From NCBI GenBank assembly GCA_903857795.1, contig CAIOGM010000073.1:1-57104 (forward strand): DNA of 57,104 nucleotides, in the 5' to 3' direction. Numbering within the stretch: the stretch's first letter is position 1; each line of letters starts with the position of its first letter. Below, in pieces: positions 1 through 57,104 of the stretch. The DNA is from an uncultured Geobacter sp. Its GTDB lineage: Bacteria > Desulfobacterota > Desulfuromonadia > Geobacterales > CAIOGM01. The translations under genes and the position numbers were made by a program. Under the pieces are notes generated by a model. It was given only the letters and a program-made list of their open reading frames with translations. It had not been told where the DNA came from and did not search any database.

Positions 1-1683
1 GGCAGCGTCGGTGTGGCCGGAGGATACCGGCATACGGTGGTGGTGCAGAGTGACGGGAGTGTCTGGGGCTGGGGGTATAACAACTGGGGGCAACTGGGTG
101 ACGGGAGCATGGTTGACCGGTGGCTGCCGACCCAGGTGAGCGGTCTGGTGGGGATGACCGCGGTGGCCGCGGGGGACGGTCACTCTCTGGCGATGAAGAG
201 TGACGGGACAGTCTGGAGCTGGGGGTACAACGGCCACGGCGAACTGGGAGACGGGAGCACGGCGCAGCGGCTGACGCCGGATCAGGTCTACGGCTTAACC
301 GGAGTCACGGCGGTGGCAGCCGGGGCCAATCACAGCCTAGCTTTGAAGAGCGACGGGAGCGTCTGGGCGTGGGGGTACAATGCTTACGGTCAGCTGGGGG
401 ACGGGAGCAGTACATCCCGAAGCACGCCGGTGCCGGTGCTCGGCCTCACCGGAATTACGACAATTGCTGCGGATGGTAACCACAGCTTGGCAGTCAAGAA
501 CGATGGGACGGTCTGGGGGTGGGGGGACAACGGTCAGGGACAGGTGGGAGACGGGACCACCGTCAACCGGTCGACTCCGGTGCAGGTTACCGGCCTGAGT
601 GGGGCGATGGCGGTGGCGGCCGGGGACAGCCACAGCCTTGCGGTGAAGAGCGACGGGAGCGTCTGGGCATGGGGGCTGAACAACTACGGGCAGTTGGGTG
701 ACGGGACCACCACCAACCGCTCCACCGCGGCAGTGGTAAACGGGGTGAGCGGGGTGGTGTCGGTTGCCGCGGGTGATAATCACAGCGTGGCATTGAGGGG
801 GGACGGGTCGATCCGGGCCTGGGGAGTGAACAGTAACGGGCAACTGGGGGATGGAAGTACAGCCCAGAGTACGTTGGCCGTTGCGACCCAGTTGCCGAAT
901 ATACTCTCCATCGTTCCCGCTGGGAATGGGACCGGTTCGGTACTGCTCTCTCCGCAACAGGTCAACTGTCTTGCCGGGGGCTGTTCCTATGACTTCCCAA
1001 CGGCGGGGATGCAGACCTCTCTGAGCCCTGTCATTACTAACAGCTTCACAACTTTCATGGGGTGGGCCGGAGGTGGCTGCAGTGGTACCGGTCCCTGCTC
1101 CCTCGGAATGACAGCGGATACCAAGGTCACCGCCACCTTCGGCACGGCTGCTCTGTATCTCACCATGGCGGGAAGCGGGAACGGAACGGTTACCTCTCTC
1201 CCTCCGGGGTTGATTTCCTGTGCCTACCAGCCCCAGTCAGGGCTCTGTTCAACCAAGCAGCCGGTGACAACCTCCCTCACTCTGGTGGCGACAGCTGCTC
1301 CGGATTACCTGCTGGAGAGTTGGAGCGGTTCATGCTCCGGCTGCAGCGGAGGTACCTGTCCGCTTACGCTGACCCTCGGGACGAACAGCTACTGTACAGT
1401 AACCTTCACTAAGCCGCCGGTCAGGATCTTTGACGCGCCGCCAATCTACTATCCCTCCCTCCAGGCAGCCTATACCGCTGCGGCCTCGGCGCCCGCGGCG
1501 GTGTTGATCCAGGCGCGCGGTCTGCTATTGCCCGGAAACCTGTTCTTGAGTGAGGTAAAAAATATTACCCTAAAGGGGGGGTATGATGATACATTCGCGC
1601 TTCAGTCTGGAATTACGGTCGTGAGCGGGACGCTTACCGTTGGAAAAGGGACCCTCGTCGTCGATGAGCTGACGATCCGGTGA
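1..1683 (+). CDS. RCC1-repeat surface-type protein, 5' end outside the window
   Basis: The frame is open from base 1 with no convincing start, so the gene is cut by the window edge; a GTG at base 13 is only an in-frame valine codon inside a repeat. The first ~290 residues are six RCC1-like units of 50 residues, each with a GSVWAWGYNxxGQLGDGS-type signature and an AVAAGxxHSLA turn, which should form a beta-propeller. Two Cys-rich modules follow (residues ~300-470), resembling bacterial extracellular divergent repeats ending in KVTATF and CTVTF, then a Thr/Val-rich C-terminal piece containing ITLKGGYDDTF. The cysteines and repeats suggest export to the surface or periplasm, but the signal peptide is not visible. 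The binding partner is unknown. Confidence 0.8.
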   Translation, partial: GSVGVAGGYRHTVVVQSDGSVWGWGYNNWGQLGDGSMVDRWLPTQVSGLVGMTAVAAGDGHSLAMKSDGTVWSWGYNGHGELGDGSTAQRLTPDQVYGLTGVTAVAAGANHSLALKSDGSVWAWGYNAYGQLGDGSSTSRSTPVPVLGLTGITTIAADGNHSLAVKNDGTVWGWGDNGQGQVGDGTTVNRSTPVQVTGLSGAMAVAAGDSHSLAVKSDGSVWAWGLNNYGQLGDGTTTNRSTAAVVNGVSGVVSVAAGDNHSVALRGDGSIRAWGVNSNGQLGDGSTAQSTLAVATQLPNILSIVPAGNGTGSVLLSPQQVNCLAGGCSYDFPTAGMQTSLSPVITNSFTTFMGWAGGGCSGTGPCSLGMTADTKVTATFGTAALYLTMAGSGNGTVTSLPPGLISCAYQPQSGLCSTKQPVTTSLTLVATAAPDYLLESWSGSCSGCSGGTCPLTLTLGTNSYCTVTFTKPPVRIFDAPPIYYPSLQAAYTAAASAPAAVLIQARGLLLPGNLFLSEVKNITLKGGYDDTFALQSGITVVSGTLTVGKGTLVVDELTIR

Positions 1684-1780
1684 TGCTGTAGCGCGGGGCC
1701 GGAGCAGAGAGAGCGATCGTCGCCAAGCGCTTTTCCCTAGCGCCGCCCGACGAGATGGCCGATAATGGCTGGTTTTCTGA

Positions 1781-1822
1781 TACTGCAGGTCATGGTGGTA
1801 CGTCGCGTCATGACCTGCAGTA
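1781..1822. repeat. Perfect 14-bp inverted repeat upstream of the first DUF507 gene
   Basis: Arms TACTGCAGGTCATG (1781-1794) and CATGACCTGCAGTA (1809-1822) are perfect complements around a 14-nt spacer. No T-run follows on the plus strand, so a simple intrinsic terminator is unlikely. It lies ~20 bp before the start of the DUF507 gene and could be a hairpin ending the RCC1 transcript, an operator, or a 5'-UTR structure. Confidence 0.6.
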
Positions 1823-1842
1823 CCGTCATTTAAGGAGCACAG

Positions 1843-2127
1843 GTGCGATTGAAAGACGACCAGATCGGCCGATTGGCTGAGCAGGTTTTGACGGCGCTGG
1901 AGCAGCGGGCTCTCATTACTCCCAAGGCCGAGCGGGGGAAGATTCTGGCTGCCATGAAGAGCGCCGTTGCCTCCGATATCCGCCAGGAGGCGGAGCTTGA
2001 GAAGGACGCGGAGCGACTTCTGGAGCAGACCCTCCGCTCCATGGGGGGGGGCGCCGGAATCGACCAGCAGAAGATGCTCCGGATGGTCAAGGAAAAGCTC
2101 GCCAAGGAGCGAAAAATTGTTCTTTAA
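1843..2127 (+). CDS. DUF507 family protein (first copy)
   Basis: A 94-residue, highly charged, helical protein starting at GTG 1843 behind a good Shine-Dalgarno (AAGGAG, 1832-1837). It begins MRLKDDQIGRLAEQVL and continues with Lys/Glu-rich helices, typical of DUF507 proteins found in Deltaproteobacteria and Aquificales. No enzymatic motif, membrane segment or signal peptide is visible. It sits directly before a second DUF507 gene and then groES, a pairing that suggests a conserved housekeeping role, but the function is not known. Confidence 0.8.
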   Translation: MRLKDDQIGRLAEQVLTALEQRALITPKAERGKILAAMKSAVASDIRQEAELEKDAERLLEQTLRSMGGGAGIDQQKMLRMVKEKLAKERKIVL

Positions 2128-2213
2128 CACGTTTATTAGGTTCAAGGTTTAAGGTTCAAGGTTGAAAACCCGGAACATTGAACGTTGAACCTCGAACAGA
2201 TTTAGGGGTTCTG
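2128..2213. repeat. Short GGTTCAAGG-type repeat tract between DUF507 genes
   Basis: The spacer holds several imperfect copies of GGTTCAAGGTT followed by the inverse ATTGAACGTTGAACCTCGAAC, so it can fold back on itself. It has no coding signal and looks like a low-complexity spacer repeat; a similar AGGTTGAGG tract lies at 6212-6352. Confidence 0.5.
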
Positions 2214-2486
2214 ATGCATATCTCCGAAGACCGCATATCGCATCTCTCTCACCGGATCATGGATGCTCTCTGGAAGGGGGATCTGGCCGATTTCATGGAC
2301 GAGCGCCGCTCCCTGGAGTGCGTCAAGGAGGCCGTTGCCCACTACTTCGAAGCCGGAGACGAGATAGATGCTGCTGTCCGGGCCAAGCTTGCCTCCTATC
2401 GCCCCCCCAAGACTCCCGGCAGTCGCGAGTACGAAATCCTCTACCAGAAGTTCACCCAGGAAGAGCTGACGCGCCGGAAGCGCTGA
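2214..2486 (+). CDS. DUF507 family protein (second copy)
   Basis: A 90-residue protein from ATG 2214. An in-frame start at 2178 would add 12 residues encoded by the repeat tract, so the ATG is preferred although the ribosome site (TAGGGG) is weak. The sequence MHISEDRISHLSHRIM is the DUF507 counterpart of the upstream protein, and the rest is charged and helical, ending in a basic tail. The two proteins differ enough to be old paralogues rather than a recent duplication. No function is known. Confidence 0.8.
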   Translation: MHISEDRISHLSHRIMDALWKGDLADFMDERRSLECVKEAVAHYFEAGDEIDAAVRAKLASYRPPKTPGSREYEILYQKFTQEELTRRKR

Positions 2487-2544
2487 TCCTCCTTGCCTCT
2501 CCTCTCTCTTCGCTGCTTCCCTGCAAATTTTTTTCACGCGCCCC

Positions 2545-2573
2545 TTGATTTTTGAAGGGGGGGCGGTTATATT
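2545..2573 (+). promoter_or_regulatory. Sigma-70-type promoter of groES-groEL
   Basis: A -35 TTGATT (2545-2550) and a -10 TATATT (2568-2573) are separated by exactly 17 bp. Transcription would start around 2580, immediately at the CIRCE operator. Confidence 0.75.
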
Positions 2574-2580
2574 GCCGTCA

Positions 2581-2607
2581 CTAGCACTCAGAAGCCTTGA
2601 GTGCTAA
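2581..2607. promoter_or_regulatory. CIRCE operator (HrcA binding site)
   Basis: CTAGCACTC (2581-2589), 9-nt spacer, GAGTGCTAA (2599-2607). This matches the CIRCE consensus TTAGCACTC-N9-GAGTGCTAA except for the first base. It overlaps the predicted transcription start, so HrcA (not encoded in the window) should repress groES-groEL in the absence of heat stress. Confidence 0.95.
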
Positions 2608-2653
2608 TTCATTCCATGATCAATTCATCACTCGAACGAAAGGAGAATGCAGC

Positions 2654-2944
2654 ATGAACCTGAGACCCATGCAGGACCGGATTATTGTCAAGAGGGTTGA
2701 CGAAGAGACCAAGACCGCAGGCGGCATCTATATCCCTGACACCGCCAAGGAAAAGCCCCAGCAGGGGGAAGTCGTGGCCGTTGGTAAAGGAAAGAAGACC
2801 GAAGATGGCAAGATCATTCCCATGGACGTAAACGTCGGCGACAAGGTGCTCTTCGGCAAGTACTCCGGCACCGAGATCAAGCTGGAAGGCCTGGACTACC
2901 TCATCATGAGGGAAGACGACATCCTCGGCGTCGTGGAGAAATAA
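2654..2944 (+). CDS. groES: Co-chaperonin GroES
   Basis: A 96-residue GroES that forms the heptameric lid of the GroEL folding chamber in the cytoplasm. It starts at ATG 2654 behind AAAGGAGA; an upstream start would read through the 5'-UTR. It begins [15 protein letters not shown], has the mobile-loop segment [13 protein letters not shown], and ends [17 protein letters not shown], all standard for the family, and the length is normal. groEL follows after 77 bp, and both genes are under the upstream promoter and CIRCE. Confidence 0.98.
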
Positions 2945-3015
2945 GGCAGATATTCCCTGGGGACGAGATAGCGCTCCCCCTGAAGAGCAGATCAATCAAA
3001 CAAAATGGAGGATAA

Positions 3016-4683
<1,668 letters not shown>

Positions 4684-4716
4684 TCTAAGTCCCTGCGGCA
4701 GTAAACGCAGCAATGA

Positions 4717-4750
4717 AAAAGGGGAGCGGACGTCAGTCCGCTCCCCTTTT
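4717..4750 (+). terminator. Intrinsic terminator after groEL, probably bidirectional
   Basis: A 14-bp perfect stem (AAAAGGGGAGCGGA / TCCGCTCCCCTTTT) with a 6-nt loop, ending in T's on both strands. It serves groEL on the plus strand and probably the convergent CoA-binding protein gene on the minus strand. Confidence 0.9.
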
Positions 4751-4806
4751 CGCATATTGACCAGCGCGTTGGCTGACCGGTTCCGGTACCTCATCTCCGA
4801 GAGAGC

Positions 4807-5211
4807 TCAGTGATCACTGTAGCCGAGCACCACCAGGAGACAGCTCCCGTCGGCGATGACGTTGATCCCCGCTTTCCGGCACGCGTCCACGGCCCGTGGA
4901 CTCTGGGCGCCAGGCTGCATCCAGATGTTTTTGATCCCCCGGGCGATTGCCTCTTGCACCACCTGCTCGGTAATGGCGGGGGGGGTGATGATGGAGAGGC
5001 TCTTGACCTCGTCGGGAAGATCAGCCACACCGGCTACGCAGGGCGCTCCTTCGATCTCGGCAGCCCGAGGGTTGACGCCGTACACCGTGTGGCCGTGCTG
5101 CTGGTAGCAGCGGAGGACCTTGTTGCCGAACTTGTCCCGGTTGGTGGATGCTCCGGCCACGCCGAAGGCGGACGACGAAAGGAAGGCTCCCAGATCGGTA
5201 TCGATGGTCAT
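4807..5211 (-). CDS. CoA-binding domain protein (YccU-like)
   Basis: A 134-residue single-domain protein with a Rossmann-type CoA-binding fold: AFGVAGASTNRDKFGNKVL at the N-terminus, YGVNPRAAEIEG, the conserved IITPPAITEQVV, and IWMQPGAQSPRAVDAC near the end. This is the family of the CoA-binding domain of succinyl-CoA synthetase alpha and of E. coli YccU. Such stand-alone proteins bind CoA or acyl-CoA; their role is not established. It is transcribed convergently to groEL and is probably monocistronic. Confidence 0.85.
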   Translation of the reverse strand: MTIDTDLGAFLSSSAFGVAGASTNRDKFGNKVLRCYQQHGHTVYGVNPRAAEIEGAPCVAGVADLPDEVKSLSIITPPAITEQVVQEAIARGIKNIWMQPGAQSPRAVDACRKAGINVIADGSCLLVVLGYSDH

Positions 5212-5371
5212 GGTCGAGGCTCCTTGGGTTGAGATACTCTCCTCCGGATGGTTCGTTCTTTATTTACATACCACCCGGTGAGAAAGAGTGTCAATGCAAA
5301 AGGGGGGACGGCCGCTGTCCGGAGAGTCCCTTGATCCCCGTCATATCACCGGCTCCGCTGCCAAGCTCCGA

Positions 5372-5401
5372 TTGACTTTGATGCCGGTTTGCCGGTATTA
5401 T
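5372..5401 (+). promoter_or_regulatory. Predicted promoter of the first LolA gene
   Basis: TTGACT (5372-5377) and TATTAT (5396-5401) are separated by 18 bp, ~63 bp upstream of ATG 5465. No operator is evident. Confidence 0.5.
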
Positions 5402-5464
5402 CCCCACGCTGCTGTAATGAACCCACCAACGGCCTCAGACGGGTCGGTGGCATCGGAGAAAAAT

Positions 5465-6211
5465 ATGTGTTGCAATCAGCTGATGGGGGGAATGCGGAAG
5501 CTGTTACCTATGATCCAGCTGCTTTCCATGCTCTTCACACTCTCCCTCATGCCGGTTTCGGCCGGGGCCGCGGAGCTGAAGACGGTGGTCGCCGCACTGG
5601 AGCAGGGGTACCAGGCGCTGACGGATCTTCAGGCATCATTTGCCCAGCGGAGCATCATAGCCGGTATCGACCGGGTTCAGAAGGGGGCCGGCGACTTTTC
5701 CCTCCGCAAGGGGGCGGGACTCCCCGCCATGTTCCGTTTCAACTATGCGAAACCTCAGAAGCAGGAGATCGTCTGCAACGGCAAGACGGTCTGGCTCTAT
5801 ATTCCGGACAACAAGCAGGTGATGCAGATGGATACCGAGGCCCTCTTCGCCGGCGGCAACGGCATTGCCATCTCCTATCTGACCGGTCTCGGTGAGGTTA
5901 CGCGGGACTTCACCATCACCTTTGCCAAGGAGCACCAGGATAAGAAGGGGGACTACCTGCTGGAGTTGACTCCCAAGAAGGGGAGCGCGGGCCTGGCAAA
6001 GCTGCTGCTGACCATCTCTGGAACCGCGGTAGATGCGTTTCAGGAGACCGGACGGCCGAAGGAGCCGTTTCCGGTGGTCGGTTCGACGGTCATCGATGCC
6101 GGAGGAAACCGGACCACCATGGAGTTCAGCGCCGTCAGGAGCAACCGAGGGATCAGCCCGTCACGCTTCACCTTCAAGGTCCCGGCAGGGGTGGAGGTGG
6201 TGAAGCAGTAG
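5465..6211 (+). CDS. lolA: Outer-membrane lipoprotein carrier protein LolA
   Basis: Periplasmic chaperone that shuttles lipoproteins from LolCDE to the outer membrane. ATG 5465 has GGAG six bases upstream; ATG 5492, directly behind GGGGGGA, is an alternative that gives a tighter signal peptide (MRKLLPM, then a hydrophobic core ending VSAGA). The mature protein contains LTDLQASFAQ, the FRFNYAKPQKQEIVCNGKTVW segment split over strands, and YIPDNKQVMQ, typical of the half-barrel LolA fold. The total length of ~248 residues is normal. A second, more divergent LolA-like gene lies at 51848 in the lipid locus, so this copy is the likelier housekeeping carrier. Confidence 0.85.
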   Translation: MCCNQLMGGMRKLLPMIQLLSMLFTLSLMPVSAGAAELKTVVAALEQGYQALTDLQASFAQRSIIAGIDRVQKGAGDFSLRKGAGLPAMFRFNYAKPQKQEIVCNGKTVWLYIPDNKQVMQMDTEALFAGGNGIAISYLTGLGEVTRDFTITFAKEHQDKKGDYLLELTPKKGSAGLAKLLLTISGTAVDAFQETGRPKEPFPVVGSTVIDAGGNRTTMEFSAVRSNRGISPSRFTFKVPAGVEVVKQ

Positions 6212-6352
6212 GAACAGGTTGAGGAAGAGGTACAGGTTAAGGTTGAGGTTGAGGTTGAGGCAAAGAAATATACTGTCAAGAAGAGCAGGAAGAGAAGGGT
6301 TCAGGTTTCCTCCACCTTAACCTCTACCTTAACCTGCTTTCCGGAGGAAAGC
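6212..6352. repeat. AGGTTGAGG simple-repeat tract with an inverse partner
   Basis: Several copies of GGTTGAGG/GGTTAAGG (6217-6260) face an inverse CCTTAACCTCTACCTTAACC (6318-6337), so the transcript could form a long imperfect hairpin between lolA and yajQ. No coding signal was seen. Confidence 0.55.
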
Positions 6353-6838
6353 ATGCCGTCATTCGACATCGTTTCAAAGATCGATATGCAGGAAGTAGAC
6401 AATGCGGTGAACCAGACCGTCAAAGAGATCATCCAGCGGTACGATTTCAAGGGGTCCAAGAGCGAGGTGCTGCAGGAGAAGGAGGGGATCAAGATCCTCA
6501 CCGAGGATGATTTTCGGCTCAAGGCGGTGGTGGATATCCTCCAGACCAAGTTCCTGAAAAGGGGGCTCTCCCTCAAGGCACTTCAGTATGGCAAGGCGGA
6601 GCCCGCTTCGGGCTCCATGATCCGCCAGTTCATCACCATCCAGCAGGGGATCTCCAAGGAGAAGGGGAAGGAGATCGTCGCCGCCATTAAGGAGAGCAAG
6701 CTCAAGGTCCAGGCGCAGATTCAGGACGAGCAGGTTCGGGTGACAGGGAAGAACATCGATGATCTTCAGGAGGTCATTCAGCTCCTCAAGGGGAAAGATC
6801 TTGGGGTGGAGATGCAGTTTCTCAATTTCAGGTCGTAG
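6353..6838 (+). CDS. yajQ: YajQ family nucleotide-binding protein
   Basis: A 161-residue cytoplasmic protein of the YajQ/UPF0234 family, which has two ferredoxin-like domains; some members bind cyclic di-GMP or nucleotides and affect gene expression. Seen here: [19 protein letters not shown], the conserved [21 protein letters not shown], and the C-terminal [19 protein letters not shown]. Length is normal. ATG 6353 follows GGAGGAAAGC. It sits 18 bp upstream of rimO, so the two are probably co-transcribed. Confidence 0.93.
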
Positions 6839-6856
6839 GATCAATAAGGGGATATT

Positions 6857-8212
6857 GTGAGCGTAAAGCAGAAAGTCAGTATGGTCAGCCTTGGCTGCCC
6901 GAAGAACCTGGTAGACGCCGAGGTGATGCTCGGCTGCCTCCCCTCCGCGGAGTATGAGATCGTCACTGATGAGAAGGAGGCGGATATCATCATCGTTAAT
7001 ACCTGCTCCTTCATCAGGGAAGCCAAGCAGGAGAGCATCGACACCATCCTCGATCTGGCGGAGCGCAAGCATGACGCCAACTGCACACTCCTCGTGGTTA
7101 CCGGCTGCCTCCCCCAGCGGTACCAGGAGGAGCTGGGGGCTGAGCTGCCGGAGGTCGATATCTTCATCGGCACGGGCGAGTATCCCCGGATTGCCGAGAT
7201 CCTGGCGGAGAAGCGCGATACCCCGGGGCAACTCCGCTATGTGGGGGACCCCAATTTTGTGTTCGATCCGGACCTCCCTCGGCTGAACTCATCACCGGCC
7301 TATACGGCGTACCTGAAGATCGCCGAAGGGTGCTCCAACTGCTGCTCCTACTGCGTGATCCCTTCCTTGAGGGGTGCGCTCCGCTCCCGCCCCTTCGACC
7401 AGGTGCTCAAGGAGGCGCGGGGACTGGTGGCGGGCGGGGTCAAGGAACTCAACCTCATTGCCCAAGATATCACCGCCTACGGCCGCGAACTCGCCGAGCC
7501 CACGTCGCTGGAGGCCCTCCTGGCAGAGTTGGTAAAGATCGACGGGCTCCTCTGGATCCGGCTTCTCTACGCCTATCCCGACGGCATCACCGACGAACTG
7601 ATCCGGCTGATCCGGGACGAGGAGAAAATCTGCAAGTATATCGACATACCTCTGCAGCATATCAGCGATCCGGTCCTGAAGAGGATGGGGCGGCGCGGCG
7701 GTGAGACCGAGATTCGGCGGCTCATCGGGCGATTGAGGAGCGCTGTTCCCGATCTGGCCATCAGGACCTCCCTTATCGTCGGTTTCCCCGGCGAGAGTGA
7801 CGATGACATCCAGCGATTGATACAGTTCGTTGAAGAGGCGCGCTTCGACCGGTTGGGGGTCTTCTGCTACTCACGGGAGGAGGGGACACCGGCGGCGGAG
7901 ATGGAGGATCAGGTCACCGAGAGGGTCAAACGGCAGCGCTACAAGAAGCTGATGAAGGTCCAGGCACGGGTCTCCTTCAAGCAGAACCGGCGCCTCATCG
8001 GGACCGTTGAGCAGGTGCTGGTGGAGGGGTACAGCGACGAGACCGATCTTCTCCTCAAGGGGCGTTCATCTCGTCAGGCACCGGACATCGACGGACTGGT
8101 CTATATCACCGCCGGGACCGCCAATGTGGGAGACGTTGTCCCGGTCCGGGTAACTGACTCGTCCGACTACGATATCATCGGTGAGATCGTGAGTTCAGTC
8201 CTTAACCCCTGA
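6857..8212 (+). CDS. rimO: Ribosomal protein S12 methylthiotransferase RimO
   Basis: Radical SAM enzyme that methylthiolates the conserved aspartate of ribosomal protein S12. GTG 6857 is preceded by AAGGGG. Domains: an N-terminal UPF0004 domain with cluster cysteines C14, C50 and C84; a radical SAM barrel with CxxxCxxC (C159, C163, C166, inside [11 protein letters not shown]); and a C-terminal TRAM domain (~380-445). The opening [15 protein letters not shown] distinguishes RimO from MiaB. The length of 451 residues is typical, and it probably belongs to one operon with yajQ. Confidence 0.95.
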
Positions 8213-8246
8213 CGCCTCGCAGATTATTCACTGCCCCGGTTTTTTC

Positions 8247-8274
8247 TTGACAATGCCGGCACGTGGTTTATTAT
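8247..8274 (+). promoter_or_regulatory. Predicted sigma-70 promoter of the DksA-like gene
   Basis: A consensus TTGACA (8247-8252) and TATTAT (8269-8274) with 16-bp spacing. This places transcription start near 8281 and supports the downstream ATG at 8323 over the in-frame GTG at 8263, which overlaps the promoter. Confidence 0.7.
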
Positions 8275-8322
8275 TCCGGGACTTTTTTCACTGCACCCAT
8301 TCCCGATGACACGGAGATCCTG

Positions 8323-8742
8323 ATGAAGGAAAAAGTCGAAGAGATGCGGGGAATTCTCCTGAGTATGAAGGAGACGACACTCGCCGAAATACAGAAATCG
8401 GTTCGAACCGGAACGGACGCCTCGGAAGGGGAGTCCGGCGGTGATATCTATGACCAGGCGTCCAGTGAACGGGACCGGGAACTCGATCTGCTTCTCGGGG
8501 ACCGGGAACGGGAGAAACTGCGGAGCATAGACGAGGCGCTGGACAGGCTGGTGGATGGCGAATACGGTGTCTGCGAGGAGTGTGAGGAGGAGATCCCCCT
8601 CGGCCGGTTGAAGGTGCTCCCCTTTGCTCGCTACTGCGTCCGATGCAAGGCGGACATCGAAAAGATCCAGGCGCAGACCCGGCGCTTTGAAGAGGAACGG
8701 GTCTACCGGGAAATTGCCTTCACCGAGGAAGAAGAACCTTAG
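8323..8742 (+). CDS. DksA/TraR-family transcription regulator
   Basis: A 139-residue protein starting at ATG 8323 with GGAG six bases upstream. It has the coiled-coil N-terminal half (METTLAEIQKSV-like helices), a DxxDxA tip motif (DIYDQA), and a C-terminal zinc finger with CEEC and CVRC separated by 17 residues. Family members bind the RNA polymerase secondary channel and, with ppGpp, alter promoter choice, including at rRNA and stress genes. It has its own promoter and a strong terminator at 8772. Geobacter-type genomes carry several DksA-like genes, so the gene name is left open. Confidence 0.9.
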   Translation: MKEKVEEMRGILLSMKETTLAEIQKSVRTGTDASEGESGGDIYDQASSERDRELDLLLGDREREKLRSIDEALDRLVDGEYGVCEECEEEIPLGRLKVLPFARYCVRCKADIEKIQAQTRRFEEERVYREIAFTEEEEP

Positions 8743-8771
8743 TAGGCTATGTTACTCCCATCTCCGTACAC

Positions 8772-8805
8772 AAAAAAGGGGGCTGATTGATCAGCCCCCT
8801 TTTTT
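8772..8805. terminator. Bidirectional intrinsic terminator between converging genes
   Basis: A 15-bp perfect stem (AAAAAAGGGGGCTGA / TCAGCCCCCTTTTTT) with a 4-nt TTGA loop and T-runs on both strands. It ends the DksA-like gene and the minus-strand haem sensor. Confidence 0.92.
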
Positions 8806-8816
8806 GCTGTTCCCGT

Positions 8817-10049
8817 TCAGATCCTTCTGGAGCCCTCCGCGGAGAGGTCGCGCAGGATGGCGGTGATCATCGTTTTCCCTCCCGTCTTCGATGTGGAGAG
8901 GGCGATCTCAAAGGGGAGACGGTCACCGGAGGCGTTCACGACCCGATGCTCCCGGGTCTCGATGATCATCCCCTCGGCCCCTGCGGTCAGGCTGACGTAG
9001 ATTTTTGCCTTGAGTCCGTCGCCCCCCTCCAGAAACCGGTAAAAATCCTCACCGATGATCTCCTGACGGCTCTTCCCGAAGAGCCGCTCCGCTTTTTCGT
9101 TGGAGATGATGATCTTGCCGTCATCCAGGAAGGTCACCACGGCGGAACGAGCCATCCGAATGAAGTTCCGGTAGCGCTCCTCCGATTCCCTGCTCTGCTC
9201 GGTCTTTCGTTCCAGTTCGGCCATCATGTCATTGAAGGCCGTGATAAGTTGCCCCGCCTCGTCAACACCCCTCTCGGGGATTCGGTCACTGAAGCTCCCG
9301 GTTCGGGCCACCCGGTTGATGCTCCTGGCCACCAGGGAGATCGGATTGATAACGACCCGATGGATCATGTACCCCATGAAGAAGAGCACCAGCAGGAAGA
9401 GCCCTCCCCGGATGATGAGGTCGTGCCTGAGGTTGACCGACATCTCCCGGTAGAGTCCCGTGAGGGGGATCGTGACCGAAACTGCGCCGATGATCTCTCC
9501 CGGGTGATAGTTGTAGGATGGGTGTCCCTTGGGGAAGCGCTGCCGGACGAATGAGGGCGCCGACTCGAAGCTGCCGTGACACTCAAGGCATGACTTCTCG
9601 GCCTTCATGGGGAGCAGGTAGCGGAGTTCCTCCCCCTTCGGACCGAAGACAATCCGGTAGGTCTCGTTGGTGGCGCCGTCGTTAAACCCCTTGAGCTGTT
9701 CTTCTTCATAGGGATCGGGGCGGTTCGCGGGATTCCTGAACCTGAGGGAGACCTGCCGGACATAGTAGGTGCTGTTTTTTGTGATCCTCTGGGCGATCTG
9801 GGTCGCCACCACCTGCGGGACCAGGTTGTAGTTGCGGGATGGTTCGCCGGTGAGTACCTCGGCCATGTATTCGCGGGCCTCGACGATCTGGCGGGCGATG
9901 ATCCGGGCGTTATCGACCTCACCCATGAGGATCAGCTTCTGCTGCCGCTGATAGCCGTAGATTCCGCCACAGACAAAGAGGGCGATCATGCAGAGGGTGA
10001 GGATGATGGTGAACTTGGCGGTGATGCCGAGATTGGCGAACCGGACCAT
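8817..10049 (-). CDS. Membrane c-haem sensor: DUF3365-type periplasmic domain, HAMP and PAS, no output domain
   Basis: A 410-residue protein. The start codon at 10049 (MVRFANLGIT) has AAGGAG 8 bases upstream; a longer frame to 10193 reads into the intergenic region. TM1 spans ~11-32. The periplasmic domain (~33-210) resembles the DUF3365/Tll0287-like haem domains of Geobacter sensors and carries one c-haem site, CLECH (C154, C157, H158). TM2 spans ~211-230, followed by HAMP (~230-283) and PAS (~293-405). The protein stops just after PAS with no kinase, GGDEF or chemotaxis module, and a terminator lies immediately beyond. It probably senses redox state or a ligand such as NO in the periplasm; how it signals is unclear. 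Confidence 0.85.
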   Translation of the reverse strand: MVRFANLGITAKFTIILTLCMIALFVCGGIYGYQRQQKLILMGEVDNARIIARQIVEAREYMAEVLTGEPSRNYNLVPQVVATQIAQRITKNSTYYVRQVSLRFRNPANRPDPYEEEQLKGFNDGATNETYRIVFGPKGEELRYLLPMKAEKSCLECHGSFESAPSFVRQRFPKGHPSYNYHPGEIIGAVSVTIPLTGLYREMSVNLRHDLIIRGGLFLLVLFFMGYMIHRVVINPISLVARSINRVARTGSFSDRIPERGVDEAGQLITAFNDMMAELERKTEQSRESEERYRNFIRMARSAVVTFLDDGKIIISNEKAERLFGKSRQEIIGEDFYRFLEGGDGLKAKIYVSLTAGAEGMIIETREHRVVNASGDRLPFEIALSTSKTGGKTMITAILRDLSAEGSRRI

Positions 10050-10221
10050 GCAGTACTCCTTGTGAGATGCTGATAAAGTTCGCCCAGTATACCCGGCAGG
10101 GTAAATGAGGCAAGAAAATTCCCTTCCCATAGCCGGCGCTTTGTGGTACTTGTCAGCGTCATTCCCGCGCCGGACGACCTCCCGCTTAGACACTCAAGAG
10201 ATCACACAGACTAAAAAAACT

Positions 10222-10995
10222 ATGGCTAAGATTATCTGTATCGCCAACCAGAAGGGGGGGGTAGGTAAGACCACCACCGCCGTGAACCTCTCCGCCTCGC
10301 TGGCTGCCGCTGAACGGAGGATTCTCCTCGTCGATATGGACCCTCAGGGGAACGCCTCCAGCGGGGCCGGTATCGACAGGAACAGGCTGGAACAGTGTGT
10401 GTATGATGTCCTCATTAACGATATGGATCCACGGGAGGTCATCGTCACCACCCCCTTTGCCGGACTCCAGGTACTTCCCTCCACCGGGGACCTGGCCGGC
10501 GCCGAACTGGAGCTGGTCAGTGCCACAGACCGGGAGCGGAAGCTGAAGCGAGCCCTGGCCGAGCTTGAGGACGGTTACGACTATATCCTCATCGACTGCC
10601 CCCCCTCTCTGGGTCTGCTCACCCTCAACGCCCTGGCCGCCGCCGAATCGGTACTGATCCCGCTGCAGTGCGAGTTCTACGCAATGGAGGGGCTCTCACA
10701 TATCCTCACCACCATAGGCCTGGTCCGCAAGGGGCTCAATCCAGGGCTGAGTGTCGAAGGAATTCTCCTTACAATGTTCGACGGCCGTAACAATCTGGCC
10801 CGACAGGTGAGCGAGGAGATCCGCGAGCACTTCCCCCGGGAGACCTTTACCACGGTCATTCCCCGTAACGTCAGGCTTTCCGAGGCGCCCAGCCACGGCA
10901 GACCGATCATGTTCTACGATATCGCCTCACGAGGGGCGGCCAGCTACCTTGAGCTGGCCAAGGAGCTGATCGCCAGGGAGGTGCCCCATGGTTAA
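10222..10995 (+). CDS. parA: Chromosome partitioning ATPase ParA (Soj)
   Basis: A 257-residue ParA/MinD-type ATPase that positions ParB-bound origins along the nucleoid. ATG 10222 is chosen because the family motif IANQKGGVGKTTT (deviant Walker A) follows after six residues; the longer frame to 10105 adds unrelated residues. Also seen: LLVDMDPQGNASSG (Walker A') and YDYILIDCPPSLG (Walker B). It overlaps parB by 8 bp. This chromosomal pair usually lies near the replication origin; I did not notice a parS site close by. Confidence 0.96.
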   Translation: MAKIICIANQKGGVGKTTTAVNLSASLAAAERRILLVDMDPQGNASSGAGIDRNRLEQCVYDVLINDMDPREVIVTTPFAGLQVLPSTGDLAGAELELVSATDRERKLKRALAELEDGYDYILIDCPPSLGLLTLNALAAAESVLIPLQCEFYAMEGLSHILTTIGLVRKGLNPGLSVEGILLTMFDGRNNLARQVSEEIREHFPRETFTTVIPRNVRLSEAPSHGRPIMFYDIASRGAASYLELAKELIAREVPHG

Positions 10996-11827
10996 AAAAA
11001 GCGCTCTCGGCCGGGGGATGGCGGCACTCCTCCCGGTGGTGGAAGAGCGGGGGAGAATCTACTTCTCCTGCCCCATCGAGGAGATCCGCCCCTTGCGGGG
11101 GCAGCCGCGCAAGACCTTCTCCGGTGAAAAGCTGGAGGAGCTGGCCGCCTCCATCAGGGAAAAGGGGATCATCCAGCCGCTGGTAGTCCGGAAGAAGGAT
11201 GATCATTACGAGCTGATCGCCGGAGAGCGGCGGTGGCGGGCGGCCCAGAAGGCTGGGTACCGGGAGGTTCCGGTGGTCATCCAGGATGTCTCCGACCAGA
11301 CGGCGCTGGAACTAGCCCTGGTAGAGAACATTCAGAGGGAGGATCTGAACGCCGTAGAAGAGGCCGAGGCCTATCAGGCGCTGATGATCGCCATGGATCT
11401 CTCCCAGGAGGAGTTGGCCAAACGGGTTGGGAAGGAGCGCTCCACGGTGGCCAACGCACTGCGGCTGCTGAAGCTCCCCGAAGAGATCAAGAAGGACATC
11501 GTGGAAGAGCGGATCACCATGGGACATGGCCGCTCCCTGTTGCCGCTGGCCGAATCCAATCTTATGAAAGCTGCACGGGATGAGGTGGTCAAGCGGGGGC
11601 TCTCCGTACGCGACACCGAATCCCTGGTGCGCCGCTTGCAGAGCGGGCCGGCAAAGAGCCTCCGGGCGACGCCGCTGACTCCGGAGCTGACCGATCTTCA
11701 GGAGCGGCTTAAGCGGCACTTCACCTCCAAGGTCGCCATCTCCAAGAGCGGGAGAAGAGGGAAGATCGAGATCAGCTTCAGCGACAGCTCCGAGCTGACC
11801 CGAATCATCGACCTCCTGGGAATATGA
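10988..11827 (+). CDS. parB: Chromosome partitioning CTPase ParB (Spo0J)
   Basis: A 279-residue ParB that binds parS, hydrolyses CTP and slides as a clamp on DNA. The start at 10988 overlaps the parA stop. Seen: N-terminal LGRGMAALLP (the ParA-stimulating tail), the CTPase motifs QPRKTF, GERRWRAAQ and ENIQREDLN, a helix-turn-helix around LSQEELAKRVGKERSTVAN, and a C-terminal dimerisation region. Length is normal. Confidence 0.96.
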   Translation: MVKKSALGRGMAALLPVVEERGRIYFSCPIEEIRPLRGQPRKTFSGEKLEELAASIREKGIIQPLVVRKKDDHYELIAGERRWRAAQKAGYREVPVVIQDVSDQTALELALVENIQREDLNAVEEAEAYQALMIAMDLSQEELAKRVGKERSTVANALRLLKLPEEIKKDIVEERITMGHGRSLLPLAESNLMKAARDEVVKRGLSVRDTESLVRRLQSGPAKSLRATPLTPELTDLQERLKRHFTSKVAISKSGRRGKIEISFSDSSELTRIIDLLGI

Positions 11828-11898
11828 TCCGGATGGAACCCCAGAGTCCAGAGTCAAGGGTCTCTCTCCGGTTTTTTTAGACTTTTTCAGGAAATAGC

Positions 11899-11928
11899 TT
11901 GACAGCAGTTGTTTCTATGTGGTAGCTA
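11899..11928 (+). promoter_or_regulatory. Predicted promoter of the atp operon
   Basis: A consensus TTGACA (11899-11904) followed after 18 bp by a weaker TAGCTA (11923-11928), in the 165-bp spacer before atpF'. No terminator or operator was recognised. Confidence 0.5.
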
Positions 11929-11992
11929 TCCACTGTTTTGACGCACAGAAGGCGTTAAATTGCATGTAATTCTCTCCTGACGGGGTACATCC

Positions 11993-12418
11993 GTGATAAC
12001 TCTTGACCTGGCATTTTTCATTCAGATCGTTAACTTCTTCCTCCTGCTCTTCATTCTCAACACGTTTCTCTACAAGCCGATCCGTAAGGCTCTGGCTGAC
12101 CGGGCGGCAGAGATAAATGGCGCCCGCCAGAGAACCGATGCCGTGGACGCCAGCGTCCAGGAGAAGGTCACCGCATACGAGGCCCGGATGTCCGATGTCA
12201 GGGCTCAGGCAGCCAATGAGCGGGCCACTGCAAAGAAGGCTGCCGAGATAGAGGAGCAGACGCTTCTGGAGAAGGCTCGCCAGGAGGCGACCGTCACTAT
12301 CTCCGCCATCCGTGAGAAGGTTGCAAAAGAAACCGCCGACGCCCGGGAGCTACTCAGGAAGCAGGCGCTCTTTCTATCGTCTGATATCTGTGAGAAGGTT
12401 CTTGGAAGGAGTCTGTAA
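11993..12418 (+). CDS. atpF': F0F1 ATP synthase subunit b'
   Basis: A 141-residue peripheral-stalk subunit, started by GTG 11993 with GGGG upstream. One N-terminal TM helix (FFIQIVNFFLLLFILNTFLY) is followed by a long charged coiled coil. The divergent b' form beside a normal b gene implies a heterodimeric stalk, as in photosynthetic bacteria and many Deltaproteobacteria. atpB and atpE are not adjacent and must be elsewhere. Confidence 0.9.
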   Translation: MITLDLAFFIQIVNFFLLLFILNTFLYKPIRKALADRAAEINGARQRTDAVDASVQEKVTAYEARMSDVRAQAANERATAKKAAEIEEQTLLEKARQEATVTISAIREKVAKETADARELLRKQALFLSSDICEKVLGRSL

Positions 12419-12419
12419 G

Positions 12420-13028
12420 ATGCTGCAGCTGACTGTAACGGAAAATCGGAGAAAAGCCCTGCGCGTCACGGCGATCTGCGTTGGAATCCTCGGCATGGCG
12501 GCTATCGCCGCTGCCTCGGAAGGGGGAGGGCACCACGACTCAGGCGCTCAGCTGAAGGACTTCATCTGGCGTGTTGTCGACTTCGCGGTTCTTGCCGGGA
12601 TCATCATCTGGGCAGTGATCAAACAGAATGTAAAGGGGGGCTTAAAGGCCCGTCAGGACGGCATTGAGACACTGCTGCGCGAGGCCGCCACGGCTCGTGA
12701 AGCGGCGGAGCAAAAGCTCAAAGAGTACAGCGCCAAGCTCGAATCGGCCAACAAGGAAATTGACCTCCTGTCGGCCGGCATCAAGAGCGAAGCCGAAGCG
12801 GAGAAGGTACGCCTCATCGCAGAGGCAAACTCCATGGCCGAAAAGATCAAGGAGCAGGCACGACAGTTGGCGGAACAGGAGGTCCTGAAGGCCAGGACCA
12901 TACTCCGTCAGGAGGCGGCTCGCCTGGCGGTTGAGCTTGCAGAACAGAAGATCAGGCAGAACATCACAAAGAACGACCAGGACAAATTGGTCGGCGACTA
13001 TCTTTCCAAGGTGGTGGAGCTACATTGA
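12420..13028 (+). CDS. atpF: F0F1 ATP synthase subunit b
   Basis: A 202-residue peripheral-stalk subunit. ATG 12420 follows AAGGAG, two bases after the b' stop. A hydrophobic segment (~13-29, signal-like) and a His/Gly-rich linker precede the TM segment [14 protein letters not shown], then an extended Ala/Glu/Lys coiled coil. It pairs with b' to hold the F1 head against the F0 rotor. The extra N-terminal hydrophobic segment is longer than in E. coli AtpF. Confidence 0.92.
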
Positions 13029-13567
13029 TTACGAATGCGATTGCCCGGCGTTACGCCAAGGCCCTGGTGCAGCTTGCCGCTGAAGAGCAGCGGGTGGAGC
13101 CGATTCACGGGGAGTTGACCCGCTTTGAGACCCTCCTGGGTTCCCAGAGCGCCCTCAGATCTGTCCTGATCAATCCAGCCTACGGTTCCGACGAGAAACG
13201 AGGCATAATGCTGGATATCCTGACCCGTATGGATATCTCCGGGACGGTGGCCAACTTCCTCCAGCTACTCCTTGGCCGAGGACGGATCTCATTCCTCTCT
13301 GCAATAATCACCTCCTATGGAAGCTACGCCGATGATATCTCCGGTGTAGTGCGCCCGATTCTCTACTCCGCCATGCCGCTGGATGCTGAGCAGGTGCAGG
13401 GGATCAAGGATGCGCTGGCCACGAGCACTGGGAAGAAGGTCGTCCTCTCGGTGGAAGTAGACCCGGCGCTCATTGGCGGGGTGGTCACCAAGATCGGCGA
13501 CATGGTATACGACGGCAGTATCAGGACCCAACTCAATCGGATTGAAGGCATATTACAGAAGGGGTGA
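13025..13567 (+). CDS. atpH: F0F1 ATP synthase subunit delta
   Basis: A 180-residue OSCP/delta subunit that joins the peripheral stalk to the top of F1. The start is TTG 13025, overlapping the atpF stop (TTGA), and reads [18 protein letters not shown], the normal start of the family. The C-terminal [20 protein letters not shown] is also characteristic. The four-base overlap with atpF implies translational coupling. Confidence 0.95.
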
Positions 13568-13576
13568 GACGTTCCT

Positions 13577-15085
<1,509 letters not shown>

Positions 15086-15158
15086 GTTCGAGAAGAACGT
15101 ACACTCTGCAGCACGACTAATCTGAAGAGATTCACGACAATGAAGGACGGGATGCCGC

Positions 15159-17505
<2,347 letters not shown>

Positions 17506-17578
17506 AGAGGGGCGCGTGAGCGGCTCCAGGCAGTGGAAAGAACCAAGCGCCAAGCACTCCGCGCGTTGAGGAAATACT

Positions 17579-17995
17579 ATGGCCGATAAAATGACGATGG
17601 ACCTGGTTACACCGTACCGTAAGGTCCTTTCCATAGAGGTTGAAGAGATCACCGCAACCGGTTCGTTAGGTGAATTCGGGGTGCTCCCTGGACACGCTCC
17701 CTTTCTTACCTCGCTTAAGATCGGCGAACTGAGCTATAAGGTTGCTGGCAAGCTTGATCATCTGGCCCTGAATTGGGGGTACTTCGAGGTTGAGGACGAT
17801 AAAGTCACTATCCTTGTCGAGACGGCTGAACCGGCCGACGAGATTGACCTGGACCGCGCAAGATCTGCCGTCCTGCGGGCAGAAGAGGCAATGAAGAAGC
17901 TCTCCCCCGAGGATAAGGAGTTCCGTAAGTATGAACTCGCTCTGGAGCGGGCGCTCATCAGGGTCCAGGTCGCGGGTAAAGCAGTACGTAGATAA
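17579..17995 (+). CDS. atpC: F0F1 ATP synthase subunit epsilon
   Basis: A 138-residue subunit with an N-terminal beta-sandwich (LGEFGVLPGHAPFLTSLKIG) and a C-terminal helical hairpin that can inhibit ATP hydrolysis. ATG 17579 lies behind GAGG. It is the last gene of the operon and is followed by an intrinsic terminator. Confidence 0.96.
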   Translation: MADKMTMDLVTPYRKVLSIEVEEITATGSLGEFGVLPGHAPFLTSLKIGELSYKVAGKLDHLALNWGYFEVEDDKVTILVETAEPADEIDLDRARSAVLRAEEAMKKLSPEDKEFRKYELALERALIRVQVAGKAVRR

Positions 17996-18012
17996 ATCGA
18001 TGCACTTTCAGT

Positions 18013-18045
18013 AAAAAAGAGCGGCCATGGCCGCTCTTTTTTTTT
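18013..18045 (+). terminator. Intrinsic terminator of the atp operon
   Basis: GAGCGGC-CATG-GCCGCTC hairpin (18019-18036) flanked by an A-run upstream and nine T's downstream. Confidence 0.92.
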
Positions 18046-18088
18046 ACCGATGAGCGAACAGTGGATGTGAATTTCGCGCCGATGTGAA

Positions 18089-18116
18089 AAGCCGCTCCCT
18101 TTTGGAGGAGCGGCTT
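18089..18116 (-). terminator. Probable terminator of the minus-strand BTAD regulator gene
   Basis: A 10-bp stem AAGCCGCTCC / GGAGCGGCTT with an 8-nt loop; on the minus strand it is followed by TTTTC. It lies 35 bp beyond the stop codon at 18151. Confidence 0.65.
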
Positions 18117-18150
18117 ACGTAATCTGGGGTCCGAACTGTTCGGGTATGTA

Positions 18151-18768
18151 TCAGCTGCACTGAAATGAGGGGAAATGGGCCAGAGTCTTGAGGGTCGCGA
18201 CGAGGTCTGTGCGCTCTTCAGACTCATAGAGCCCAGCCAGGAGCTTGATGGTGGAATGGTGAAGATCTATCATCTCGGCTCGTGCCCTGGCGATAAACTG
18301 GTCCACAGGCTCCTCCGGCAGAAATTCGGCGGCATAAAGATCATTGACCTTTTCCAGGTGGTTCTTGGCCTCACGAATCTGGCCGCGAGCCATGAGGCGA
18401 ATCCCGGTAATGGCGCTGGCCCTGAATTCCCCGCAGTCGCAGGTAATTGATTCGAAGTTGATCCGGTACGCATCTCCCTGAGCCAGAATAGGGTTAAACA
18501 GCTCTTTACTGCCGCTCAAGGACTTACGGAGCCTACTCAGGGTAGTCTTGAAGTTCTTAAATCCAGCCTCATAATTGCAACCTGGCCAGAGCAGTTCGAT
18601 CAGTTGTGTCCGGTGCACCCACTGGTCAGAGGTTATGAGGAGGTAGCAGAAGAGGAGGCGCGCCTTCTGACTGTCCCACTGAATCGCAATAGGGTGACCA
18701 TTGCGGTAAAAAGTCAGGCCTCCGAAGGTCCGTATGGAGATACTCTCAGATGAAGGCGTTTGTTTCAT
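18151..18768 (-). CDS. SARP/BTAD-type transcriptional regulator, short stand-alone form
   Basis: A 205-residue protein from ATG 18768; a TTG at 18786 is an alternative. The N-terminal ~95 residues form an OmpR-like winged helix starting ISIRTFGGLTFYRNG and including LLFCYLLITSDQWVHR and LIELLWPG, followed by a bacterial transcriptional activator domain rich in helical repeats (QFIARARAEMIDLHHSTIK). This is the architecture of SARP activators, but here without ATPase or TPR extensions. It has its own promoter (18809-18837) and terminator. Target genes are unknown. Confidence 0.8.
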   Translation of the reverse strand: MKQTPSSESISIRTFGGLTFYRNGHPIAIQWDSQKARLLFCYLLITSDQWVHRTQLIELLWPGCNYEAGFKNFKTTLSRLRKSLSGSKELFNPILAQGDAYRINFESITCDCGEFRASAITGIRLMARGQIREAKNHLEKVNDLYAAEFLPEEPVDQFIARARAEMIDLHHSTIKLLAGLYESEERTDLVATLKTLAHFPSFQCS

Positions 18769-18808
18769 TCGGAGCCATCCTCGCAAGTTTTGTAAAGAAG
18801 TGTCAGTA

Positions 18809-18837
18809 GCTATACCCTGGCAACGACTTTATGTCAA
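18809..18837 (-). promoter_or_regulatory. Predicted promoter of the BTAD regulator
   Basis: Read on the minus strand: TTGACA (18837-18832), 17-bp spacer, TATAGC (18814-18809), ~40 bp before the ATG at 18768. Confidence 0.65.
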
Positions 18838-18993
18838 TAACTCTTTACGATTTGGTTGATTCGGTGCAACTATAGTGTAATTCGAGGAGGCGTACAGGGC
18901 GCTGTGGACGATTGAATTGCGATGGGGGAGAGCGGTGCCTTTTATGGAGGGATGGTAAGTGATCTGAACTTCAGCGCGGATTCTACGCAGCCA

Positions 18994-19026
18994 GAGAACG
19001 GCGCCCCTGATATGGACGCCGTTCTC
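18994..19026 (-). terminator. Hairpin downstream of the ferritin-like gene
   Basis: A 10-bp perfect inverted repeat GAGAACGGCG / CGCCGTTCTC with a 13-nt loop, ~27 bp beyond the minus-strand stop at 19053. It lacks a T-run, so it may be a stabilising or Rho-assisted element. Confidence 0.5.
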
Positions 19027-19052
19027 CAACGTATATGGCCACCGAACTGCTG

Positions 19053-19550
19053 CTATTCCCTTACGAATGTATCCTGATCGGATTCATGTACCATCCCCAT
19101 GATGTGGGCGTATTCGGATTCGATGAGTGCATAGTGCTGTTCAGTCTCCTTGACGACCCGCTGAAAGATACTCTTGACCAGTGGATCGACCATATCTCTG
19201 GCGAAGAAGGTGTACTGGTCGATGCACGACTTCTCTTCGGCGAGTGCTATCTCTAGGGCCTTCTGCTCATGTGTTTCCGTGGTGATGGCCTTCTCCAGTT
19301 CGGCGTTAACCACGTTCAAGAGGTTGGGAGGTGTCGTCATGAATGATTTCAGGTCGCCAAACTCAGTTCCCTTGTAGTGATCGAAAAAAGCCTTGAGGTG
19401 ACCGGCCTCTTCATTGGCCAGAAGATCGAACACTTTTTTAGCCCGGTCGTTGTTCGTGACGGAAGCTGCCCGGCGATAGAAATCCATGCTGTCTTTCTCT
19501 GCCTGAATGGCGAGTTTCAGCGCCTCCTGTACGGTATACTCTCTGCCCAT
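19053..19550 (-). CDS. Ferritin-like/rubrerythrin-type diiron protein
   Basis: A 165-residue all-helical protein of the ferritin-like superfamily (COG1633 type). The start at 19550 (MGREYTVQEAL) has GAGGGG upstream; the longer frame would begin in the promoter. Iron-ligand candidates are the glutamate of QAEKDSMDFYRRA, the NEEAGH motif, EEKSCIDQY, and ETEQHYALIESEY, giving the ExxH pattern of a diiron four-helix bundle. There is no rubredoxin CxxC domain. Such proteins store iron or detoxify peroxide. It is monocistronic with its own promoter. Confidence 0.85.
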   Translation of the reverse strand: MGREYTVQEALKLAIQAEKDSMDFYRRAASVTNNDRAKKVFDLLANEEAGHLKAFFDHYKGTEFGDLKSFMTTPPNLLNVVNAELEKAITTETHEQKALEIALAEEKSCIDQYTFFARDMVDPLVKSIFQRVVKETEQHYALIESEYAHIMGMVHESDQDTFVRE

Positions 19551-19593
19551 CGCGATCCCCTCCTCGGTAGTTAGCTGAAGATTTAGCATGCGC

Positions 19594-19621
19594 AGTATAT
19601 GCATAAAAAAATATAATTCAA
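19594..19621 (-). promoter_or_regulatory. Predicted promoter of the ferritin-like gene
   Basis: On the minus strand: TTGAAT (19621-19616), 16-bp A/T-rich spacer, TATACT (19599-19594). The GC drop here is marked compared with the surroundings. Confidence 0.6.
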
Positions 19622-19661
19622 CAAAAAAATTGCGCACTCACTGCCGGTTGTGAGCGTTGGC

Positions 19662-20420
19662 TCAACTGAGCCGGAACAGAGAGACGGCGGTATTAGTGGT
19701 CACCTCAGCGACTTCTTTAATTGAAATTCCCTTTATCGCGGCCACTTTTCTGGCGATATGAATCAGGAATGCCGGCTCGTTGCAGCTGCCACGATGGGGT
19801 GATGGGGTGAGGTCCGGAGCATCTGTTTCCAGAAGAAGGCTCGCAAGCGGGGTTCGGCGCACAACCTCAACCGGTCTGATTGCGTTCTCGAAGGTGACCG
19901 GGCCGGCTACGCCTATGGTGAGACCGAGTCCGACACACTCTGCGGCGATCTCCGGGCTCCCGGAAAAGGCGTGCATAACCCCGCCGACGCGCCAAACCTG
20001 AGCCTCACGCAGAATGGAGAGAGCATCGGCAAAGGCTTTGCGGCAATGGACGATGACCGGTAGTCCATGGCCCAGCGCCACGTGAAGTTGCGATCGGAAC
20101 GCATGCTGCTGAAGAGATCGGGAGAGGGCACAGCTGTAGTCAAGACCGATCTCCCCGATAGCCACGGCGCTCACAGAGTGCTGCTCCAGCCGGTAGAGAG
20201 CTTCATCGTCACAGGAATCGGCCCGAAAGGGGTGGATGCCGGGCGCCGGATAAATTGTTCGCCACCGGTCGCACAGCGCAAAGAGCTCATCCCACTCGGC
20301 AGCTCCTACACCAGGGACAATGAAGCGGGTGACACCGGCGTCAGCGGCGCGGCGCAAAAGCTCAGGGAGACGCCCGGTGAGAGAGGCTGATGTAAGGTGG
20401 CAGTGGGTATCGACAAACAT
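19662..20420 (-). CDS. tatD: TatD family metal-dependent hydrolase
   Basis: A 252-residue TIM-barrel amidohydrolase. Metal ligands are visible in order: DTHCHL at the start, AIGEIGLDY, VIVHCRKA, MHAFSG and LLLETDAPDL. TatD proteins act as 3'-5' exonucleases/DNases in DNA repair or turnover; exact substrates vary. The length is slightly short but all motifs are present. Divergent from prfC across 253 bp. Confidence 0.92.
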   Translation of the reverse strand: MFVDTHCHLTSASLTGRLPELLRRAADAGVTRFIVPGVGAAEWDELFALCDRWRTIYPAPGIHPFRADSCDDEALYRLEQHSVSAVAIGEIGLDYSCALSRSLQQHAFRSQLHVALGHGLPVIVHCRKAFADALSILREAQVWRVGGVMHAFSGSPEIAAECVGLGLTIGVAGPVTFENAIRPVEVVRRTPLASLLLETDAPDLTPSPHRGSCNEPAFLIHIARKVAAIKGISIKEVAEVTTNTAVSLFRLS

Positions 20421-20673
20421 ACTCTTGGCAAAACGTCGACGTGCGGATAAAAAGGCAGGGTTACTCTATCACTCTCGCTACCGGGAACGGAAGGGCTTTC
20501 TTACTGCAGGCGACGCTTGTGGAGAATCGTTGCCAATGGACCGGTTCCTCTGGAAGAGATGATTTTAGTTGCCCTTTTTTCGTTGGTCAGGTAGAAATAA
20601 CAGTTCGGAAGGCGAAGATACCCTCTTCGTCTTTCTTTGCGTTGTGAAAGAAATTTCCGTAGGAGTAGAAACC

Positions 20674-22257
20674 GTGAAGAAGCATAACGAGCAGGAGATC
20701 GACCGGAGGCGCACGTTTGCCATCATCAGCCATCCTGACGCCGGCAAGACCACCATCACCGAGAAGCTTCTTCTCTTCGGCGGGGCGATTCAGCAGGCTG
20801 GAGAAGTCCGGGCGCGCAAGGCTGCCCGGCATGCCACATCGGACTGGATGGAGATGGAGAAGCAGCGGGGGATATCGGTTACCTCCTCGGTGATGAAGTT
20901 CACCTACGGCGCTTACGAGATCAACCTCTTGGATACCCCCGGCCATAATGATTTCTCCGAGGACACCTACCGGGTTCTTACCGCCGTGGATTCGGTCCTC
21001 ATGGTTATCGATTCGGTGAAAGGGGTGGAGAGTCAGACCAAGAAGCTCCTGGAGGTCTGCCGTTTGCGGCATACCCCCATAATGACCTTCGTCAATAAGC
21101 TGGACCGGGAGGGGCGGGAGCCCATCGACATAATCGACGAGATCGAGAGCGTCCTCAAGATAAACTGCGCCCCCATGACCTGGCCGGTGGGGATGGGGAA
21201 ACGGTTCAGAGGAACCTACCACCTCTATACCAAGGAGCTGACCTTTTTCGATCCGGAGGCGGAGCGGGGAACCGGTCAGATCATCAGTGTCACCGGCCTG
21301 GATGACCCGCGCTTGGACGAACTCCTCGGCTCCCAGGTTGAAGAGCTGAGAAACGACGTGGAGCTTCTGGAGGGGGCGGCTCACCCCTTCGACGAAGAGG
21401 CGTATCGGGCCGGCCTTCAGACTCCGGTCTTCTTCGGCAGCGCCGTCAATACCTTCGGGGTCCAGCAGCTCCTGGACACCTTCGTGGCTCACGCCCCTTC
21501 TCCGCTCCCCCGGGAGGCGGTGACCAGGACCGTCTCTCCCTACGAGGAGCCGTTCACCGGCTTCTGTTTCAAGATCCAGGCGAACATGGACCCGGCACAC
21601 CGGGACCGGATCGCCTTCTTCAGGATCTGTTCCGGACTCTTTACCCGGGGGATGAAGGTGCGTCACCTGAGGCTCGGCCGCGACATGGCCATTGCCAACG
21701 CCACCATCTTCATGGCCCAGGACCGGACCAACGTGGAGGAGGCGTACCCGGGAGACATCATCGGCATCCACAACCATGGTGTCATCAAGATCGGCGATAC
21801 CTTCACCCAGGGGGAGGAGCTCAAGTACACCGGGATCCCCAACTTCGCTCCGGAGCATTTCCGGAAGGTCCGTCTTCTGGACCCCATGAAGTCGAAGGCG
21901 TTGGAGAAGGGGCTGGTTCAGCTCGCCGAAGAGGGCTCCACCCAGGTTTTCCGGCCGTTGATGGGGGCCGACTGGATTGTCGGCGCCGTTGGACTCCTCC
22001 AGTTCGAGGTGGTCATGCACCGGCTGGAGCACGAGTACAAGGTCAAGGCGACCTATGAGCCGGTGAACTACGCCACCGCCCGCTGGGTCACCGGAGAGAA
22101 GAAGCTGCTGGAGGAGTTCCAGAGGAAGGAGGTGATGAACCTCTATCTGGACGGGGAGGGGAACCTGACCTATCTGGCCACCAGCGCCTGGCGGCTGGAG
22201 AACACCATGGAGAACTGGAAGGGGCTGGAGTTTCACGAGACCCGGGAGCACCGATAG
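20674..22257 (+). CDS. prfC: Peptide chain release factor 3
   Basis: A 527-residue GTPase that recycles RF1/RF2 from the ribosome after termination. GTG 20674 is chosen because AGGAG lies 8 bases upstream and the resulting length matches RF3; a longer frame to 20569 exists. G motifs: [11 protein letters not shown] (P-loop), [14 protein letters not shown] (G3) and FVNKLDRE (G4). The C-terminal part ends with the conserved [19 protein letters not shown] region. Length is normal. Confidence 0.96.
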
Positions 22258-22311
22258 CAGGAAGGTCACAAGGGAACGGCGGTATGCGCTCCCACTCTAC
22301 GGGGAGCAACC

Positions 22312-23211
22312 ATGCAGAGAAGTGAACGATTTGACAGCGCCGACCGGATTATCCAGATCGGCTTCTGGGTCAATGCGGTACTGATGACCTTCAAGCTGGC
22401 CGCCGGGCATTGGGGGCGCTCCGATGCCGTCTTTGCCGATGGCATCGAGAGCGCGTGCGATTTCGTGGCGATCTTCTCCACCATGTTAGCGCTGAAACTG
22501 GGGAGGAAGCCGTTCGACGAAGAACACCCCTATGGACACGGCCGGGCGGAAAGCCTCTCCGCCCTGTTGATATCGCTGGTGATTGTCGCCACCGGTGGCT
22601 GGATTCTCGTGGACTCGGTTCACTCGATTCTGGATCGCGATTTCAAGTCCCCCGGCATGATCGCCGTGGTGGCGGCGTTTCTCACCATCATCATCAAGGA
22701 GTGGCTCTACCGGTTTACCCAGAAGACCGGTGAGCAGCTGGCGAGTCCGGCCCTCCTGGCCATCGCCCGGGATCATCGTAAAGATGCTATAACCTCTATC
22801 TCGACCCTGGCCGGGGTGGTGGGCGCCTTCTGCGGATTCGGGTTCATGGACCCCCTGGCGGCCGGACTCACCTCCTTATTCATCCTGCATATCGGCTACC
22901 AGACCTTCCGGGACGCGGCCCACGACCTCATGGACGGCAGCCCCCCCCCTGACTTCATTGCCGAGGTCACCCGCCTGGCTGAGAGTGTCGGCCAGGTCGA
23001 ACATGTTCACGAGATCCGGGGGAGACGCTCCGGGCAGTATATGATAGTCGATCTCAAGCTGGAGATGGACCCGGCTATGACCGTCAAGGAGTCGCACGAC
23101 GTGGCGACCAGGGTGAAAAGGCTGATCTTCCAGGGTTTTCCCAACGTGGGGGACGTGATGATCCATATCGATCCCCATGATGAAGAGTATGACGACCTGA
23201 CCCGGCTGTGA
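22312..23211 (+). CDS. Cation diffusion facilitator (FieF-like metal exporter)
   Basis: A 299-residue inner-membrane protein with about six TM helices and a C-terminal cytoplasmic metal-binding domain (~205-295). The TM2 site is ADGIESACD (D43, E46, D50) and the TM5 site DHRKDAITS. The CTD has VEHVHEIRGRRSG and DVMIHIDPHDEE, with metal-binding His/Asp. It exchanges divalent metal (Fe, Zn or Mn; not decidable here) for protons. ATG 22312 follows GGGGAGC. It converges with hemG, with only 6 bp between the stops. Confidence 0.9.
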   Translation: MQRSERFDSADRIIQIGFWVNAVLMTFKLAAGHWGRSDAVFADGIESACDFVAIFSTMLALKLGRKPFDEEHPYGHGRAESLSALLISLVIVATGGWILVDSVHSILDRDFKSPGMIAVVAAFLTIIIKEWLYRFTQKTGEQLASPALLAIARDHRKDAITSISTLAGVVGAFCGFGFMDPLAAGLTSLFILHIGYQTFRDAAHDLMDGSPPPDFIAEVTRLAESVGQVEHVHEIRGRRSGQYMIVDLKLEMDPAMTVKESHDVATRVKRLIFQGFPNVGDVMIHIDPHDEEYDDLTRL

Positions 23212-23217
23212 CCGCAG

Positions 23218-24627
23218 TCAGCGCTTCTTCAGCTGCGCCATCCCTTCGTCGGCGGCCCGGTGGGCGGCGGCCACACAGTCGTTGAGCCCGATGCCGCGGT
23301 AGGAGTTTCCGGTGAGGATGATCCCCGGGAGAGCGGCGCACCCTTCGCTCAGGGCTGCCAGCCGTTTGCCGTGCCCCACGGTGTACTGGGGGATCGCCTG
23401 TTCGTGCCGGAAGAGTCGGGCAAAGGAAGGGGGGGCGTCGATCCCCATGATAACCTTCAGGTCGGCCCGGACCCGTTTGATGATCTCTTCGTCGGGAAGC
23501 TTCACGTAGTCCGGGAAGCAGGCCCCCCCCATCATGCTCCGGAGCAGCACCTTCCCCGTCGGCGCCCGATTCTCGAAGATGCTGGAGTCCCAGAGTGTTC
23601 CCAGGGTGTTCCGCTTCTCCTCCTTGGGGATGAGATAGCCGAAGCCGTCCAGATCCCGGCTGATCAGCTCCCGGTCATAGCCGAAACAGACCACGGTCAT
23701 GGAAGAGTAGGGGATCTCATTCAAGGTCGAGGCGACACCAGGCGAGAGTTGCGACAGCATCTCGGCGGCCGCATAGGCCGGGGCCGCGATGATCGCCAGG
23801 TCGCACTCCAGTTCGCCCTGGTCGGTGATGAGGCGGTAGGGGACAGTTCCCCCCTTTCTCACCTCTTTGACCTCGACGCCGCTGAGCAGTTCCATCCCCT
23901 CCAGCCGGGAGACGAGGATCTCCGACAGGGTCTGGGTCCCGTCCCTGAACGAGGTGAGGACCCCTCCGGGGCCTGCCGCGGAGGAGACGACCTTCCCCGC
24001 GGCCTGCTCCTGTTTCTTCTTCTTGGCCAGGGAGATCATCGCCTTGATGAGGCCGCCATACTCCCGCTCCAGTTCGGCTATCCGGGGAAAGCAGGAGACC
24101 AGCGACATGGTCTCCGGGTTGCCGGCGAAGATTCCAGAGACCATGGGGGCGATCAGCTTGCGCAGCGCCTCGTCCCCCAGGCGGCGGCGACCGAAGGCCG
24201 CCAAGCTCTCGTCCGTGCTCGCGGTGTACTTGGGAATGAACGGCTCCATGGCCAGGCGGAGCTTGCCCGGCCAGGAGATGAGTGAGCTCTTGAGGAATGA
24301 CGGGCCATTCTCCGGCAGTCGGTTGAGGATGCCGCCGGAGTAGATGAACCGCTTGCGGGCGTTGTCGTTGCTTCGGAGAAGCCGGCTTGAGGCCCCCAGT
24401 TCCGCGCAGAGATCCAGGGTCTGTGGTTTGCTATCCAGGAAGCCGTTGGGTCCCCATTCGCAGAGATATCCATCGTCTCTGATGCTCCTGATCTTGCCCC
24501 CCATGAGCGGCTCTTTTTCCACCAGCGTCAGGGCGAGCTCGATCCCTTCCTGTTCCGCTCTTCTCTGGAGCAGCCAGGCCGTGGCGAGCCCGGAAATTCC
24601 TCCGCCGATGATGACTGCGCGTTTCAT
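23218..24627 (-). CDS. hemG: Protoporphyrinogen oxidase, oxygen-type (HemG/HemY)
   Basis: A 469-residue flavoenzyme that oxidises protoporphyrinogen IX to protoporphyrin IX, the penultimate haem step. The start at 24627 ([18 protein letters not shown]) follows GGAGG. It has the FAD dinucleotide fold [23 protein letters not shown] near the substrate site, and a C-terminal [25 protein letters not shown]-binding segment. A much longer minus-strand frame reaching 25584 is antisense to the dnaJ-like gene and is not part of it. The presence of an oxygen-type enzyme in a likely anaerobe implies some oxygen tolerance or another acceptor. Confidence 0.93.
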
Positions 24628-24750
24628 GAAGCCTCCTCTGCGTTGATTATTTGGGTGATGACCGGCGCGGTGAAGATAGCTGCGCAGCCGGAAAGCGTAC
24701 TGTATGACGAAAGAATCGGCCCTGTCAAGGAATGGCGCCCTCCTGGAAGG

Positions 24751-24779
24751 TTGACAGCGGAGCTCACAATCATTACAGT
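24751..24779 (+). promoter_or_regulatory. Predicted promoter of the DnaJ-like gene
   Basis: TTGACA (24751-24756), 17-bp spacer, TACAGT (24774-24779), ~32 bp before ATG 24811. Confidence 0.6.
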
Positions 24780-24810
24780 ACCGGCAATTAGCGTGATGAG
24801 GGGAGTAAAG

Positions 24811-25698
24811 ATGGCAAATCGTGACTATTATGAACTGCTTGGCGTCAAGAAGGACGCCACGGCCGATGAGATCAAAAAATCTTACCGCAAGCTGGCGGTT
24901 AAGTATCATCCGGACAAGAATCCGGGAGACAAGCAGGCCGAGGATCGGTTCAAGGAGATCAGCGAGGCGTACGCCGTTCTCTCCGATACGGAAAAACGGA
25001 AGCAGTATGACCAATTCGGCACCGACGGCTTTCATCAGAAGTTCTCCCAGGAAGATATCTTCCGGGGGGTCGATGTCAACGATCTGTTCCGCGACATGGG
25101 GTTCGGCTCCAGCGACGTCTTTTCCCGGTTCTTCGGCGGAGGGGGGCGTGGCGGCTTCGGCTCCCGTCAGGGACACCGCAAGGGGGAGGACCTGGCCATG
25201 GATCTCCCGGTCACCCTCCGGGAGGCCGCTTTCGGGGGAGAGAAGCGGGTGGGGTTCCAGCACGGGGGGCAGCGGGAAGAGCTTTCCGTGAAGATCCCTG
25301 CGGGGATTACCGAGGGGGCCCAGCTCCGGGTAAAGGGGAAGGGGGGGGGCGGTTCCGGCGGCGCCCCCAGCGGCGACCTCTATCTGACGGTCAGAGTGGG
25401 GGGGGACCCGGATTTCGTCCGGGATGGCGACGACCTGGTGGCGGAGCGGCAGATCCGGTTCTCCGAGGCGGTTCTGGGGACCACCCTGGACGTGCCGACG
25501 CTGGATACTCCCAAGCGGATCAAGGTGCCTGCCGGGGTCCAGTCGGGGACCCGGATCAGGCTGAAAGGGTGCGGGATTCCCCACCGGGGGAGCTCCGGCA
25601 AAGGGGATCTCTATGTGAAGATCACGGTGAAGGTTCCCGAACTGGTCACCGGAGAGCAGAAGAAGCTCCTGGAGAAGCTAGCCGCAGCAGGGCTGTAG
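24811..25698 (+). CDS. DnaJ-like co-chaperone without zinc finger (CbpA type)
   Basis: A 295-residue J-domain protein. The J domain (1-70) starts with [19 protein letters not shown] and has the HPD motif in [13 protein letters not shown]-rich linker (~90-135) leads directly into two substrate-binding beta domains, with no CxxCxGxG zinc finger, which is the CbpA/type II layout. It stimulates DnaK ATPase and delivers substrates. ATG 24811 lies behind GGGGAG; the in-frame start at 24643 would span the promoter. Divergent from hemG. Confidence 0.92.
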
Positions 25699-25713
25699 CC
25701 TGCGGCATCGATC

Positions 25714-25737
25714 GGGCGCGGCATGCCGCGCCCCTAC
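25714..25737. repeat. REP-like palindrome GGGCGCGGCATGCCGCGCCCCTAC
   Basis: Almost perfectly palindromic (core GGCGCGGCATGCCGCGCC). A related copy in the other orientation, GTAGGGGCACGGCATGCCGTGCC, sits at 33428-33450, so this is a dispersed intergenic element. Confidence 0.6.
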
Positions 25738-25784
25738 AATTATGTTGTCAATAGCACATTCAGCATGAGAACGGTGGCTGCGTC

Positions 25785-28475
25785 GTGAACCTAACCCTTA
25801 CGCCATCCGGTCATCTCATGATGCTCGGATCGGACAGCCCTGGGGATTCCTCTCGGTCACTCTCCGGCGGGGAAAGGGTTGTCCGAGGCTTTGCCGACTC
25901 CCCCTCCGCCGGGATCATCACCCTGGCCGGAGGCCCGGCCGGCGCCCAGTGGCCGCTCTCCTGGCTGTTCTGGCGCGATTTCGGCGCACGCTATCTCCTG
26001 CTCCTCTGTCAAAGCAATCCCTCCCAACAACGGCTGGCGCCGTTGCCCCCCCTGGACGCTGCAACCGTTGCCTCTCTCTCTCTCAGTATCCCCCCCATGC
26101 CGGGCGCCGAATATGGGACTCCCGCACTCTTTGCCGCCATCTGGTTCGAGCTGGATACTTGGGCGCTGGCTTCGATTCACCGCAACGGAGCGGGGTTGGC
26201 CGGCTTTCTGCAACAGTACGCCCCTCTCTGGCGGCAGGTGGGGAGGGTCTGTTTCCATCTGGCGGAAAACAAGGGTGATCCCGAATTCCCCTTCGCCTTC
26301 ATGGCGACCTACGTTCCCCGTCTCGGTAAAAACGCCCGGGCGCAGCATCTCCCCTTGAGTCAGGCGCTCCGCGAGCAGGCCGGCGCTGCCGACCGTGACG
26401 CGCTGCTCCGGCTCCTGGAGCCGGTTCATGAAGCAGGCAGCCGCTGTCCCTGGGTGAAGGAGCTGCTGGAGAGCGGGGATATCTATCACCCCCTGGCCTG
26501 GACCCCGGAGGAGGCGTATCCTTTTCTGCAGGATCTCCCCCTCCTGGAGGGGAGCGGCCTTGTGGTTCGCCTTCCCGACTGGTGGAAGAAGCGCCCCCGC
26601 CCCCGGGTGCAGGTTACCATCGGCTCCAGGGTGGGGGAGAGCCTGACGGCTAGCTCCCTGCTGGATTTTCGGCTGCAGCTGACCCTGGATGGCGCGGAGC
26701 TGACCCCGGAAGAGATCGCGCTCCTGGCGGCCGCCAAGGAGGGGTTGACCCTGCTGCGGGGGCAGTGGGTGGAGGTGGATGGCGAAAAGTTGAGCCAGGC
26801 CCTGGAGCAGTGGCGACGGGTTGAAGCCGAGACCGGGAAAGGGGGGCTCTCCTTCGTGGAGGGGATGCGTCTCCTGGCCGGGGCCCGGCGCGATCTCTCC
26901 GGTGATGATCCCACGCTGGACGGGAGCGGCTGGGCCTGCGTTGAGGCGGAGAGCCGGTTGCGGGAGCTGTTGTCCGGACTGCGGGAGCCGGCCAGGCTGG
27001 CCATGGTGCCCCCCGGTGACCGGCTGCAGGCAACGCTGCGCCCCTACCAGCAGACCGGCCTCAACTGGCTCTGGCTCCTGTCGGAGCTGGGGCTGGGTGC
27101 CTGCCTGGCCGACGACATGGGGTTGGGGAAGACGATTCAGGTCATCTCCCTGTTGCTGGCCCAACAGGAGCGGCCCGGAAAGAAGGTTCCCAGCTTGCTG
27201 CTGCTGCCGGCTTCGCTCCTGGCCAACTGGAAGAGCGAACTGGAGCGGTTTGCCCCGTCACTCCGTATCGTCTGCCTGCACCCTTCGGAGCTCCCGCGAG
27301 CGGAGCTGGAGCGGATCGCCGTTGATCCCGAAGCCACCCTTTCCGGTGTTGATGCGCTGCTGACCACCTACGGCACGCTGCAGCGTCAGGAATGGCTCAC
27401 CAAGCTGAGCTGGAACCTGATCGTCCTGGATGAGGCCCAAGCCATAAAGAACCCGGGGACCCGTCAGGCCAAGTCGGTGAAGAGTCTCACCGGAAGGGCG
27501 CGGATCGCTCTGACCGGCACCCCGGTGGAAAACCGGCTCTCCGACCTCTGGTCACTGTTTGATTTCCTCTCACCTGGTCTCCTGGGGACTGCGCCCCGCT
27601 TCAGGCAGTTCGTCGCCTCCCTGGAAAGCCGAGACCCCCCCTCTTATGCCCCCTTACGGGCGCTGATCCAGCCGTATATTCTCCGCCGGATGAAGAGCGA
27701 CCGGAGTGTCATCGATGATCTCCCCGACAAGGTGGAGCTGGCGGCCTGGTGCGGCCTCAGCAAGCTGCAGGCGCGGCTCTACGGCCAGGCAGTGCAGGAG
27801 CTGGCAGCTGCGCTCAAGGAGCAGCAGGAGGGGATGAAGCGGCGGGGGTTGATCCTCTCATCGCTCATGCGGTTCAAACAGATCTGCAACCATCCAGGCC
27901 ACTTCCTGGGGGACGGCGACTTTGCCGAGGAGCGGAGCGGCAAGTTCGTTCGGCTGCGGGAGCTGGTGGAGGGGATCGCCTCGCGGCAGGAGAAGGTGTT
28001 GATCTTCACCCAGTTCCGGGAGATGACCGGCCCCATCGCCACCTTCCTGGCCCGACTGTTCGGCCGCCCCGGACTGCTGCTGCATGGCGGCACCCCGGTG
28101 GCGGAGCGGAAAAAGCTGGTGGAGCGGTTCCAGCAGGAGGATGGTCCGCCGTTCTTCGTCCTCTCTCTCAAGGCGGGCGGCTCGGGGCTCAACCTGACCG
28201 CCGCCGGCCATGTCATCCATTTTGACCGCTGGTGGAATCCAGCGGTGGAGAACCAGGCCACCGACCGGGCTTTCCGCATCGGCCAGAAGAAGAACGTCAT
28301 GGTGCATAAGTTTGTCTGCAAGGGAACCGTTGAGGAGAAGATTGACGCTCTCATCGCTGCAAAGGCGGGGTTGGCCACGGAACTGCTTGAGGGAGGGGAG
28401 GTGCTGCTCACCGAGATGGACGATGATGCGTTATTGAAGATGGTGGCGCTGGATCTGGAGAAGGCGGAGCTGTGA
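25785..28475 (+). CDS. SNF2-family DEAD/DEAH-type helicase
   Basis: An 896-residue Swi2/Snf2 ATPase. The start GTG 25785 is uncertain (no clear ribosome site). Residues ~1-400 are a bacterial SNF2-associated region without a recognised catalytic motif. The ATPase core begins ~415: LRPYQQTGLNWLW, Walker A ADDMGLGKTIQ (~442), DEAQ box VLDEAQAIKN (~546) and ALTGTPVENRLSD. The helicase C lobe has VLIFTQFREM, LHGGTPVAERK and NQATDRAFRIGQ. Such proteins translocate on double-stranded DNA and remodel nucleoprotein complexes; in bacteria the target is usually unknown. No restriction or methylation gene is nearby. Confidence 0.92.
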   Translation: MNLTLTPSGHLMMLGSDSPGDSSRSLSGGERVVRGFADSPSAGIITLAGGPAGAQWPLSWLFWRDFGARYLLLLCQSNPSQQRLAPLPPLDAATVASLSLSIPPMPGAEYGTPALFAAIWFELDTWALASIHRNGAGLAGFLQQYAPLWRQVGRVCFHLAENKGDPEFPFAFMATYVPRLGKNARAQHLPLSQALREQAGAADRDALLRLLEPVHEAGSRCPWVKELLESGDIYHPLAWTPEEAYPFLQDLPLLEGSGLVVRLPDWWKKRPRPRVQVTIGSRVGESLTASSLLDFRLQLTLDGAELTPEEIALLAAAKEGLTLLRGQWVEVDGEKLSQALEQWRRVEAETGKGGLSFVEGMRLLAGARRDLSGDDPTLDGSGWACVEAESRLRELLSGLREPARLAMVPPGDRLQATLRPYQQTGLNWLWLLSELGLGACLADDMGLGKTIQVISLLLAQQERPGKKVPSLLLLPASLLANWKSELERFAPSLRIVCLHPSELPRAELERIAVDPEATLSGVDALLTTYGTLQRQEWLTKLSWNLIVLDEAQAIKNPGTRQAKSVKSLTGRARIALTGTPVENRLSDLWSLFDFLSPGLLGTAPRFRQFVASLESRDPPSYAPLRALIQPYILRRMKSDRSVIDDLPDKVELAAWCGLSKLQARLYGQAVQELAAALKEQQEGMKRRGLILSSLMRFKQICNHPGHFLGDGDFAEERSGKFVRLRELVEGIASRQEKVLIFTQFREMTGPIATFLARLFGRPGLLLHGGTPVAERKKLVERFQQEDGPPFFVLSLKAGGSGLNLTAAGHVIHFDRWWNPAVENQATDRAFRIGQKKNVMVHKFVCKGTVEEKIDALIAAKAGLATELLEGGEVLLTEMDDDALLKMVALDLEKAEL

Positions 28476-28560
28476 AATGGGAGTGTAACCTTGGGGACAT
28501 GGGAAGCGAGCTTCCGCCCACGGTTGGTAGGGCTCCTGGTCGGACTTTGAATTGCGGACA

Positions 28561-28644
28561 GTAACTGCCCCCGTCCCCGAACCATCCACCTATGCGCTCT
28601 TTGACCCGGGCTTCGGTGGCCTGGCCTTTTGGAAGCGGCACCAC
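28561..28644 (+). pseudogene. Remnant of a PEP-CTERM sorting tail (left copy)
   Basis: Reads VPEPSTYALFDPGFGGLAFW followed by KRHH: the VPEP box, a hydrophobic helix and a basic end that define the PEP-CTERM signal recognised by exosortase. There is no start codon or protein body in frame upstream, so this is a fragment. The hydrophobic stretch is interrupted by an Asp-Pro, suggesting decay. A second, better preserved tail lies at 31598-31711 with the same orientation. Confidence 0.75.
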
Positions 28645-28880
28645 GGCTGGGGGGGCAGATGGCGATACAGAAGCCAATCTGAACGGTTACCACGGTTGTT
28701 AAAAAATGCCTGCCTCGCTCCCACAGGGGCGGCCATCCGGTCGCCCCTGTCCGCTTCGTATCAGCTTCGCCACATAATTGCGCCGTATGTTCCCGGAGCA
28801 CCGCAACTCCCTGAAACTCCAGCTCCTCCTCGTCTCCATCGCCACCGGGCTCTTCGCCCATTCCTGGGCGGTCACTCTCC
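28645..28880. other. Non-coding stretch with a hairpin and a possible 5' gene fragment
   Basis: Contains a 9-bp inverted repeat (ACAGGGGCG 28723-28731 / CGCCCCTGT 28742-28750). From ATG 28787 a short plus-strand frame encodes MFPEHRNSLKLQLLLV and further hydrophobic residues to ~28890, like the first TM helix of a membrane protein, then runs into the antisense of the response-regulator gene. I read it as a truncated 5' end, with low certainty. Confidence 0.3.
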
Positions 28881-29621
28881 TCACGGCCCGGCGCCGTTAT
28901 TTTTTCTCAAATACCCCGGCGCATAGCCGAACTTCTTCCGAAATGCAGTGCTGAAATGATTGACATGCGAATAGCCGAGCTGTTCGGCCAGGATTTTCAA
29001 GGGGATGGTCGTCTGCTGCACAGCGTCATGGGCCAGCTTGAAGCGATACTCGATGAGAAAGGCCGATACAGGCTGACCATATTCGGTGCTGAATTCAGTA
29101 TTGAGGGTACGGATGGAGCAGCCGTACTGCGTGGCCAGCTCCTCCATGGTCGGCAGTTTTCCCCTGGTGTTGACCAGTTGTTCATAGAGGGCGCGGGCGC
29201 GCTCTGTTGCTTTCAATTTTTCCGGATCAAAGGGGGCTTGAAGGGAATCCCCTGACCAGGTGATGATCCGTCGAGATAAGGCGCTCACGGCCGCGGCCAG
29301 CTCTTCCAGGGAGGTCGGCTTGGTCAGGTAGATATCCGCCCCGTTCTCATATCCGGATATTTTGTCGGTCAGCTCGTTGCGTGCCGTGACCATGATAATG
29401 CCGATAGTGGGGTGCAGACGACGCAATCGCCTCGCAAGGCTCAGACCGTCTTCGCCGGGGAGATTGAGATCCAGAATCAGGATGTGGGGGACGGATATTT
29501 CAAGCTCGGCATTCAGAGTTTCCGCACTGCAGATACCGCGCACCTTGTGACCCATCTCCATCAGAGCCGACATGGTTACTTCACGCAGGGCGTCGTGATC
29601 TTCGATGATCAAGATATTCAT
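28881..29621 (-). CDS. Response regulator, REC plus AraC-type DNA-binding domain
   Basis: A 246-residue response regulator. The receiver domain (1-115) has the acidic pair E7/D8, phospho-acceptor D51 in LILDLNLPGEDG, and K101 in YLTKP. The C-terminal domain (~150-240) carries the two AraC-family helix-turn-helices, the second ending LGYSHVNHFSTAFRKKFG. It starts at 29621 and overlaps the upstream kinase stop by four bases (ATGA), so the pair is translationally coupled and cognate. Target genes are not evident. Confidence 0.92.
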   Translation of the reverse strand: MNILIIEDHDALREVTMSALMEMGHKVRGICSAETLNAELEISVPHILILDLNLPGEDGLSLARRLRRLHPTIGIIMVTARNELTDKISGYENGADIYLTKPTSLEELAAAVSALSRRIITWSGDSLQAPFDPEKLKATERARALYEQLVNTRGKLPTMEELATQYGCSIRTLNTEFSTEYGQPVSAFLIEYRFKLAHDAVQQTTIPLKILAEQLGYSHVNHFSTAFRKKFGYAPGYLRKNNGAGP

Positions 29622-31606
29622 GAGGGTATCCAGAGTTCAAAGGTGATATCCGTATGGGTAGGCAGATAACGCAGCTCTGCTTTCATGAGGCGGGCAAAGT
29701 TGGCTGCAAGGTAGAGACCGAGGCCTGAACCGGTGCTGCTGTGTGCTCCGGCGGCTCGGTAGAATTTCCTGAATATTTTTTCCTGATCAGGCAGACCCGC
29801 CGAACCGATCCCGTTGGTTACCCGCAGGGCAGTTCCGGGCTGGTCGTGTCGCCGGGCAGTCCCCGCCTCGATGAGGATATCCACGTCAACGGCCCCGTAC
29901 TTAAGGGCGTTATCGATCAGATTTGCCAGTATGATCCGCAGTATTTGCGGGTCTCCGTTGAGAGCGGGAAGCTCGGCGAGCCGGATGGTCAGACGGTGAG
30001 GTGATGTACAGGCTGCACGGAGCTCTCCGAGTATTTCCACCAACCGGATCGGTTCGTGGCTGCACGAAAAACGGCCATGTTTGAGGAGGTCGACCTGAAG
30101 GCAGCGTTGGATGACGGCATTCATATCCTCCACCGCGCGCTGTGCGTGTTTCCTGACACCGGGTTGCATTGATTCCGAGCCGAGGGCGAGGCGCAGGACG
30201 GAAAGCGGGGTCTTCAGTTCATGGCTGAGCATGGCCATGAAACGATCCTGCTCATCACGCCGGTAGGCCTCTCGGGTGAAAAGCAGCGCCAATAGCAGTG
30301 TCGAAATAATAACGGCAGATGTGGTCAGCAGCAGCCACCTCATCCGCTCGCCCACATCACGTTTCAGATCGTTATTCGAGAAGCCGACCACCATGACCAA
30401 AGGCAATGAGCCCACTTTTTTATAGACATAGAGGCGACGGATGTTATCGAATTGACTGGTGTTTTCATATCGGCCCGCCGACGCGCTCTTTAACGCCTCC
30501 CAGAGCGGCGAATCCACCATTTCCGACCATTTTCCCGCAGGGAGCTGCGGCACACGCGCCCTCAGTTTCCTGTCCGCTATTCCTACAAGAGACGCTGAAC
30601 TCTGCGCTCCGCCTGAAAGGTCGCGGTAATAGCGGGCGAATTCTTCCGGATTGACTGTCGCCAGCGCCAGGCCGCCGAAGCTTCCGTCGGGGTTGTCGAT
30701 GCGGCGTGTGATCCGGAAGTGCAGCTTATTGGTGACCCTGCCCGGTTCCACCGGAGAGATGAAGATCGTATCGGTGACTGTGGCGCGGTGGAACGTGAAA
30801 TATTCCCGGTCGGCGACACTGCGGCCCAGACTTGCCGGGTCATGCGAGATGACGATTCCGCCATCGGATCCGATAAGATAGATATTGTCGATAATCGATC
30901 GTTCAAAGCCGATTGAGTTGATGAAGGCTTCAGTGTCGGGCAAGGAACGTGTCTTAAGATAATAGCCGCGCACTGAACGGAGAATCGAATCGACCTGATT
31001 GGCGACCAGGATCGTATGATCCACATATGCATCATTGACCAGTTCGGCGGAGCGGATCAGCCGGTTTTTTTCCATTTCCCTGATATTCACGTAACCGATT
31101 CCCAGCATACTGACAACGCAGACGATGAGCACGGAAACTGCGCTCCAGAGCAGGAGCAGCTTGTTACGAAAGTGCTCGACGAATTCTGAAAGGTTACGAG
31201 TTTTGTCTGAATCCTTCCTGCGATCATCTTTGAGGCGATCGACCTCCATCCACATCACACAGACCGAGATGAGCGACATCATGACGATATATCCGAACAC
31301 CGTCATCCAGGTAGTCGGGTTGGCGCCACGCAGGGCGGGGGGAGGCGGAGCGCCCATGAGGAGCAGCGGTGCGCGGAGCGCCATCCAGATGGTCAGCGTA
31401 CCGAACAGGAGCGCCATGGCCCTGGTTGGAATTCCGCAGGCTTGCAGCAGGGCGGCGCGTCCGAGTCGCAACGCCGTGCGACCGTGGAGGGCCGCCGCCG
31501 CCAGAGAGAAGAGCGTACTTCTATAGACGCCGTTGGGTTCAATGAGGCCCCATTGGAAATCACAAGGCTCTCCTCGCCACCAATCGGAGGAACTGCGGAA
31601 TTTCAA
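29618..31606 (-). CDS. Membrane sensor histidine kinase, N-terminus possibly truncated
   Basis: Up to 662 residues from 31606; the true start is uncertain. The N-terminal ~130 residues contain a few TM helices (TRAMALLFGTLTIWMALRA; TVFGYIVMMSLISVCVMWM) like the end of a multi-TM sensory block. Next come a TM, a periplasmic Cache-type domain (~175-425, with SIIDNIYLIGSDGGIVISHD and DREYFTFH), a TM (~435-455), and a HisKA/HATPase core: H-box MLSHELKTPLS, N-box NLIDNALKYG and G2 box STGSGLGLYLAA. The G1 box is degenerate (VTNGIGSAG). Its 5' end overlaps the PEP-CTERM tail fragment on the other strand, suggesting the original N-terminus was lost or replaced. Confidence 0.85.
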   Translation of the reverse strand: MKFRSSSDWWRGEPCDFQWGLIEPNGVYRSTLFSLAAAALHGRTALRLGRAALLQACGIPTRAMALLFGTLTIWMALRAPLLLMGAPPPPALRGANPTTWMTVFGYIVMMSLISVCVMWMEVDRLKDDRRKDSDKTRNLSEFVEHFRNKLLLLWSAVSVLIVCVVSMLGIGYVNIREMEKNRLIRSAELVNDAYVDHTILVANQVDSILRSVRGYYLKTRSLPDTEAFINSIGFERSIIDNIYLIGSDGGIVISHDPASLGRSVADREYFTFHRATVTDTIFISPVEPGRVTNKLHFRITRRIDNPDGSFGGLALATVNPEEFARYYRDLSGGAQSSASLVGIADRKLRARVPQLPAGKWSEMVDSPLWEALKSASAGRYENTSQFDNIRRLYVYKKVGSLPLVMVVGFSNNDLKRDVGERMRWLLLTTSAVIISTLLLALLFTREAYRRDEQDRFMAMLSHELKTPLSVLRLALGSESMQPGVRKHAQRAVEDMNAVIQRCLQVDLLKHGRFSCSHEPIRLVEILGELRAACTSPHRLTIRLAELPALNGDPQILRIILANLIDNALKYGAVDVDILIEAGTARRHDQPGTALRVTNGIGSAGLPDQEKIFRKFYRAAGAHSSTGSGLGLYLAANFARLMKAELRYLPTHTDITFELWIPS

Positions 31607-31711
31607 TTCGTCTCCGAGGTTAGCCCCGTCCCCGAACCCTCCACCTACGCCCTCTTTTCTCTTGGCCTGGGCGGACTGGCCTTCTGGAAGCGGCGGCAGA
31701 ACAAAGCGTAA
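31598..31711 (+). pseudogene. Remnant of a PEP-CTERM sorting tail (right copy)
   Basis: Encodes EFQFVSEVSPVPEPSTYALF, then SLGLGGLAFWKRRQNKA and a stop: a well-formed PEP-CTERM tail with VPEP, hydrophobic helix and basic end. There is no exported protein body upstream, since that stretch is antisense to the 5' end of the histidine kinase. The last ~70 bases match the left copy at 28570-28639 without gaps. Confidence 0.8.
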
Positions 31712-31800
31712 AAGCTTTTAAATCCATCACATGAACAGGAGTTCCCACCAATAGGGTGTGGACTCCTGTTCATGTTGAATATCCCCCCCGGTTCAAGTAA

Positions 31801-31990
31801 GCCGCTATCGCGGCAGTAAAAACCACCGAAGTTTCCCCTCTGGCGGCGTCCCGTCTCCTATCGCAGAGCGAATTCGCTAAATTGCTCGGTGTGTCGCTCC
31901 GCACCCTCCGAGAGTGGGAGCAGGGGCGACGTGCGTCGTCGGGTGCAGCAAAGTCACTCATTACTTGTCGCAATCATCCTGAGAACACAG
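31801..31990 (+). pseudogene. Fragment of an XRE-type antitoxin (HigA/NadS-like)
   Basis: After a stop at 31798 the frame reads LLSQSEFAKLLGVSLRTLRE, WEQGRRASSGAAKSL, then RNHPE, which is the C-terminal helix-turn-helix half of XRE antitoxins of the type LSQxEFAxLLGVSxRTLQEWEQGRRxPSGAAxxLL. The N-terminal half and a start codon are missing and the end is scrambled. It marks an eroded toxin-antitoxin locus. Confidence 0.7.
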
Positions 31991-32014
31991 GTAACCGCTT
32001 TCCACTATCGCATT

Positions 32015-32160
32015 CTACCGCGACAGCACCGGATACAGTTCCGGGAAAGACCAGCCGGCGGCATGAATCGGAAAGCCCATCCGCACTTCCCCTTTCGGCG
32101 TATCGGAAACAAGCAACCCCTCGGCCACCAACTGGGCCAGCAGGTTTCCGCCGGTCCGCT
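32015..32160 (-). pseudogene. C-terminal remnant of a Fic-like protein
   Basis: On the minus strand the frame reads GGNLLAQLVAEGLLVSDTPK, then GEVRMGFPIHAAGWSFPELYP and a stop at 32015-32017. This resembles the C-terminal winged-helix tail of some Fic-family proteins (LVxxGLLxSDTPKGxVRLxFP, FPxLYP). No Fic HPFxxGNGR core is present, so only the tail survives. The family assignment is from memory of the motif and is moderate. Confidence 0.4.
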
Positions 32161-32184
32161 CCTTTCAGTTCCCAGAATCACCGA

Positions 32185-32215
32185 GACCTCCGAGGTTTAA
32201 AATACCTCGGAGGTC
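32185..32215. repeat. 12-bp perfect hairpin
   Basis: GACCTCCGAGGT (32185-32196) and ACCTCGGAGGTC (32204-32215) around TTAAAAT. It lies between the Fic-like remnant and the toxin-antitoxin promoter and may insulate the latter; there is no T-run. Confidence 0.6.
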
Positions 32216-32229
32216 GCTCTTCAAATATC

Positions 32230-32276
32230 TTGCTTCTTGCAAACTTCCCTGTAAAATAGTACATACTATTTTACAG
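32230..32276 (+). promoter_or_regulatory. Toxin-antitoxin promoter with a 28-bp palindromic operator
   Basis: The operator at 32249-32276 has two 13-base arms, CTGTAAAATAGTA and TACTATTTTACAG, that are perfect complements separated by CA. A -35 TTGCTT (32230-32235) and a -10 TAAAAT (32252-32257), 16 bp apart, place the -10 inside the left arm. Binding of the antitoxin or the complex would block RNA polymerase, the usual autoregulation. The antitoxin ATG is 12 bp beyond. Confidence 0.8.
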
Positions 32277-32287
32277 ACGAGGTGCGT

Positions 32288-32629
32288 ATGTCGAGTTACG
32301 GCAGAGAAGAAATAATGTCTTCCAGTGAAGTAGTGCGCAACTTCGGCACCGTCCTGACAAGTGTCGCTAAGCACCAGCGCGGAAAGGTTGCCATCGTCCG
32401 TAATAACAAACTGGAAGCGGTGCTGCTTGCGGTGGATGTTTATGAGCGAATGGAAAAAGCTTGTGAGACGGTAAGCCGCATGGGGTTTGACAAGGGGGGG
32501 CAGGGTGAAGACGGGAACAGCAGGGCACTGCTGGAATTTTTGAACAATAACCGTCTTTCCGCCCAAAATATCTTGTCATCGGAGGAGATCGACCACCAGA
32601 TTCTTAAAGAGCGTGAGGCCTGGGAGTGA
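32288..32629 (+). CDS. Antitoxin of a PIN-toxin pair (Phd/YefM-like)
   Basis: A 113-residue protein from ATG 32288 (GAGG five bases upstream; a GTG at 32282 is less well placed). The N-terminal MSSSEVVRNFGTVLTSV plus KVAIVRNNKLEAVLLAV is the Phd/YefM-type DNA-binding fold, and the acidic/helical C-terminal part should wrap the toxin. It overlaps the toxin start by four bases (GTGA) and is preceded by a palindromic operator. Confidence 0.85.
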   Translation: MSSYGREEIMSSSEVVRNFGTVLTSVAKHQRGKVAIVRNNKLEAVLLAVDVYERMEKACETVSRMGFDKGGQGEDGNSRALLEFLNNNRLSAQNILSSEEIDHQILKEREAWE

Positions 32630-33027
32630 AGCGCAAGGTTTATCTCGATGCCTGTATCGCTATCTATCTGGTTGAGGAGCATTCCACGTACTGTGCGGGC
32701 ATTGAAGAGGCCTTGGCGAGATTGAACGGTATTGTCTGTTATAGTCCGCTCACTGAACTTGAATGCCTCGTCTTGCCGCTCCGTCTGAAACGTGACGACC
32801 TTGTGGCGAAGTTCAGTAGTTTTTTCGCACTCAATGTGCAGTTGGCCATGCCCGACTCAGTGTATCGTGAGGCGGCGAGGCTCAGAGCGGAATTTGGTTT
32901 GAAAACACCTGATGCTCTTCATCTGGCAACAGCCCGATTCCACGACTGTTCGGAGTTGTGGACAAATGATGACCGGCTGGCAGGCGTTGCGGAAGGCGTC
33001 GCGTTGAATGTGGTTGGTCGGTTTTGA
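32626..33027 (+). CDS. PIN-domain toxin (VapC-like ribonuclease)
   Basis: A 133-residue PIN protein starting at GTG 32626. Acidic active-site candidates are the Asp of VYLDACIAIYLVE, the Glu of LTELECLVLPLR, the Asp of KTPDALHLATA and the Asp of WTNDDRLAG, the four-acid constellation of VapC Mg-dependent RNases. Its targets (often tRNA or rRNA) cannot be read from sequence. The pair looks intact although surrounded by degenerate DNA. Confidence 0.9.
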   Translation: MKRKVYLDACIAIYLVEEHSTYCAGIEEALARLNGIVCYSPLTELECLVLPLRLKRDDLVAKFSSFFALNVQLAMPDSVYREAARLRAEFGLKTPDALHLATARFHDCSELWTNDDRLAGVAEGVALNVVGRF

Positions 33028-33427
33028 ATGCTTGAGAGTTGAGAATGCTATCCGTAGGACAATCGAAGCCGTGAGATTGGGGCAAAGCATGAGGGAGAGT
33101 AAGAGTCGAAAAGTTTAGCGTATACAGCAGCCGGTACATACTTGCGTCCAATTTGTAACTTACTGAATTTTCGCCTATGCACCCCATTATAATGATTGAC
33201 ATAGCTCATGATCAAAGAGTAGGGTTGCCAAAATTAAATAACTATTCACCGAAAAGGCACCGCACGGGCAATCGTGTGCCGCAAATCCACCATCCCACGA
33301 GGATAGAGGGGTTGTCGAAGTGAACCAAGACAGTTATCCATGGCTGTACGCCGTTTTACCGGTTTGATTTGACCGGAGGAGTGGCTTTTTTTGCGTCCGA
33401 TTTTTCCTCAATTTTGTCAAATTGTTC

Positions 33428-33450
33428 GTAGGGGCACGGCATGCCGTGCC
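33428..33450. repeat. REP-like palindrome, second copy
   Basis: GTAGGGGCACGGCATGCCGTGCC, related to the reverse complement of 25714-25737. The A/T change in one arm is matched in the other, so the hairpin is preserved by compensating substitution. Confidence 0.6.
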
Positions 33451-34084
33451 TGCCTATGCCGGAACATGACCATCACCGGAATCAAAGAATGTCTGAACCG
33501 GAATTCGCAGGATGACGGGATTTACCTGATTGTGAATCAAATTCCTGAAAATCCAAATCCTGAGGGGTGCTTCCAGGGGACGCTGGTAACTTGTGTAACT
33601 TATTAATGTTGCCAGAGGCTTTTGAGGGTGCGGCATTGGGCTTGTGCATTCCACGAGTCGTCATCCTCCTTTCAACCTCTCCCCTCCCAAAACTCTCAAC
33701 AAATCCAAGCACTGAAACCTCATCAAGTTCCATGCCAAAAACGGAGCAAGTCGCCAACTCTTCGTTTTCATGTGAGTTTTAGGTTTTAAATGAGTAAGGA
33801 CGAGGTCGGAAAGAGAGCGGGAGGCAAGGAGCAATGTTAATTTTATTAACACGATATTTTTTATCGTTCAAAACAGCCAATTACGCGATTTGACCCGATG
33901 TGAGATAAAGTAACCGTCGAGCACAAACTCCATACTATTCAGCTTGTTACGGAATCCGTGAAAATGTTAAAAAAGTAACACAGGGCGGCTTCCAGGCAAA
34001 AATCGCCGGTTCCGCTTCGCTTGAACCGGCCTACGACTTCCGTGATAGCAACTGACTGTTTCCATGGCAACTCCCACCCACCCT

Positions 34085-34117
34085 ATCCCCTCCCCCGCCA
34101 GGGGGGAGGGGATTTTT
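34085..34117 (+). terminator. GC-rich hairpin with T-run
   Basis: CCCCTCCCCC-GCCA-GGGGGGAGGGG followed by ATTTTT. It resembles a terminator on the plus strand, but no gene is visible upstream, and similar CCCTC/GAGGG elements occur at ~37.1 and ~56.4 kb, so it may be a dispersed element. Confidence 0.4.
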
Positions 34118-34201
34118 CCAAGGTATTTTCGAAAGCGATCAAGCGGGATATTCTTTGCTGAAAATCACCCTGACCTCAACCTTGCCTTCATGAAATAAAA
34201 T

Positions 34202-35257
34202 TTAGGTTATGATCATCGCCGCCACCTGCTCCTCGTCGAAGTCGTTGGCGACGGAGAGAGTTCCCTCCTCTCCGTCACGGATGACCAGCAGACGGCACTC
34301 CATTCCGGTCTCGGCCCTGGTGTAGCGAAGCAGTATCCTGGCGGCGGTCGCCAGCAACTCGTCATTCAGTTCCCCGATCACACATCCCATGGGACTCCCC
34401 CCGTCCAGCCACCGCAGGAGCACCATCCCCGGTCGGAGCGCCTTCTCAAGACAGAGGTTGTCCGCCTCTTTGCGGCCGATGATCAGCTTGGTCCCCGGAC
34501 TCAGCCGGAAGTGGCGCCCCACCCGGAGCAGCCGGAAATCGAGGGGATCCAGGTGACCGTTGTGGGCAAAGAGATCGCGGATCTTTCCGGCAAAGGAGGT
34601 CTCGGTGAGCAGACACCCCCCCGCCGGGGAAGGATAGTCGCTGATCCCCAGCTCTTCGGCCAGACGCATCTGCTCCTTGCGGGAACGTCCCGTGATCCCG
34701 TGGAGTTGTGCGCGGTCCACCCACCCTTCCTGTTCGGCAATGGTCGGGGGGAGGAATTTGGCCGAAAGGGGACGGAGTAACAACCCTTTCAGGCCGCTCT
34801 CCCGCTCAACCACCCTCAGGGTATCCTTGCGCTGGCTCATGGGGCGCTGCCCCAGAACCTCACCGCTGACGATGAAATCGGCCCCGATCTCCGCCATCAT
34901 CCCTTTCGCCACTCTAAACATCCAGGCGTGACAGTCCACACAGGGGTTGACCGCCCTGCCGTAGCCGTGGTTCGGGTTGCGCAGCATCTCCAGATACTCC
35001 GAGCCGAGGGCATGGACTATCAGTGGCACCCCCAGGGCATCGGCTGACCTGCGGGCGTTGTACTTGCCGGTCTCTTCATCTCCGGCGCCGAAGAAGGGGG
35101 AGGTGAAATGAAGGGCGGTGACCGCGATCCCCTGGAGTTGCATGAGCCGGATCGCCAGATGTGAATCGAGCCCCCCGGAAAAGAGGGCGATGGCTGCGTG
35201 TGCGATGGGTTCCTCCCTGCGCCTTTTGGCGCTTCTTTTTGACCGGCATGCTAGCAC
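34202..35257 (-). CDS. ThiI-like PP-loop tRNA thiolation-type enzyme
   Basis: About 351 residues if the GTG at 35257 is used. The PP-loop ATP pyrophosphatase motif ALFSGGLDSHLA lies at the N-terminus, followed by VNPCVDCHAWM (CxxC), SGEVLGQRPMSQ, and SPAGGCLLTE, as in ThiI/MnmA-related adenylyltransferases; the last ~100 residues resemble an NFACT-type RNA-binding domain. The expected role is sulfur transfer to tRNA uridine. The start is odd: a near-perfect GGGAGG site sits five bases before an ATC codon at 35206-35204, while the upstream in-frame GTG has no ribosome site. A longer frame to 36016 is antisense to the PilB-like gene. Confidence 0.8.
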   Translation of the reverse strand: MLACRSKRSAKRRREEPIAHAAIALFSGGLDSHLAIRLMQLQGIAVTALHFTSPFFGAGDEETGKYNARRSADALGVPLIVHALGSEYLEMLRNPNHGYGRAVNPCVDCHAWMFRVAKGMMAEIGADFIVSGEVLGQRPMSQRKDTLRVVERESGLKGLLLRPLSAKFLPPTIAEQEGWVDRAQLHGITGRSRKEQMRLAEELGISDYPSPAGGCLLTETSFAGKIRDLFAHNGHLDPLDFRLLRVGRHFRLSPGTKLIIGRKEADNLCLEKALRPGMVLLRWLDGGSPMGCVIGELNDELLATAARILLRYTRAETGMECRLLVIRDGEEGTLSVANDFDEEQVAAMIIT

Positions 35258-35383
35258 AGCCGCGGTGAAAAGCGAAAACCTCTTTAACGCGGGGTAAAGG
35301 AAACGTTTGACGAACCATACGCCCCGTGATTTACTGACGTGACTCGGGATGGAAACGGCGTCCGGAGCAGTGAGGGGGCGACC

Positions 35384-37009
35384 ATGAGCCAATGGGTCAT
35401 CGAAGGATCGCTGGGAGCCATTCTCTTCAACTCCCAGATCATTACCGCGGAAGATATTCAGTCGGCCCTTGCCGAGCAGCAGCGCTCGGGATGCCGGTTC
35501 GGCGAAGCCCTGGTCCGTCTGGGGATCGTCACGGCCGAGGATATCAACTGGGCCCTCTCCCAACATCTGGACATCCCCTATATCCGGCTGAACCGGGAGG
35601 AGATGGATCCCGACACCGCGATTCAGCTCCCCGAGCGGGTCGCCCGCCGCTTCCGCGCCGTCCCGGTGATCCGGATCGGAGACGAGCTGCGGGTCGCCCT
35701 GGTCGATCCCCTGGACCGGGAAGCCCATGATGAGATCCAGGCGGCCTGCAACTGCAGCGTGACGATCTCCATCGCCGATGAGCGGGACGTGCAGGAGATG
35801 CTCGACTTTCTCTACGGCGCCGAAGAGAAGGGCGCCTTCGGGCTCCTCTCTTCCACGGCTTCGGCAGCCGAAGCCGCAGAGATCAATGCCGATCCCACGG
35901 GAGAGCGCTTCATGGGGTGGCTCATCTCCCTCCTGGCCCGGAAGGGGTATCGGTCTCTGACGCTCATGACCACGACAGGGAGCGGAGCTGTCACCGGTCG
36001 CCAGGGGGTCATCCATCGGGAGGTGGCGCGGCTCACCGGTGACGCCTGCGGCCGCTTCGTGGCCCGTCTTCGGAGTCGGGCGGAGCTTACCGTCTCCGGC
36101 GCTGCCAGCCGGGGGGAGATCGAGTACGTGGGCGAAGGGGGGCCGCTGACGGTCCAGGTGGCTCTGCTTGGAGGGCGAGACGGCGAGGTGGTGACTCTAC
36201 GCCGGCCCGAACTGCGCCACGACATCCCGTTCCCGATCGAGGCGGCGCCGGGGCTTCGTGAGGTGACCTCCCTCCCCGGGCTGGTGGTGGTAGCCCTCCC
36301 CACGGAAGCGACACGGCGGCTGGTGGAGCGGCTCATCGTCGAGCAGGGCGCCCCGGGTGAACGGCTTCTCCTGCTGGGGGAGGGGAGTCCGCTCCTCAGA
36401 GAGAAGCTCCCCTGTATCCCCCTGGAGACCCTCTCCTCCAATGATGCAGCCACGGTCATCGGTGAGGCGCTGGAGCATGGCCCGGATCTCCTCATCATCG
36501 AACGGTGCGGCGACATCCGCCGGCTCCTCGCCGCGGCCCGGGCCGCCCTGCGGGGGGGGCGGGTGGTGGCCGGTACCGGCGCAGGGAGCGCCGAAAGTCT
36601 TGCCCTCATCTTCACGGCATGGCAGCGCCATCACCTCATCCCTGCGGCCCTGCGTGGCATCGTCGTCGGCGAGGTCATCCCCACCCTCTGCCGCTCTTGC
36701 AGGGAAGAGCTCTCCCTCTCCGCCGAAGAGGCGGCCCGGTTGCGCCTCCCTCTGTCGCCGGAAGGGTACCGACAGAGCCCGGGATGTACCGACTGCGGCT
36801 TCACCGGCCAGGGGGGGAGTGAGTTTCTGGTGGAGGTGATCCCCTGTGACACCCCCTTAATCGGACTCTTCGAGAGAAGCGGGAGCAGCAGCGACGTCGC
36901 CGCGGCGCTGGCAGCCAGGGGAGAGTACCGGATCCCGGAGAAGGCGGCCCGGCTCCTCCTGTCAGGGGAGATCTCTCCGGAGAGCTATCTCAGGGTGGTC
37001 ACGGGGTAA
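35384..37009 (+). CDS. PilB/GspE-like protein with degenerate ATPase motifs
   Basis: A 541-residue protein from ATG 35384 (GAGGGGG upstream; an in-frame start at 35339 is weaker). The N-terminal GSPII_E-N domain is clear: LGAILFNSQIITAEDIQSAL, FGEALVRLGIVTAEDINWAL. The C-terminal part keeps the zinc tetrad (CRSC ... CTDC) and the RGIVVGEVIP shape of PilB. The ATPase centre is lost: where GLVLVTGPTGSGKTT is expected it reads LPGLVVVALPTEATRRL, and the Walker B segment reads LLIIERCGDIRRL without the Asp-Glu/Glu box. It is probably a regulatory or structural pseudo-ATPase of a type IV pilus or type II secretion-like system; pilT is next. Confidence 0.75.
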   Translation: MSQWVIEGSLGAILFNSQIITAEDIQSALAEQQRSGCRFGEALVRLGIVTAEDINWALSQHLDIPYIRLNREEMDPDTAIQLPERVARRFRAVPVIRIGDELRVALVDPLDREAHDEIQAACNCSVTISIADERDVQEMLDFLYGAEEKGAFGLLSSTASAAEAAEINADPTGERFMGWLISLLARKGYRSLTLMTTTGSGAVTGRQGVIHREVARLTGDACGRFVARLRSRAELTVSGAASRGEIEYVGEGGPLTVQVALLGGRDGEVVTLRRPELRHDIPFPIEAAPGLREVTSLPGLVVVALPTEATRRLVERLIVEQGAPGERLLLLGEGSPLLREKLPCIPLETLSSNDAATVIGEALEHGPDLLIIERCGDIRRLLAAARAALRGGRVVAGTGAGSAESLALIFTAWQRHHLIPAALRGIVVGEVIPTLCRSCREELSLSAEEAARLRLPLSPEGYRQSPGCTDCGFTGQGGSEFLVEVIPCDTPLIGLFERSGSSSDVAAALAARGEYRIPEKAARLLLSGEISPESYLRVVTG

Positions 37010-37040
37010 CGACGGCATCTGCAGTTCATCCGGCAGACGG

Positions 37041-37165
37041 GCTGACCACATATCCCTTCTCCCTGAGGGAGAAGGTGGCCGAAGGCCGGATGAGGGGGCA
37101 ACTGTACCGTTAAATCCAACGTTACCCCCCCCCTCACCCTAGCCCTCTCCCTCATGGAGAGGGGA
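37041..37165. repeat. Dispersed CCCTC/GAGGG hairpin elements
   Basis: TTCTCCCTGAGGGAGAA (37053-37069) continues as GGTGGCCGAAGGCCGGATGA, and CCCTCTCCCTCATGGAGAGGG follows at ~37143-37163. Both are palindromic and resemble common dispersed intergenic repeats; related sequence flanks the DUF559 gene at 56.4 kb. Confidence 0.5.
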
Positions 37166-37211
37166 CTTTTTACTTGCCGCTAACCAGGTTGATTTTTTTG
37201 GAAGGAGCGTT

Positions 37212-38288
37212 ATGGCGCGCATCGACGCACTGTTCAAGATGATGAAGGAGCAGGGGGCCTCCGACCTGCACCTCTCCACCGGCGCCCCCCCTATCTTCCG
37301 CCTGCATGGCGAGTTGGAACGGCTCAACTTCAAGGCTCTCTCCCATGAAGAGCTCAAGGGGATCATCTTCGAAATCCTGAGCAAGAAACAGATCGAGGAT
37401 TTCGAGCTGAAGCATGACCTTGACTTCGCCTATTCGGTGGCCGGATTGGCCCGGTTCCGGGGGAACGTCCTGATGCAGCACCGGGGGATCGCCGCCGTGT
37501 TCCGGATCATCCCCAGCAAGATCCTCTCCGTGGATGACCTGGGGCTGCCTGACGGGGTGCGGAAATTCACCCTGCTCAAGAAGGGGCTGGTCCTGGTTAC
37601 CGGGCCCACCGGATCAGGCAAGTCCACCACCCTGGCTGCCATGATCGACTACATAAACAGCACCAGGAAGGAACATATCCTCACCCTGGAAGACCCACTG
37701 GAGTTCATCCATGAAAACAAGCTGTCGCTCTTCAACCAGCGCCAGATCGGCGAGCATTCGGACAGCTTCACCTCGGCCCTCCGGGCGGCCCTGCGCGAAG
37801 ATCCCGACGTCATCCTGGTGGGGGAGATGCGGGACCTGGAGACCATCAGCCTGGCCATAACCGCCGCCGAGACGGGTCATCTGGTCTTCGGCACCCTCCA
37901 CACCAACTCCGCCTCCAAGACCATCGACCGGATCATCGACGCCTTCCCCCGGGACTCCCAGGAGCAGATCCGGACCATGCTCTCCGAGTCGCTCAAGGGG
38001 GTCGTCTGTCAGCAGCTCCTCAAGTCCGCCGACGGCAAGGGGCGGGTGGCGGCGCTGGAGATCATGGTGGGGACGCCGGCCATCGCCAACCTGATCCGGG
38101 AGGGGAAGACTTTCCAGATCCCCTCCATCATCCAGACCGCCCGCAAGGACGGGATGCAGCTCATGGATCAGCACCTGCTGGACCTGCTCAAGACCAAACG
38201 GGTCACCCCGGAAGAGACCCACCGCTGTGCCAACGACAAGAAGCAGTTCGAGCAGTACCTCCCCCAGGCCAGCCGACCCACTCAATGA
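37212..38288 (+). CDS. pilT: Type IV pilus retraction ATPase PilT
   Basis: A 358-residue hexameric ATPase that depolymerises type IV pili (twitching, DNA uptake). It has an N-terminal PAS-like domain (ASDLHLSTGAPPIFR), Walker A GPTGSGKST (131-139), the Asp box EDPLEF, Walker B DPDVILVGEMRD, the His box GHLVFGTLHTN, and the PilT-specific AIANLIREGK. ATG 37212 lies behind GGAAGGAG. All catalytic residues are present, in contrast to the PilB-like neighbour upstream. Confidence 0.96.
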   Translation: MARIDALFKMMKEQGASDLHLSTGAPPIFRLHGELERLNFKALSHEELKGIIFEILSKKQIEDFELKHDLDFAYSVAGLARFRGNVLMQHRGIAAVFRIIPSKILSVDDLGLPDGVRKFTLLKKGLVLVTGPTGSGKSTTLAAMIDYINSTRKEHILTLEDPLEFIHENKLSLFNQRQIGEHSDSFTSALRAALREDPDVILVGEMRDLETISLAITAAETGHLVFGTLHTNSASKTIDRIIDAFPRDSQEQIRTMLSESLKGVVCQQLLKSADGKGRVAALEIMVGTPAIANLIREGKTFQIPSIIQTARKDGMQLMDQHLLDLLKTKRVTPEETHRCANDKKQFEQYLPQASRPTQ

Positions 38289-38320
38289 TGAGCATCCCCA
38301 TGCACCCCGGACGGCACTGA

Positions 38321-40105
38321 ATGCATCATGGCGGACTTCACGAAGACGACATCGCCGGCAAGGCCTATGACCGGCGGCTCATGGGACGGTTTGCCGCATA
38401 CCTGCGTCCCCACCTCAAGACGATCCTCGTGGTGCTGCTCCTCCTGCCGCTCATCGCCGGGGCCAAACTCGCCCAACCGTACATTGTCAAGATCGCCATC
38501 GACGGCCATATCGTCACCGGTGACCTGAACGGGCTCCCCGGCCTGGCGCTCCTCTTTCTCCTCCTCATCTTCGGCGAATCGCTTTTGACCTACGGGGAGG
38601 TCTACCTCCTCCAGCAGATCGGCCAGCAGCTGATGTTCAAGATCCGGGAAGAGCTCTTCACCCATCTCCAGAAGCTCTCCCTCTCCTTCTTCGACCGGAC
38701 CTCGGCCGGTGGGCTCGTCACCCGCCTCACCAGCGACGTGGAGGTACTGGGGGAGATGTTCGCCGCCGGGATCATCACCATCGTGGGGGACCTGCTGCTC
38801 CTGGCCGGGATCGTCGGCGTCATGCTCTGGATGAACTCCGGGTTGTCGCTGGTCACCTTCTCGCTCCTCCCGATTCTCTTCTTCGTGGTCTTCCGTTTCC
38901 GCCGGCTCATGCGAGACGCCTTCCGTCAGGTCCGCTCCCGGCTGGGGCTCCTCAACTCCTTCCTGGCCGAGAGCATCGGCGGGATGGCCATCATCCAGCT
39001 TTTCAACCGGCAGGAGAGCGAACGGCGCCGGTTCACCCTCCTCAACGAAGCCTACCGCGACGCCAACCGGCCGGTCATCACCTGGGACGCCTCCCTCTAC
39101 GCCCTGGTGGAGACCCTCTCCTCGGTGGCCGTGGGGCTCATCATCTGGTACGGCGGCGGCGAGATCGTCAGGGGAACTCTCTCTTTCGGCGCCCTGGTGG
39201 CCTTCATCCAGTACAGCGAAAAGTTCTTCGGCCCCATCCGCGACCTCTCTTCAAAGTATTCGGTGATGCAGGGGGCCATGGCCGCCCTGGAGCGGATCTT
39301 CACCCTCCTGGATTCGGAGGATGGTTCGACTTCGCTCACCAACCGGGAGACCGATCCGTTCACCAATGCCCCTTTTCCCGTGGAGGTCGTGGAGTTTCGG
39401 GACGTCTGGTTCGCCTACCGGGAGGAGGAGTACGTTCTCAAGGGGATCTCCCTGACACTCCGGCGAGGGGAGAAGCTCGCCATCGTCGGCGAGACCGGCG
39501 GCGGCAAGACCACCATGATTCGGCTCCTCTCCCGGCTCTACGACATCCGGCGAGGGAGCATCACCATCAACGGCGTCGATATCCGTGAACTACCGCTGCG
39601 GCTCCTCCGCTCCCGGATCGCCATGGTCCTCCAGGAGCCGTTCCTCTTCACCGGGACCATCGCCTCCAACATCACCCTGGGTGATGACGCGGCAGCGGCC
39701 CGGATGCTGGAGGCGGCCCGGGTGGTGGGGGCCGACCGCTTCATCAACCGGCTCCCCAAGGGGTTCGATGAGGAGGTCAGGGAGCGGGGGAACAACTTTT
39801 CCGCAGGGGAGCGGCAGCTCATCTCCTTTGCCCGGGCCGTTGCCTTCGACCCGGAGATCCTCGTCCTGGACGAGGCGACCTCCAGTGTGGATTCGGCCAG
39901 CGAACGGCTCATCCAGGAGGGGCTTGCCGGCCTCCTCGCCGGCCGGACCTCCATCGTGGTGGCCCATCGTCTCTCCACCATCCGCGACGCGGACCGGATC
40001 GTGGCCATCCATCGGGGGGAGAAGCGGGAAGAGGGGACGCACGAGGAGCTCATGGCCGCCAGGGGGATCTATTTCCGGCTGCACCAACTGCAGTTCAAGG
40101 GGTAA
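38321..40105 (+). CDS. ABC exporter, fused TM and ATPase domains
   Basis: A 594-residue half-transporter: six TM helices (~20-310; SLSFFDRTSAGGLVTRLTSDV is the typical exporter loop) and an NBD with Walker A GETGGGKTT, Q-loop LQEPFLFTG, signature FSAGERQ (variant of LSGGQ), Walker B ILVLDEATSSVD and H-loop VAHRLSTI. It belongs to the YheH/MsbA-like multidrug or lipid exporters. The canonical catalytic Glu is present, so it can act as a homodimer. Only ~125 bp separate it from the lipid locus, but a new promoter intervenes, so a link to that pathway is possible but unproven. Confidence 0.92.
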   Translation: MHHGGLHEDDIAGKAYDRRLMGRFAAYLRPHLKTILVVLLLLPLIAGAKLAQPYIVKIAIDGHIVTGDLNGLPGLALLFLLLIFGESLLTYGEVYLLQQIGQQLMFKIREELFTHLQKLSLSFFDRTSAGGLVTRLTSDVEVLGEMFAAGIITIVGDLLLLAGIVGVMLWMNSGLSLVTFSLLPILFFVVFRFRRLMRDAFRQVRSRLGLLNSFLAESIGGMAIIQLFNRQESERRRFTLLNEAYRDANRPVITWDASLYALVETLSSVAVGLIIWYGGGEIVRGTLSFGALVAFIQYSEKFFGPIRDLSSKYSVMQGAMAALERIFTLLDSEDGSTSLTNRETDPFTNAPFPVEVVEFRDVWFAYREEEYVLKGISLTLRRGEKLAIVGETGGGKTTMIRLLSRLYDIRRGSITINGVDIRELPLRLLRSRIAMVLQEPFLFTGTIASNITLGDDAAAARMLEAARVVGADRFINRLPKGFDEEVRERGNNFSAGERQLISFARAVAFDPEILVLDEATSSVDSASERLIQEGLAGLLAGRTSIVVAHRLSTIRDADRIVAIHRGEKREEGTHEELMAARGIYFRLHQLQFKG

Positions 40106-40164
40106 CCGCTCCCTCTTGGGAGAGTCTCCGCGTTCAACTCCCCCTTCCCACGGCATCAAATGAA

Positions 40165-40194
40165 TTGACAGAACATATTCAGATACTGTAATAA
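40165..40194 (+). promoter_or_regulatory. Predicted promoter of the 40-48 kb lipid operon
   Basis: TTGACA (40165-40170) followed by TGTAAT (40187-40192, 16-bp spacing) or TAATAA (40189-40194, 18-bp spacing), in an A/T-rich patch just before the deacetylase gene. It is the only good promoter seen before the coupled gene series. Confidence 0.55.
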
Positions 40195-40230
40195 AATTGA
40201 TTTTTGAGGAGCTTTCGGCATTCGTGTACT

Positions 40231-41088
40231 ATGGACAACGCCCTGACCATCGACCTGGAGGAGTGGTATCACATCTGTACCGCGGTGCCTGACCCCCTCA
40301 CCCCCCCTGCCGGTGAGCGCCGGCTCCGGGGGAACACCGGGGCAATCCTCGCCATCCTGGAGAGGTTCCAGGTTGTGGCGACCTTCTTCATCCTCGGCAG
40401 CGTGGCGGAAGCCGAGCCCTCTCTGGTCCCACTCATCGCGGCGGCAGGGCATGAAATTGCCTCTCACGGCTGGTCGCACCGGCTGGTGACGACCCTGCAA
40501 CCGGAGGAGTTCCGGGATGAGCTGCGACGGACCGGCGACCTCCTGGAGCAGCAGTGCGGCCACCGCCCCATCGGCTTCCGGGCGCCCCAATGGTCCCTGG
40601 GGCCTGCTACTCCCTGGGCCTTCCATATCCTGCGGGAAGAGGGGTTCAGGTACGACTCCAGCCTCAATCCGCTCCCCTTCGTCGGAGAGCGACGCGGACC
40701 GCGCACCCCCCATCGACTGGACAACGGGCTCTGGGAGCTCCCTCCTCTGACCACGGCCTCTCCGGCGTGTAACCTCCCCACTGGCGGGGGGTGGGGGCTC
40801 CGGTTTTTCCCTGGGATGCTGATTAACGCCACGGTCAGGAGGCTGAACCGGGGCGGTTTTCCGGCGGTCATCTACATTCACCCCCGCGAAATCGACCCGG
40901 CCGGCCCCCGGCTCCCTCTCCCGCTCCTCAAGGGGTTTGCCGCCTATGGCCCGCGCCGCTCCGTGGCCGGGCGGCTGACAATGTTGCTTGCGCGTTTCCG
41001 GTTCACGACCATGACGCGCCTGGTGGATCAGTGGGATACTGTGTCGTCATCCCGGCGTACAACGCCGTCGCATTCATCTCCGCGGTAG
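40231..41088 (+). CDS. Polysaccharide deacetylase (NodB fold)
   Basis: A ~285-residue carbohydrate esterase from ATG 40231 (TTG 40204 possible; no good ribosome site). NodB motifs: ALTIDLEEWYH with the catalytic Asp, FFILGSVAE, HEIASHGWSH (metal His pair), GFRAPQWSLG and YDSSLNP. The DLEEWYH opening is typical of deacetylases linked to exosortase/exopolysaccharide loci (DUF3473 type). There is no signal peptide, so it acts in the cytoplasm, probably on a lipid-linked or nucleotide-linked acetylated sugar. The 3' end overlaps the glycosyltransferase by 58 bp, and the Ser/Arg-rich tail in the overlap may be an extension. Confidence 0.85.
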   Translation: MDNALTIDLEEWYHICTAVPDPLTPPAGERRLRGNTGAILAILERFQVVATFFILGSVAEAEPSLVPLIAAAGHEIASHGWSHRLVTTLQPEEFRDELRRTGDLLEQQCGHRPIGFRAPQWSLGPATPWAFHILREEGFRYDSSLNPLPFVGERRGPRTPHRLDNGLWELPPLTTASPACNLPTGGGWGLRFFPGMLINATVRRLNRGGFPAVIYIHPREIDPAGPRLPLPLLKGFAAYGPRRSVAGRLTMLLARFRFTTMTRLVDQWDTVSSSRRTTPSHSSPR

Positions 41089-41702
41089 CCTCCGAGGCGC
41101 TCCTCTGCGGGGCGCCGCTGCTCGTGGTCGACGACGGCTCAACCGACGGCACCGGAGAGGTCGCCCGCCGCCTGCCGGTAAATCTCATCAGGCACCACCG
41201 GAACCAAGGGAAGGGGGCGGCCCTCAGGAGCGCCTTTCAGTGGGCCCTCCTCCACGGTTTCGAGGGAGTGGTGACCCTGGATGCCGACGGTCAGCATGAC
41301 CCCATGGCCATCCCCCTCCTGGCGGCCACGGCGCAGAGGGACGGCCACGATATCCTCATCGCCTCCCGCTCGGTCCAGTTTCACCAGATGGGGGGGCTGC
41401 GCAGCTGGTGGAACCGGTTCGGAGTCAGCTGCATGAGACGGCGGACCGGCTTCGAGATCACCGACAGCCAGTCGGGGTTCCGCTACTACTCCTCCCGCCT
41501 GCTTCGGGGGGTGGAGTTGAACTGCAACGGCTATCACCTGGAGATGGAGCTCCTCATGAAAGCCTGGCTCGGCGGCTTCACCATCGCCTCCCTGCCGGTG
41601 GCGGCCCGGGTGGCCGACGGCAGGGGGACCAGCCACTTCCGGCCGGTTCGTGACACCTGGAACATCTGCATGACCTTCCTCCGTTACTTCCTGAGAGTGT
41701 GA
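41031..41702 (+). CDS. Family 2 glycosyltransferase (dolichol-phosphate mannosyltransferase-like)
   Basis: A 223-residue GT-A enzyme from GTG 41031. Motifs: CVVIPAYNAVAFI, LLVVDDGSTDGT, NQGKGAALRSAF, and the metal-binding TLDADGQHDP. It lacks C-terminal TM helices. It probably transfers a sugar from a nucleotide donor to a lipid carrier or to the lipid made by this locus. Its start lies inside the deacetylase gene and its stop touches the next gene, so translation is coupled. Confidence 0.88.
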   Translation: MGYCVVIPAYNAVAFISAVASEALLCGAPLLVVDDGSTDGTGEVARRLPVNLIRHHRNQGKGAALRSAFQWALLHGFEGVVTLDADGQHDPMAIPLLAATAQRDGHDILIASRSVQFHQMGGLRSWWNRFGVSCMRRRTGFEITDSQSGFRYYSSRLLRGVELNCNGYHLEMELLMKAWLGGFTIASLPVAARVADGRGTSHFRPVRDTWNICMTFLRYFLRV

Positions 41703-41704
41703 CC

Positions 41705-43054
41705 ATGCTGCAAGGGCTGAAAGAGTACTCCACCGAAAAAATTGTCTCGCTCCTGTTGTCCCTGGCCGGCTCCTGTTCCACCAGAAACCTGGCGAGGATG
41801 ACCCGCCTCATGGAGCTGATCCCCCGCAAGGAGTCATATAAGGAGAAGATCCGCTGGATCCGGCGGCTCATCCTGGAGAACCACCCCTCCATGGAGTTCC
41901 CTCGCCGGATTCTCCGGGAGGTCCATCCCAACCAGCGGAACAAGTGGATCACCAACCTGGCGGTGAACCACCTCCTCTCCGGCACCAACAAGCGGAAGGA
42001 GTGGCAGGAACGGGAGGGGTACTATCCCCCTTCCACCGTGGTCATCAGCCTGACCATGAAGTGCAACCTCTCCTGCTACGGCTGTTATGCCGGCGACTAT
42101 GAGAAGGGGCTGGAGCTGACCAACGATGAGGTCGACTCGGTCCTCACCCAGATGAAGGAGATGGGGGTCTACTTCGCGGTCATCTCCGGTGGGGAGCCGT
42201 TTTTCAAGAAGGACCTCTTCGAGATCTTCAAGAAGCATTCGGACATGGCTTTTTTGGTCTTCACCCATGGGGGGCTCATCGATGAGCAGGTGGTTCAGCA
42301 GCTGATCCAGGTGGGAAATGTCATGCCCGCCTTCTCCCTGGAAGGGTACGAAGAGCAGACCGACGAACGCCGGGGCACTGGGCACTTCAAGAAGGTGATG
42401 CGGGCCATGGAGCTCCTGAAGGGGGCGGGGCTCACCTACTGCGGCTCCTTCACCCAGACCAGCCGGAACACCGATATCATCACCGACAGCCGCTACATGG
42501 ATTTCCTCCTGGAGAAGGGGGTCTACGCCCTCTGGCTCTTCACCTATGTCCCCGTGGGACGGGAGCCGGATCTGGAACTAATGGCGACCCCGGAGCAGCG
42601 GGATCTGCTCCGCTCCCGGATCGTCGAGTTCCGCGCCACCAAGCCGATGCTCTTCGTTGACTTCTGGAACGACGGCCCCCTCATCGACGGCTGCATCGCC
42701 GGCGGACGCAAATACTTCCACATCAACGCCAACGGCGACATCGAGCCGTGCGTCTTCTGCCATGTGGCGTCGGACAACATCCGCCGGACCCCGCTCAAGG
42801 AGGCGCTCCGCTCCCCCCTCTTCAGCCGGATAAGGGAGAACCAGGGGGAGCAGGAGAATCTCCTGCGCCCTTGTATGCTCATCGACCATCCTGAACAGGG
42901 GCGGGAGCTGCTGGCCATGGAGGGGGTCTACCCCACCCACGGCGGGGCCGAGGCGATCTTCACTGACTTGGCCGCGGAGATGGACGACTATGCCGGACGG
43001 TACGGTGAGATCGCCGACCCGGTCTGGGAGGAGGGCAAAAAACCGCGCAGATGA
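41705..43054 (+). CDS. Radical SAM protein with SPASM-like C-terminus
   Basis: A 449-residue enzyme; ATG 41705 is preferred over GTG 41699 because GAGAG is better spaced. ~100 N-terminal helical residues precede a radical SAM barrel with CxxxCxxC at C120, C124, C127 (MKCNLSCYGC) and the GGEPFF motif. A C-terminal Cys-rich part (IDGCIAGGRKYFHINANGD, PCVFCH, PCMLIDHP) is SPASM/Twitch-like and should hold one or two auxiliary 4Fe-4S clusters. It resembles the radical SAM proteins near lipid and hopanoid-type loci, but the substrate is unknown. It ends ATGA into the acyltransferase. Confidence 0.85.
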   Translation: MLQGLKEYSTEKIVSLLLSLAGSCSTRNLARMTRLMELIPRKESYKEKIRWIRRLILENHPSMEFPRRILREVHPNQRNKWITNLAVNHLLSGTNKRKEWQEREGYYPPSTVVISLTMKCNLSCYGCYAGDYEKGLELTNDEVDSVLTQMKEMGVYFAVISGGEPFFKKDLFEIFKKHSDMAFLVFTHGGLIDEQVVQQLIQVGNVMPAFSLEGYEEQTDERRGTGHFKKVMRAMELLKGAGLTYCGSFTQTSRNTDIITDSRYMDFLLEKGVYALWLFTYVPVGREPDLELMATPEQRDLLRSRIVEFRATKPMLFVDFWNDGPLIDGCIAGGRKYFHINANGDIEPCVFCHVASDNIRRTPLKEALRSPLFSRIRENQGEQENLLRPCMLIDHPEQGRELLAMEGVYPTHGGAEAIFTDLAAEMDDYAGRYGEIADPVWEEGKKPRR

Positions 43055-43935
43055 CCCTCTACAACGGCCTGAATCTGTTCTTTATCAACCTCTTCACCCG
43101 GCTCGTGCCACGCCCCCTCTGCCCGCTCTTTGCCGCGCTCACCGGGTGGCTGGTCTATCTCTTCGTCCCCATGCAGCGGCGGGGAATGAGGGATAACCTC
43201 CGGACCGTGACCGGGCGCCGGTCGGTGGAGCTGCTGGTGCTGAGCGCCTTTTACAAATACTCCCGGAACTGGACCGATGTGATGCTGATGATCCGGTTGC
43301 GGGGGGAGCGGCTCTTCCGGCTCATCGGGCACCGCTCCAGCAGCCATCCCCTGGATGAGGCCCTGGCCGCCGGAACCGGCGCAATCCTGGTCTCTCCCCA
43401 CCTGGGGAACTGGGAGCTTGGAGGGCTGGGACTGGCCGAGATGGGGTACAAGCAGAACGTCATGACCTTTCGGGAACCCGATGAAAAGGTCAACGATCTC
43501 AGGGAGCGGTTCCGGTCGGAGCGGGGGATCGGCATCATCTATGTGGACCGCAACGACAGTTCTCCTCTGGCGATCATCGAGGCGGTGAACGCCTTGCGGC
43601 GCAACGAGATCGTGGTCCTCCTGGGGGAACGGGACGGTTCGTCCCATACCCTCCGGCTGGAGTTTTTCGGCCGCCCCACCGACATCCCGGTGGGAGCCGC
43701 CTACCTGGCCCTGGCCAGCGGAGCGCCGGTGATCCCGGTCTTTGTCCCCCTGGAGGGGGGGCGCTACTCCACCTACATGGAGGAGCCGATCTATTTCCGG
43801 GGAGGGCATGGCGAACATGCCGCTGTCATCCGGGAGGGGACGGAACGGCTGCTCAGGCTCTTCGAGACCTATATCCGGCGTTATCCGGACCAGTGGTACA
43901 ATTTTTTCCCCTACTGGCGAAACCACTCATCATAA
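43051..43935 (+). CDS. LpxL/HtrB-type lysophospholipid acyltransferase
   Basis: A 294-residue inner-membrane acyltransferase. One N-terminal hydrophobic region, then the HxxxxE motif in VSPHLGNWELGG (H117, E122), VYVDRNDSS-type donor region, and LLGERDGSS. This family transfers acyl chains from ACP to lipid A precursors; aryl polyene loci carry related enzymes that attach the polyene to a lipid head group. The position directly before the ACP gene supports using the locus ACP as acyl donor. Coupled by ATGA to the radical SAM gene upstream. Confidence 0.88.
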   Translation: MTLYNGLNLFFINLFTRLVPRPLCPLFAALTGWLVYLFVPMQRRGMRDNLRTVTGRRSVELLVLSAFYKYSRNWTDVMLMIRLRGERLFRLIGHRSSSHPLDEALAAGTGAILVSPHLGNWELGGLGLAEMGYKQNVMTFREPDEKVNDLRERFRSERGIGIIYVDRNDSSPLAIIEAVNALRRNEIVVLLGERDGSSHTLRLEFFGRPTDIPVGAAYLALASGAPVIPVFVPLEGGRYSTYMEEPIYFRGGHGEHAAVIREGTERLLRLFETYIRRYPDQWYNFFPYWRNHSS

Positions 43936-43947
43936 AAAGGAACCGAT

Positions 43948-44205
43948 ATGTCAGAAGCTCTCATCGAACCGGTAAAACAGCTCATCATCGATGCCCTCCG
44001 TATCGAAGGGCTCTCCTGTGCGGATATCGACAGCGACGCCCCGCTCTTCGGCGACGGACTGGGGCTCGACTCCATCGACGCCCTCCAGCTGGTGGTGGCC
44101 ATGGAGAAGGAGTACGGGGTGGTGGTCCCCGACGCCGCCACCGGCACGAAGGTTTTCCAGTCGGTCCGGAGCATGGCCGCGCATATCGCGGAACAGCGTA
44201 AATGA
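43948..44205 (+). CDS. Acyl carrier protein
   Basis: An 85-residue ACP with the phosphopantetheine site S42 in FGDGLGLDSIDALQLV. Acidic, helical, cytoplasmic. It is the only ACP in the locus, whereas classical aryl polyene loci have two, so it probably carries both the growing chain and the donor for the acyltransferase. No phosphopantetheinyl transferase gene is in the window. ATG 43948 follows AAAAGGA; the stop overlaps the next start (ATGA). Confidence 0.95.
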   Translation: MSEALIEPVKQLIIDALRIEGLSCADIDSDAPLFGDGLGLDSIDALQLVVAMEKEYGVVVPDAATGTKVFQSVRSMAAHIAEQRK

Positions 44206-45491
44206 GAATCCTCTTCGTCGTCCCCGGCTGGCCCAAGGGACGGCTCTGGGGTGAACTCGGCTTCAAGTTCCCCTCCCTCTCTCTGGCGGCCCTGGCTGCG
44301 GTGACCCCCGACGTTCATCAGATCGCCCTCTGGGATGAGAACATCCAACCGCGGGAGCCTGTCGCCCCGGTGGATCTGGTGGCGATCACCGCCATGACCC
44401 CCCAGGCGCCGCGGGCCTATGCCATCGCCGACTCCTTCCGGCTCCGGGGGATTCCGGTGGTGATGGGAGGGTTTCATGCCAGCGTCCTCCCGGAGGAGGC
44501 CTTGAGCCATGTGGATGCGGTGGTGGTGGGGGAAGGGGAGGGGGTCTGGCCCCGCCTCCTGGAGGAGCTCCAACGAGGGGAGATGGCCCGGTTTTACACC
44601 GCCGACTCTCTCATGGTGATGGCCGACCTCCCCCGGCCGCGGCGCACCCTGTTCAAGGGGAAGCGGTACCTCTTTACCAACACCCTCCAGACCACCCGCG
44701 GCTGCCCCTTTGACTGCGAATTCTGCTCGGTGACCGCCTTCTACGGCAGGAAGTACCGGACCCGGCCGGTGGCCGGCGTCTTGGCGGAGTTGGAAGAGCT
44801 TCGAAAGAAGAACTCCTTCGTCTTCTTTGTGGACGACAACCTGGTGGGGAACCGGGCCTATGCCCTGGAGCTCTTTGCCGGAATGAAGGGGATGGGATTG
44901 AAGTGGCTCTCCCACGCCCCCATCGACTTCGGCCGGGATCCGGAGCTCCTGCGGGCCGCCGGTGACTCCGGCTGTCTCGGCCTCTTTGTCGGCTTTGAAT
45001 CTCTGAACCAGGAGACGCTGGCGGCCATGGGGAAGGTGACCAACCTGGCAGCCTCCTATGGCGACGACGCCCGGGCGTTCCGGGATCACGGCATCGGCAT
45101 CCTCGGCTCCTTCGTCCTCGGCTGCGACGGCGACACCCCCGAGCTTTTTCCCCGGCTGCTCCGTTTCTGCGAGGAGGCGCGGCTGGAGGCGGCCATCTTT
45201 CCGATCCTGACCCCCTTTCCGGGGACCAAGATTCGCGACCGTCTTGAGGCGCAAGGGCGGATCACCTCCAACGCGTGGGAGGATTACGACATGGGGCATG
45301 TCACCTTCCGGCCCCAGGGGATGACCGCTCAAGAGCTGCAGGAGGGGCACGACCAGCTCAACCGCTCCTTCTACTCCTTCGGTTCCATCTACCGCCGGCT
45401 CTTCAAGCTCCACCGGTCGGTGCAGGTCTTCGGACCGATGAACATCGGCTTCCGGAGCGCCATCCGGAACTGCCGGAAGGGGTCGCCATGA
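44202..45491 (+). CDS. B12-binding-type radical SAM enzyme (first paralogue)
   Basis: A 429-residue protein of the BchE/P-methylase-like class. The N-terminal ~140 residues form a Rossmann fold like cobalamin-binding domains (ILFVVPGWPKG, LVAITAMTPQA, VVMGGFHASVLPEEAL, VVVGEGEG) but lack the DxHxxG cobalamin ligand motif, as do many members. The radical SAM site is C168, C172, C175 in TRGCPFDCEFC. A C-terminal ~100 residues follow. It is a clear paralogue of the last gene of the locus (55014). Likely C-methylation, ring formation or rearrangement on an ACP- or lipid-bound substrate; the reaction is not predictable. Confidence 0.88.
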   Translation: MRILFVVPGWPKGRLWGELGFKFPSLSLAALAAVTPDVHQIALWDENIQPREPVAPVDLVAITAMTPQAPRAYAIADSFRLRGIPVVMGGFHASVLPEEALSHVDAVVVGEGEGVWPRLLEELQRGEMARFYTADSLMVMADLPRPRRTLFKGKRYLFTNTLQTTRGCPFDCEFCSVTAFYGRKYRTRPVAGVLAELEELRKKNSFVFFVDDNLVGNRAYALELFAGMKGMGLKWLSHAPIDFGRDPELLRAAGDSGCLGLFVGFESLNQETLAAMGKVTNLAASYGDDARAFRDHGIGILGSFVLGCDGDTPELFPRLLRFCEEARLEAAIFPILTPFPGTKIRDRLEAQGRITSNAWEDYDMGHVTFRPQGMTAQELQEGHDQLNRSFYSFGSIYRRLFKLHRSVQVFGPMNIGFRSAIRNCRKGSP

Positions 45492-46333
45492 ACTGTTTTA
45501 TGTTTCCCGGTCAGCCCCTCTCCCGGAGCGACCGGCTCCCCGAGGATGCCGGCTGGTGCCAGGTGGTCGAGCTCTGCCGACGCCACGCCGGGTTTGATCC
45601 GGAGAGCTGGCGCGGGGAAGAGGGAGAGTGCGGCGGGAACGTGGCGCTGCAGCTGTACGGCGTCGCCATGAGCCTCTACGGCGCCCGCCTCCTGGCCCAA
45701 AAAGGGGTGAAGCCGAGGATCGTGGCCGAGCACAGCATGGGGATTTATGCGGCGCTGGCCTGCTGCGGTGTGGTGGCAGAAGAGGCGGCCCTGGAGATCG
45801 CCTCCAGGGTTGGACGGGCCATGGCGCGGATGGGGCGCACCCGGCGCTACGCCCTGGGGTGCGTGGTCGGTCTGACCATGGAGCCGCTCCTGGTCGTTGC
45901 GGAAAACCACGGGGTCTATCTGGCGAACCGGAACACCGACCGCCATTTCCTCCTCTCCGGCGAACGGGGGCGGATCGAAGCGGCCATGGCCGAGGCCGTC
46001 GCCTCGGGCGCCTTCTCCGCCAGGAGCTTCCCCTGCGACGCTCCGCTCCATACGCCGCTCATGGCGGAGCTGGAACCGGAACTGCGAGAGGTCTTCGCCG
46101 ACTACCGCTACCAGGAGCCGGTGATCCCGCTCATGAATCATATCGACCAGGAGCTCCTCACCGGCGCAGAGATTGCGGAGTTCATGCTCCGGGAGCTCCG
46201 GCTCCCGGTCCAGTGGGAGCAGAGCTATCGGGCGTTACGTAGGGCAGGCGTCAACCATTTCCTGGAGGTGGGGGGAGGGGACTCCCTCAAGAAGTATAAC
46301 CGCTGGATCGACAGTCAGTCGTCCCGGAGCTAA
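45488..46333 (+). CDS. FabD-fold acyltransferase with atypical active site
   Basis: A 281-residue protein from ATG 45488, overlapping the previous stop (ATGA). It starts MNCFMFPGQP like malonyl-CoA:ACP transacylase. The nucleophile S83 is present, but the motif is EHSMG instead of GHSLG; the catalytic His is in DAPLHTPLM. Aligned without gaps from the nucleophile to VVGL, the position of the malonyl-binding Arg of FabD is Val108, so a dicarboxylic substrate is doubtful. It may load a non-carboxylated starter acyl group onto the ACP or edit it. Confidence 0.82.
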   Translation: MNCFMFPGQPLSRSDRLPEDAGWCQVVELCRRHAGFDPESWRGEEGECGGNVALQLYGVAMSLYGARLLAQKGVKPRIVAEHSMGIYAALACCGVVAEEAALEIASRVGRAMARMGRTRRYALGCVVGLTMEPLLVVAENHGVYLANRNTDRHFLLSGERGRIEAAMAEAVASGAFSARSFPCDAPLHTPLMAELEPELREVFADYRYQEPVIPLMNHIDQELLTGAEIAEFMLRELRLPVQWEQSYRALRRAGVNHFLEVGGGDSLKKYNRWIDSQSSRS

Positions 46334-46335
46334 CG

Positions 46336-46764
46336 ATGCCCCCGATCTGGCACGAGACCCCCCTGACGGTCAGGTTTAACGAGGTCGACTCCTACCAGGT
46401 GGCCTGGCACGGCCATTTTGTCGCCTGGATGGAGGTGGGACGAAACGACCTGGCCGGCCGGTTCGAGCTCAACGCCGAGCAGATCGGCGCCGCCGGTTTC
46501 CGGGCGCCGGTGGTCACCCTGGAGCTGAAATTCCGGCGGCCGGCCCGGTTTAATGAACGGCTGATCATCGCCACTTCGGCGCGCCGTTGCGAGAGCGCCA
46601 CCCTGGAGTTCCCCTGCCGGATCATGGGTGAGGGGAGAGCGCTCCTGGCCGAAGGCTCCACCATCCATGTGCTCACCGACAGCGCCGGCATACTCCAGTA
46701 CCGCCTGCCACCCCTCATCGCCGGGCGGCTGGAGCGGCTACTGGCGAGCCTGGAGACACCATGA
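46336..46764 (+). CDS. 4HBT-family thioesterase
   Basis: A 142-residue hotdog protein starting two bases after the acyltransferase stop. The N-terminal LTVRFNEVDSYQVAWHGHFV matches the family region that holds the catalytic acid, and the KFRRPARFNERLIIAT strand is typical of 4-hydroxybenzoyl-CoA thioesterases. Aryl polyene loci include such a thioesterase. It may hydrolyse or transfer acyl-ACP. Coupled by ATGA to the next radical SAM gene. Confidence 0.87.
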   Translation: MPPIWHETPLTVRFNEVDSYQVAWHGHFVAWMEVGRNDLAGRFELNAEQIGAAGFRAPVVTLELKFRRPARFNERLIIATSARRCESATLEFPCRIMGEGRALLAEGSTIHVLTDSAGILQYRLPPLIAGRLERLLASLETP

Positions 46765-48158
46765 AACTCCTCCTGGTCTCGGCCAACCGCGAACGGTCCC
46801 CCTATCCGGTCTTCCCTATCGGACTCTCCTCCCTGGTCCCTCCCCTGACCGCCGCCGGCCATGAGCTGGAGATCCTGGATCTCTGCTTCAGCGTCGAGCC
46901 GGAACGGGAGCTGACCGAGGCGCTCCACCGATACGCCCCCGATGCCGTGCTCCTCTCCATCCGGAATCTGGATAACGTCACCTGGCCCGGCTCACGCTCC
47001 TACCTGAACGAGGTGAGAGAGGCGGTGGCGGCCTGTCGCGGCAGCGCACCGGTGATCCTGGGGGGCTCCGGATTTTCACTCATGCCGGAGGAGCTGCTCC
47101 GCCACCTGGGAGGAGATTATGGTGTGGTGGGGGAGGGGGAGGAGATCCTCCCGCTGCTTCTGGCTGCGCTGGTGCGGGGCGATCCGGTGGCCGGGCTTCC
47201 CGGCGTGGTGACGCCGGAGAGGAGCGGCTATGCGCCGCCGCTCCCGGTCTCACAGATCGGCAGCCCCGACCGCCGGCTTTTCCAGCTGGCCCGTTACCAC
47301 CGGGAAGGGGGGATGGCCAACCTCCAGACGAAACGGGGGTGCCCCTTCGGCTGCGTCTACTGTACCTACCCCCTCCTTGAGGGGACGCGGGTGCGGCTGC
47401 GCCCCGTGTCCGAGGTCATCGCCGAGGTCCGGGGGCTGAGTGATGACTCGGGTGTCGACTACCTCTACTTTGTGGACGACATCTTTAACTACCCTCCCGA
47501 CTATGCCCTGGAGCTCTGCCAGGCCATGACTGCGGCAAAGCTGAAGGTCAACTGGTCGGCCTTCATCAACCCCCAGTTCGTCACGGGGGAGCTGATGGCG
47601 GCCATGGTGGCGGCCGGCTGTGACGCAGTGGAGTACGGCAGCGACTCGGGCTCTCCGGCCATGCTCCGCTCCCTGGGTAAGTCGTTCACCGTCTCCCATA
47701 TCCGGGATGCCTCGACCCTCTGCCACGAACAGGGGGTCGATTTTGCCCACTACATCCTCTTTGGCGGGCCGGGGGAGTCGGTGGAAACCATCGACGAGAC
47801 CTTCACCCTTATGGACGAGGTCAACCCCACCGCGGTCATTGCCATGACCGGCATCCGGATCTATCCCGGCACGGCGCTGCAGAGGCAGGCCATTAACGAG
47901 GGGCTCATCACGGCCGAGACACCGCTCCTGGAGCCGCTCTTCTACATCTCTCCCCCTCTCCGGGAGAGCCTGGCCTCCCTGGTGACGGAGCGGGCCATGG
48001 CCCGGCGGAGCTGGGTGGCGCCGGGGCTGGAGATCAACATGAGCGACGCCATGTTGGAGGCGCTCCGCTCCTTTCCGGTGCGCGGCCCCCTCTGGAAGCT
48101 GATGAAACGGCTGGGGCGGAGCCGGGTCCGGCCCATGGCGGGAGGCGATGGCCGGTAA
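46761..48158 (+). CDS. B12-binding-type radical SAM enzyme (second type)
   Basis: A 465-residue protein. N-terminal cobalamin-binding-like Rossmann region (KLLLVSANRERSPYPVFPIG, VILGGSGFSLMPEELL, GVVGEGEEILP), then C194, C198, C201 in KRGCPFGCVYC, FVDDIFNYPPDYA, and a C-terminal extension. It differs from the 44202/55014 pair and is closer to the general B12 radical SAM class. It is the last gene before a 228-bp gap with two inverted repeats, so it probably ends the first transcription block of the locus. Confidence 0.88.
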   Translation: MKLLLVSANRERSPYPVFPIGLSSLVPPLTAAGHELEILDLCFSVEPERELTEALHRYAPDAVLLSIRNLDNVTWPGSRSYLNEVREAVAACRGSAPVILGGSGFSLMPEELLRHLGGDYGVVGEGEEILPLLLAALVRGDPVAGLPGVVTPERSGYAPPLPVSQIGSPDRRLFQLARYHREGGMANLQTKRGCPFGCVYCTYPLLEGTRVRLRPVSEVIAEVRGLSDDSGVDYLYFVDDIFNYPPDYALELCQAMTAAKLKVNWSAFINPQFVTGELMAAMVAAGCDAVEYGSDSGSPAMLRSLGKSFTVSHIRDASTLCHEQGVDFAHYILFGGPGESVETIDETFTLMDEVNPTAVIAMTGIRIYPGTALQRQAINEGLITAETPLLEPLFYISPPLRESLASLVTERAMARRSWVAPGLEINMSDAMLEALRSFPVRGPLWKLMKRLGRSRVRPMAGGDGR

Positions 48159-48168
48159 CTTCCGTTCC

Positions 48169-48214
48169 CTTCGACTACGCTCAGGGAACAATTGTCCGCT
48201 GAGCGGAGTCGAAG
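48169..48214. repeat. Inverted repeat CTTCGACTACGCTCAG / CTGAGCGGAGTCGAAG
   Basis: 15 of 16 positions pair across a 14-nt spacer. The CTTCGACTxCGCTCAGGG sequence is a common dispersed intergenic repeat in environmental bacteria. Only 10 bp beyond the radical SAM stop, so it may stabilise or end the transcript. Confidence 0.7.
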
Positions 48215-48259
48215 CGCTTTTGCATTCACGGAGCTGATGCGATGATCTAATGAGAGATC

Positions 48260-48325
48260 GTCGTAGGAGCGGCCTGCGGCCGCGAATGATGCAGGGAATT
48301 CGCGCCTAAAGGACGCTCCTACGAG
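48260..48325. repeat. Composite inverted repeat (REP/BIME-like)
   Basis: Outer arms TCGTAGGAGCG (48261-48271) and CGCTCCTACGA (48314-48324), inner arms CGCGAAT (48281-48287) and ATTCGCG (48298-48304), plus a local GGCCTGCGGCC palindrome. It resembles the GTAGGAGCGGCxTxxGCCGCGA class of repeats. Together with the preceding repeat it fills the only sizeable gap in the lipid locus. Confidence 0.7.
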
Positions 48326-48386
48326 TTGCCGCGAACGGTAGCTGAAGATTAGCTTCATAGCCGAGTTCAACCGAAGCGAGGTATCC

Positions 48387-49127
48387 ATGGAATTCACCGA
48401 TAAGATCGTCGTCGTGACCGGCGGGACACGAGGCATAGGACGAGCCATCTCTCTGCTGTTCGCCAATGAAGGGGCGCGGGTCTTTGCCGCCTATCGGGAG
48501 AACGACGCGGCGGCCACGGCCCTGGAGAGTGCCGCAACCGGGCTTCCCGGCTCCATCACCACGATACGGGCCGACGTGAGCAGCTCCCCGGGGGCCATCG
48601 CCCTCATGGATGCGGCGGCAGCGGAGAGCGGGGGGATCGATATCCTCATCAACAACGCCGGTATCATCAGGGACTGCTATCTGGCCATGATGTCGGAAGA
48701 GGACTGGGAAAGTGTTATCCGGAACAACCTGTCACCGCTGTTTCACTGTGGCAAGTGGGGGGTCCGGAAGATGATCGGCCGGAAAGGGGGGGCCATGGTC
48801 AACCTCTCGTCAATCTCGGCGCTCACCGGAACCCCCGGCCAGACCAACTACGCCGCCACCAAGGGGGGGATCATCAGTTTCACCAGGTCCCTGGCCCGGG
48901 AGGTTGGCCCCCTGGGGATCAGGGTCAACGCCGTGGCCCCCGGTCTCATTGGGACGGAGATGGTCGCCGGGATGAAGCCGGAGCAGGTCAAGAAGGTTGT
49001 AGCCGGGACCAGTATCGGCCGGCTCGGTTCGACCGAAGAGGTGGCCCAGGCGGTCCTCTTCCTCGCCTCTCCCCGCGCCTCCTACATCACCGGGCACTGC
49101 CTCGTGGTGGACGGCGGGATAATCTGA
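48387..49127 (+). CDS. 3-oxoacyl-ACP reductase (FabG-like SDR)
   Basis: A 246-residue short-chain dehydrogenase: TGGTRGIGRAI cofactor loop, NNAG, catalytic Ser in NLSSISALTG, and YAATK (Tyr/Lys). It should reduce the beta-keto group after each condensation using NADPH. ATG 48387 follows GCGAGGTATCC. First gene of the second block; ~100 bp separate it from the ketosynthase. Confidence 0.92.
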   Translation: MEFTDKIVVVTGGTRGIGRAISLLFANEGARVFAAYRENDAAATALESAATGLPGSITTIRADVSSSPGAIALMDAAAAESGGIDILINNAGIIRDCYLAMMSEEDWESVIRNNLSPLFHCGKWGVRKMIGRKGGAMVNLSSISALTGTPGQTNYAATKGGIISFTRSLAREVGPLGIRVNAVAPGLIGTEMVAGMKPEQVKKVVAGTSIGRLGSTEEVAQAVLFLASPRASYITGHCLVVDGGII

Positions 49128-49228
49128 TGCTGTTAAAAACAGTTTGTCTCCGACAGCGGTAACGAGTAGAATGCAGATTCTCTGTCGTGCCGCTTTACCG
49201 GCCTCCTTCCCTCGGTTTCAGGATCCTC

Positions 49229-50434
49229 ATGTTTGAAACAGCTATCGCCATAACCGGAGTCGGCATCTTCTGTGCCGCAGGGGAGGATATACCCTCGTTT
49301 CGCGCCGCCCTGCGGGAGGGGCGCAGCGGCATCGGTCCGGTGGAGCTGTTCGACGTCTCCCCCTTCCCTTCGCGGATCGGGGCGGAACTGCGGGGGTACG
49401 ATCCCCGGGAACGGTTCGACCGGAGGGAGGCGGCTCGTCTCTCCCGGGCGGACCAGTTCGCGATCATCGCCGCGGAGCAGGCCCTGCAAAGCTCACGAGC
49501 GCTGGAACGGTACGACTCCTTCGACCTGGGGCTCTCTGTTGGGGGAGGAGCCGCGGGGATGCTCCATGGGGAACAGTGGCTCAAGGGGGTGCTGGCGGGA
49601 CGCCGGGAAGATCCGGCGCTGCTGGCGGGGCTCCTTCCAGACCGGACCGCCACGGTGCTGGCCTCACGCTTCGGCCTCGCCGGCTACCAGGGGAGCATCA
49701 CCACCGCCTGCTCTTCGTCGGCCACGGCTATCGGCTGGGGCGCTGACCTGGTGGCCACCGGCAGGGTCAAGGCGCTCCTCTGCGGCGGCACCGATGCCTT
49801 CTCCCTCCTCACATATGCGGGGTTCAACTCCCTCCGGGTAGTGGATCCCAACCCCTGCGCCCCTTTCAGTCTCGGCCGGGAGGGGATCTCCCTGGGAGAA
49901 GGGGCGGCGTTTCTGCTCCTGGAGCGGGAGGATGAGGCCCGCCGACGGGGGGCGGCCATCTACGGCAGAGTTCTCGGCTACGCCATGACCGGCGAGGGGT
50001 ACCATATGACCGCGCCGGAGCCGACCGGTTCCGAGGCGGCCCGGGTGATGCGCGGCGCCCTGGAGCACGCCGGAGTTCTCCCCGATGCAGTGGGGTGGGT
50101 CAACGCCCACGGCACCGGCACACCGCTCAACGACGTGGTGGAGACCAGGGGGATGAAACTCCTCTTCGGCGAACGGGCAGCCGACGTCCCGCTCATCTCC
50201 ACCAAGGCGGTGACCGGGCACTGTCTTGGAGCCGCCGGCGCCATCGAAGCCGTGGCGACGATTATCAGCCTCAATGACCGTTTTATCCCCAGGACCCTCC
50301 ATTTCCGGGGGGCAGATCCCGAGTGCGACCTGGAGTACTGCCACCATGGCGCCCGGGAGTCGGAGGCAACGGTGGCTCTCTCCAACTCCTTTGCCTTCGG
50401 CGGCAACATAACTACCCTGGTGCTGGGCAGATGA
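49229..50434 (+). CDS. Beta-ketoacyl-ACP synthase (FabF-like, complete active site)
   Basis: A 401-residue ketosynthase from ATG 49229; an in-frame start at 49187 adds 14 residues without a ribosome site. Complete triad: C161 in ITTACSSSATA, H294 in VNAHGTGTPLND, and H331 in AVTGHCLGAAGA. It does decarboxylative condensation of the growing chain with malonyl-ACP. The stop overlaps the start of a second KS-like gene (ATGA), as in KS/chain-length-factor pairs of type II polyketide and aryl polyene systems. Confidence 0.93.
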   Translation: MFETAIAITGVGIFCAAGEDIPSFRAALREGRSGIGPVELFDVSPFPSRIGAELRGYDPRERFDRREAARLSRADQFAIIAAEQALQSSRALERYDSFDLGLSVGGGAAGMLHGEQWLKGVLAGRREDPALLAGLLPDRTATVLASRFGLAGYQGSITTACSSSATAIGWGADLVATGRVKALLCGGTDAFSLLTYAGFNSLRVVDPNPCAPFSLGREGISLGEGAAFLLLEREDEARRRGAAIYGRVLGYAMTGEGYHMTAPEPTGSEAARVMRGALEHAGVLPDAVGWVNAHGTGTPLNDVVETRGMKLLFGERAADVPLISTKAVTGHCLGAAGAIEAVATIISLNDRFIPRTLHFRGADPECDLEYCHHGARESEATVALSNSFAFGGNITTLVLGR

Positions 50435-51477
50435 GCTCTATCCCTCTCGTCATAACCGGAGTCGGCGCGGTCTCCTCCGCAGGAGTCGGCATCGTCCCCC
50501 TCATGGAGGCGCTCAAGAGCGGCCACTCCTCTCTCCGTCCCCTCCCCAACCAGGTTCTCGGTGAAACGGGTCACCAATGGGGGCCCGCCTCCGACTTCCG
50601 GGTGGCCGACTTCATGCCGCCGCTCAAGGCCCGCAAGTTCGACCGGAGCAGTCAGTTTGCCATCGTGGCAGGAGGGCTGGCACTGAAGGATGCCGGACTC
50701 TCCGTTGGGGAACTGGAGCCGACCCGGATCGGCATCGTCATGGGGTGCGGCTTCGGCGGGATAACCAACTCATCCGGGTTCCTGGAGGGGTACTTTCAGG
50801 GGGGGACCGACGGCCTCATCCCCATGCTCTTCCCCAATACCGTCCCCAACGCCGCGGCCAGCAACTGCTCCATCGAACTCCGCCTCAAGGGGCCAAACGT
50901 CACCATGGTGCAGCGGTTCTGTTCCGCGGAGTCGGCGCTCCTCATGGCCCGACGCTTCATCGAGGAGGGGCGGGCCGATGCCATGCTCGTCGGCGGGGTG
51001 GACGAGATCAGCCCCCTCATCCTGAAGGGATTTCACGCACTGGGCCAACTCCGGCCGGCTGCTCACGGTAGAGGCTTTGGCGAGGGGGCGGGGATCATGG
51101 TGCTGGAGCGCGCCGATCATGCAGCCCGGCGCGGCGCCCGGCTCCGGGGGCGACTGGGTGAACTCCGGACGGTGGGGCTCCTCCCTACCGGACGTGAAGC
51201 AGAGGGGCTCTCCCGGCTCCTGACCGGACTCCCCGAGCCGGCGCTCCTCACCCTCTCCGGCACGGCCCCAAGCCGTAAGGAGCTTGCCGAACTCTTCCCC
51301 GGCGTTCCCCGTCTCGACACCGGACCACTCCTGGGGCGCTCCCTGGCCATGGGGGGGATCGCCATGACGGCGCAGCTCCTGATGCTTGCCAACGGGGCCA
51401 CCGGCATTCACCTGGCCGCCTCCCCGGAAGGGCCGTGGTATGTCGTCGTTTTCCACGGAGCGGATCCCCTGCCGTGA
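50431..51477 (+). CDS. Ketosynthase-like partner subunit without catalytic histidines
   Basis: A 348-residue thiolase-fold protein from ATG 50431. The first two thirds follow FabF (VITGVGAVSSAGVG; FPNTVPNAAASNCSIELRLKG) and a Cys is kept at the nucleophile position (C164 in VQRFCSAESALL). The C-terminal part is shorter: the AHGTGT and KxxxGHxxGAAG motifs are absent, the latter replaced by TGPLLGRSLAMGG. It should not catalyse condensation by itself and is likely a chain-length-factor-like partner of the KS encoded just upstream, with possible decarboxylase or acyl-holding function through C164. Confidence 0.85.
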   Translation: MSSIPLVITGVGAVSSAGVGIVPLMEALKSGHSSLRPLPNQVLGETGHQWGPASDFRVADFMPPLKARKFDRSSQFAIVAGGLALKDAGLSVGELEPTRIGIVMGCGFGGITNSSGFLEGYFQGGTDGLIPMLFPNTVPNAAASNCSIELRLKGPNVTMVQRFCSAESALLMARRFIEEGRADAMLVGGVDEISPLILKGFHALGQLRPAAHGRGFGEGAGIMVLERADHAARRGARLRGRLGELRTVGLLPTGREAEGLSRLLTGLPEPALLTLSGTAPSRKELAELFPGVPRLDTGPLLGRSLAMGGIAMTAQLLMLANGATGIHLAASPEGPWYVVVFHGADPLP

Positions 51478-51851
51478 TTGATCCCGCCACCCGCCTTCCC
51501 CACCGTAATCCATTCCTCTTACTGGACCGGGTGACCCGCCTGGAGCCGGGGGCCGCCGCCGAGGCCGAACTCCTCTTCACCCATTTTCCCGGCTTCCCTT
51601 CACTGCTGCTGGTGGAGGCCATGGCTCAACTGGCCGGAGTCGTCGCCATCGAGACCGAAGGGGAGATCGGCTCCCTGGCCGCCATCGACCGGGCCGAGCT
51701 CCTTGTCCCGCTCTCACCGGGGGATCGCCTCACCATCAGCGTGCGGATCGTCAAGCGGTTCGGCCGTCTCATCCTCTGTGACGGCGAGATCACGCGTGCC
51801 GGGGAAACGGTGGCCACGGCCCTCCTCACCCTGGGGGTTGGTGCCCCATGA
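51474..51851 (+). CDS. FabZ-like 3-hydroxyacyl-ACP dehydratase
   Basis: A 125-residue hotdog protein; GTG 51474 overlaps the KS-like stop (GTGA). LPHRNPFLLLDRV matches the FabZ opening; catalytic candidates are H37 in THFPGFP and E48 in LLVEAMAQLAG. The loop between them is three residues shorter than in FabZ by eye. It should dehydrate the beta-hydroxyacyl-ACP to an enoyl group. No enoyl reductase gene lies in the locus, so double bonds would be kept. Coupled by ATGA to the LolA-like gene. Confidence 0.87.
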   Translation: MIDPATRLPHRNPFLLLDRVTRLEPGAAAEAELLFTHFPGFPSLLLVEAMAQLAGVVAIETEGEIGSLAAIDRAELLVPLSPGDRLTISVRIVKRFGRLILCDGEITRAGETVATALLTLGVGAP

Positions 51852-52495
51852 TCCGGACCCACTCGTTCTCCGTGCCCCCATGCCTGCGTGGTTCAGCTAC
51901 CGTTGTGCTGTTACTCTCTCTGTTCGGTGTCGCAACCATGGCCGCCGCCGAACCGCTGACCCCGGTGGAGGGGCTGGAACTTCTGCGACGGGGTTTTGCC
52001 GGCATGACCGACTTTACCGCGGAGATCACCCAGGAGAAACAGCTCTCCCTGATGAAGAAGAAGTTGACCTCCACCGGCCGGGTCCGTTTCCGGCGGCCGG
52101 GCAGTTTCTTCATGGAGATCTTTGCCCCCTACTCCAGTCGCCTGCTCTTGGAGAAGAGCGACCTGACCATCTTCTACCCCGCAGAGAAGAGCCGTCAGAA
52201 GATTCCGCTCCCGGCTGAAGAGGGACTGGGGAGGTGGTTTACCTATCTGGACAAACCGATCACCACCCTCCCTGAGGGGGTGCAGCTGCAGGCGGAGCGT
52301 CACGGCGAAATTTGCACCCTCCGGATAGCGCCCCAGGGGAAACAAGGGGTCAGGGAGCTGACCCTGCTCTTCCTGGACGACGGCCGGATCAAGAGGGTGA
52401 TCATCGAGGAGCAGAACGGCGACCGCAACAGCATCACCTTCCGGAACATGAAGAAAAATGTGGGACTCACGGACAAGGAGTTCCGCCTGGAATGA
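51848..52495 (+). CDS. LolA-like periplasmic carrier of the lipid locus
   Basis: A 215-residue protein with an N-terminal signal sequence (hydrophobic core VVLLLSLFGVATM, cleavage near MAAAEPL) and a LolA-type half-barrel: GMTDFTAEITQEKQLSLMKK, RVRFRRPGSFFMEIFAPY, LEKSDLTIFYPAEK. Aryl polyene loci carry a LolA-like protein thought to help move the lipid to the outer membrane. The first ~20 residues come from DNA resembling a common CTCCGTG repeat (see findings). Coupled to the exporter by ATGA. Confidence 0.87.
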   Translation: MIRTHSFSVPPCLRGSATVVLLLSLFGVATMAAAEPLTPVEGLELLRRGFAGMTDFTAEITQEKQLSLMKKKLTSTGRVRFRRPGSFFMEIFAPYSSRLLLEKSDLTIFYPAEKSRQKIPLPAEEGLGRWFTYLDKPITTLPEGVQLQAERHGEICTLRIAPQGKQGVRELTLLFLDDGRIKRVIIEEQNGDRNSITFRNMKKNVGLTDKEFRLE

Positions 52496-55017
52496 TCTCT
52501 CGCCTCTTTGCTCTGCTCAACGCCGCTGTAACTGCCCACCTTAACTGGATCTGGCGCGTCTCCGTCCGCTCTCCCCGTATGGTTGCCTTCGGAACGCTGC
52601 TCCTCCTGATCCCGGCCCTCTGGAGTGTGGCGACCACCCGTTTCGAGTTCGACATCTTCCGGCTCTTCCCCGCCGAGAAGGGGGCGCTCCGGCTCTTTCT
52701 GGACTCCCTGGAGTGGACCGGGAGCGGCCAGGAGGCGTTCTTCGTCCTGGAAGGGGCGAAGGGGGAGCTGATACCGGCGGCCACGGAGTTCGCCCAAAAG
52801 CTCTCCGCTCTCAAGGTGGACGGGGGACCGGCATTCAAAAAAGTCACCTGGCGAACGGTGGACCCGGCGGAGGCGGAGCCGTTTGCCGCGTTCGTCGGTT
52901 ATGCCGCGACGAGGCCGGAGCTCTTCCTCACCCCGGCGGAGCTGGCGGGTCTACAGGAGCGGCTCACCCCCCAGGGGATGGAGCGGGCGCTCCGGCGCGC
53001 AACCACCGAGCTGGCGGGACAGGCAGGGATGGTGTCACGGGGGCTCATCGTGCGGGATCCCCTGGGGATCAGGGAGCTGATCCTCCCCCGGCTCCGCCAG
53101 GCGAGCCAGACCCTGGACCTGGATAGCTCCTCCCCCTATTTCCTCTCCCGGGATGGGCGGCTCCTGGTCATCATCGCCGAACCGGCTAAACCGGTACAGG
53201 AGATGGCCTTTGCCCGGAAGCTGGTGGCGGCCATCAACGTCGCACGGGCCGGTTCAAGGGTAAAAATCTCCTGCGCCGGGGCCCACCTGAGCGCGGTCAT
53301 CGACGAGGCGAGCATGAAGGGGAACATCGTCTCCTGCGTCATCTCGTCCCTGGCGGTGGTCCTGGGGCTTTTTTATTTCACCTACCGGAGGCTCCTCCCC
53401 ACGCTCCTCATCCCGGTGATCATCTTCTTCGGCGCCTTCCTGGCCCTGGGGAGCGCGGGGCTCTTCCTCTCTTCCATCCACATCATCTCCTTCGCTTTTA
53501 CCGCCCTCATCATCGGTCTGGGAACCGACTACTCCATCCATATCTACGACCGGTTCTATTCGGAGCGGCAACATGGGGCAGAGACCGAGGAGGCGCTCCG
53601 GCTGGCCATCACCGACACCGGCCACGGGGTCTTCACCGCAGCCGTCACCACGGCGGCGCCGTTTCTGGCACTCACCATCTCCGATGTCCGGGCGCTCTTC
53701 GAGTTGGGTCTTCTCGTGGGGTTGGGGGTGCTCTTCTCCCTCTACGCCACCTACTTTTTCCTCCCCCCTCTGCTCATCTTCGCCGAACGGCGCTTCCCCT
53801 TGGCGATCTATCGCCCCCTCCCTTCCTTCGGTCTCGGGCCGCTCTGGGACTGCTGCATCCGGCGACGAAGAGGGATCACCATCGTTACCGCGCTGCTCAT
53901 CGTGCTCCTCCTGGGGGCAGCGACCCGGCTGGGATTCGAGGGGGATCTGAAGAAGCTCCAGCCGCGGCAATCGGAGGCGCTCCTGACCCAGGAGAAGATC
54001 GAGCAGCATCTGAACCTGAGCCCCAAGTCGCTCATGATCGCCGTGGAAGGGAGCGACCTCTCCCAGGTCCTGGCGCGGGGTGCCAGGGCTGACGCTCTTG
54101 CGGAGCGATACCGGCGGCAGGGGGAGCTGGTCGCCTGGTCGTCATTGGGGCAGATTATTAACGCTCCCCGGAACCAGAAGGTGATGACCGGCCTGCTGAC
54201 CACGGCCCTGGCCGGCCGTGACAGTGCCGGGGAGCTCCGCCGCGCCCTGGAGCGGGGTGGATTCAGCATCGAGCCCTTTGCCCCGGCTCTGGCGGGGGTC
54301 GCGGCATTTGCCGACTCACGGCCGGACGGCGCAGCCGAGGCGGTGAAGAGGCTCTCCGCCTCGCCGCTCAAGGGGGTGGTGGAGCGGCATCTGGTGAAGC
54401 ACGACGGCGTCTGGCGGCTCCTCAGCCACCTCTCCTACAATGGTGAAGAGTTTCACCGGGAGCGGTTTCTGGCGGAGCTGGCAACGGAGCTTCCCGGGGT
54501 GAGGACGACCGGCGTAGACCTGGTTGCAGAACAGCTCTCCTCTTCGGTACGGCGGAGTTTCGGCTGGACTCTCCTGTTGGGGGGGATCCTTGTTCTACTC
54601 CTCCTGATGTCCCACTTCGAATCCAAGGCCGGGATATTCGCCTCGCTCTTTCCGGTCTTTGCCGGCGGCGTCGCCATGCTGGGGCTTATGGTCTTCACCG
54701 GGATGAAACTCAACTTTATGAACTCCATGGTCATCATCACCATCCTGGGAATGGGAAGCGACTACGGCCTGCACATCTTCCACCGGGCAGGAAGCGTCGG
54801 GCCAGGGCAGCGGGAGCGGTTCATCCAGGCGGGACGGGCCGTGCTCCTCTCGGCCCTCACCACCATCGCCGGCTTCGGCTCCCTAGCCTTCACCGATTAC
54901 GGCGCCATGTCCTCCATCGGCTGGGCCACCAACTACGGCATCGCCGCCACCGCCCTCTTCTCTCTCATCTCCCTGCCGGCGCTGCTGGCGCTGCGCGGTT
55001 CACCCAAGGGCTCATGA
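52492..55017 (+). CDS. MMPL/RND-type exporter
   Basis: An 841-residue inner-membrane exporter with two RND-like halves. TM1 lies at ~30-47, followed by a large periplasmic domain. A cluster of five TM helices then includes IHIISFAFTALIIGLGTDYSIH and is followed by DTGHGVFTAAVTTAAPFLAL. The second half ends with MNSMVIITILGMGSDYGLH and a final TM block. The GxGxDYxxH motif is the proton-relay signature of MMPL transporters. ATG 52492 overlaps the LolA-like stop. It corresponds to the exporter of xanthomonadin/aryl polyene loci and should extract the lipid from the inner membrane for handover to the LolA-like carrier. Confidence 0.92.
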   Translation: MISRLFALLNAAVTAHLNWIWRVSVRSPRMVAFGTLLLLIPALWSVATTRFEFDIFRLFPAEKGALRLFLDSLEWTGSGQEAFFVLEGAKGELIPAATEFAQKLSALKVDGGPAFKKVTWRTVDPAEAEPFAAFVGYAATRPELFLTPAELAGLQERLTPQGMERALRRATTELAGQAGMVSRGLIVRDPLGIRELILPRLRQASQTLDLDSSSPYFLSRDGRLLVIIAEPAKPVQEMAFARKLVAAINVARAGSRVKISCAGAHLSAVIDEASMKGNIVSCVISSLAVVLGLFYFTYRRLLPTLLIPVIIFFGAFLALGSAGLFLSSIHIISFAFTALIIGLGTDYSIHIYDRFYSERQHGAETEEALRLAITDTGHGVFTAAVTTAAPFLALTISDVRALFELGLLVGLGVLFSLYATYFFLPPLLIFAERRFPLAIYRPLPSFGLGPLWDCCIRRRRGITIVTALLIVLLLGAATRLGFEGDLKKLQPRQSEALLTQEKIEQHLNLSPKSLMIAVEGSDLSQVLARGARADALAERYRRQGELVAWSSLGQIINAPRNQKVMTGLLTTALAGRDSAGELRRALERGGFSIEPFAPALAGVAAFADSRPDGAAEAVKRLSASPLKGVVERHLVKHDGVWRLLSHLSYNGEEFHRERFLAELATELPGVRTTGVDLVAEQLSSSVRRSFGWTLLLGGILVLLLLMSHFESKAGIFASLFPVFAGGVAMLGLMVFTGMKLNFMNSMVIITILGMGSDYGLHIFHRAGSVGPGQRERFIQAGRAVLLSALTTIAGFGSLAFTDYGAMSSIGWATNYGIAATALFSLISLPALLALRGSPKGS

Positions 55018-56351
55018 CCTCTGTTCACTCCCTGCGAAACAGAGCGGACCGGCCCCGTCTCCTGCTGATTTATCCGGCGACCCACAAGCTCGGCTGGGTG
55101 GGGTGGTTCCAGCTCCCCTCCCTCTCCCTCCAGCAGGTGGCTGCCGTGGTCCCCCCCTCCTGGGAGGTGACCCTGTTGGACGAGCTGCAGGAGGAGGTCA
55201 CGTTCGACACCACGTACGATCTGGTGGGAATCACTGCCATGAGCCACCAGGCGACCCGGGGGTATGAGATCGCCGAACGGTTTCGCTCCCAAGGGATTCC
55301 GGTGGTCATGGGGGGGATTCACCCCTCGGTCCTCCCCCATGAGGCGCTGACTCACGCCGATTCGGTGGTGGTGGGGGAGGCGGAGCCGGTCATGGCGCAG
55401 CTCCTGGAAGATTGCCTCAACGGTTGCCTGAAACCGATCTATCGCTCCTCGTTCCCCGATAACGACCTCCTCACCATCCCCTGGCCCCGCCGGGAACTCC
55501 TGGCGGGAAAGCGCTATCTCACCACCCAGACGGTACAGGCCAGCCGCGGCTGTCCCTACGACTGCCCCTTCTGCACGGTCACCCCCTACTTCGGCCGGAG
55601 TTTTCGCTACCGGGCGCCGGACGATATCCTGGCGGAGCTCCGCTCCTTCCGCGGACGGCTGACGATATTCCTGGATGACAACATCCTGGGGGATCCGGAG
55701 CGGGCCAAGCCGATCCTCAAGGGGATGGTGGGGATGGGGCTCAAATGGGGAGGGCAGGCCAATCTCCGCTTTGCCGAGGATCCGGAGCTGGTCCGGCTGG
55801 TGGCCGCCTCGGGCTGTATCGGCATCTTCGTGGGGATCGAGACAGCCACCGGCTCATTTGCCAACCTTCCCAAGAACAGCGGCGGCTCCTCGGCGGCGGA
55901 GTTGATCAGGCGGGTCAGGGATGCGGGGATCGTGCTGGAGGCGTCCCTCATCTTCGGTTTTGACGATCATGACGAGAGCATCTTTGACCGGACCCTCGCC
56001 TTTTTGGATGACTGTTCGCCGGGGGTGGCCACCTTCAACGTTCTCACCCCGTACCCGGGGACGGAGCTCTTCAGGCAGTTCGAGGCCGAAGGGCGGCTCC
56101 TGCACCGCGACTGGCGACGGTACGATCACTCCCAGGTGGTCTTTCGGCCCAAGCTCATGACCCCGGAACGGCTCTATCGGGGATGGCTGGAGGTGCGGCA
56201 GGAGGTCTACCGCTGGCCGGCCATCTTCTCGCGAGTCCTCTCCTCCCCAAAGGGGCGATTCACCACGCTGGCTTATAACCTGCTGCGGCGGGGAGGAAAT
56301 CTCTCCGCCGCCGAACTGGCGCTTCTGGCTGAGAAGACTGTACCAATATAA
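55014..56351 (+). CDS. B12-binding-type radical SAM enzyme (paralogue of the 44202 gene)
   Basis: A 445-residue protein. The N-terminal Rossmann-like part (RLLLIYPATHKLGWVGWF, LVGITAMSHQATRGYEIA, VVMGGIHPSVLPHEAL, VVVGEAEP) and the radical SAM site C180, C184, C187 (SRGCPYDCPFC) match the gene at 44202 block by block, including the LAGKRYL linker and the C-terminal FNVLTPYPGTELFRQ. No DxHxxG motif. Two related enzymes in one locus imply two successive or alternative modifications of the same kind of substrate. Last gene of the locus; coupled to the exporter by ATGA. Confidence 0.88.
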   Translation: MTSVHSLRNRADRPRLLLIYPATHKLGWVGWFQLPSLSLQQVAAVVPPSWEVTLLDELQEEVTFDTTYDLVGITAMSHQATRGYEIAERFRSQGIPVVMGGIHPSVLPHEALTHADSVVVGEAEPVMAQLLEDCLNGCLKPIYRSSFPDNDLLTIPWPRRELLAGKRYLTTQTVQASRGCPYDCPFCTVTPYFGRSFRYRAPDDILAELRSFRGRLTIFLDDNILGDPERAKPILKGMVGMGLKWGGQANLRFAEDPELVRLVAASGCIGIFVGIETATGSFANLPKNSGGSSAAELIRRVRDAGIVLEASLIFGFDDHDESIFDRTLAFLDDCSPGVATFNVLTPYPGTELFRQFEAEGRLLHRDWRRYDHSQVVFRPKLMTPERLYRGWLEVRQEVYRWPAIFSRVLSSPKGRFTTLAYNLLRRGGNLSAAELALLAEKTVPI

Positions 56352-56424
56352 CGGAGAACTCATCGATCAAGTCCCGGATCTATGGGTTCACGGTCATACG
56401 AACAACTCATTCGGCTATAACCGA

Positions 56425-56911
56425 CCCTCTCCCCGGCCCTCTCCCACTGAGGGGAGAGGGAGTAAAAGCAGATCTTTCCTGATGAGGGCAATGGAGTTGA
56501 AGACTTGCCTTTAAGCTCCCCTCCCTTGATGGGAGGGGCTGGGGGAGGGTGAAAGGCTGGGAGCAACATGCCCATCAACCTGACAGCAGCAGCCAAAGAG
56601 CTGCGAAAAAACTCCACTGACGCAGAGCGCCTCCTCTGGCGACACCTGAAAGCCAAACAGCTTGACGGCCTGAAGTTCCGGCGGCAGGAGCAGATTGGCA
56701 GCTTCATTGCCGATTTTGTTTGCTACGAAAGAGGGATAATCGTCGAAGCGGACGGCGGCCAGCACGCGCTGGAAAAGGAAAAGGACGAAGAGCGGACGCA
56801 GTGGCTGAATTCGCAAGGCTTCACCGTTTTACGATTCTGGAATAACGAGATTCTGACGAATATCGATGGAGTCATGGAAGTTATTCGAATGCAGTGCCAA
56901 GCAGTAACCAC
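56425..56911. repeat. First copy of a 487-bp tandem repeat unit
   Basis: Begins at CCCTCTCCCCGGCCCTCTCC and contains a GAGGGGAGAGGG hairpin, a CCCCTCCC/GGGAGGGG hairpin and the DUF559 gene. The same sequence restarts at 56912, with the two ATGs exactly 487 bp apart (56568 and 57055). Over the ~190 bases visible in both copies I see only two substitutions. Confidence 0.9.
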
Positions 56912-56969
56912 CCCTCTCCCCGGCCCTCTCCCACTGAGGGGAGAGGGAGTAAAAGCAGATCTTTCCTGA
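56568..56969 (+). CDS. DUF559 endonuclease-like protein
   Basis: A 133-residue protein of the DUF559/very-short-patch-repair-like (PD-(D/E)xK) family: AERLLWRHLKAKQLDGLKF, RRQEQIGSFIADFVCYE, the acidic core IIVEADGGQH, and LNSQGFTVLRFWNNEIL. ATG 56568 follows GGGAGCAAC. The last ~20 residues (TTPLPGPLPLRGEG) are read from the start of the next repeat copy and are probably not functional. Members are often mobile or repeat-associated; the biochemical role is not established. Confidence 0.85.
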   Translation: MPINLTAAAKELRKNSTDAERLLWRHLKAKQLDGLKFRRQEQIGSFIADFVCYERGIIVEADGGQHALEKEKDEERTQWLNSQGFTVLRFWNNEILTNIDGVMEVIRMQCQAVTTPLPGPLPLRGEGVKADLS

Positions 56970-57104
56970 TGAGGGCAATGGAGCTGAAGACTTTCCTTTA
57001 AGCTCCCCTCCCTTGATGGGAGGGGCTGGGGGAGGGTGAAAGGCTGGGAGCAACATGCCCATCAACCTGACAGCAGCAGCCAAAGAGCTGCGAAAAAACT
57101 CCAC
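56912..57104. repeat. Second copy of the 487-bp repeat unit, cut by the window end
   Basis: Continues directly from the first copy with the same hairpins and the same ribosome site. It may be part of a longer array beyond the window. Confidence 0.88.
57055..57104 (+). CDS. DUF559 protein, second copy, 5' fragment
   Basis: Starts MPINLTAAAKELRKNST like the gene at 56568, identical over the ~16 codons visible, and is cut by the window edge. Confidence 0.8.
   Translation, partial: MPINLTAAAKELRKNS

Follow-up and report, generated by a model that had tools for sequence, protein, structure and literature searches.

The acyltransferase (AT) encoded at positions 45488..46333 (+ strand, 281 aa) of the window, i.e., the whole stretch of 57,104 nucleotides from an uncultured Geobacter sp. 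that was analyzed, is a homolog of FabD with the motif EHSMGIY, and it belongs to a family in which the malonyl-binding arginine has been lost. By analogy to GilQ, there is about an even chance that it is a dedicated acyl-CoA:ACP transacylase, which would load a non-dicarboxylic starter onto the acyl carrier protein (ACP) of its gene cluster. The cluster is widespread in Geobacterales, and an assignment of its product was not found in the literature. The altered active site of the AT leads to a direct prediction on the first building block of this product, and the same reasoning is relevant to the priming of ladderane-type FASII clusters.

A FabD-fold acyltransferase without the malonyl-binding arginine

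The AT is a genuine FabD-fold (AT-fold) protein, as a preliminary description of this DNA had proposed. It is a member of the Pfam family Acyl_transf_1 (PF00698; 58.2 bits, gathering cut-off 32.7), and a profile of 59 AT homologs matched E. coli FabD with an E value of 1e-47 in a profile search of the PDB. The AlphaFold (AF2) model has a mean pLDDT of 95.4 and matches FabD (6u0j) with a VIA-align Z of 33.6 over 274 aligned residues; it also matches the structure of VinK (5czc, Z 30.6). PksD (8avz) was found with the AT sequence (E 5.5e-7), and its absence from the 50 VIA-align matches listed has no bearing either way. The start codon of the gene (ATG, 45488) overlaps the stop codon of the preceding radical SAM gene (ATGA), and a purine-rich stretch, GGAAGGGG, is located upstream of it.

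The catalytic pair has been retained. The nucleophile motif E81-H-S83-M-G85 (45728..45742, +; GHSLG in FabD) contains Ser83, the equivalent of FabD S92, and His188 (codon 46049..46051, +), which is invariant in the family alignment, corresponds to FabD H201. Both catalytic residues are kept across the AT family, with the exception of one relic, and His82, directly before the nucleophile, is invariant. E81 to L129 of the AT can be aligned with G90 to L138 of FabD without a gap over 49 positions, 15 of which are identical. In this alignment Val108 (R107-V108 codons: 45806..45811, +) occupies the site of Arg117, by which FabD binds malonyl. Hence, the gapless register, the placement of Arg117 on Val108 and the retention of Ser83 and the catalytic His, which had all been noticed before, were reproduced. 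Among 76 distinct homologs, position 108 is occupied by Ile (49), Val (13), Ala (6), Gly (4), Leu (2), Thr (1) or Phe (1), and by a basic residue in none, whereas Arg is present in 33 of the 33 FabD-type enzymes compared, nearly all of which are from genomes of the same order. Because all 76 family members examined are without this Arg and all 33 FabD-type enzymes compared have it, its loss is neither due to chance nor to a sequencing error.

It had been pointed out that R107 or R110 might take the place of Arg117, and this was found not to be the case. In the model of the AT the nucleophile (83) is followed by a helix (98-116), of which V108 is the 11th residue, and by a strand (121-127). The genome's own FabD, modeled with a pLDDT of 94.8, has its nucleophile at residue 92, R117 as the 11th residue of the following helix (107-124), and the strand at residues 130-136. 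Nucleophile, helix start and strand are all shifted by 9 residues between the two models, and therefore V108 and R117 are both the 11th residue of the same helix; this register refers to the sequences and the secondary structures of the models rather than to side-chain coordinates. Position 116 of FabD, the equivalent of R107, varies freely among A, S, M, L, R and K, and in one FabD-type enzyme Arg117 is preceded by another Arg at 116. In the AT family R107 is restricted to the Geobacterales branch; the other members have Gly, Ser, Asp, Glu or Ala in its place, and residue 110 varies. The helix register and the lack of conservation outside of the clade thus rule out both residues as substitutes.

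The exchange of GHSxG for EHSMG, which had also been described, turned out to be part of a family signature, EHSMGIY (E81 96%, M84 97%, I86 97%; G, L and E in FabD). Also fixed in the family, and different from FabD, are L187 (most FabDs have Phe here and that of E. coli has Ser), E236 (FabD Gln250), H218 (FabD Asn231), K269 (FabD Gly283) and W273 (FabD Arg287), and the GQGSQ loop is altered as well. H218 (97%) and H153 (87%) are conserved in the AT family, but not in FabD. The FabD positions 190 and 287, which are usually basic, are Ser and Trp in the AT, and thus CoA is not assured as the donor, though the basic K286 of FabD is conserved as Arg and Lys269 is new. K269 and R272, both on the last helix, are conserved basic residues. 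From the family-wide loss of the Arg, which argues against malonyl as the substrate, we infer with good support that a non-dicarboxylic acyl group is the likelier substrate of the AT, in agreement with the preliminary description.

The AT gene is part of a conserved, translationally coupled block

The AT gene is located in a type-II-PKS/"ladderane-like" cluster, and all genes listed in the following are on the + strand. A dedicated ACP with the serine motif GLDSID (43948..44205; PF00550), a B12-binding radical SAM protein (B12a, 44202..45491), the AT, a hotdog thioesterase of the YbgC/FadM-like type (46336..46764) and a second B12-binding radical SAM protein (B12b, 46761..48158) are encoded in a conserved, translationally coupled block. 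The genes for the ACP and B12a, for B12a and the AT, and for the thioesterase and B12b overlap by 4 nt each, and the thioesterase gene directly follows the AT gene in nearly all related loci. B12b belongs to the "ladder" family TIGR04072 (397.1 bits, cut-off 360), a feature of "ladder" lipid clusters. Conserved genes upstream of the block encode a polysaccharide deacetylase, a GT2 glycosyltransferase, a radical SAM/SPASM protein and an LpxL-like acyltransferase (40204..43935). The genes downstream encode a FabG-like ketoreductase (48387..49127), a ketosynthase (KS) with Cys-His-His motifs (ORF 49187..50434, likely start at an ATG 45 nt further in), a chain-length-factor-like (CLF) second KS with Phe in the Cys position, as read directly from the sequence (50431..51477), a FabZ/FabA-like dehydratase (51435..51851), a LolA-like carrier (51848..52495), an MMPL-type exporter (52492..55017) and a third B12-binding radical SAM protein (B12c, 55014..56351). 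Between the TIGR04072 and the ketoreductase genes lies a 27-nt inverted repeat with 81% complementarity and a 10-nt loop (48261-48324), which resembles an intergenic palindromic repeat.

No AMP-/acyl-CoA ligase and no priming KS (KSIII) were detected among the annotated cluster genes or the other main ORFs of the window that were tested, and a single ACP was detected in the cluster. The genome contains a canonical FabD (GHSLGE, with the Arg) on another contig (C143), next to a FabH, and a second FabH on contig C78. Therefore, malonyl can be supplied without the need of the cluster AT. In addition, the same genome harbors a type I PUFA-synthase-like locus (G000 contig C128, around 69000-82000), which comprises multidomain ORFs of more than 2000 aa with AT domains.

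Distribution of the AT family

Members of the AT family were found in 35 of the 58 related genomes searched (matches with E <1e-70), and the cluster also reaches Syntrophaceae-type and Planctomycetota genomes. In the tree a branch with an SH-aLRT of 84 separates the AT family from FabD. A tblastn search of plasmids with the AT yielded only FabD and PKS relatives among the best matches listed. The gene order ACP-B12a-AT-thioesterase-B12b is retained in most Geobacterales loci, and ACP, AT and thioesterase genes are kept together in Syntrophaceae-type loci.

The Syntrophaceae-type versions of the cluster (L048, L059, L165) have additional genes. In L059 the SPASM and LpxL genes are separated by genes for an acyl-CoA dehydratase activase (TIGR00241, 197.5 bits, cut-off 125.4) and for two DUF2229/HGD-D proteins, and a similar activase-like gene is present in the other two. 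These neighbors are compatible with a CoA-thioester precursor and give a weak clue to the donor. Activase and DUF2229/HGD-D genes were not seen in the cluster of the window; two HGD-D genes are present in its genome outside of the cluster.

Several deviating loci were observed. In Geomonas silvestris (L042, 8850-10840) an intact GT2-ACP-AT remnant is all that is left of the cluster; the nucleophile Ser of its AT is exchanged for Gly (QHGLGI), and this AT probably is a dead relic. Another subfamily of Arg-less ATs (L153-L157, genome family f25) has GFSLGIF in place of GHSLGE and adjoins a TIGR04072 radical SAM protein, a ketoreductase, an ACP and a thioesterase. In genome family f16 (L146-L152, L160, L161) the cluster is split, with an ACP-AT-thioesterase-B12 radical SAM cassette apart from the KS/CLF-like genes. 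An argument for loading from the occurrence of such cassettes in KS-free genomes was dropped, because those genomes contain KS/CLF-like genes elsewhere.

Proposed function and alternatives

As a loading enzyme, the AT would use Ser83, activated by His188, to accept the acyl moiety of a CoA thioester, a non-dicarboxylic group that would be short, branched or aryl, and would pass it to the phosphopantetheine of the neighboring ACP. The acyl-ACP would then provide the starter, either by priming the KS/CLF pair or by offering its acyl group to the B12-radical SAM enzymes, and the housekeeping FabD encoded elsewhere in the genome would supply malonyl-ACP for elongation. The class of the substrate, CoA as the donor and the direction, i.e., loading rather than hydrolysis, are the parts of this scheme that we infer. 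In its favor, the Arg-less EHSMGIY state is fixed in the family, the AT gene is close to the ACP gene in the coupled block from Geobacterales to Syntrophaceae-type loci, and a separate hydrolase, the thioesterase, is encoded next door. The stand-alone AT with its dedicated ACP and the lack of a KSIII among the annotated cluster genes are in line with a GilQ-like loading AT; GilQ loads propionyl-CoA onto the ACP in a type II PKS without a priming KS (PMC12664062). The preliminary description had suggested that the AT might provide the missing starter-loading step of the locus. In view of the conserved coupling to the ACP, the lack of a detected ligase or priming KS, the presence of FabD elsewhere and the GilQ precedent, this stands as a reasonable best guess; it had been left out of consideration, however, that Arg-less AT homologs of polyketide systems are frequently editing acyl hydrolases.

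The loss of the Arg also counts against loading, because it has been called diagnostic for the acyl hydrolases of trans-AT PKSs, in which the Arg117 position is likewise replaced (PMC11775670). As the main alternative, it is possible, though rather doubtful, that the AT is an editing acyl-ACP hydrolase like ZhuC, EncL or PksD/PedC, which would clear the cluster ACP of acetyl and other incorrect short acyl groups and make room for the proper starter or for malonyl. The AT homologs ZhuC and EncL of type II PKSs are indeed editing thioesterases (PMC12664062). However, the Arg site is usually occupied by Gln or His in trans-AT hydrolases and by Ile, Val or Ala in the AT family, those hydrolases often have Ser, Ala or Val at the position of FabD His91, which corresponds to the invariant His82, and a thioesterase is already encoded beside the AT in nearly all loci. 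The balance between loading and editing is drawn from gene context and precedent.

It is unlikely that the AT shuttles a finished or intermediate acyl chain from one carrier protein to another, or off-loads it from the ACP to CoA or another acceptor: the AT-fold protein VinK moves an intermediate between two ACPs (PMC6164871), its structure is among the matches of the AT model, and K269 and R272 are conserved, but no second ACP was seen among the cluster genes, and the thioesterase is available for release. Still less probable is a malonyl transferase that holds the carboxylate by another residue, e.g., His218 or His153. These conserved histidines, which are foreign to FabD, could bind a carboxylate, and this counts against the loading of a non-dicarboxylic starter. 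The overall fold is that of FabD, and the best NCBIfam scores of the AT were obtained with malonyl enzymes, namely, MdcH (TIGR03131, 133.5 bits) and FabD (TIGR00128, 105.3 bits). However, both scores are far below the cut-offs (297.9 and 260.9, respectively), R107 and R110 are out of register with Arg117 and lack conservation, and the genome contains a normal FabD.

A more far-reaching version of starter loading, to which we assign a rather low probability, is that the Arg-less EHSMG ATs represent a distinct starter-loading class that defines a ligase-free branch of reducing type II PKS/lipid clusters in anaerobes, with B12 radical SAM enzymes as the driving force. The starter, bound to CoA and in some lineages produced via a 2-hydroxyacyl-CoA dehydratase-type system, would be transferred to the ACP and give rise to an aryl-polyene-like or ladderane-related lipid.

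Comparison with known systems

The AT shares with FabD/MCAT (TIGR00128) the fold, the Ser-His catalytic pair and the gapless register around the active site. It differs by the absence of Arg117, by EHSMGI instead of GHSLGE, by Glu for Gln250 and Leu for Phe/Ser200, and by the altered GQGSQ loop; in line with its score below the equivalog cut-off, the GHSxGE motif is absent. MdcH, the epsilon subunit of malonate decarboxylase, is also a stand-alone AT and yielded the best NCBIfam score, but this identity was rejected on the basis of the cut-off, and no malonate decarboxylase genes were seen in the AT cluster.

The loading AT GilQ of the gilvocarcin cluster, which was compared by its description, is likewise a stand-alone AT homolog, and its type II PKS cluster is devoid of a priming KS, whereas the cluster of the window encodes a reducing KS/CLF together with B12 radical SAM enzymes. 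ZhuC and EncL, also compared by description only, and PksD/PedC have the AT fold, and the loss of the malonyl Arg is documented for the PksD-type. Of the hallmarks of PksD/PedC, the AT shows the absence of the Arg, but neither Gln/His at this site nor the motif G(A/S/V)SL; in addition, the cluster does not encode a trans-AT PKS, and it contains a separate thioesterase gene.

At the level of the cluster there is a resemblance to the ladderane-type FASII clusters of anammox bacteria and Desulfotalea, for which the consulted sections of Rattray 2009 (PMC2649909) describe a divergent KS pair, radical SAM/B12 proteins, and glycosyltransferase and deacetylase genes. The same sections report a phenylacetyl-CoA-ligase-like gene there, in contrast to the Arg-less AT and the absence of a detected ligase in the cluster of the window, and list Kuenenia with a single fabD and no paralog. 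They also name Geobacter among the organisms with clusters similar to those of Kuenenia and Desulfotalea, and contain no discussion of an AT in the Geobacter clusters. Apart from that paper, the literature searches yielded nothing that treats the Geobacter cluster as one for an aryl polyene or a ladderane. The AT with EHSMG and without the Arg thus represents a new subfamily within a known fold, and it belongs to a cluster that was already noticed in 2009 but for which no characterization was found.
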